Under the pieces are notes generated by a model that was not told where the DNA came from, did not search any database, and worked only from the letters and a program-made list of their open reading frames with translations. Of a stretch of DNA of 64,000 bases, positions 1 through 64,000 are shown one piece after another. Position 1 is the first letter of the stretch, and every line of letters starts with the position of its first letter. The translations under genes and the position numbers were made by a program. This DNA comes from Antedon mediterranea (Eukaryota; Echinodermata; Crinoidea; Comatulida; Antedonidae): positions 28,082,501 to 28,146,500 of the forward strand of contig NC_092672.1 of assembly GCF_964355755.1 (NCBI RefSeq), in the 5' to 3' direction.

Positions 1-276
1 TCCGTTTTCATCTCTATAAGTATTCTTAACTGTAATATTACTCTCATTCTTAATGACTACAGCTACGCCTCTACTATTTGTTTCTCCGTGTGAGAATATA
101 ATTTTCCCTCCCCACTCTTGCTGCCAACGATGTTCTGATTGCGTTGTGCTATGTGTCTCCTGAAGTAGTAATATATCTGATTTTGAATTCTTACACCAGT
201 TAAATATACTTTTGCGTTTCCTCAACTCTCCTATGCCCCGTACATTTAGTGTTATAACATTTAAATGATTATCCAT
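1..276 (-). CDS. LINE ORF2, N-terminal endonuclease part (runs off the left edge)
   Basis: Reading the minus strand from an ATG at 276 gives 92 uninterrupted codons to base 1. They begin MDNHLNVITLNVRGIGELRK and include LLLQETHSTT and GVAVVIKNES. These are the first conserved blocks of the apurinic-like (EEP fold) endonuclease that opens ORF2 of L1/Tx1-type non-LTR retrotransposons: the N..R..G motif, then the QE(T/H) motif with the catalytic glutamate. In the family this domain nicks target DNA to prime reverse transcription. The reverse transcriptase would lie left of the window. The frame is open to the edge, so this copy may be fairly young. It lies downstream of an ORF1 in the same orientation. 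Confidence 0.85.
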   Translation of the reverse strand, partial: MDNHLNVITLNVRGIGELRKRKSIFNWCKNSKSDILLLQETHSTTQSEHRWQQEWGGKIIFSHGETNSRGVAVVIKNESNITVKNTYRDENG

Positions 277-947
277 CAACATTACTAATTAGGTGACATT
301 CTATTTTACTGAATAATATTATGAAGAGTAAAAAAACAAAAAACAAAACAAAAATATTATAGCATTTCCAAAAACAATGGATGGACATATGGTTATTTGA
401 GCATATAATTATATTAGAGCATGTCTTTATGCCTACTATCAATATTAAATAGAATTTACTCGTAGACATTGATGAATTAAATATTTTAGTGTAGTTGCTG
501 TAATATATTATAAAGACCGCACTTAGCAGTTGAGAGAATTTGCATTGAGGCGGTTGTTTGGGAACTGACCATTCAACGCGAACCTCATTTACATATGAAT
601 AAACGTCATTGTAGTAATAGTAATTACTACAGCTACCTCGCTTGATCACGTAACTACCGCATGCAGAATCATGTGGGTTGTGTGGTGGATGGTAACAGTA
701 CATGAATATCAGTATCATTAAATAAACAATTAAGTACATTAACCAAATATTAGTTTCTATTTTGATAACAGATTGTATGGAATTAAAAGCATAGTATTTT
801 CAAAATGAAATAATATACATTAAATACACACAGTTCCGGTAATGTTCTCTTCACTACCAGCGATCTACAACGGAGGTATGTACACAAAACCATACCTCAC
901 TCTTCTCAAATAAGAGGGTGCACAGATTCTGGTTCCTGCATAGTGTA
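277..947 (-). other. Spacer between LINE ORF1 and ORF2
   Basis: About 670 bases separate the ORF1 stop (948) from the ORF2 start codon (276). This is long for an L1-like inter-ORF spacer. A 156-codon minus-strand frame crosses it (739-269), but its composition is low-complexity (Tyr, Ile and Phe runs) and it resembles no LINE protein I know. The spacer may contain another small insertion; I see no clear boundaries. Confidence 0.4.
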
Positions 948-1738
948 CTATGATGGGTAGAATGATTTAAAGGTTCCGTTCATTTCTTGATATCTGATGC
1001 ATGGTGGTAAAGACATTGGGATATATGCGAATTTAACGTTCTCTTTTGCACGTATTTGGTCTAAGTACTTCACTCTTAAATCCTTGCGTATTGCTCGTGT
1101 GTTCGCAGAAACGTCGTCCGATATGAATATTTTGTTTCCCGCCAACAGATTGCCTTTTAATGTTTTAGCTGCATTTGAGATAATGTACTTTTTATCCCGA
1201 TACCGTAATAGTTTACAGTGTATAGGTCTAACCCGTTTATCTTTAATTATACCTGTTCTATGTGCTCTTTCGATTTCGATGTCTTTTGCTCCGTCTAACT
1301 TCATATGTTTTATTAAAATGTCTTCAATCATTTCCTCACACGTCATATTCTTCTTTTTTTCTTGTCCCTCTGGTACATTATATAGGACAATATTGTTCCT
1401 TCTGGATCTGTTTTCAAGATCCTCTATTTTTCCTTCCAGTTTGCTTAAGTCAGGTGCATTCTTCTTTTTGTTTTCTATAGCGTTTAGCTTTTTTGTGTAT
1501 ACATAATCAGCTGTTTCTATCGATTGTTTTAGTTCTTCAATTTCTTTCTTTTGTTCGTTTGTTATTTTTTGCAATTCGGAAATATGGGCCTCTGTATACG
1601 ATATTCGTTTATCCATGCCCTCTAGTTTTTGGAGCACAATGTTTAACTTTAAGTCAATATCATCTAGGGAGACAACGCCCTTTTTTCCCTTGCCGCCCTT
1701 GGGTTTTACTGGGCCGGGATTAGCGGTATTGCTACCGG
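948..1738 (-). CDS. LINE ORF1 (L1-like RNA-binding protein)
   Basis: The minus-strand frame is open from 1850 to the stop at 948. From about 1738 onward it has the layout of an L1-type ORF1 protein. First comes a Gly/Lys/Pro-rich basic start (KPKGGKGKKG). A coiled coil rich in Leu, Glu and Lys follows (LQKLEGMDKRISYTEAHISE). An RRM-like segment has RRNNIVLYNVPEGQ and ERAHRTG, and the C-terminal part has RPIHCKLLRYRDKKYII. In the family the protein trimerises and coats the LINE RNA. The first ~37 codons of the open frame (1850-1739) are not LINE: they are an out-of-frame reading of the neighbouring repeat family. The LINE is therefore probably 5'-truncated just upstream of its ORF1 start, and the frame is a chance chimera. 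Confidence 0.8.
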
Positions 1739-2384
1739 TATTGTAAGTTGGTTGTTTCAAAAAGTGCTGGTGGATAACAAAGTTCATGTTCAAAAACTTC
1801 CTTGTTGTCACCTCGAGTCTCCTCTGGAACTGTAGGATCGATGCACACATATTTGCCTGTATGTACTTTATTGCCAGGATCTTGAATACATTGCAAGACT
1901 TTCTGGCCTAACATCCGTCCAAAATATTCAATGCTTAATACCACATTGCCAATATTCCGAGTCACCTGCAGTAACTCCCGTGTCAATGGTATGAAGTCCA
2001 AATGGATTTTCCAATTGCTATTGTGTTCCTGACGTGTGGCCAAAGTTCTTATGTTGGCCGCTGCTGGAGTAACGCCCTGATACTATTGCGAGGCATTACA
2101 TTCAACGCAGATTTGGTCTGGATGTACTCATTCCTAAATCTCTTGTCAAACCTCTGGTTTTCTTTGAGGCTTTTCATAGAAACCTTTTCAATCACCAGGT
2201 CTGTTGACAATCCAGCCCAGATGGTCCAAACGTCATACAACATGGAGGTCATTGTCAAACTGCTGTTGAACATCTTTGTATTTCTACTGGTTAAAAAATC
2301 GTTAAAATACTTACACATCCCAATATAAATACTGTAACCATGGCAACACAAATGCCATCTGGAAAAAAATGGAATGTAGATCAT
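1736..2384 (-). pseudogene. Frameshifted fragment of an uncharacterised multicopy invertebrate gene family
   Basis: Two minus-strand frames (2384-2049 and 2043-1732) are offset by a frameshift. The first carries LYDVWTIWAGLSTDLVIEKV followed by MKSLKEN. The second carries TRNIGNVV, GRMLGQKVLQCI and EVFEHELCYPPALFE. I recognise the WTIWAGLSTDLVIE block and the VF.(Y/H)ELC.YPPALFE block as signatures of a large uncharacterised protein family seen in many copies in corals, molluscs and other marine invertebrates. It behaves like a repeat or selfish gene. Its function is unknown to me. The frameshift and the abrupt switch to LINE ORF1 sequence near 1738 show that this copy is broken. Confidence 0.6.
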
Positions 2385-4136
2385 TCAGAAGCAACAGCAA
2401 CAGGAACTCATCTGCATCTTCAGCTGGTCATGTGTATCGCTTTGGACTGAAATGTTCACCCCAGGGTATCCCTGTGTGTATACCATTGTTGTTTAGAGCG
2501 AAAACAACATTTTTAGCTAAAATTGACACATTATGTTGTGTTTTTCCGCAAAAATGACATGCTAAATAAAATGTTTTGACTATAAGTTTGATATCACTGA
2601 ATAGGAAATTTAATAAGCTTTCGGATGACATAAATCACACTTGTATATAATGTATTTCAAATGGTTAAATATATGTAATTAATGGGGCATATTAATTTTG
2701 ACTTAAAATGACCTTTATTGACCTCTGACCCCTTGACCCAATGCTTGGATTTTCGGTGACTTTTAGTATGTCGTTCTACACTTTATATGGAATTCAAAAA
2801 TACTTACTTTGTTACTATTGCAATTTGTGGTGGGTATATCATTAGATTGACTGGACTAATAATACATTGTTGTGATTAGTCAAGTTTGAACTTTGACCCT
2901 TATATCTCGAAAACTCTTCATATCCAGATTCGTACCGTAATCTACGGAAAATTCTGGTCTAGAAAAGTTGGATGGCAATTTGTCTCCCGCCGGGTGATAG
3001 TTCCCACCTCCTGCCATCGGACTAAAACCAGAAGATGTTTAAGGCAGTGCTCGGTGGCAGTGTAGGGGCCTACTTCAATTGATGACATTTTTCTACGTGG
3101 CGTGATAACACATCAAATATATAATATTAAATATTAATGCAAAATACCAGTACACTTGGGTTGAGAGTTAAACAAAATATTTATTTGGCATGAATGATTT
3201 TAGTAAATGAAATAAAAGTGAAAACCTTGGGCCCAGGTATCGTACGTCCAGTTTAATACTCTTTTGTTCAAACTATAAGTTGTTCATCTTGCCCAAACAA
3301 CTCACATAAAAGAGGTGAATGAATAGTATAAGCTGTTCCACTCTGTAGATTCTACCGTATAACTCGTTGGCTATCTGCTTTGTAATTTATGGACTTATAA
3401 CTATTGTCTATAACAACGACTTTAATTTTTATAAGAGATTGCTTTCATTCAGGTAGGCTATTGTTGATAAGTTTGTATTATAGTATTAAACTATACTGTA
3501 CAATTTATATATTAAGTAGGCATCGGGACATCGAGGTATTTTAAAATTATGTCTGCTGCACAATCATAAACACTGGAAAATTACAGTAGGTCTACGTTTT
3601 TTATTTATTTGTTCCCAACGCTGTATCTCCACATATCTATTTCCGTAGTATCATGTGAATATTTTGTAATACAGCATCACATGTGATGCCTGTATCATGT
3701 AAGTTTAGTTTAAGGGTTAGGTTACTACTAGATATTCGACTTGCTTTATCTTACTCTTCCTTTAAATTTCTGCTCAATAACCATTTTGTTTAGTTTTTTC
3801 CTTTTCTTCTGAAAGGGCCAATTTAATTTAATTTTTGATTCTAAATTGTTTGTGTTTTATTTTATCTTTATAAATGATATTCATATTAATTGAATTATTT
3901 TTGTTACATGTTTATGTCATGATGTATTTTTGTGAGGGTCCCTAATAATCAGCTTCGGCTGGATGGACCACCTTCGTAAAATATTGTGAAATGTGAAACT
4001 CATGTGACGTATTACCAATTATTCTTATGATACTTCGGCGATAGATACAGTACTGAAAATCGGTTGCATTTCCTTCATGGTTGCACGTATCCGAAACACA
4101 GTAAATCTAGGAAATTAATTAACTGAAGATATATAT
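2385..4136. other. Intergenic, no gene recognised
   Basis: AT-rich sequence without a credible coding exon. Around 2700-2920 there are repeated short motifs of the type TGACCTCTGACCCC and TTTGACCCTTATATCTCG, as often found in dispersed repeats. Nothing else can be supported. Confidence 0.4.
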
Positions 4137-4321
4137 ATATATATATAGTTCTGAAAAGAAATGTTGAGTTTTTCGAAGTCTCGATCAATGTACTTAATTG
4201 ATCTTCCTTAGAACATTCTCACCCCCTCACGATCAAAGTAAACTGATCGAAACGTCAAGAAATTAACAGTTCTTTTCAGAACTATATAGCTCACGTGGTG
4301 TACCGCAAACTTTATATTAAG
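4137..4321. mobile_element. Palindromic foldback/MITE element (family B)
   Basis: The two ends are inverted copies. The left has AGTTCTGAAAAGAA then GTTGAGTTTTTCGAAG. The right has CGAAACGTCAAGAA then TTCTTTTCAGAACT, and finishes GTGGTGTACCGCAAAC. The same sequence recurs complete at 25745-25947 and as a half copy at 49894-50001. The outermost left arm here is replaced by a (TA)n run. It is a non-autonomous element; no transposase is visible. Confidence 0.65.
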
Positions 4322-4704
4322 GCAATCTAACATGACATTGAGCTCACCTTACCAATATAGGAAATTGTAACAGTCCTTTGATCTTATGTCTGGCTGCGAC
4401 AAAACATGCAATACTGTACTGATCGTGTCGCAGCCACAGATAAACCCTTTCATCTCCGGAGCTCAGCATCATGTTGTTAGGTTTCCTTGTTATATTAACA
4501 ATCTGTTTTATGTTATAATCGATTCTCATCACCCACCGTCATTTACGGTGTCCAGGCCTATAAGTTAATTACGGTACTAATTTATTTTATTGTTTTGTTA
4601 TACTATATAAGTGGATGAGCTGGACAATATGAAGAGATTTTTTGTAGCCGGTATGTATTACACTGTTGATTAATTTACATACCCTTTGCCGTAAACGTCA
4701 TTCC

Positions 4705-4922
4705 CAAGATAGCCGGTATATGGTGGTTATAACGTGCTTGCCTTCCAATCCCAAGGTCTAGGGTTCAATTCTGACCTAGAGCAAGGATTGTAACTCGATC
4801 GTTTCAACTCCAATCCCTAAACTTCAAATGAGGCTATAGCTTAAAAGCACGATAAATTATAACTTCCATTCTGTAATTGGCGAGGTGCTCACCGTTGGAT
4901 GCGTATGAAAAAAAAAAGAAAT
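4705..4922 (+). mobile_element. tRNA-derived SINE with A-rich tail
   Basis: A tRNA-like head near 4708-4782 contains an A-box-like segment (GGTGGTTATAACGTGC) and a B box (GGGTTCAATTC). An unrelated body of ~120 bases and an A-rich tail at 4908-4922 follow. This is the layout of a pol III-transcribed SINE mobilised by a LINE. Confidence 0.6.
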
Positions 4923-5084
4923 ATTAAATATCTTGTTATGTAAATTGTTACGTAGGCCTACTGAGAAACGGTTACGTGTTTATTATTATTATACGTCATG
5001 TATATTTTCATGTTATTTTGTACTGAAGAATAAAGAACGGCAAGTTACTAAGAGACAGCATGAGAAAGATTGATAAACATCGCG

Positions 5085-6245
5085 TGTATTATCGGGTTGT
5101 TTGGTACCCGAGTTTTCACATGATGATTATCGGGTAATTGTTTGGTACCCGAGTTGTCGCGTGATGATTATCGGGTTGTTTGGTATCCGAGTTGTCGCTT
5201 GATGATTATCGGGTTGTTTGGTACCCGACTTGTCGCGTGATGATTATCGGGTTGTTTGGTACCCGAGTTGTCGCGTGATGATTATCGGGTTGTTTTGTAC
5301 CCGAGTTGTCGCGTGATGATTATCGGGTTGTTTGGTACCCGAGTTGTCGCGTGATGATTATCGGGTTGTTTTGTACCCGAGTTGTCGCGTGATGATTATC
5401 GGGTTGTTTGGTACCCGACTTGTCGCGTGATGATTATCGGGTTGTTTGGTACCCGAGTTGTCGCGTGTATTATCGGGTTGTTTGGTACAGCGTTTTCGCG
5501 TGATGATTAATCGGGTTGTTTGGTACACCGAGTTGTCGCGTGTATTATCGGGTTGTTTGGTACCCAAGTTGTTGCGTGATGATTATCGGGTTGTTTGTTA
5601 CCCGAGTTGTCGCGTGATGATTATCGGGTTGTTTGGTACCCGACTTGTCGCGTGATGATTATCGGGTTGTTTGGTACCCGAGTTGTCGCGTGTATTATCG
5701 GGTTGTTTGGTACAGCGTTTTCGCGTGATAATTAATCGGGTTGTTTGGTACACCGAGTTGTCGCATGTATTATCGGGTTGTTTGGTACCCAAGCTGTTGC
5801 GTGATGATTATCGGGTTGTTTGTTACCCGAGTTGTCGCGTGATGATTATCGGGTTGTTTGGTACCCGACTTGTCGCGTGATGATTATCGGGTTGTTTGGT
5901 ACCCGAGTTGTCGCGTGTATTATCGGGTTGTTTGGTACCTGCGTTTTCGCGTGATGATTAATCGGGTTGTTTGGTACACCGAGTTGTTGCGTGTATTATC
6001 GGGTTGTTTGGTACCCGAGTTGTTGCGTGATGATTATCGGGTTGTTTGTTACCCGAGTTGTCGCGTGTATTATCGGGTTGTTTGGTACCCGAGTTGTGGC
6101 GTGATGATTATCGGGTTGTTTGGTACCCGACTTGTCGCGTGTATTATCGGGTTGTTTGGTACCCGCGTTTTCGCGTGATGATTATCGGGTTGTTTGGTAC
6201 CCGAGTTTCGCATGTATTATCTGGTTGTTTGGTAGGCCTACCCGA
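5085..6245. repeat. ~38-bp minisatellite with 225-bp higher-order period
   Basis: About 30 units of roughly 36-41 bp with core TATCGGGTTGTTTGGTACCC and GAGTTGTCGCGTGATGAT. Each unit holds a small inverted repeat (CGGGT...ACCCG around GGTACC). Variant units recur in register: the ACCCGAGTTG variant at 5451, 5676 and 5901, and the ACCCGACTTG variant at 5413, 5638 and 5863, all exactly 225 bases apart. That shows a six-unit higher-order repeat. Open frames crossing the array on both strands are by-products of the repeat. It lies upstream of the SLC17 gene. Confidence 0.92.
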
Positions 6246-7550
6246 GTTGAGACCAGAAAAAACGACAAGAAATATATTGAAATTTGTTCGGGACACGGTC
6301 CTCTGATTATTGTATTGTTAGCCCATAAAGATTAACAAGCCGTTGTTATTAATAAAGAGAAGAATGCAGTTTACTTAAGCTTATAATAAAATAAAGTACC
6401 GTACTAGAGTATACTATTGTCAGTTCTAATGGTGAACAGGATTCTCAGTTAAATTTATTCGATTTCTTTTTGATATTGATGAATACCAAGTGATATCCGT
6501 GTATAGCCTCGATCGAACACGAGTGATTAACAACCGCTATTCAATTTTGAAATTTACAATAAGATAAGTTTCCGTTCAGCACTTCGTTTGACCATTTAGG
6601 CGCCTGCCTCAACTTAAAAACCATTGATTTCCTATTAGACTGATGATATGGCATCCAATTCTGATTAGGCCTACCTACGAGGCCTACTGACCACAAATGA
6701 CGCTATTTCGCCATTAGTATCTTAGGCAAATTTCGTAATTACGAGCATCTCGTGAATAAAGTAACTGTGTGACAAGGTTCGATGCTCGATGTGAAAGCAA
6801 GCTCAACGCTCGCGATATTTTTCTCAGGGCGCCGGACTGTAATCAGGAGAGAGATACATCTCCCTGCTCTCATGACGCGCGCACCACAAGCAACTAGCCC
6901 ATCATAAATTCATTCTGCACATGCTCAGAAACTTATCTTCACTTATCTGTGCGCGGTATAGTACGGTAGGCCTATTGGTGACTGCTGTGCATTCTGCCAA
7001 TTTACAAATATTCTCTCCAGACTGAACTATAATGTAGGCCTATAAATATGGATATTGTATACAATGAAATGGGACAAAATTTAGTATGAAATTAAGAGTG
7101 GGTCCGCCCCTGTTGATGGAAGCAGTAAGTTATTTGTACAGTGCTCTCTTCCCACTAAAACACGCAACGCAGTGGGTTAACCAAGACAGGCGATAGTCCA
7201 GATAATCAACTGAATGTGATTGGTCAATTATTAATTGCGTTGCGCTTGCGTCCTTGCGTTACGCTCAGACTAGTGGAATCAGTTGTTCATGTTCACATCA
7301 TATTCTAAGCCTATTGTATAACTTTTCCCAAGGCTCCACTTTTCCCATATAATATTCTTTTACTATCGCTATAGTGGATCATCACGTTTTGATATTTTTC
7401 GAAAACTGGATTCCAGTTAAAATATACGTATTACACGCGTCAAATGTACTAAAATGTGTATTAGTTTACCAAAATTAATCCGAATCGAATCTACTAGACT
7501 AAGCTTCTTGATATGAGTTTTAACATTTACTTGTTAATGGTCGTCCATAG
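6246..7550 (+). other. Region upstream of SLC17; possible first exon/promoter not identified
   Basis: The first SLC17 exon that I can read begins at 7551 in mid-codon, so at least one coding exon must lie upstream. A locally GC- and CpG-richer patch at about 6820-6960 and 7160-7270 could be a promoter. No start codon with a matching donor could be singled out. Several TAGGCCTA palindromes occur here. Confidence 0.3.
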
Positions 7551-8214
7551 GTATGTGTGCCACGATATTCTTCTGGTTATATTGTACAAGAATCAACATG
7601 AGTATTGCTATGATAGCTATGGTACGCCGCCGAGAAAATACAACAAACAACATCAATGATGACCAATCGTACGAAGATTTAGTAAGTAAATTTCCTAAGC
7701 TAACCTATGATTATCATATGACAATTCTCTATAGACGTAATTGTTGTTATGATTTGTTATTATTATTATAGATACCAACATACAATTGGGATGAAATGAC
7801 CCAGCAAAGTATCCTGAGTGCTTTCTACATTGGTTACACGATCACACCAATTCCTGGAGGCTGGTGTTCGGGATACATTGGCGGTAAAAAAGTACTCGGG
7901 CTTGTGCTACTTTGCGAGAGTCTACTAATAGCACTTGTTCCATTTGCTGCAGAAATCAATGCAAACCTATTAATTATAATACGTGTTTTAGACGGAGCAG
8001 TACAGGTGTAGTATTTGTTAATATTGTAAAATGTTTTGCTTTTGTACTGAAGTAAACAGGAGAACAATTGACTTAAGGCCCAAACGAACGATCGAAAATA
8101 AAAAATGTTTTAATTTATTCCAGGGCGTGGGTGTTACTGCTGCCTACGTTATATTAGGAAAGTGGACAGCTCCCACCGAACGGAGTACTATGGTAGCTAT
8201 AGTAGCAAATGGTA

Positions 8215-8246
<32 letters not shown>

Positions 8247-11200
8247 CAATCTTTCTTTAATACATCGAAATACAAAAAAAAAAAGCAGACAGAGAAAAAA
8301 TAGAAAAATTATACAAAATCAATTCTCCTATATAAACACCTTCTTATAAAATAAATATAGTTGTGCACATCAAGTCAGGATATAGAGTGATACAAATCTA
8401 TGTTACAGAAGATTATCCCAGGCACTCCACTCTTCCCATTCTTCGGCTCTATTATTAATCAAACATCTAAACTTTTTAATTGTAAAGTAATATTTTACAA
8501 AGCTTATGAGGCCGGTGGTTGAGAGGAGGCCCGAAAACTTACTCTTATATATATATACAACTTTAGTATTGACAAAAGTAAATTAATCCTATTGGATGGT
8601 GTATTACTAAAAAGCAGTTCACTTTCCGATACACATATACGAATATCAAGATTTCGAGAACACCATTGAAAAAAAAAAATTGCTTATCCATCTACTGATA
8701 TTACATTTACAGAATAAATGATAAACTGTTTCTCTTCTAATGTTACAAAAGGAGCAGTTATCTTCGTCGATGTACTTAATAATCTTAAGGTAAACTTTAG
8801 TTGTGAGGATACTGTTGTTAAGTCTGTATTGGAACCATCGTAATTTTACGTTGTCGGTCACATTAAAAGTTGCAACATTAATTTCTTCCCATTCATGTTC
8901 CGAGAATTCAACATTTAAGATTTTACCCCACTTTTGTTTAGCTTTACAGTTAAAGTCTTTGTTTTGAATAAACTTACGATAAAAAGCTTTACATCCTGTT
9001 TGGGGTTTGGTTATGGTTTCAAGTATGGGTAAATTTATTGGGTTTATTTCTGTACCCAAAGAAGGGTATTTAGTTATAATTGCATCAATTAATCCATAGT
9101 ATTAAGGAAATTATTTTTTTTCACCTTATAGTGTGTTTTGAAGTTTTCATAACTAAGCAAGGTTCCTCTATCCGAGATTAAATCATTTATGAACCTTACG
9201 CCACACTCATAATAATTGGTGTAAAAAATTGGAAAGTTATTGATTAGAATCGAATCATTCAACCATATTGGTTCTTTTAGTACGTTATAGTTTGCAGATG
9301 CTGTTGAATTATGAATAGCAATAAACTCGGACCATGAATGGAGAACATCTCTCCAGAACAAATTGTTCATATTATTTTTCGACAGCCTCTGAATCATGCA
9401 TGAGCCGTATTCAAAGATTGATTCAGTTTTTTTACCATGGCATATTTTGTTGAAAACTACATTGAGAATTCCAGTGTTGTTACGAATTCTTCGCATCCAA
9501 CTAATCTTAACTGCCTTTATGTAACTGAAGATACCAATCATGTTAATTCCGCCATCCTTATACTCTCTAATTAGCTTATTTCTTTTGATTTTATCTTTTC
9601 CCTTCCAGACAAAATTAAAAAACATCCTATTAAGTTCATTTAGATAAGCTGTAGTAGGGTTTGGCAACATTGTGAAAATATAATTAAGTTTTGATAATAT
9701 TAGAGATTTTAACACAGTTAATCTTCCCAACACAGTAAGATTTCTCTTACGCCACACATTGATAGTAGACCTAATTTTACCAGTTATCTCTTCAACATTT
9801 ATTTTAGTCATTTTGCTTATTTCTAAGTCAAATGTAACACCCAAAAAATCAAAACGGCCTTTATCAAACCAGTCAAGATTTGAATTAGTATTAATTTGTT
9901 CACTCGAGAACTTTTTTAATCCAAATCATATTGCTTTGGATTTAGAAATGTTAATTTTTAAACCAGACATCTTTTCAAATTTTGAAAGTGTACTCATGCA
10001 TTCAGTAAGTGATTTGTGTGAGCCGTTCAGAAGAAATGCAGTGTCATCTGCGTATTGTAACATTTTAATTTCAGAGGTATCAATTGTTACTCCTTTAATA
10101 TTAATATTTTGGCGTACCATCATGTTTAGAATTTCCACTCCCAGAATAAATAGGTATGGAGATAGCGGATCGCCCTGTCTGCAACCTCTTTCAATATTTA
10201 AAAAATTGCTGGGGTGTCCATTAACTAGAACGCATGAAGAGATATTCGTGTAAAAAAGTCTACACCATTTCTTAAGAGTTGGTCCAAAATTAAAGAAGGT
10301 CAAACACTTAATAAATTTGAACGCCAGGGAATCAAAGGCTTTCTCGAAATCTACCAGTAATACGAGACCAGGTAGGTTTTTTTCGTCATAGAGTGAGAGG
10401 ATATCATATAAAATACGAACATTTTCTCCAATATAAATCCCGCTTGGTTTTCATTAATGATATTTGGAAGGACAGATTTTAGCCTCTCTGCTATGGCCGA
10501 TGAAGCAATTTTGTAAGCAACATTTAATAAAGATATAGGACGCCAATTTTTTAATTCTTTTCTTGATTTATTCGCCTTTGGGATTAGAGTGATTGCTCCC
10601 TGTTTTTGAGTGACTGAAAGGTTACAAGTTTTAAAGCCATATTTCAAAGAACGAAGAAGTAGAGCACCCAGTTTCCCCCAAAAAATCTTGAAAAATTCAG
10701 ACGTAAAGCCGTCTGTTCCAGGTGATTTGTTGTTTTTCATTTTATTGAGTGCATTTGTAAGCTCAGCTAAGGTCAATTCACTCTCAAGCTTTTGAGATTC
10801 TTCTTCTGAAACTTTTTCGAAGTTCTGGTTTGTTATTAATACGTTTAAATCTATTTGCTCTATATCTTTTTTTTATATAAAGAACTGTAAAAATGCTCAA
10901 CTTCCTTTATTATAAGTTTATTGTCCAAATGGTAAGAGTTAAGCACTACTAAATAGTCAAAGTATGCACAGAAAAGCAACAATGGTTCTGCTGCTTCATT
11001 GCACATGCCCGATGTAACTTTTTCATCAGTTGTACTGTGATTTTGTATTTTAAACTTCCCATATCGGTGCAACGAAACGAAACAAGGCGACAGTTCGGAT
11101 GAACCATCGCGCCGTGATTGGTCAAACTACTTGCAGTGCGGTTGGTCACGCACTAAATGGCACATAGTCTGTAGTTATTTGTATTTTACCGTAGTCGGAT

Positions 11201-14200
11201 TTTCCCTGAGGATACGAGCTCAAGTAGTATGAAACGCCATATGTGCCAAAATATTTCTCTTTTTACTGATATTAAATAAACACTCAGTCTAGAACCAAGA
11301 CTACAATACACAGTGTTCCGCCGAAACTCCTGTTAATTATTTTGTAATTTGACAGGCCATGCGTATGCATATACCAATTTGTATAATTTTTTTTTACAGG
11401 AATGACCGTCGCAACAATTGTTTCAAGTCACTTTTCTGGTTGGCTTTGCACAGTAAATGAACTTGGTGGTTGGCCGACTTTATTTTACACTTACAGTATG
11501 CAATACTATTCCCATATTAAGGGACAATTGTTTGTAAACGATTCATTTAAGTGCAGTTTTCCTCTAGCATAATTAAACTAGAAAACACAGATTTTGAAAA
11601 ACTTAGATACAACCTATCGAAGATCTGAATTTTCTAGATAATTGATTAAAGTTATATATAGTTATTTGTAATATTTATAATTTTAATTATAAATCAAAGT
11701 ACAAATTATAGAAAAGAATTGCAAGGTCAGGCTTCAACTGAATTGTTATTGCAAATTCGTTCTTTTTGTGGAGTCCTCATGTTCCATCGCCTAATGTCAT
11801 AGATACAAATAAAAATAAGCAAAACACTAATTCGAAACATTAACGATAAAGTAACACAGCCAGAAAGGAATAATTGTAGAACTTCCGGGTAAGACGCCGC
11901 CCAACTTCCTCTATGCCGGTGAGAGAAAATAGAATATAAATCGTGAGTGAATTTGAATCGAGAAGAAAGTTATAGGCCTATAGACCTAAAATTATTATAT
12001 AATGTTAACTATGTTAATTTTAACTATGATAATTATAATTTTTTATTTAAAAAAAAAAAAACACACTATAATACTATATAATAATAATAATTAAATATTT
12101 TCCTTTATTGCAGGCGTGTTCGGGTTAGTAGGATTAGTAGTATGGACAACACTTGTTTATGAAACGCCAAATACTGACCCGTTTATTACAAAAAAGGAGT
12201 TAGAACATTTCGAATTATATAAAGAAAGCATGACTACTAATGTTACGGTATGTCTGTATAATTGATGTTTTTTATAATGGAAAAGTTTTGAATCTTTATA
12301 ATTGATAATGATCAGGTCATCCAGAAGATGAACCACAATGACGTCACTGAAATTGCCCACTTGGGTATAGATTGTAAACTAAAAAAAAACCTATATCTTT
12401 TTGTACAAGTACCCAAGTAGAATCTGTATCTATCCTGGGCGGGAACCATCCGTCCGCTCAGCGCCGTTGTGTGTAAATGGTCAACATTATAATCTATATT
12501 TTTACTCGGGGTACAGGACACTATTGAGCCAACTTTCAAGTCATACTAGTTCTGACGGCTCTGAAACATGGCATGCATATACTAGGGTAATAGGTGAACA
12601 AAGCTATAGAGAGAAAATGTTCGTACTTCAATCGGATGCAGAATTATGACGTCATAAACATGGTACCAATCGAAAAAAAGTGCGATTTATAAAGTACTAC
12701 TCCTCCCTTATTCGTTGTAGTATTGAGCTAGGATTTCAAACCGGATGCAGCCATATGACGTCTCGAAGATGGTACCTTGGTGCCAAACGATTTGGTGTTT
12801 GGTGTCATTTCAAAGGTCTTGACTTGAAGAATAAGAATATATACAGTAAAACCTATTAATGATATCGTGACGTCATTACATCTTTTGCTGTAGCCTACCC
12901 CAAGTATCGCATATTCGTGCTTGTTATTACCGTTACCGCTCGTCTGTGTAAATTGGCCTTTAGTCTGTCTGTATAACACTTGAATATTTATTATAGTATT
13001 CCGTAGTTCCTTGGAAAGATTTATTTACGTCGTCTGCTGTTTGGGCCATTGTGATTGGATTTCTTGCCTTTGACACTACAATGTATTTCAGCATCACTGA
13101 AGTTCCAATATTTATCTCATCCATTCTAGGATTTGACGCAAAAACTGTAAGTTATTATAAAATATTATTTCAGAAATATGTCATCCATATAAAAAAAAAA
13201 CTTACAAACTGAAAAGAAAAACAAATTTCGCAAACTCTAAGCTTAAATATATAGAATATTTCTCCATCTACAATACATTTTCTTTCATATTATAATAATA
13301 ATACCACATTTATATAGCGCCCTTTTCATGAGTAATCCTGCTCAAAGGCGCTTTACAAGCATTATTACCCCAGTATTTTTTGGGATCAAACACGTATGGA
13401 AACATACTCCCATAATGCAGCCGGTAACCAGCGCAAAGTTGTGTCTAGATCTAACTGGGTACCCATTTATACACCTGGGTGGAGAGAGGCAACGTAAGTA
13501 AAGTATCTTGCCTACGGATACAAGCAATGCGGCGAGAGTTGGATTCGAACATAGGTCTGACGATCGGTAGTCCAACGTCCAACACACTGCACCATACTTG
13601 TTTGTTTTTTAATACAATTTAGAAAAGTAAATCCTATTGTGTTTGTTAAGATGGTTGGTTTTACACTGGTGGCATTTATTGGATTAAATTAAGATTATAA
13701 AATTGATGATGATGCTATTTCTTTAAACTTTGATTTTATAATGGGGTAACAACAGAACATTTTTGCAAAAAAAACCCCGCAAGTTTATTTATCTTAATTC
13801 TACTATGCTGTCGAAAGTTCGGCAACATTATTCACGACATCACCTTAAACACGTCGGTGTCAATCAATGACTTTAAAAAAAATCCGTAAAAGCAGCCTAA
13901 ATATTATATAATTAGGCCCCCTATAATTATGTTTGTTTTATTATTAGACTGGCTTTCTAACAGCACTTCCAAGTATTACTAGGCTTCCAGTTGTTCTGCT
14001 TTCTGCTGCCTGTGCTGACTTTATCATTCGTCGTAATATATTGAGCATTTTGAATACAAGAAAAATATTTGTTATCATCGGTATGTCTTTCCATAGTAAA
14101 TAAGGCCATATACATGGCTGCAGTTGCGTGCTCAAGTTAGTGTTAACCAGCCAACCGACCGACATAGTGAGCTGTACTGTAGAGTTTGTATTTGTTGGTG

Positions 14201-15366
14201 GAATATCTTGTTGAAAGAAATGTCACACAGGCCTACTACAACAGCCGTATACAAACATTGACATTTTCTTACTGCAATTCGTATGGTTAAATATTATTTT
14301 ACATTCTAGACCGTATCAGGCAAAATCATCCGGTAAACATACTCCAGTCCACCACAGGAGTAAAATTGGTGGTGGTCCAGAATTGAATGTACAGTAATGT
14401 AGTCCATGACCACACATCTGTGGTTTAAATGTGGTCCGTCTTGTAGTTTTGACGTCATCTTGCTAAAAGACAAACACGCACGCAAAATATCTTAAAAACA
14501 TAACCTCCTAAAGGCGTCAGGTAATTAGCGGTTATAATGGTAGACGTCTGTTCGCCATTTCCGATTTGTTAATGCGTTCGAAGTTAGTTAAACATTCAAT
14601 TTTTTTTTTTTTTTTTAGATTTTGGTGTTGCTGCAGTTTGCTTTCTTCTTATTTCCCAATTTGGCGAGTCTTTGGTAGAATTTATGTTTTTAATGGCAAT
14701 TGTCTTTTGTTCGCTTGGATTCAATCCACCTGGCTTGAATACCAACTTATTGGACGTATCTTCAAAATATGCTGGGATAATTATCGGACTGGCGACAACG
14801 GTTGCCTGTATTGGTGGATTCACAATTCCTTTTATTCTTGGAAACTTGATAGAAGGAAATGTAAGTAAAACATTGTTTAAATATTGCACATTTGTGACGA
14901 TAATATTCTAGTTGCCTAATACCACAATTTTAAAGCGTATTTATGTTTCGCTATTCCAACTTTTTCTCTACGCATGCGTTTAAGCTGACACTTTTGATTC
15001 GCGCGAACAAATTCGCCTAGTGGAAAATATGCTTTAGTCATCACTCCATTCTAGACTAGTGCCTGTCAAGTTTCCTGTCGTGCCACGTGACATGATAATT
15101 GTGCATGAGATCACATAATAATGTTCTTTTATATAATATAGATAAGGATTACTTCTAACCAGATGATCTGAAACTTGAGATATTATCTGTTTATTTCTTT
15201 TCAGAATACATTTAAACAATGGTCTTACATTTTTATAATTAATGCAGCCATACTGCTATTTGGAATGGTGTTTTTTCTTATATTTGCCAAAGGAGAGGAG
15301 CAAGAATGGTCGAAAGAAGATACAATACAGAAATATGAAACCACACACTTGATTCAATCAAAATAA
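7551..15366 (+). CDS. SLC17-family organic anion transporter (sialin/vesicular transporter-like)
   Basis: Nine exons join in phase: 7551-7681, 7772-8005, 8124-8211, 11400-11495, 12114-12247, 12997-13146, 13948-14080, 14619-14860, 15205-15366 (stop TAA 15364-15366). All introns are GT-AG. They give about 456 residues; the family has roughly 480-580, so a short N-terminus is missing. Major facilitator features: TM1 with a charged arginine (YCTRINMSIAM); YNWDEMTQQSILSAFYIGY; IPGGW; GGKKVLG; and the SLC17 signature around GKWTAPTERS, then SGWLC. Later come GFNPPGLNTNLLDVSSKYAG and a hydrophobic last helix before a hydrophilic tail. Family members move sialic acid, glutamate, nucleotides or phosphate across lysosomal, vesicular or plasma membranes; the substrate here cannot be told. 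Where sialin and VGLUTs have P-A-x-H before the W of the signature, this protein has T-A-A-Y. A LINE occupies intron 3. Confidence 0.9.
8206..10940 (-). mobile_element. 5'-truncated L1/Tx1-type LINE with poly(A) and 15-bp target-site duplication
   Basis: A run of 26 T at 8221-8246 is the poly(A) tail of a minus-strand LINE whose truncated 5' end is at 10925. The 15-base sequence CAAATGGTAAGAGTT stands at both 8206-8220 and 10926-10940, a perfect target-site duplication. The insertion thus lies between SLC17 exon 3 and the rest of its intron. The duplicated segment spans the exon 3/intron 3 junction (CAAATG|GTAAGAGTT). Intron 3 is now 3188 bp; without the insertion it would be about 470 bp. 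Confidence 0.93.
8646..10925 (-). pseudogene. LINE ORF2 reverse-transcriptase remnant
   Basis: Broken minus-strand frames give the reverse transcriptase in order. NNKSPGTDGFTSEFFK, ITLIPKANKS and NWRPISLLNVAYKI lie at 10776-10351. QGDPLSPYLF and the catalytic QYADDTAF lie at 10303-9926. The connector and C-terminal region are at 9844-9089, and a cysteine-histidine motif (CSFCNIRRETVYHLFCKC) at 9059-8646. Frame changes between the pieces mean no functional protein. The motifs match the L1/Tx1 group. No endonuclease or ORF1 is present because of 5' truncation. Confidence 0.88.
13293..13603 (-). mobile_element. tRNA-derived SINE in SLC17 intron 6
   Basis: On the minus strand a tRNA-like head at the right end has an A-box-like TGCAGTGTGTTGG and B box GTTCGAATCC. 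The body ends in a TTTATATAGCGCC-type end (on the minus strand GGCGCTATATAAA) and an (ATT)n tail at 13293-13303. A second copy is at 31036-31350. The two share long identical stretches such as CACGTATGGAAACATACTCC. Confidence 0.75.
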
Positions 15367-16104
15367 TGATAAAATTTTTAAAAAAATTATCGAACATTAT
15401 TTGTCTATAGATTAATGTAACTGTAAACTTTGGAGTTCTCCGGAACAATAATACACAAAGTTTAATAATATTCTAAAATACCAAACATTTACGGAACTTT
15501 TCGTGGTCTTATTTTGATGAAATGAATATATTGTATTTGCTAATTTATCGAAACATACAAGTTACTGCAGTGACTGCAGTATGATGTGGTTCCTAACAAT
15601 ATTAAAAGTTGATTTGTAACTTCCGAGAGGGCCACGGCAAGCAATATAATTACTGTATTGCTACGTCAAGATATTACTTCTTCGATTGACAGCAGTGCTT
15701 TCCATTTGTAAGCTGTTACCCTGGTGTACTAGTGCATCTCAATCACCCCTACCGCGCTCCACAATAGTAAACGCTGGATGAATATTATCATTACAAACAA
15801 ACAAGACAGTTTTGTTCCTTTATTTATTGTTTTAAACTGAAAGTACACTACTTCTGTCAATACTTTCATTGTTTTTCTTCCTTATACTTCAGTACATTTC
15901 TCCCAGACGGCCATGATCTGAGACGTTCCTCTACTTTTGTGTATATATAGTAGTGTGTACGTAGTTCTTTATTGTGCATATGTGCAATGTATGAATACAC
16001 GTTCAACAGCTCTTACATTCCATCCGAAGGACGAGGCAATAATGAGAGCCATATATGATATCTTAAAGCAGATTGATTGATTGTCAACTACTGTTTTACT
16101 ATCT
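15367..16104. other. Convergent intergenic region (3' ends of SLC17 and GTF2H2)
   Basis: Between the SLC17 stop and the minisatellite downstream of GTF2H2. A plus-strand ATTAAA at 15601 could serve SLC17 polyadenylation. A minus-strand AATAAATAAA near 15819-15828 could serve GTF2H2, about 740 bases after its stop. Neither is proven. Confidence 0.35.
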
Positions 16105-17080
16105 ACTACTCATACAGAACTCGTTCTGTCAACTAGGTATCCCTTGGTTAGTCATACAGAATTGGTTCTGTTAACTAGTGTATGTATCCCTTGGTTACTC
16201 ATATAGGATTAATTCTGTCAACTACTTTTGTAGGTATACCTAGGCAACTCATACAGTATCTATGGAAAAAAACTGGTTGTCAATTTGGTATCATTTGGCT
16301 ACTCACTCACACAGAACTGGTTCTGTCAACTTCTTATCACTTGGCTACTCATACAGAACTGGTTCTGTCAACTACATATCTCTTGGCTATACACATACAT
16401 TCTGTAGATTAGATTTTTACCGGTGGGAAATGCAAAAAACAAATTACAGTTAGCACCAAGCATGGAACTAGTTTAATCAACTAGTGATTCCTTGGCTACT
16501 CATACAGAACTGGTTCTGTAAACTACTTTAGTTATCTCTTAGCAAATCATACAGTACAGTATCTCAGCTAGTTCTAACTTGCTTAGGTCTTGTACTAGCA
16601 CATCCTGGACATGAATGTAATGCTTCTTGTATAAACATCTCACACTCAAGACAGAAAACTTTATCACATCTTGGACATAAGTACACTACTTGACCTGATA
16701 ACTTTCCCTGACATGCTTCACAATATCTAGAAATATGAAAAATGTTATAAAAATAACAGTAATGTAGACATCCAGTATTTGGAGTTGTCAGTCTAGTACT
16801 ACTCATACAGAATTGGTTCTGTCAACTGCTACAGGAACCCCTTGGCTGCTCTTACAAAATTGGTTCTGTCAACTACTTTTGTAGGTATCCCTTGGCTATA
16901 GTCATACAGAATTGGTTCTGTCAACTACTGTAGGAACCCCTTGACTAGTCATATCAAATTGGTTCTGTCAACTTCTGTAGGAACCCCTTGGCTAGTTATA
17001 CAGAATTAGTTGTCAACTACTGTAGGAATCCCTTAACTAGCCATACCGAATTGGTTCTGTCAACTACTTTTGCAGGTATA
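16105..17080. repeat. Degenerate minisatellite surrounding the last exon of GTF2H2
   Basis: About 14 imperfect units of ~50-60 bp with core CTCATACAGAACTGGTTCTG then TCAACTAC and TATCCCTTGGCTA. Each core holds a perfect 6-bp inverted repeat, CAGAAC-TG-GTTCTG (or -TTG-). Units occur on both sides of the exon at 16564-16726, so the array runs from the 3' UTR/flank into the last intron and the coding exon sits in its middle. Confidence 0.85.
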
Positions 17081-20000
17081 TGTTGGAAAAAAAAACACTT
17101 ACGAACTGTAAGACTCATCTAGACTTGTAGTTGATATTTCTGTAAACTCATCCAAAGGAAATAAATGGTGAAATGATCTTGCTAAGTGAGGTGCCGACAC
17201 TAAAGTCAAACCTGAAATAAAACCAAATTTAAACATCTCTGATTCTGCTGCAAGGACATACTGTAACTGAATAATAGTTGAGTGAGTTATCTAATTTTCA
17301 TTTCAAATCGAAGGTTCTGCTGTCAAGAAATACCTGTTTCACCAGTAGGGTGATAGGGTTTCTCACCAGAAAATTGTCGGGGAGAATTTACCATTTGTTA
17401 GGTAAAAACAAAAATATTAATAATATTATTGTAAAAACTACAAAATACATTTCATAAGCATATCGTCTGTTAGTGTCACTTTGTGACATTACTGACAGCA
17501 TGCACTGTAAGCTGATGGTAGAGTTTAGATGACATTTCCCACTGTTACGAAGATCATGGTATCTTTAGAAATGACTAAAACATAAATGTATGTCTAATTT
17601 TGTATTTGCTTAAAGATATATTGTCCCCAAAAACATTACAAAATAAAGATTAATAAAAAAAGACTTTGAATATAGGCCAATTCACAATTTGAATAAAGTC
17701 AATTACTTCCGTAGAAATAAAATATGTTTTCAATTCAACTAAAAACCCATTGACTTCCAGTCAATTTTACTATTTTTTTGTTTAAATTACATTTTTTTCA
17801 GGTAAATAATTTAGTTTTCGGTCTAAAATTTGGTCAAAGTGAATAACTATTATGTGACATTAAAATGGCATATTCAACATTCAAGACATTAAAAAAAAAA
17901 ATTTTTTTAGAGGGACAATAATATATACTATTCTAATATGTACTCACCACAGCACTTGCATTCAATTGGAAGTTCGCAATATTTGCTATGACATTGTGGA
18001 CAGAAATATCCCCCTAAACCAAACCCTTCTGAAGTTTTTGAATCAAGATGACTAAAAAATAAAAAGACATAAAATCACTAATTAAATAACAACACTTTAT
18101 TTTAAGTGAAAAATAATATAACAGCAAGGAACACTCAATGATCCCACAAACTTTTAGTGGCGGATCCAGGAATTAGAAATAGGATGGTATTTGGATCTGC
18201 GCTTGACGTTAGAGTTAAAGTCAATAAAGTTATCAAAATGTCAACAATAAACAACTTACCAAACACAAATAGCAGGTTTATCTGTGTGAATTTGATGTTT
18301 CGGAAATCCTAAAACAATTATAAAATACAGTACATAAATGAACTATATTGTTTTTAAAAAGAGTAAATCACAATTAAAACTACTATTAGCATATAAAAGA
18401 AAGAATAGACTTGAGATTTTATATAACAAGACCTTGGGTCAACAAATACAAAACACATAAAATATTAAATAGCTACTCACCCATCTTGATTAATGATGAT
18501 TCCGAATTAACCTAAGAGTAAAATGATTTTTGATAATATAATAACTAAATTAATATGAAATGGACTGTTTTTTTGTTGTTTAACCTACTCCTAAATAAAA
18601 TATTGCATGGGAAAAATAAATAAATAAACAAAAGCATTACCGTGGCTGGTGGAGGTAAAGTATGTTCCATTAATAGTTCTTTGTAATGAGTTTCATCAAG
18701 TATAACTCCATAGGTTCCTGAAAATAAATCAATAGTTACAATGTCATCAGGGTTAACTCCTCAGATTACTGATATTTACTGTACTTTTGTCACTAATAAT
18801 AATCATTATTAATCTGGATTAACCTAATAATTTTCAGTATCCCCTGAATCTGTATAGTACTATAATTGAAAACAATAAAAAAAAAACAAAAAAAAGTAAA
18901 AGAAAAAAAACCTAAACAAGTTTTTAAAACAATTTATTTTAAAGTAAACAAAAAACAAATTTGAAAAAAAGTAAGAAAAAACAACCTAAAACAAATAAAA
19001 TTAAATTGTAACAAAATCTTACCATTTGTTACATTACAGAGTTTTTTACATATTCTCACTTCAGCTGCGAGACCAATAACTGAACATCTTATATTATTTG
19101 ACTTCATTGTCTGAAAAGGAATTAAATCATAACACACATTACATTAAGGGTCTGTTCAGACATACAACTACATACAAGTTATGGTTTTGTATTGTATTGT
19201 GTACAGTGTGTTTCAGTATGTAAAACTTACATCGATTGTCTGATGTATGTTATCAGGGTCACATGTGGTTAAACTGCCCATAATGATGAGGACCTCTCTG
19301 CTGGCATGGCCTGGCATGTGTCTGTTGAAAACAAAGTTTATCAAAGGCATATTAAAAAGATATACTCCTACAGTACAGTAGGTCACATGTGGTTAAACTG
19401 CCCATAATGATGAGGACCTCTCTGCTGGCATGGCCTGGCATGTGTCTGTTGAAAACAAAGTTTATCAAAGGCATATTAAAAAGATATACTCCTACAGTAC
19501 AGTAGGTCACATGTGGTTAACTGCCCATAATGATGAGGACCTCTCTGCTGGCATGGCCTGGCATGTGTCTGTTGAAAACAAAGTTTATCAAAGGCATATT
19601 AAAAAGATATACTCCTACAGTACAGTAGGTCACATGTGGTTAAACTGCCCATAATGATGAGGACCTCTCTGCTGGCATGGCCTGGCATGTGTCTGTTGAA
19701 AACAAAGTTTATCAAAGGCATATTAAAAAGATATACTCCTACAGTACAGTATGTCACAGGTGGTTAAACTGCCCATAATGATGAGGACCTCTCTGCTGGC
19801 ATGGCCTGGCATGTGTCTGTTGAAAACAAAGTTTATCAAAGGCATATTAAAAAGATATACTCCTACAGTACAGTAGGTCACAGGTGGTTAAACTGCCCAT
19901 AATGATGAGGACCTCTCTGCTGGCATGGCCTGGCATGTGTCTGTTGAAAACAAAGTTTATCAAAGGCATATTAAAAAGGTTTACTCCTACAGTACAGTAG

Positions 20001-23000
20001 GTTTACCAGAAAAGAACTAAAGCTTCAAACTTAACTACAAGATTTTCGTTTGAGGTGAAGGTGAAAGTATCATTCTGCAACCGCAACTGCGTTAAATTAT
20101 TGTGGCTAAGCATTAAGGTATGCAAACCATAGCCATAAAACCAGCCCAGGTCCAAGGCTCTCTTTGGCCACAGTTTTTCTCAGATATGGATTTAAAACTT
20201 GATTGGTCTTGAGTAAATACATTCTGGTTTTGCCTTTAAGGACACAATCTTCTGTAAGAGTAGGGGTTACCTCAGTGTACTGATTTATCTTGGCCCCTGC
20301 CAGTCAGAGAGTGCCGTTTGGAGGCAGCTCAACGCAAAGAGATTGATTGAAATATATATTTATACTGGGTAACCTCTTCAGTCAATGACTGGTCTCCCAG
20401 AGGGCCCAGTTGGTGATCAGTGGCTGTGATGTACTAATACACGGGGTAACCCCCTACTCGTCTCGAAAGATGTACTAGGTTCTTTAAAGTGCACACGAGC
20501 TAGATGTGTACACTGGACCTACGGTTTATAGTCCTTATCCGAGAAGACTCGTTCTACCACCAGAACCATGGAGTGAGTTAGCCTCGAACCCCTGCCGTTG
20601 TTATGGCTAGGTAATTACGGTTCCACTGTCTTAACCGCTCGGCCACTCACTCACCAAGAGAGATCTTGGAGTTGCATGTGATAGTAGTCAAATTCCAGTT
20701 TTAAAATTTATAAATACAAATCCCCTTGGTAAAGCACTATATACTGTACACTATTTAGGTAAGTCTGACAATGCTTCTCTTATATTTCTTACCTGAGAGA
20801 GGTTAATGCCAATTCTAAAGAGTTCTGTAAAGAGGGTTCCTTAAGGCACACCTTGTCTTTGCACTTCTTAAGTGTGTTTATATGTCTTCTAGGATTGCCG
20901 CCAAGATCTGTCAGTTTCTCAGCTCTCATGTTACTAGTTGTTATAATTCCAAGCTATTTTAAAAAAGAAATTTAATTATGAATTTTAAAATACAGACCTC
21001 CTTTTGTCATCTCTCACTGTCTCACTAAAATATAATTTTTCCCGATATTTTGGATAAACATAAAAAAATATCTTGATAATGTCAATAGTCTCCCGATATT
21101 GTGTGTCAATACCCGCTAAAATACAATATTCTCAACATTTTTCATCTTTGGTGGTACGCCATACTCATGTTTACTATTATATATGCCAATATCTTTCTAT
21201 TTTTTAATAGCGCCCTAATTAGTTTGAGATAATTTTCAAAATATTATAGCACCCTCTATAGTTTTGACATGCTTTAAAAAATATACCTGATATTTAATTT
21301 TTAAAAGTTGGCAGGTCTCAAAATAGAAAATTTGCTTATCAGACTTAAATTACTTGATTACTACAGTACTTAACAGTTAAATTACTGTGGCTGTCGTTGG
21401 ATCTGTAGAAGCATAGTCAAAATTTCCTCAATTTAGGAATAAACAAACAATAGTCATTTTAGGCAACTGGTTAAGTACATACCTGACTGATTGGATTCTG
21501 GTCATAGTATTCTTCAATGAAACTCTCTATAAGCTGAAAGTAAATTAATAATTACTAATTATTTTCAGACCTCTCGAACCGTATTAAGATAGAATAAATA
21601 ATTATAAATGTGTATATGTATACAGTATGTTTAATAATTATATTAAATATGTTTGTAATAAGACATTGGAAATACTGTTCACTGTTCACTAGAACCACTA
21701 TTAAGTGGACACCTTCAGGACCAAACATTTTCCCATTTATTTTCCAACCTCAAACTCACTGATATAAACTAATAATAATAATAATAATAATAATAACAAC
21801 TTTATTTAAAAATGGATGCAACACTTGAATCACCATATTGGTGCTTTTCACAAGGCCGTTACTTACTACAAAACTATTTATACCATTACACAAGTTATCA
21901 TTTACAGTACAAAAAAAAAACCAAAAAGATTTCATGAAAAAATATAGAGTTTCAAGTATATTTTATCTTTGGTCATTTATCATTTTTTTAAATATATGTA
22001 TATTAGGAGCTGTAATTGCATTTGAGTTTATAGCATTTAAACTATTCCATAGCTTTGCGCCAGAATACGAGAAACTTTTCTTTTTATACTCAGTGTTTGC
22101 CTTATGTAAACTTAGAATATCTTTTGATCTAGTATTATATGTTTGTTTGCGTTCATAGAATCTGTTTCTTAAGTAGGATGGTGTCAAGTTATTCATTAAA
22201 TTTATACATTGTGACTGCTTCGTTGTAATATTGTTTTTCTTCTAAATTAGGCCAATTTAAATCTTTGAGCGCCTGTGAGCTAGAGTCATACCTAGATGTA
22301 TGTGTAATTATTTTAGCCGCTCTATTTTGGAGTACTTGGAGTTTATATTTGAGGGTTTGGTTACAACGACCCCATACTACATTGCAGTAGTCAAATTGGT
22401 GGGCTATGATAGATTTGTACATTAATGATTGAATATTTTGCAACAAGGCAAATTTGTATTCTCAGCCCTGCATTCCACTTCTCCAAATCATTTAAGCAAT
22501 ATGTTAATTTCCAATTTTTCTATTCACAATTACCCAACACGTTCTAGAACAGATATACACATACCTATCCACAACACCAATGATGAACAGTTTACCACCC
22601 CCAATTACAAATGCTGTTTCAATTTCTTTATTTTCCAAAAAAATTAAAACAACACCTAATGTTAAACTATTAAAAAGACAACGATCGAATGTCGCAATTT
22701 GATTTTTTTATGCTGCTGAACATTGATCTACTGTGATTTTTGAGTTTTATTTTCTGATATTACAATTTGATTGATCTATTTTTTTTTTCCCTGTTTGTGC
22801 ATTTTTTTGTCATGCTTGTTTCTCTTAATTTCCACTCTTATACAAATATCCATTATATTTACATAGGCATACCCAGTACAAGATTTCCACATCGTCTCGG
22901 GATTATGCCTTCCTCCATGGCCAATTTTCTAAAATTCTCTTTTCTTTTATATATCCAACAATCATCTTTATCATTTTTACTAAAACATTATCATTTCTGT

Positions 23001-24130
23001 ATTTTACTTTGTAGTGTATTGCTATGGAGGAAAATAAATGTCTTTTGAATTGAATTGAATTGAATAGAACAAAATGACTTCTGAATAAGAGGTGTCCCTT
23101 GAATAGGGATTGGCAACGTATATTGCCCCTCAATAGTTTTTAACACAGGAAGTGTCCTCATTTCAGAAATGAGAGGTGTCTCCTGGATAGGGGTGTCCCA
23201 GAGGAGGAGTTCTGATGTACCTTGATGGTGCTGTGAAGTCTAGTAGGTTTTAGGTCCTTTTCTTCCATAGATTTAGACATATCCAAAATGATGAATAGAT
23301 GCCGCATCTGTAGAGGGAAACATTTTTTGGGTGTTAAATACAATTGTTTAAAGCTTTATCTACACAACCAAGCTTTATGTGACAAACAAATGTGATATAT
23401 GGACACACGATATCGTCATATCACTAACATATTTGGGTACATCACACTTTTTTGTCACATAAAAATTGATAGTGTAGAGAGAGCATTAGGCTTTTTGGAA
23501 AAACTACAATTCAAGTTTTTCTGTGGTTAAGTTATAGTTATAGGGTTGTGGCTAAATCAAATCAGTACAATACCTACCATGCCGAGACGAACATTAACAG
23601 GTCGGTCAAGGAACCTTCTACGCTTAGCTCTGTGTATGATGTCATCAACTGTGCTTTGTAATGAGCCTTGTTCATCTTCCTTGATAGCTTCCCTGATGAA
23701 ATTAAGTAAATCGTAATAACAAATTTGTTCACTGTATCTTCAGTGTACTGAATAAACGATCAAGAATGATTAAGAACAAACGAAGTGGCCTGGCAAATAT
23801 TTTAAATACAGCCCATATGTAGGCCTACTGTATCCAAGGAGTTCATCTCCAAGATGTACCAAGAGGGACAAATGAGCTACACTATCAAACTTTATGTAAA
23901 AAAAATATGCCCATATATGGAAATGATGATTTCATATCACTAACATATTTGGGCACATTACACTTTTTGTCAAAGTGTGACAGTGTAAGACAGAGCTTTT
24001 AGCTCCAATAAATTCTTAAGCGTATATTTTTATTATTATTACTGTACTTTCTTTTTCTAAAATAAGAGGCTTACCAGGTGCGTTCATAGTCCCCCTCCCA
24101 TGTGTATGCCTTGTCTTGTTCTTCATCCAT
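16564..24130 (-). CDS. GTF2H2: General transcription factor IIH subunit 2 (p44/SSL1)
   Basis: Thirteen GT-AG exons (right to left): 24130-24075, 23692-23578, 23307-23221, 21533-21483, 20953-20793, 19321-19231, 19110-19023, 18717-18641, 18511-18481, 18308-18260, 18051-17948, 17211-17103, 16726-16564. They sum to 1182 nt, 393 residues plus TGA, close to the human length of 395, and every junction keeps phase. The N-terminus is [19 protein letters not shown]. The Ssl1-like von Willebrand A domain runs from [19 protein letters not shown] to [14 protein letters not shown], with a DxSxS metal-site motif. A C4 zinc finger follows (GYFCPQC...[10 protein letters not shown]), then a C-terminal RING-like cysteine domain (YCEACQGK...CPRCDKVFC...HSCPGC). 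In TFIIH this subunit binds and stimulates the XPD helicase in transcription initiation and nucleotide excision repair. Exon 6 is embedded in a 124-bp tandem repeat. Confidence 0.97.
19257..19999 (-). repeat. Six-copy 124-bp tandem repeat containing the 3' splice site and most of GTF2H2 exon 6
   Basis: Copies start at 19257, 19381, 19505, 19628, 19752 and 19876. Spacing is 124 bases, with one copy of 123 from a single-base deletion. They differ at only a few positions. Read on the coding (minus) strand, each copy holds ~37 bases of intron, the acceptor TTTTCAACAG and the first 65 bases of exon 6 (start CACATGCCAGGCCATGCC). Only the copy at lowest coordinate continues into the rest of the exon and its donor (GTAAGT at 19230). 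Copies 5 and 6 differ from 1-4 by ACA>ACC, a synonymous Thr change. Confidence 0.96.
20330..20660 (-). mobile_element. tRNA-Leu/Ser-like SINE in GTF2H2 intron 5
   Basis: On the minus strand the head reads GAGTGGCCGAGCGGTTAAGA (A box) and then GGGGTTCGAGGC (B box). That is the 5' half and T-arm of a class II (Leu/Ser-type) tRNA. A ~250-base body follows that ends near a short inverted segment. It is inserted in an intron and not predicted to disturb splicing. Confidence 0.7.
21770..22445 (-). mobile_element. 3' end of a CR1/Jockey-type LINE
   Basis: Two minus-strand frames carry the C-terminal part of a non-LTR polymerase. One is [18 protein letters not shown] with [13 protein letters not shown] (22446-22189). 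The other is [20 protein letters not shown] with [13 protein letters not shown] (22196-21963). The element ends in an (AAT)n tail at 21774-21797. A shorter copy of the same 3' end is at 41700-41892. It lies in GTF2H2 intron 3. Confidence 0.82.
22440..23066 (+). mobile_element. 3' end of a second, opposite LINE
   Basis: The plus-strand frame from 22440 reads [19 protein letters not shown], then [15 protein letters not shown]. This is the LINE polymerase C-terminal block ending in the (Y/N)xTRS(R/K) motif. An untranslated 3' region follows, then a (TTGAA)n tail (ATTGAATTGAATTGAAT at 23050-23065). It meets the minus-strand LINE head to head at ~22440, so both are 5'-truncated at one point or were joined by a rearrangement. 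Confidence 0.7.
23351..23486. mobile_element. TA-flanked palindromic MITE (family A), copy 1
   Basis: The left arm AAGCTTTATCTACACAACCA and right arm with ATTGATAGTGTAGA are diverged inverted repeats of the family A consensus (TCTACACTATCAAACTTTAT). TA occurs at both ends, as expected of Tc1/mariner-type movement. It is in GTF2H2 intron 2, upstream of exon 3. Confidence 0.7.
23872..24001. mobile_element. Palindromic MITE (family A), copy 2
   Basis: Contains CTACACTATCAAACTTTATG at the left and a right arm with GACAGTGTAAGACAGAGC, around a shared middle (CATATCACTAACATATTTGG). It lies in the first GTF2H2 intron. Confidence 0.7.
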
Positions 24131-25322
24131 TATCTGCAAATAATAAGTTTAAATACATGTTAGTAAAATTTGAAGCAAATATTAACATTTTTCACTGAAC
24201 TATTACTACTGTACTAACATTTTAAAAATGTAACTCTATCTATCTTAATATAATAATTATTGATATAATAATTCACTTGGAAGCTACACTTTTGAAACAG
24301 TGGCACACTTCTTGAATGAAGGTGCATGCTATGTTTTTTTGTTATTTTAGGCCTATTTACAAGGAATTATTATGTACACAATATAGAAAATAAAACACAA
24401 AAGTAATACAGGATTAAACAAACAAAGAACTAAGCATTTTCATTGTTGATTTTCCTTTTTTTTTCCATGCTGGTTTGGTTAAACTTTTACAAAATCTATT
24501 GAATGTAAATCAATATCTATCTTATTCTTATTTGCATGTCACTCTCCTATGATTAAATAATAACATATTAATTAATTGTATTTACATTTTCATAATCTTA
24601 GTATGTATTTTTAATGAGATGCAAATAAATTCATCAAGTCCCAGTCTTTCATACATTGGGGCTGGGGCGAAACGACTCGAGACAGAATAGCACGCAATGC
24701 TGGCGCTGACTGCCTATGTAGACGAAGATGTGTTTCTTACTACTCTTATAAATCTAGCCTAGGCCTACACGTTTTACTCTCTGGCTAGTATATAATAGTA
24801 TATAGCTAGGACCTGAAATGTTTGAGTTATTCCAGATTACAGACACAGCTTTTACACAAAAAGTTTACGATTATGTAATGAGTTATAATTAATAACTCAA
24901 AGAAATACACACCAAATAATTTCAGATAACTTTTTCGGTTTGTTGTTTAATAAACGCCCTCACTCAGACCTCAATTATTGAATATGGAACGCCCCAGAAT
25001 TTAAAGTTCAACTCAGTTTGGCTTGAATTACCTTAAAAAATGGTTTAATGATATCATACACATTACCATATTTATTCCAACAAATAATTCTTTAAAGTGA
25101 TTTTATTACCGGTTGTATATTTTTTGCTGTACGATGACAGAAAAACAATATCGACATCGAAGACACACATGGCGCGTCATGATTTTTCATGCTGCAGCAC
25201 TTTTTGTTGGAGGCGGCTTCCGACGACAGGATGGTGATGAATACTTTGCTAATGTTGCGTTAAAATAATGAAAAACTACCTTTATCTTGGAAAGCTTGCG
25301 TAATAAACAAATATACACAATA
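24131..25322. promoter_or_regulatory. Divergent region between GTF2H2 and OPA1 start codons
   Basis: The GTF2H2 start codon (24130, minus) and the candidate OPA1 start (25323, plus) point away from each other. The 1.2 kb between them holds a modest CpG-containing patch at about 24660-24720 and another at 25140-25260. No TATA box stands out. This could be a shared bidirectional promoter for two housekeeping genes. If the second OPA1 start candidate is used (ATG at 25168) the gap is about 1.0 kb. Confidence 0.4.
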
Positions 25323-42528
<17,206 letters not shown>

Positions 42529-43081
42529 GTAAGTTGAAATCATTTTTTTTTATCTATTGCTTTGAAATTAAAACTGTTGTAAACACTGTTTCCATCAATT
42601 CTTTACAACAATTGTGGAGAAATGTTTTTTTATTATTCTGTACGTACTACAGATTTACATTAAAAATAATAATTACTGCTGCAAAATAAGTATTTTTGTT
42701 GCATGTTCAGAACGAATATGCAATTTTTTTCAGTACTGTTTGTGAGAATAGGCAACTTAAATATCACTTCATTTTATTTAATTTATTTCATTAAAAAGAA
42801 GTACTGACATTAATTAGTAGCAAAACAATGTACATACATTAAGAATAGTGATGAGTTTACCAAAAAGCGAAAACAAAATAACTATCAACTTGTTTACCAA
42901 AGTAGAAATATGATAAAGAGATAGACAAAGAAATACTTTAAAATATAAAAAAAATTGGCTTTGTTGTCAATAATATATGAAATAGGGGGCGCTATATTAT
43001 TCACATTTTATTGTCTAGTTTGTCTTGGCTACAGTTTCATGCCATTCTCATTGTGTTATAACACAGAGATATCACTATTAT
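42529..43081 (+). other. Start of the last OPA1 intron; no exon recognised
   Basis: A strong donor (AA|GTAAGT at 42529) ends the last recognised OPA1 exon in phase 1. I could not find the short terminal exon in the following 21 kb. It may be too short or too diverged to recognise by eye. Confidence 0.4.
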
Positions 43082-43332
43082 ACAGATATTGCCTGCTTAG
43101 AGGTGAAATATAAGATTTGACATCCAAGGGAACGATGTTATGTTCGAGGGAATATATATTTCCAGAAGCGCAGCTATGTCCGAGAACATAATATCATCTC
43201 GAGGAGATGTTAAATCTTGTATTTTACCGATATAAAAGGCGATATCTGTTATATTACATAGCCAAGTCATGTGATGCAGTTTCAACCAATCACGTTCACG
43301 TATTTACAAAGGCTATGTAATATAAATATCTG
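43082..43332. mobile_element. Foldback element with ~65-bp arms
   Basis: GGTGAAATATAAGATTTGAC at the left pairs with the inverse of GTTAAATCTTGTATTTTACC. Inner GATGTTATGTTCGAGG pairs with CGAGAACATAATATC. The loop holds AAGCGCAGC. A further inverted pair, TTATATTACATAGCC with GGCTATGTAATATAA, extends the right side to 43332. Confidence 0.75.
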
Positions 43333-43375
43333 TATGGTTATATTTATATATACTTTTTTATTATTATTAATTAGT

Positions 43376-43600
43376 TAGTATTATCATTTATATAGCACCC
43401 ATTTCTATGAAAAGCTCAGCGGCGCTTCACATACTGTCAGAACATTGGTAAAAATAAAAAGTCTTGAAAATGTTTTTAAACTGGTCATTCAAATGTTTAA
43501 GGCAACTTGGCAAATTGTTCCAGATTTTTGGTCCAGCAACGAGTGGGCAGCAAATGTCTTTCATTTAGTTTAGTTTATCGATTGATGTGAATACCCTTCC
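43376..43600. repeat. Dispersed TATATAGC(A/G)CC repeat
   Basis: Contains ATTTATATAGCACCCATTTC, GCGGCGCTTCACATACTG, AACATTGGTAAAAATAAAAA and TTGTTCCAGATTTTTGG. The same string of motifs recurs at 53690-54060. Confidence 0.6.
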
Positions 43601-43738
43601 CTCACTGTTGCACTTGCAGTGTATAATGTATACCCTTTATTTCTCCTTTTTTGTACCCAACATTTATGCTGGCTAGGCAAACTCAATGAGTATTATAATT
43701 TTGTTCATCATTTACGGCCATACTGTAATTGTAATTAC

Positions 43739-43856
43739 AGTACGGCCATACTGCGTTGAAACACCGGTTCTCGTCAGATCACCGAAGTTAAGCAACGTTG
43801 GGCCCGGTTGCGTTCTGGATGGGAGACCGTCTAGAAATCGTGGCGGGTGCTGTATA
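43739..43856 (+). pseudogene. 5S rRNA-like sequence (5S pseudogene or 5S-headed SINE)
   Basis: About 118 bases align from end to end with metazoan 5S rRNA: TACGGCCATACTGCGTTGAA, ACACCGGTTCTCGTC, GATCACCGAAGTTAAGCAAC (internal A box), GGGCCCGGTT, GGATGGGAGACCG (C box) and GGGTGCTGTA. The 3' half is diverged (TCTAGAAATCGTGGC), and no T-run terminator follows, so it is unlikely to be a functional 5S gene. The first 13 bases also occur upstream at 43713-43725. Confidence 0.85.
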
Positions 43857-43860
43857 TACT

Positions 43861-44045
43861 GGAGAGTGATGGTGTAATGGTAATATCGGACTAGCATGTG
43901 ATAGGCATGGGTTCGAGGTTATCTGTACCATACTAATTGCATCCTAGGCAAGATGCTTTACTCTCATTGCCTAATCTGGTAGGCGCTGCACTGCTGGCTG
44001 CCGTGGGTCCGTGGAGGGCCTAATCCGAATTTCCTCACTGAGGAC
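43861..44045 (+). mobile_element. tRNA-like segment joined to the 5S-like sequence
   Basis: Directly after the 5S-like sequence comes GAGTGATGGTGTAATGGTAA (A-box-like) and GGCATGGGTTCGAGGTTATC (B box GGGTTCGAGGT). A body ending in CTCACTGAGGAC and an (ATT)n stretch follows. Together with 43739-43856 this looks like one composite SINE with both 5S and tRNA promoter elements. Confidence 0.6.
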
Positions 44046-44049
44046 AAAT

Positions 44050-47000
44050 ATTATTAATTAATATTAATACAAAATACAAATTTGAAAAAAAATATATTCT
44101 TCAATTCTTCAGCATATGACCCTATTCAAAGACACTTTGACAAAGACACAAAAACCTCTATTGACAGACCAACATAATTACAAAGCTATTAAAAGGCCAT
44201 TGATATCAAGTAAAATTCCTCAAATATAGATTTCTATCTTTTTTCTCAATATATATTTTCATCAATTTTGTGAATTTTCTGTGAAGGATGGAATAAAGTT
44301 TATCTGTATCATTAAATAACATCTTCAGTTAATTAAAAATTCCGCAGCCAATACAAAATTATCAATTAATTTTTTAACTAATAAAGTTTGCATGATCAGT
44401 CATTACCTCACATCGCAACAAATTGAGATTACAGATTAATTTTTTTTGAGTGGAATCCGTTAAACATGTTTCTACAAGCCATTTATCTGTTAATTTTTAT
44501 CGGTTAATGATTGGTTAATTTTTAGCTGCGGAAACACCGTCGGCCTTTAGTTGAATTTAGCCATGGATAAATATAAACTTGGCCCAAAATTAGTCTTAAT
44601 TAATTTTGTGAAAAAACCTACAATTTCTATTAGTGTGAGAATCCTTGACATCATGAAGACGTGCCCAATAAGTACGCCCCAGCAAAGACTTCACAGCATG
44701 TGCATGTCATGTTGTAACTGTATCGTTACAATGTCTTGAGATATGTATATGATTTCTCATACTGTATATTTTATTTATTAATCAAAACAATATTTCTGTG
44801 TATGTATAAGTACGATGGATTGAAATTGAGATTAGGTAATAGCAAACTGTTAAATCACATTAAATATGGCAAATAAATGCAAAAATAGGAAATTGGGTGA
44901 AAGATTGTTTCCCTGAAAAAAGTGATTTATTGGTCATTCATAATGACACTTAATAATTCACTTTGACCAAAAATTTACATGATCGAACCGTTAAAAAAAG
45001 TCAACTGAAAGTCCATTGACAGACAATGTTTAAATATAACCTACAGTACGCGTAGCTGGCCTACGCAAAGTTTTATTTTATTCATCTTTATTTTTCATGT
45101 TTTTGGAGGACAATACATCATTTGAAGTTCGAGCAGTTTGTTTACAATTTTTATATCCCCAGAGAACCCTGCCAGCCTAATGGTTCTTTTAAAACAGAAT
45201 ATAATGTGTTTTGAAAAATATGTATTGAAAAACATTTCTTATGAATATATAGGCCTATATATTATATTATGTGTGTTTTGTCTATCTATATGTTTAACAA
45301 TTGACAATGTTCTAAAAAAAATCATTGTTTGCGCTGTTTTTTTTTATTTGAAAGGTGAACGTCTTTTACGTTGACCCACTTATTTTCTAAAACTGATAAA
45401 AGTTAAATTAAATCAACTTTACATGGTTTGAATTACTTCTAAGCTAAATTGAATGGAATTTAGTTGTTGTGTATTCTCACCAACGGAATGTAAAATACAG
45501 GCAAAAATATATCATCTTTTATTGCAAAGAACAAAAATTGTCTTGTTGACAAAGATTGGCTTATTAACCAATTGTTCCATCTCCCACTGTTTAATTTTTA
45601 GGTAGCAAAATCCAGCAATTTGTCGTTGCCTACCTTTTCACCTGTCTCCCTCTGTAAACAATACCTTAATAGCAACCTCTCATCCAGACCCCATGCGGGA
45701 GCGTGTTAGCAAAATGTACATAGATAAACATTGGAATGCGGCAAACGTGATAATGAAGGAGAATATTCTTTGAGGTGGCGGTTCTCGTCACTCAGGCTAA
45801 TTTTGAACAACGCGTATAGAGTGAGCGCACTCAGTGGTATGTCGTTAGATTATTTGCCAAGAGACGGCATGACCGCGGCTCGATGTGCGGAGGCGGCCTT
45901 CAAAGTGATAATATAATCATGTGTTAAATTGTTACAATTTGTAGCAGTTTACTTTTAGGTGCAAATGCCGAAAAAGGCCAAGCCAGTTGTTATGGGAGAG
46001 CAGTAGGGTGCGCCTTTCAGGCAATTGCCGTTTGTAATCGATACCGTCATCCTGCGCTGATCTAAGAACGCCGTAATTGAAGATAATAAACGGAGGAGAT
46101 TAACCTAAAGTTTAATAACCAGATGAGAATGAGGAAGCCTATGGCATAGGCCAGCCTCGTGCTTATTACAAGTTAAGATGTAATTAATCGTAATTCAACA
46201 GCAGGGAATAAGATAGGAACCAGAAAGTGGCTTTAGTATCCGTTGCAATGTATCAAGCTAGGCCCCTGCCATCTTCACTCTCACTTTCACTGAATAATGC
46301 TAACACAACAGGTTTATGTTTTAATAACTATTTTTAACCTCAATTGAACTACAGCGGCCAAGAAAAGTGCCCAAGTTACGCTCCGTTTACACACAGTAGC
46401 AGATCCAAAAATTTCACATAGGGGCTGGGAGCGTAGTTATAAAAATGTGTAAAGTAGTATTATATAACACGTCCATATTCAGAATGGAAGTAATTGTTTG
46501 TGTAATATAAAAACAAAAATAGATTCTAAGATTTGTCACCCTCTCGATCTGTACATTCTTGGATAACACATAAAAATCATTGTTTTCTGTCTTTTTCAAA
46601 TGACAGTAGATGTATTATATATTTGTATAGGCTTTATTATTACCCATTATAGAAAATTCAGGACTTTAACAATCGTTTTAGAATTTTTAATATCAAATTG
46701 TTATGTTTCTGAAACATATAATAATTATATTTAACAAGAAATATTACTTTACACTTTAAATGTTTTTCAATTAAGCATTTTTTTATCATTTATTTAAAAA
46801 AGACATGGCAGTGTGTCTATTTTACATCTATTCAAATTTGAAAAGTAGAAACATTTAAAAAATATCAACAAAATCAGCAAGAACAATTACAAAAACTGAC
46901 TCCAAATAATTATTTATTTTTGTTTTAATTTAATACGCATCTAGCAACGAGTAACTTGCCAATTACAGGACGGATAAAGTACTGTGTACTGTATTTTATA

Positions 47001-47972
47001 TTTATCATGCTAAGTGTCATTAGTCTTTAGAGGATTAAGGAGTGGAGTTGAAAGATTCGTGAGTTACAACTCTGGCACTAGGTCAGGATTGAACTCTGGA
47101 CCTCGATTGGACGCCAAACATATTAAAAACAAACATAATCAGTGCATTGTGCATCTATTGTATGTTTTCTGCAGTATTAATTTTTTATATAAGAAAATTT
47201 ATGGGGAATTCCTATGCACTAAACATTCTTCTAAAAAAGAAAGTAAAGGTATTGAAAGTTTAACAATAGTAATTAACAATTGCATTATTAACAAAACAGT
47301 TTGCATTGTTGAAAAAAAGGATCAGAAAATCCTGATTATAGTGCCACTTCCCCAAGGTAAGCTTCTTAAATCACTTTTAATCTGTTTAATCTAATCTGTC
47401 AATTATACCAGTTTATTAAAACACAAAACAGAAGTCATTTATGTTTGGTTTAAGACCCCTATTCAACTAGAAAACATCCCACGGAACTTTAGACGCCATA
47501 GTCAGACATCCCCTGCTAATTGTATCTAGACTTAAAAGAAAGTTTAGTGACCCTTACGTGCTGTACCCACGTGCTAGCATTGTTTAAAACCTTTATTTGG
47601 TGTTTATTTATCCACGAGACTGCCTTGCAAATGTTTTTGATTCCTGGAACATATCAACCAGGCTCTTATTCTTAAAAAAAGTTTGAGCGAAAAGACCTCA
47701 TACTATTACACTAATTGATGCACCACCTACTATTAAAGCGTCGTTACTCCATGTTTTAGTTTAGAAACAGACTTCAAGACCAGGAGTTAAGACAGCCGTT
47801 GGGACATGTAATTAGAAATATAACAGGGCTCACAGCTTGTGGGAAGGACTTGATAAGCAATTACTATGCGATGGTAAACAAGTATCCGATTTGATAATTT
47901 ATCATAACTAAACATCATTATTGTACTTTTAAAGTACTTTAATTAACAATAGCCAGCACATCCACAAATAAT
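44050..47972. other. Intergenic/intronic, no gene recognised; CpG-dense patch at 45690-46100
   Basis: Mostly AT-rich. A locally GC- and CpG-rich stretch at ~45690-46100 (GCGGGAGCGTG, CAACGCGTATAGAGTGAGCG, GACCGCGGCTCGATGTGCGG) contrasts with its surroundings. It holds a 61-codon plus-strand frame (45731-45916) without similarity I recognise. Confidence 0.4.
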
Positions 47973-48170
47973 GGAGCAAATATCCTTCATGCACAAACAA
48001 TAGACCTTTATCATGTTGTCCTGTAAACAAATTGCGTCACAAATAAAAGTTTGTAAGTATTACATAGAACATCATCTTATTCTTAGTTCCATATTTTATT
48101 GATGCATGCAGAAATAAATAATGATTTAGCAATGTGTACTGTTTAATTATTTTACAGTATTCATTTTTTT
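47973..48170. repeat. Local direct duplication, first copy
   Basis: GGAGCAAATATCCTTCATGC and the next 60 bases recur at 48501 with one mismatch. The similarity then resumes at AGCAATGTGTACTGT...TTTTACAGTATTCA. Copy 2 lacks ~75 bases of the middle. Confidence 0.85.
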
Positions 48171-48500
48171 CAATATGCATATATTCAGAAATATAGGAAA
48201 ATAACTAAAAAGAAAAACAAACAAAAGATACATAAAGTGGGGTGGGGGGGGGGATATGTGTGTCAATACATTTTTCACCTAAAATCCCTATAATTAAGGT
48301 GTTGCGTTCCTAAGAAACAAACCAGATATACTGCATTTTTCAACACCAAGGCCAACCTTTATTCAAGGGACACTTTGTTGGACCCTGGACGTGTCCCCTT
48401 ATAGGAGTTCTACTGAGTAGTAAATGTTGTAATAATAAAATTGTGTAAATAATTAACCAAAAGCCATTAATAACATTTATAAATAACTATCATTATCATT

Positions 48501-48620
48501 GGAGCAAATATCCTTCATGCACAAACAATAGACCTTTATCATGTTGTCCTGTAAACAAATTGCTTCACAAATAAAAGTTTAGCAATGTCTACTGTAAATA
48601 TTTTACAGTATTCAATAAAG
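48501..48620. repeat. Local direct duplication, second copy
   Basis: Internally deleted copy of 47973-48170, 528 bases downstream in the same orientation. Confidence 0.85.
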
Positions 48621-49893
48621 AGTAAAATGATACTGTACATTACTAAATCATTATCATTTTTCCAAGAATAATTTCCAAGAAGAATAAAACATTCCTATAC
48701 TTCATGGCTGATACAAATACAACCCATAAAATCACCAATTAGAAGAAAATAATTTGTTAAATTCTCTGTGGCTGAATTGTGAGTGGCTGGTGAGACAGAT
48801 TTATATAGGCTTTTTAAATGTGTTGTCACGCTTCACATGTATGTAACTTGCCTGCTTACATGATTTATGGTCTGTGCTGTTATCTACTGATGCATCACAG
48901 ATTTCCATGTATGATCTTAACCAGGTAATCAGTTTGGAATTTGAATTCAGTAGCAGGTTTTAGAAGTTAGCTAGGTAAACACATTGGAATTTATAAATAG
49001 TGTTATGGTACTGTACTTCTAATAACATACAGGTGTACTCACTCCATGCAAACAAAACTAAAAATGTATTTTTTCTGTTCCATACTCCTCCATTTTAAGG
49101 CAATATTCAACACGCTCTAAAAACAAATTCTGTATTAAATACATTAGGTATAATTTTTCATGGCCATGTTTTTTTGTGAATATGGATCCATCTATGATTA
49201 AATAGCCTTAAGCAAAATGTAGTTTGATCAAAGAAATTGTATTATGTAAATGTAAAAAAAGTTAGAATTAATCTGTATTTTTCTTGTGATGTTTACACAA
49301 TGTTATATGCTGCCCTCACCGTTTTGAACAGACAGTTTAGACTGAATCTGGATGCAATCCCAAGTATATCCCACCCACTGACTTTCCCCAACTTTTATTA
49401 AATTTGCATTGGGGTTGGGGCTAGTGGTTTTGAGCGTACACCCTTTTACAGTGAACGCTCCTTATTCCACAGCAAACCCCTAAACAAAAACCATCTCTGA
49501 CCTGGCACATTGTTCTAATAAAAATCTAATAAAATGAGAAATGGAAATATTGCTTATTTAAAATAAAATAAATTCAATAATGAACATGAAAACGATGTTG
49601 AATGAAAATGAACAAAAGAGTTTACAACACAAGTTAAGGATAATAAAATTAATATTTTTGGATTAATTTCCCCTGATGTTTGCATTGAACGCAAACAAAA
49701 TGTTATCCCATAGTATTTACCACCGATGGAAAAAGTAGACTGATGCGCCGGAGTGTCATTTTAAGCAAACTAGAGGTTTAGCTCCTACCCTGCTTGTCAG
49801 ATCCTGTCTCCCTGAACATACAGGTCTGGTTAAACCCAATTAATTCATCTATTTAAATGTATATTATTTGAAGGTTTGCATGGCAAAATTAAA
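48621..49893. other. No gene or clear element recognised
   Basis: AT-rich sequence with short open frames only; nothing further can be supported. Confidence 0.4.
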
Positions 49894-50001
49894 TGTTGGT
49901 ATAAAGTTTGCGGTACACCACGTATATTAGTTCTGAAAAGAACTGTTGAGTTTCTCGACGTTTCGATCAAAATGCTTTGGTCGTCCTCAGGAGTGAGAAT
50001 G
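49894..50001. mobile_element. Half copy of palindromic element family B
   Basis: GTTGGTATAAAGTTTGCGGT, CACCACGTATATTAGTTC, TTGAGTTTCTCGACGTTTCG and CCTCAGGAGTGAGAATG match one arm and the centre of 25745-25947. The other arm is absent. Confidence 0.75.
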
Positions 50002-52295
50002 TTTTTTATTTAAATGTAATTGCAATTAATAAGTAATAAAAATATTAAAAACATAATTGCTGCTCTGTCACAAAATGCACGTCAACTGAACTTCATCAAT
50101 GACGTTGCAATGTCGTTAACAAAGAGGATGGTTTCAAGACAAGACAAGTTAAACAAGTATACATAGCTCGCTCTCTCTCTCTCTCAAAATTCCAAATCTG
50201 CTATTTCTCAACACTTTTAAATCTCTCTCTATTAAGGATAAATCGTTTAGGATTACCAGCATCAGGTATTATAATTTCAAGATAAACAGCTTTAATGTTT
50301 GATTTCAATTTAATCAGAATTATTATTTGAGATTAACTGAATGAATATCACAGATCTCAAACAGGAGAAACATGTTAAATAATTAGTTTACATCTGTTTT
50401 TTATGACTGTTTTAAAATTGTTTTTTTCGTGTTTATGAATAACAATTTCTAATTGAATTATTTCGATGCTATGTCAGTGTATTCATTTTGCATTGTATTT
50501 CACATATTTAAAAATTTGGCCAAAAAATTAATATTTAAAAGTGTGGATATGATAACGCAAAATATGGGTATTCATGTTTTTACATTTTTATTTGTGTTTC
50601 AAGTGCAAAGATAATAGTTGTCCTCCAGTTAAACTTGTCATTGTATGCTGTTTTGTCTTTCTAAAGCTGGTGTGAATCGAAAGTGTTAATGTGCATGCGT
50701 ATTTATATTTTCATCTACTGTTTGTGAGTTGGAAAAGCGCACGAATGTGCTATTTGCATGAATATTATTATCAGGCTCGTATCCAGACGCACCCCCTCCC
50801 CCCAAGTCCCAAAAGGTCCACTATTTCCTTGGTTTGTATTTTTTCTTGTCTTGTTTAACTACGGTAAAGACAATATCATTATATATATATATACAAAATT
50901 TACATTATCAATGGTATACAAACAAAAATATGTTAACTTGCCCAAGCCACAACAAAAAGTCTTAAATCAGTCTTTAGAATGTCAAATAACGCAAATTTTG
51001 TACCCTGCACCCTGACTGGGGGTCCTTGGCGGCCCCCAGGCCCTCAGCCATTGTTGCTCGCTTCGCTCGCATCCCCCCCCCCCCCATTATAAATGCTGCA
51101 TACAGGCCTGAATATATTTACTATACTAATGGAAAATAGGCTTTAAGAATATCACTATAATAAATATGCTCATCTGGGCACAGTGATGAATGATCTATTT
51201 TACATAGCTTGAATCTTTTAAATAATACTTGACTACCCTAAAATCAGACTTGTGGCTAGCCCAAATGTCCAGTCTTTTTTAGTTTTTTATGTTGGCAGTA
51301 CTTAAAAATTCTAAGCCATGAGCACTGCGGTTTTTTTAATGACATCAATTCCCTTCTAGGCTTCAACATTCGATTCATGATGTAAGCAGTGGATGAATTA
51401 AAGAAAGTAAATGAATGAAAAAAAAATGAATAGATGAAAAGTTTACTTTAGAACACAGTGTGTGTAAAACAAATACTGAATGTTTTTAGCCATGTTGAAT
51501 GGAGAGAATATTTAATTTGTTTAAAGATAGTCTTTCAACTCATGAAACTCATTCAATGACTGCACACATGCATTTATGTATCATTACTGACCACCTTTAT
51601 GTCTGACCATATACCATTACTTTTTTAACAACAGGCCATTATTTTTTTGTACAGAGGCTGGAGTGAAAGGTTTGGGTGTTGTTTTATAGTTTTAGATCTT
51701 CAAAACGAACTGTATGGGAATAATATAGTTTTGTTCTACCCAGAAAAATATGGATATATAAAAGGTTGATGATGTATGCCAGGTGTTTAGGGAGACACAG
51801 GTGGTATTTGCATGGTGGTAACTACCAGGTGATCATATATCATCATATTAATACCTCTATAAGGTATATTAATCTTAAGTCATGACATATTCAACTTTGC
51901 CTTATACCTGTGCTACCCCTGCTGTATCAGTATGATAATAGAATTATTGGGTCAATGTTCAGACTCACTGCTTAACAGTAGAGTTATGCACACGGCGGTG
52001 TGTTATGTACGTGGGGGTACAAATTCATGTCCCTGAAATAGCCAGATTGGCTACGTCTTGAATCTAGCATTTAAAATGTGTAACCAATTTTTATTTATTT
52101 ATTTTGGTATAAAACATGAACACTAGCAGCCTGAAGGTAGAAAATGTTGCAAAAACATAATTAAGATATAAAAATAAAGAACTATAATATAATCGTGTTA
52201 TTACAATTGCAAACATTTTTAAACTTGATTATATAACCATGGATTACCAAACGCTACTACTGTAAAACCAGAATTTAAGAAAAGTTTATGATGTA
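50002..52295. other. Non-coding; GC-rich repeat piece at 50772-51112
   Basis: Within AT-rich sequence, 50772-51112 contains CCAGACGCACCCCCTCCCCC at one end. Near the other it has GGCGGCCCCCAGGCCCTCAG, TTGCTCGCTTCGCTCGCATC and a C homopolymer at ~51074-51087. This looks like an interspersed repeat split by AT-rich sequence. A (CT)n run lies at ~50168-50184. Confidence 0.45.
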
Positions 52296-52464
52296 CAGGG
52301 GAAAATTTCATTTTTAAATTTGGTTTAGCAATAATATTGCTAATCAAACTGATTTTTGAGTCGAGAAACATAGTTTTGTATTGTATTTTTTGCTACACAA
52401 ATTTAAAAATCTGTAGCAAAAAGGTTGTTTTGTATAGCTTTTATTTTTTAGAAATTATTCCCTG
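52296..52464. mobile_element. MITE (family C), second copy, with 5-bp target duplication
   Basis: Starts CAGGGGAAAATTTC and ends GAAATTATTCCCTG, flanked by ATGTA at 52291-52295 and 52465-52469. Confidence 0.85.
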
Positions 52465-52469
52465 ATGTA

Positions 52470-53689
52470 ATGTAATTTAATGTATCAGAGAAGACAAAAC
52501 TTCCATGCGGTTGAGTCGTCAACAAAGGAAACTTAATGATTGTTTCGTCATTGGTGTCACCTTGGTTTTTAAGGTTACAAATTTATTGTACGTTAGATAT
52601 GTAACAAAGACCAACGTCATGAGTACCTCTATGCGAAGTATCCATATTGAGTACCAAAGTATACAGACACCGTAGCACCATGCTACTTGCATGATAATTC
52701 TCACTAATCTTACTAGTCTAGGTTCTAAATGATTCAAGTTAATTAAAAGTAAAACAATTTTGGCACATGTGGCATGTTATAGTTAAAAAACAAGACATTC
52801 GCCGCTGGTGGCACTACGTAAAAAGAAAGAATGACTATAGACTTTTGTAGCAATTAGTCTAGCAAAGATCGCAGTACCATTTAAATTATGAAGCCCGCTA
52901 AAATTGCCAAACAGACAGCATGCCTGACAACAGTTTTCCATTGCACAATTAGTATTGTCATTTTGGAATTACATTGATTAGGAAATTAAGTACCTAGATA
53001 CAGTATCGAAAACCCCATTTTCTCATTAACATATTCACCTGTTTTTTATGAGCACCAGTTGTGAGTTGTTGGAACAAATAATTGGATTCAAAATTACCTT
53101 CTTTCTTAGGGTAATGTATCATGGGAGAGGTCTGATTGCTGTAACCCCAATATTTAAAACTCTAGACCACCCTAAAGCACTTTAATTGGAGGCCTCTATT
53201 AACTCCCAAGTTAGGCAATGGTGTAGTTCATTATCATGGAGAAAATAATTTGATGGGTTAAATTGACCCTAGAAGACCTTCATACTATAGATACTGTTTC
53301 ACATTATGATTAAATACACAAATTCCACTCAAGATAAATTAATCCACTAAGGGGGATAAAATAATAGTGTATGATCTGATGACTCTAGTTGAATGAATAT
53401 GATGAAACTGTCGACTCCATAGGATGTATGCATATACCCACTCGTAATATCATCCCTCCCCCCTCCCCTTCCTCACAACAACCAAATAAACAGTCAACAA
53501 GGCATATTAGTACACTGTACTCTATCTTGCTATTAATATTAATAATATTAATCATTCATTTTGTAATTTATTCGGGTTTGTATTTTGTTCTAAATGCCGA
53601 GTTATTAATTATTATTTATTTATATTAAATACTATATATTGCTATCATAATTAAAACATCCTCAGTTTTTATTTTTGTTCGTATTGTAT
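52470..53689. other. No gene recognised; possible conserved non-coding sequence
   Basis: Stretches at ~52880-53000 and ~53100-53240 have balanced, non-repetitive composition (for example GACAGCATGCCTGACAACAG, TTTTCCATTGCACAATTAG). They look less decayed than their surroundings. That is an impression only. Confidence 0.25.
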
Positions 53690-54060
53690 TTTCAAATATT
53701 AATAAATTAACACTTAGCGGCCATATCTATGATAAGCTCATAATCGGTGGTTAAATAAATTAACATTGGTTAAAATAAAAAGTACGGTAATTTTCAAACT
53801 GATAATACTCATCCAAATGTTAAAAGTAACTCGGAAAAAATTGTTCCAGATTCTTGCAGTCATCAAACAATATAAAATATTGTTAAATAAATAATTTAAA
53901 TAAAATGAGCAAGTATATCCAAAAAAAAATTAAGTCATTTTCAAACTGATAGTCATTCAAATGTTAAAAGTAACTCGGAAAAAATTTTTCCAGATTCTTG
54001 GTTCAGCAGTGAAAAACAAGCAGTTAGCAAATGTCCTTCGTTTCTTTAGATTGGGTATTT
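53690..54060. repeat. Second dispersed repeat of the 43376 type, internally duplicated
   Basis: ATGTTAAAAGTAACTCGGAA with TTCCAGATTCTTG occurs twice (~53818 and ~53958), separated by AATATTGTTAAATAAATAAT, which appears again at ~54510. Similar to 43376-43600. Confidence 0.6.
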
Positions 54061-55509
54061 AATTTTTAAGAAAAGGTACACATACTGTATAGCCGGAAAA
54101 AGGTTGTTCATTTTACAGACTTTATTTGAAGATTTATGAGTCAAACGATACAATTATAATGCACAGTGTACTACCTATCTTTGTGTGTAATCTATATGGG
54201 TGTCCATTGTTGAATAGTTATTGGGTTTGTTCTATTGAATCTTTTTAGGAGACAATGACCCCTAACTAAAACTTACACCAAAAACGCTTACATTTTCCAT
54301 TGTTAAATGTTACAAAGCGACGTGTGAAATTCTATTCGTTTGGGATAATAAAAATGGGCTAAGTTTTTAGACCACTTGGTGCACGATTAGCCGTTTTTTA
54401 CCCTTTTATCCGTTGAAATCTGAGAGAAGTGACGGAGACTTGAGGTGGCAAAATTCGTACTTGTTACAATGGTGCTTGAGGGGGTGTTTTATAGACGCAT
54501 CCTAATAAAATATTGTTAAATAAATAATTTAAATGAAATACGCAAGTACTGATAAGTCCTCTATTATTTCTTAAACAGTGAAGCATTGTCCGTGGTATTG
54601 TTGACAATTAGTGTCTGTGAATAGCACATGCGGTAATGACTCCATATACAGCATTTTAGAATACACACGTGTTATATAACAGGAACTGTTTTGTAAAGCT
54701 TAGAATTTTTTTAGAGCAGTTCGGCTACTGCGCCACTTGACTTTCTGACAGTTTGTTCTGTAAGCTTTAATACAAACATTAAATCATCGATGAATAAAAG
54801 AATTCTTTATTTCTAATTCGAATCAAATTGTTGCGTAAATTAGGGGTTTATGGTTCAAAGTTGAAACATTCACCTAAAAAGAAATCCTTACCTGAAGCAT
54901 AACGATTAAAGATTATTTTACTGTTATATAAATTTTTATATCTTCGAAAATCTTCGAAAATTTTCACAATTTCATAGGACCTGTTTCTATTGAAAGATAG
55001 AGTTCAATTCAGGTTGATTTTCAATCAAAATTAAATCGGTTAACGTTATTTACTTATTGTTCGTGGTTGATTGTGTAATTATGTCTCGACGTTATTCAAT
55101 TCAAGTGAGTTTTCAAATGTTTCGACCATCTGAGGTGAAGTCAAAATTACTCCAGCACGGAAACAAACCATTTTAAAAGTCAATTTAGATCAGAATTTTG
55201 GCAAGAAAATATGGTTCAATGGAAATGGTTCCATGGAGACCTAGCTGGACTGACTCGCTTATATCTGGGCCTGGTCCTATTCAGTGAAATGAAAAAAATT
55301 ATTACAAATCTAGGCTAGCTTGTAGATAGACAAAATTAAAGTACTGGAAGTGGTTCCTTCACGAATTTGGGGTGTGTGTGTGTGTGTGATAAGAAATAAC
55401 TACATTAGGGCACCTTTTTTCAGGGACACCCCAGTGAAATGAATGAGGGGAAATGTAATTTACTTAAAAACCAATCCATTTATTCAAAGATGATATGAAG
55501 AGGACACTA
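54061..55509. other. No gene or clear element recognised
   Basis: AT-rich, no convincing exon. A (GT)n run lies at ~55369-55388. Confidence 0.4.
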
Positions 55510-55674
55510 AAGCCTTGTCTACACTATCAAACTTTATGTGAAAAAAAAGTGTGATGTACTCAAATATGGTAGTGATATGCTTAAATATAGTAGTGATATG
55601 AATGATAACATCATGTCCATATGGGCACATCACATTTTGTTGTCGCATAAGGTTTGATAGTGTAGACAAGGCTT
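55510..55674. mobile_element. TA-flanked palindromic MITE (family A), copy 6
   Basis: Ends AAGCCTTGTCTACACTATCA and TGATAGTGTAGACAAGGCTT are exact inverse complements. TA flanks at 55508-55509 and 55675-55676. This copy's outer arms (CCTTG/CAAGG) differ from those of copies 3 and 4 (CTCTG/CAGAG) in both arms together. Confidence 0.88.
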
Positions 55675-58235
55675 TATAGAGGTTTTCTACTGTATTGACT
55701 TTCTTCAAATGAATTTCACAAGTCTTTGTTCATTGAATGGTTGGATTCATTAAAGAATTAAAGCATTAAAAAGTTGCATTCGTACTGTAGTGTAGTTACA
55801 TAAACACTACTGTGTATTGGTTGAACCCAAACATATAATATCCTATACTCCTCCTACATGACTGTTAACTTGCTTGTTAACCCATCCTTTTACCAATAAA
55901 CAACACAGCAGTTACAAAACTCAAATTGACCTTTTAGTTTGTTTTATCATCATTTACTTGTGGACTTTCAAATAAATAAAACCACATCAATTAACTGGTG
56001 GCTACCAGTAAAGGGAATATTAAAAGCCTTTCTGGTTTTTGAGCACACGTACAAAGAAAACAAATCTGCTAGTATCATGTTAGTAGCTGGATATAGGAAA
56101 TCCAACAATTGGTTATCTATCCCTGTATCTACTTAAAGGAACATTCTTAACTGGTGACTGAAAAATATATTTGGGTCAATGTAAATGACCTACACCTTCT
56201 TTGGGATGATAATGCAGTACAACTGTAGGAAAATTTAGAAAATTTACATTTTTTCTGAGCTCTTTTACTGATATGTACTGAAAAGAATAAATAAATATTG
56301 GACCCCAATCAATTTGGCATTCGGAGAAAGGTGCAGAGTTGGGCCATTATTTCTTTACTCTTGATTTTCTCTGTTTGATAACATGGAGAAATAAATTATT
56401 CCCCATGGTTATAATTATTATAATATATATGAAATAAGTGGACTTTTGTGCTTACTTACACCTGCCTTTTTGTTGCTGGTACAGTACTAAGTTTTTTGAC
56501 ACACTGACTCTTTGGTTAAACTTGAGTCAGTACTATTATTAACACTTCTAGTAGCGTAACAGATATGAGCACTCACTGGCTAAATCCAGGGGCCCCTAAG
56601 CTTAAGGGACCCAGAGCATAAACAGCCTCAGTGCAATTGCCTAGCATTGGAGGGCCTTAGGAGCCAGTTACCCCTCTGATCACCAAAACCCTCAAACCCC
56701 TCTTTCACTACTGTACCATCAAATAGAATATGCTTAACCATTGACCTACATTTTAGATAACCCATTTGTACTCCACAGTCACAAACATTCTTGACTGGTT
56801 AGTCTTCTTATCATCTAGGCCTAACTGATGATGTTATTATTTGTAAATTGGCCTTTTGACTGCCAAGGCATTCACATTTTCCCTTGTTGACTTCTCTCTT
56901 GGCTTCTAGTAAAATGATAGTTATTACAATGCAATTGTTTTTATTATCACTCTTCATAGTGAGAAATGATAATAGTAATTTGTAGTTTGACATGTATACC
57001 TGTCCATCATCATGCTCCTACTAACATGGGTTTTTATATTCTGAACAAAATGTTCTATTGATTGGATGAGTTCTTCTAATTTCCATTCATATAAAATTAC
57101 AAGTGAATGAAAATAAATATATATAATAATATTCTGTCATCAAAATATGAAATATATATTTTAAATAAGTAATAAAATATTCTTTTCAAACAGTTTTTTA
57201 AAAGCTATGTTTATATGTTCTTTTCTCACCAAAACCAACATCAAAAGTATATTAAATAAGGGTTTCTTTTCTGTGAGTTGCGAATCAGAAAGTGTGAGTT
57301 GCGGATCGGAAAGTGCGGGTTGCAAGTCGCAATTTGCAACTTGCATTGAAGTAACACTCATATTAAATATGCCTAACTTGTGACAATGTTATGGCCAAAG
57401 TATTTTCAACTACTACTAGGTAGGCCTAAATCTATCTTTTTTATTGGTTGCTTACATCATGAGTGAAATTACCCCTTTTTGTGGAAAAACAACCCCCTTG
57501 TTTTTATAAGTTAACTACAATGATGTATAAGAAAGTTGTACATAGGTTTTAACTTAGATATAATTTAGATTAGTCTGTTCTATCCACATATAACACTAGT
57601 AGTTTGTGACTGGGAGCACTATAATGATGTACAAATATAAAGCAATATATTTATACTGTGATTGATGAAAGGAAATTTGTGGAGGGAAATTGAAACAAAA
57701 GAAATGCTAAATAGTCGGTTAGGAGCAGCACACAAGTTAATGAAAACAGTTTAGCTGGGAACTTTACATAAACACATTCCAACAGTATGTCAGGACAAAA
57801 ATAAACTGTGTTTGGTTTATTAGCTTTTGGTGGGGGAGTTAATGATGAGATGAGGTAGTATTTGAGTTGTTGATGGAAAAGGTGGCTGAGAGAAGCTCAT
57901 TGTTTGGGACATCTTGTATTTGATCTAATGGGGTTCAAGGTTTAATTGCTATGTACTGTAGGGATGTTTATGTTTGTCAGAGGTAAAAAATGTATTAAGT
58001 AGTTTACACTCCAATGAAGGACCATTTGTATAACCTGTGATTAAAGCATTGTTGAATGTACAGATAGCACCTAAAGTCTAATACATTTTAAACATTTATT
58101 CATTTATTATAGCGCCTTCCTGTACTTATGATTTTTTTTTTCTTAAATTATTTTTAATACCAAACCAAATATAAAATAGTTACTGTAATAATTTTAAAAT
58201 TAGTTTTTAGTTATATATACTTAGAATATCACAGG
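55675..58235. other. No gene recognised; small tandem repeat at 57274-57345
   Basis: Non-coding. At 57274-57345 a ~23-base motif (GTGAGTTGCGGATCGGAAA) repeats about three times with changes. Nothing else can be supported. Confidence 0.4.
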
Positions 58236-58390
58236 CACAGAATAAATTCTAAACCACCCAGTGATATACTGAAAATATATTAATTAATATGAAACAATAA
58301 GATGAAAAAATCTGTGAAAATGAGAAAAAGACTCAAACCCGGAACCATCTGCTTGATATGCAGATGTCAAACCATTAGACCACTGCAGTT
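58236..58390 (-). mobile_element. tRNA-derived SINE (family D), fuller copy
   Basis: On the minus strand the head reads CAGTGGTCTAATGGTTTGAC (A box) and CCGGGTTTGAGTC (B box) around a tRNA-like anticodon arm (CTGCATATCAAGCAG). The body shares TTCTAAACCACCCAGTG with 36742-36886. Confidence 0.7.
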
Positions 58391-59159
58391 TTCATGGTAT
58401 TGTTCGAACTTGATTGGATAGCAACTCTTTAACACTCACGGCGTGGTACGGCTGAACACCACTAGAGCTCTCTATTATACGCACGTGCACCGAAAATCAA
58501 ATTGATGTTTTAATAGTTATTATATTTCCCTAATTATTGTTCAATCCAAAAATAAAATTGAAAGTTAAAAACTTGGAAAATTATAAATAGGGAAGATTAT
58601 TTACACACACTTAAAAAAAAATGCCCAAATGAACCTGAAATGAGGCACAAGTAAAGGCTATACAGATTCACCTTCCATGTTTTATACTTCAATATATCAA
58701 TGGCATTCTAATCTGCTTTAAAGCCACAAAAATTGCCAGAATTATGATTGGTAGCTAATTTTTGTGTTGAACTAAAGCGTGCCTTGTTGTCCCCAAGTGG
58801 TTATTTAAGGTAAATAGATCTGTATTTTTATTGTCCCAGAACACCAGTTTGCTATCTATTATATGCTAGGAATGTATTTAGTCTTCTTCAGTTTCCAGTA
58901 GATTCCTCCAAAAAGCTCTTTTTTGATTGACCACTGGGTTTCAATGGTCCCCAATGGTCCCTAATGGGCATAGGTTGATGCAGTGTAATGCACCAAGAAT
59001 TTCCAAATTGAGGAAAACTGTTTTTCTTGTTTTAAACTGATAGCTTGTTTTTTTGTTTTTGATAGCAGTTTCATTTTACAAATCCCTTGAGTTTTATTGT
59101 AAGGCTGTTGGGTTTATTGATCAATAAAATATTTGAATAAATGGGTGATTTTCTCATTT

Positions 59160-59590
59160 TGCTCTTTCTTTTTCTTACGTTCTTTTCTCCCTTTCACATT
59201 TCATCCTTCTTTTCTTCCATCTCTTTCCTTTTGACATCTTTTGCCTTCCTACTTTCTTTTTTTACCCTTTGTCCTTTGTGATTTTCCTCCCTTCAAGTTC
59301 TCTTCCTCTTTTCTACATTTTTGTTCTTTGAAGTTCTCTTCCTCTTTTCTACATTTCCTCCTTTTTTCTTGCTCATTTCTACTTTTCCTCTTTTCCTTTT
59401 TTGTCTCCTCTTCTTTTTTCCCTTCCTTTCTACCATTTTTTTTCTATTCCACTTTTTACCTTTTCACTACTTTTTTTTAAATATTATTTTCTACTTTCCA
59501 TCTATATTTTTCTCTTCATTTGTTTTCTCTTTACTTTTCGTTTTCATTTTTTCCTTTCTATTTTCTCATCCTTCCTATTTTCCTGCTGAA
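59160..59590 (+). repeat. Long polypyrimidine tract
   Basis: About 430 bases in which the plus strand is almost all C and T (CTCTTCCTCTTTTCTACATT recurs). Long Phe/Ser/Leu-rich frames in all three phases are due to composition. Such purine/pyrimidine asymmetric DNA can form triplexes; that is inference. Confidence 0.85.
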
Positions 59591-59733
59591 AATGTGAATA
59601 TGGGTTATTTTCACATTTACTTTTTCCATTATCCATTTAAAGGTGTTAATTCAAGCTGAAGTTCACCATTCTATATACTGTTTACACCTAAAATCTTCCA
59701 TACCACAACTGTCCATATCAATTAAACTCATAC

Positions 59734-59814
59734 CTATGCGTTTGACCCACTGGTCAAGAATTGTCACTTTCTCCTCATAGTGACCCATGTAACCAATCTC
59801 CTCCACATCAGATG
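59734..59814 (-). CDS. Candidate exon of an unknown minus-strand gene
   Basis: Between an acceptor-like GATGACCAG and a donor GTATGA, the minus strand reads DVEEIGYMGHYEEKVTILDQ then WVKRIG without a stop. If the donor is ignored the frame runs on to a TGA at ~59666. Composition is protein-like and unlike the neighbouring low-complexity sequence. I do not recognise the family. No partner exon with matching phase was secured. Confidence 0.35.
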
Positions 59815-60540
59815 CTGGTCATCACAAGCGGCTACTGCAATATTGTTTCTACTTGATCTTCAAATATGATTGCAAATTTTTCCATTAACCTTTCTTGACC
59901 TAGAATTTTTTTCTATTACAATTTTTTTTTTTGTCATATGTCAAAATGATTTGTGTGTGTGGTACAGAAGTTAGATTTATATTTCAACAGAATGACAGAC
60001 ATGGGTTATATGAGATGTATGCTAGTATTTTGTGCAAAGTGATATTATTTCATAAGAATATGTTTAAAAATAAAATTGACAGTTTTTGTAGCACGATGTT
60101 ATTATTATTGTGAAATTCTAAAGTTTATACTCATCCCTAGTTGAAATTTTTATTTACATAAAATAATAAAGGCAAAATAAAAAATTCAAAATTTTTATTT
60201 TGTTATTTTACTATTAATACAGTATTAGCTACCAAAATGATTATTGTAAAAAAAGTCAACCGTCCCATGGTGAACTCATACCTGAGTATCGAATCAGTAT
60301 CATAAACTGAAATTGAATACCAAAATGAACCATTTTTGGTTACCCAAGTTTGATACCCGAGATGCTGTGTTAATCATTCAATATTGTAGTTCTTTCCTTA
60401 AAAAAAAACCCCTGTCATATTATGTGACAATATTTATACATTATGCACAATTTATTTTGCTGAGTATATATATCATATGTTTCAAAATATGCCAAAATGT
60501 TTCTTGATATCTATGTTACTTATGTCACATCCTACCCCAG

Positions 60541-60625
60541 GACATTGAACACGCCCCACACGGGACTGCACATCACATTGGAGCACGTGTCGGTGGAGCA
60601 TTCAAACAAGACTGTGTTTTCACAG
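60541..60625. CDS. Candidate short exon, strand unresolved
   Basis: An 85-base GC- and CpG-rich island in AT-rich sequence. On the plus strand it is bounded by a good acceptor (TCACATCCTACCCCAG) and a donor CAG|GTGCCT. Two frames are open: LNTPHTGLHITLEHVSVEHS... and IEHAPHGTAHHIGARVGGAF.... On the minus strand it is open as LFECSTDTCSNVMCSPVWGV... between AACACAG and GG|GTAGGA. No known protein is recognised, so strand and product stay open. Confidence 0.35.
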
Positions 60626-60949
60626 GTGCCTAGGAATTTTAACTCTACCCAGATAGTTGCCCAATTAGTATGATGTACAAACATCTTTGTCAAAACCTTC
60701 TCTTCTCAACAAAATATTATTATAACTCGTGTGGCAATCCTGTGCTTTGATCCTTCATGTATCTTCTTGCAGCTTCTGGTTATTTCAGTTATTTTTTATA
60801 AATCATATTTATTTTTATAATTGAAATAGCTGATAAAACAAGTTTAGTGTATGTTGTCTTTTCTAGCCTACTGCCTTTATTAGGACTACGCATTTTTAAT
60901 GTTGACACTTAACATTTAATTTCTCACTTGAAACTACTGTAGGTCCGTC

Positions 60950-61720
60950 TATCCATTGTTTAGGTCCCTCCTAGATATAGGCCCTGGTCACTTATCTTCC
61001 TGGATATCTCTATTCTGTTACACTACCGTAGATCTCCCTATTTTATAGTCCGTATCTCTCCTTATTTTCTAGGCTCTGTCTTTCGTACAGTATTTTCTAG
61101 GCCCTGTGTCTCTAAAAGGCATTGTGTCTCGCTGTTTCAATGCCCAGTCTTTTCCTATTTGCTGGTACTATGTCTGTCTCCCTCTTTTCTAGGTCATGTC
61201 TCCCCATCTTTTTTTTTTGGTCCTGTCTCTCCCTATTTTCTAGTTCATGCCTCCCTATCTTCTAGGCCCTCCTTATTTTCTGGGACAAACAATTGGACAT
61301 TAGGTATCAACTTGTGTTATGACAATGTGAGAAAGTTATTGCAACATTTAAGTTTAGGCAGGTTTAGCTTGTTTAATAAAGCAGGGATGCTATTCACTTC
61401 TTACTTCTTTCTTATCTTAACTTTGTCTCCAATAAGTTGATTCTGTCACCAACTTTCAAGTGTCTAGATAACAGATATTTGCTTGTATAAGCTTTGTGTG
61501 ATGTGATAAAGAAATAAATTAAATGATTATTACGTGTTGAGATGTCTTCTATCGTCTATAAATACCATGTTATTTTAGCTTTGCCTATTCTCTCCCCACC
61601 CCGTCCTCTGTTCTCCCCACCTCGTCCTCAGTTCTCCCCACCCCGTCCTCTGTTCTCCCCACCCCGTCCTCTGTTCTCCCCACCCCGTCCTCTGTTCTCC
61701 CCACCCCGTCCTCTATTTCC
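60950..61720. repeat. Pyrimidine-rich degenerate repeat and a 21-bp minisatellite
   Basis: From ~60950 to 61290, degenerate units of the CTCCCTATTTTCTAGGCCCTG type. From 61590 to 61720, about six near-identical 21-bp units, TCTCCCCACCCCGTCCTCTGT. Confidence 0.85.
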
Positions 61721-62594
61721 CCCTAAAAGCTTCTGTAGTTTAAAATGCAATTAAGTCAGTTTGGTAACCTAGATTGGTAAAGCTAGCCTATTCAGTTTTA
61801 CTATCTCTATGTTTATTTTGATAAATTACTCAAGAACAAAGCTTAGGATGTTTTCCCGCTTAAATTTTGGTAGAGCAAAGTGGTTGGTTGATTTGACCAA
61901 ACAAATTTTATGAAATTTTGGCTGTACCAGCCATAGCCTGCTAATTAGATTAGCCAGAAATAATGCCAAGGTAGAGGCACTCACTATTTGAAGTGGGAGC
62001 AAAGTTAATTAACAAGTAAATATTATAAGAGGTTATAAGAATCTAGATACTGCACAGTATAATGGTTAAATTTACAGAGCATTATCAACAAACATACTGT
62101 TAGGTTTTGTGATTACTAATTAAATTGTTAGGTAAATTGGGTTTGCAAGGATTTTGTGTTTTTCAAGGACAATCCAGAATAGCAATTATAAAATGCTTAG
62201 AGAGGTGTTTACAATTAATGTAATTAAATGTGATTAAATGCTGTAATCAGACCAGGGAGTGGCATTTTACAACTCCCTAGTCCGACCTAGGTATTTTTAG
62301 CTTATTTATTTGTAATTTCATCATACCATGATTGATCTACCACATATGTGTTTGCCATATTGGAACTTTTTAATATTAATTTATTATATTTATTAATTAA
62401 GTGACATAATAATGTATATTTGATAGTTTTATACAAAACCTCAAATGAATTATCATTATATATAAATTTTCCAAAAGAATTTTAGTAGGCCTATAATACA
62501 CTAGATGTAAAAATGATAAATATTTCCAAAAGTATATTTAAAACTGAAACTGAACCTCTTAAAATAAAACCTTTCAATCACTTGTTTTTTTTCA

Positions 62595-62905
62595 ATACCA
62601 GACACATTTGGACTAGAGCACCTAATACCAGACACATTTGGGCTAGCACCCAATACCAGACACATTTGGGCTAGAGCACCCAATACCAGACACATTTGGG
62701 CTAGCACCCAATACCAGACACGTTTGGGCTAGCACCCAATACCAGACACATTTGGGCTAGCACCCAATACCAGACACATTTGGGCTAGCACCCAATACCA
62801 GACACCTTTAGGCTAGTACTAGTAGTACCCAATACCAGACACATTGTTCTGGCAACCAATACCAGACATCTTTGTTCTGGCAACCAGTACCAGACACCTT
62901 TGAGC
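62595..62905. repeat. ~28-bp minisatellite
   Basis: About 11 units of CCAGACACATTTGGGCTAGC plus ACCCAATA. Longer variants have an extra GAG (GCTAGAGCACC). The last units are more diverged (GTTCTGGCAACC). Confidence 0.92.
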
Positions 62906-64000
62906 TGGCCCAATTGCCCAGTTTTTCAGAAAATCTTGGTTCTCCGATGGAATTTCAATAGATTATTACTAATGAATTTTACACCTTTTGGCCGAGTAAG
63001 TGACTCTCTTCTTTGCAGGGCTAGTAAGTGATTCTCTTCTTTGCAGGGTGGTTTCATTTGACCATACATTATCTTGTTCAAGGACTATGTCCATCAATTA
63101 TTATCATCAGGGTAATAATCCTTGTATTAATTAATCACGTATTTCGGAAATGCAGGCACGTGGCTGGCCAGCCTTAAGCGATTCAGACCTCCCTACTTGA
63201 CTAATCATATCCCCCTCTGGATCACATTAATTCAAAATGCCTTGAAATTAATGATTCCAGCAGAGGATTTTGGTTTATGTTTCCTGGGGGAAATGTTAAC
63301 TGGATTTTTTAATTGAAAGCATTCCATAACAGAGAATTTATTTAAAATTTGGGAGTATTCAATTAAGTATTTTGTCCATGGTAATAGACAGTTTTATGAA
63401 GGAGGTAGGCCTAAATGTAGGCCTACATTATGCAGAAATTGCCTGATGTTGTTGACAAATAAGCATTTATTTGAAAATTTAATATATGACTGCATTTTTG
63501 CTAAGTTTGTGCTACCAAAAATCAGTGGTTGGTCAGGCTGCTTGTATGGGCGCGTTTATACAACACGCTATTACACGCATATTCTACACGCCTACGAGAA
63601 GTGTGTTGTATAACAACAAAGAGATTCCGTGTAATGAGATTTTAATTGCAAAAAAAGGCTACTTGGCTGAATCCTAAAATTTGGTGGATTCCCGGTCGCC
63701 GTTACCGTGTTGGAAGTGTCCTCAGGGTATATTTTGACCTCTCGTTAAAACAGGTCGTAATATCAATCATGTCATGCGACGTCTAACAAGATTGGGCCCA
63801 TTTATTGCTGCTTCGCTGCCAGCAATCATCCTCCTACCACGTCTTACGCCTAGCCTGGTAGGGCCAACTCGTAGTGGTAGTAGGCCTCTATAGACTATCG
63901 TTTCCCACTCCAAACAGAATAAAAAATAACATCGCAAAAATGGCATCTTCTTCCATAGTGTTAGATGAAACAATGAAACCCTTAAAATAACTTTTATTAA
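62906..64000. other. No gene recognised; possible conserved non-coding block near 63140-63270
   Basis: A 17-base direct repeat (GTAAGTGATTCTCTTCTTTG type) lies at ~62996-63045. 63140-63270 is non-repetitive and moderately GC (GCAGGCACGTGGCTGGCCAG, then CCTTGAAATTAATGATTCC) and looks like a regulatory element by eye only. TAGGCCTA palindromes occur at ~63405-63425. Confidence 0.3.

Follow-up and report, generated by a model that had tools for sequence, protein, structure and literature searches.

An array of duplicated intron-exon boundaries in the GTF2H2 gene of the crinoid Antedon mediterranea, apparently a mirage minisatellite outside amphioxus

The GTF2H2 gene and the array at exon 6

The window analyzed here, a 64-kb stretch of the Antedon mediterranea genome, contains a complete gene of 13 coding exons on the minus strand, from 24130 to 16564, that can be identified as GTF2H2 (TFIIH p44). 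The exons lie at 24130-24075, 23692-23578, 23307-23221, 21533-21483 and 20953-20793 (exons 1-5), 19321-19231, 19110-19023, 18717-18641 and 18511-18481 (exons 6-9), and 18308-18260, 18051-17948, 17211-17103 and 16726-16564 (exons 10-13). The spliced frame is open over 393 amino acids, all 12 introns begin with GT and end with AG, and residues 1-386 align with the human-type p44 chain 5o85_B with an E value of 1.3e-161, the yeast Ssl1 chains ranking next; the identity of the gene and of exon 6, as given in a preliminary description of this DNA, is thereby borne out. A second p44 gene was sought through the Ssl1 family in the assembly, as far as it was open to the search, and all four matches listed (11 of 11 candidates scored) are exons of GTF2H2. 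Intron 5, as predicted by this model, is 1471 nt long (19322-20792), most of the other introns spanning 120 to 1687 nt. Intron 5 also holds, ahead of the array described below, a tRNA-like head (GTGGCCGAGCGGTTAAGAC) with a SINE-like body (20660-20250, minus strand).

The boundary between intron 5 and exon 6 is straddled by a head-to-tail tandem array of six copies of a 124-bp unit (19257-19999, minus strand; Tandem Repeats Finder, TRF, reports 19257-20002, period 124, 6.0 copies, 98% match, score 1450). Each unit joins 59 nt from the tail of intron 5, AG included, to the 65 nt with which the 91-nt exon 6 begins, an anatomy that agrees with what had been claimed, except that copy 4 measures 123 bp. 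In the order of transcription, the units lie at 19876-19999, 19752-19875, 19628-19751, 19505-19627, 19381-19504 and 19257-19380, and the first five present decoy acceptors, with first exonic bases at 19940, 19816, 19692, 19568 and 19445, respectively, followed by the real acceptor at 19321 in unit 6; the preliminary coordinates were correct for the real site and three of the decoys but off by one for the other two, those in units 3 and 4. Unit 4 owes its length to a 1-nt deletion in the exon part, and unit 1 carries two private substitutions in the intron part.

Exon 6 itself (19231-19321, 91 nt) is the sole copy that continues through the final 26 nt to the authentic donor, GAT/GTAAGT (here and below, the slash marks the splice point). 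Tandem exon duplication, that is, repetition of a whole exon with both splice sites, does not describe this structure given that units 1-5 lack those 26 nt and the donor. The earlier statement that only the last copy has a donor holds for the authentic one but not for donor-like sequences, every unit also having an ACT/GTAGGA. The five decoy units would all belong to intron 5. An 85-amino-acid frame on the plus strand of the array (19397-19654) is a by-product of the repeat. Assembly-wide, the array was found at this one place, and among the six TRF arrays listed within or beside GTF2H2, it is the only one that contains an exon edge. A minisatellite with a unit of about 42-47 bp and, by eye, a CAGAACCAATTCTGTATGA core occupies parts of 16107-17068, in intron 12 and again past the stop codon; when TRF arrays were compared with the GTF2H2 exons, no exon edge fell inside it.

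Divergence of the units and the genomic setting

The near-identity of the copies noted previously is confirmed. Only five columns vary among the units, two in the intronic part and three, including the deletion, in the exonic part; units 3, 5 and 6 are identical, units 1, 2 and 4 each differ, and the mean pairwise difference is 1.53 substitutions per 124 nt, or 1.2%. The most diverged unit is unit 1, at the intronic edge, and the inner units 3 and 5 are identical, as is unit 6 at the other edge, a pattern that rests on those five variable columns. The edges of the array share a 3-nt microhomology, ACC. Two features of the sequence in and around the units were considered and rejected. A search for inverted repeats that might drive the expansion returned no pairs of 12 nt or more between 18900 and 20400; CCTACTGTACTGTAGG, a near-palindrome found where units meet, is too short for that search. 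The 18-mer CCTACTGTACTGTAGGAG, examined in case a mobile or repeated motif marks the edge of the unit, has six exact matches in the assembly, five in the array and one at C3:980500, where the flanks, by eye, do not resemble the array unit.

The assembly comprises 354.4 Mb in 18 contigs, of which the 11 large ones hold 353.5 Mb. In a sample of 15 stretches of 10 kb from 11 contigs (GC content 29-39%, mostly 31-34%), with arrays defined by a period of at least 10 and at least 2.5 copies, we found 25 arrays that cover 6,079 of the 150,000 bases, six of them with a period of 60 or more; the 64-kb window has 18 arrays that cover 5,497 bases, and among those with a period of 60 or more, the GTF2H2 array has the highest match (98%). 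The genome is, then, rich in minisatellites, and in such a genome some arrays are expected to touch an exon edge by chance. Other boundary arrays were sought through a kinase family search, in which no close repeat of one part of the profile was seen by eye (140 matches, 127 of 890 candidates scored); this approach is insensitive, the Ssl1 search likewise having passed over the decoys of the present array. At eight tektin loci, TRF detected no array with a long unit. Of these eight loci, retrieved from 21 tektin matches listed, three were compared with known structures, and each of the three exons agrees best, by a wide margin, with entry 8snb from sea urchin sperm microtubules (174.7 against 136.2 bits, 211.3 against 134.9, and 198.5 against 136.7), as befits an echinoderm; the genome, at about 33% GC and with 11 large contigs, also differs from amphioxus, which has about 41% GC and 19-20 chromosomes. 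A COX1 search of the assembly gave no match, so that a mitochondrial contig appears to be missing, and a mir-2 search gave none among the 60 of 131,623 candidates scored.

Elsewhere in the window, several arrays contain splice-like motifs. At 40764-41242 on the plus strand, a 25-bp unit that contains a pyrimidine stretch and a CTAG, resembling an acceptor, is repeated about 19 times in tandem. This array begins roughly 50 nt downstream of a likely donor, AAATTT/GTGAGT, near 40712, apparently without overlapping the exon; judging from the translated frames, the gene with this donor is presumably OPA1. A long array with a 31-bp unit (38113-38720, plus strand), whose consensus includes the acceptor-like TTCTATTTTTAG, precedes a frame (38861-39124) that likewise resembles OPA1. 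A 28-bp unit present in 1.9 copies at 62995-63048 (plus strand) has both GTAAGT and TTGCAG/G. In addition, two frames on the minus strand (9926-10872) resemble, by eye, parts of a LINE-type reverse transcriptase.

The decoy acceptors and the consequences of their use

A transcript of this gene would meet five complete decoy 3' splice sites before the real one, just as originally proposed: the last 38 intronic bases, with their own pyrimidine stretch and AG, are identical in all six copies, a candidate branch region can be discerned by eye in each, and the 65 exonic bases that follow are common to the six copies apart from the three variable columns. When scored with a small and rough matrix derived from the remaining 11 GTF2H2 acceptors, all six sites reach 0.92, ninth among the 12 real sites. 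Since the acceptors are alike, the main differences between them are in position and in the exon end and donor that lie downstream. Splicing to a decoy, with the exon then extending as far as the exon 6 donor, would yield exons of 710, 586, 462, 338 and 215 nt for units 1 to 5, respectively, each with a premature in-frame stop. For four of the five decoys, this stop begins 91 nt past the acceptor, nine codons beyond the last whole duplicated codon, close to the ten or so anticipated; the decoy of copy 4 departs from that expectation, its stop beginning at 49 nt, within the exon part, because of the 1-nt deletion.

Judged by the same small matrix, 13 other AG sites, distributed over seven of the 11 other introns, equal or surpass the acceptor of exon 6. 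Acceptor-like AGs are therefore not rare in GTF2H2, although none of these 13 is a full copy with an exon behind it. The ACT/GTAGGA present in each unit scores 3.0 on a matrix of the 12 donors (the real donors, scored leave-one-out, range from -2.7 to 11.3), a value that 59 of the gene's 448 GTs reach; a pseudoexon of 73-74 nt, delimited by a decoy and an ACT/GTAGGA, is conceivable on the basis of the sequence. Each of the six units also contains exactly one AG/GT, at exonic position 28/29. As an acceptor, it scores -28.4 on the 12-site matrix, the median of the 458 AGs being -10.9, and as a donor it is middling, with a score of -1.0 that 213 of the 448 GTs equal or exceed.

Two further possibilities were weighed and dismissed. 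Predicted RNA folding, computed for two complete units and for an intron tail, was not superior to that of shuffled sequences (z of 0.88, 1.41 and -0.30), and a recursive-splicing ratchet can be set aside given that exon 6 begins with AC, so that joining to a decoy rebuilds no GT.

Relation to mirage minisatellites and other duplicated boundaries

The closest counterparts of the GTF2H2 array are the mirage minisatellites of amphioxus (BflGb6, BflGb9, Adh3, troponin C and PGBD5), which are likewise tandem minisatellites that lie across an intron-exon boundary and supply extra splice signals. In the globin gene BflGb6, the 150-160-bp unit combines the tail of an intron with the beginning of exon 2 and is present in six and three units on two haplotypes (PMC3087553); the GTF2H2 array has the same composition and matches one of these haplotypes in the number of units. 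In lancelet PGBD5, repeats of 60 and 108 bp occur at splice sites, with copy numbers that differ between two assemblies (PMC3902484). The unit lengths are comparable, 10-72, 60, 108 and 150-160 bp in amphioxus against 124 bp here (PMC3087553, PMC3902484), whereas the units are about 99% alike in GTF2H2 compared with 81-100% in BflGb6 (PMC3087553). With regard to function, the Adh3 data and globin RT-PCR are said to suggest undisturbed splicing, and the authors of that account propose that mirages may seed new introns (PMC3087553); the Adh and troponin C mirages are stated not to generate aberrant mRNAs (PMC3902484).

Unlike these amphioxus cases, the present array resides in the gene for TFIIH p44 and is known from the genomic DNA of one assembly. 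It spans the boundary, its unit combines an exonic and an intronic part with a splice signal, and a unit of minisatellite size is repeated six times. The array is thus best read as a member of the mirage kind, whose existence in amphioxus the preliminary description did not take into account, and apparently represents it outside that group; what sets it apart is the combination of a core TFIIH gene, near-identical units and an echinoderm genome. In our search of the literature, restricted to open-licence papers, we found no mirage outside the cephalochordates, and the duplicated acceptors found elsewhere are cases of single duplication. In one of these, the potato RdRp gene gained an intron when a stretch spanning an intron-exon boundary was duplicated in tandem, and the new intron is used via a cryptic GTAAG donor (PMC4974935); in contrast, GTF2H2 has six copies and no sign that the repeats form a new intron. 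The other, a partial tandem duplication of intron 9 and exon 10 of BRCA1, also joins an intron end and an exon start in tandem, with a stop soon past the junction, but it has one extra copy, of 2,012 nt, in a very large exon, and its cDNA kept the duplicated intron part, so that splicing had gone to the upstream acceptor and continued through the duplicated part, and the mRNA was altered (PMC11839443). The duplication in PMC7605655 is of a different kind, being large and spanning several exons.

The human UBC gene, in which dual-specific AG/GT splice sites are reported within tandem repeats (PMC10809524), resembles GTF2H2 in that there is one AG/GT per array unit but differs in that the GTF2H2 unit is not a coding repeat and its AG/GT makes a very poor acceptor. 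Despite its presence in all six units, then, the AG/GT, judged by its acceptor score, does not make this a dual-specific repeat of the UBC type.

A further parallel comes from the globin minigenes of the 1980s, in which duplicated splice sites were reportedly made to compete. The element in common would be cis competition between identical 3' splice sites followed by exon stretches of unequal length. Unlike those constructs, the GTF2H2 array is a natural one of six, in an endogenous gene.

Discussion

It appears probable that the array is a minisatellite of the mirage kind, spanning an intron-exon boundary, that is mostly tolerated rather than serving as a device. Slippage or unequal exchange would have produced and homogenized the copies, and the message would survive because the last copy retained the remainder of the exon and its donor. 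Intron 5 and most of the other introns of the gene have lengths at which splicing by exon definition is to be expected. Through this mode, exon 5 would mostly be joined to the last acceptor, since that one alone has a good donor 91 nt downstream, whereas the decoys require exons of 215-710 nt; such a choice by exon definition is plausible. The decoys would then be ignored, or the transcripts that use them, with their premature stops, would probably be destroyed, and normal splicing of exon 5 to the last acceptor would preserve the conserved full-length p44. Both a recent expansion of the array and, by analogy, copy-number polymorphism are plausible, and the precedent of similar amphioxus arrays lends support to instability combined with normal splicing in GTF2H2 as well.

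The distribution of variants, with unit 1 the most divergent and units 3 and 5 identical, is as in tandem repeat turnover and speaks for a tolerated minisatellite, although the identity of the edge unit 6 with the inner units runs against that pattern. Tolerance, too, has points against it: compared with the other GTF2H2 acceptors, that of exon 6 is weak, ranking ninth of 12 by a rough matrix, and the 215-nt exon that decoy 5 would create is of normal size. Furthermore, in a designed library of human reporters, tandem 3' splice sites of equal strength located 2-59 nt apart showed no preference for order (PMC6783452), so that position alone would not protect the last site.

An alternative is that the decoys are used often enough to matter, such that a share of the transcripts hits a stop and is degraded, and the number of units sets the output of p44 and may vary between animals. 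The decoy sequences equal the real acceptor, each of the five brings in a stop when the exon extends as far as the donor of exon 6, and the BRCA1 duplication is a precedent for the use of an upstream copy (PMC11839443). However, the amphioxus mirages are said not to disturb splicing (PMC3087553, PMC3902484), acceptor-like AGs as good as the exon 6 site are common in the introns of this gene anyway, and selection would presumably act against a severe loss affecting a core subunit of TFIIH. On balance, an appreciable effect of the decoys seems unlikely, and the earlier suggestion that copy number could tune expression finds no support in this analysis.

We consider it quite improbable that the array is the seed of a new exon, formed by a decoy and the ACT/GTAGGA of the next unit (74, 74, 74, 73 and 74 nt), or of a new intron inside the array. 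The score of the donor-like site and the instances of intron birth, proposed for the amphioxus globins (PMC3087553) and shown for potato RdRp (PMC4974935), speak for this scenario, but the ACT/GTAGGA is weak and common, a 74-nt insert shifts the frame, and only about 50 nt separate the donor-like site from the next acceptor.

It would be similarly surprising if the array turned out to be an artefact of assembly or an allele private to the animal that was sequenced. Assemblies are known to be prone to error where short tandem copies are nearly identical; against this, the copies carry distinguishing variants (the five columns, with units 1, 2 and 4 each differing), nearly all of the assembly is in large contigs, and an array of 0.75 kb is short relative to long reads.

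Least probable is a self-correcting array, in which exon 5 would be spliced to a decoy and whole units then removed from the AG/GT of the decoy to that of the last copy. Computed for all five decoys, this second splice would restore the normal mRNA exactly; ordinary junction reads would not reveal that a decoy had been used, growth and shrinkage of the array would be nearly free, and the number of units would set how much message is lost en route. We assign this scheme its low probability because the AG/GT is a very poor acceptor and a middling donor.

The GTF2H2 array amounts to a natural experiment with a duplicated splice site: a single transcript offers six competing sites, alike over their final 38 intronic bases, and the chief variables are how far each is from the donor of exon 5 and what sequence follows it. 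The unit number is countable and would allow exon definition, proximity and the tolerance of decoys to be measured in an essential gene. More generally, the presence of such an array in a crinoid suggests that the mirage kind is not confined to lancelets.
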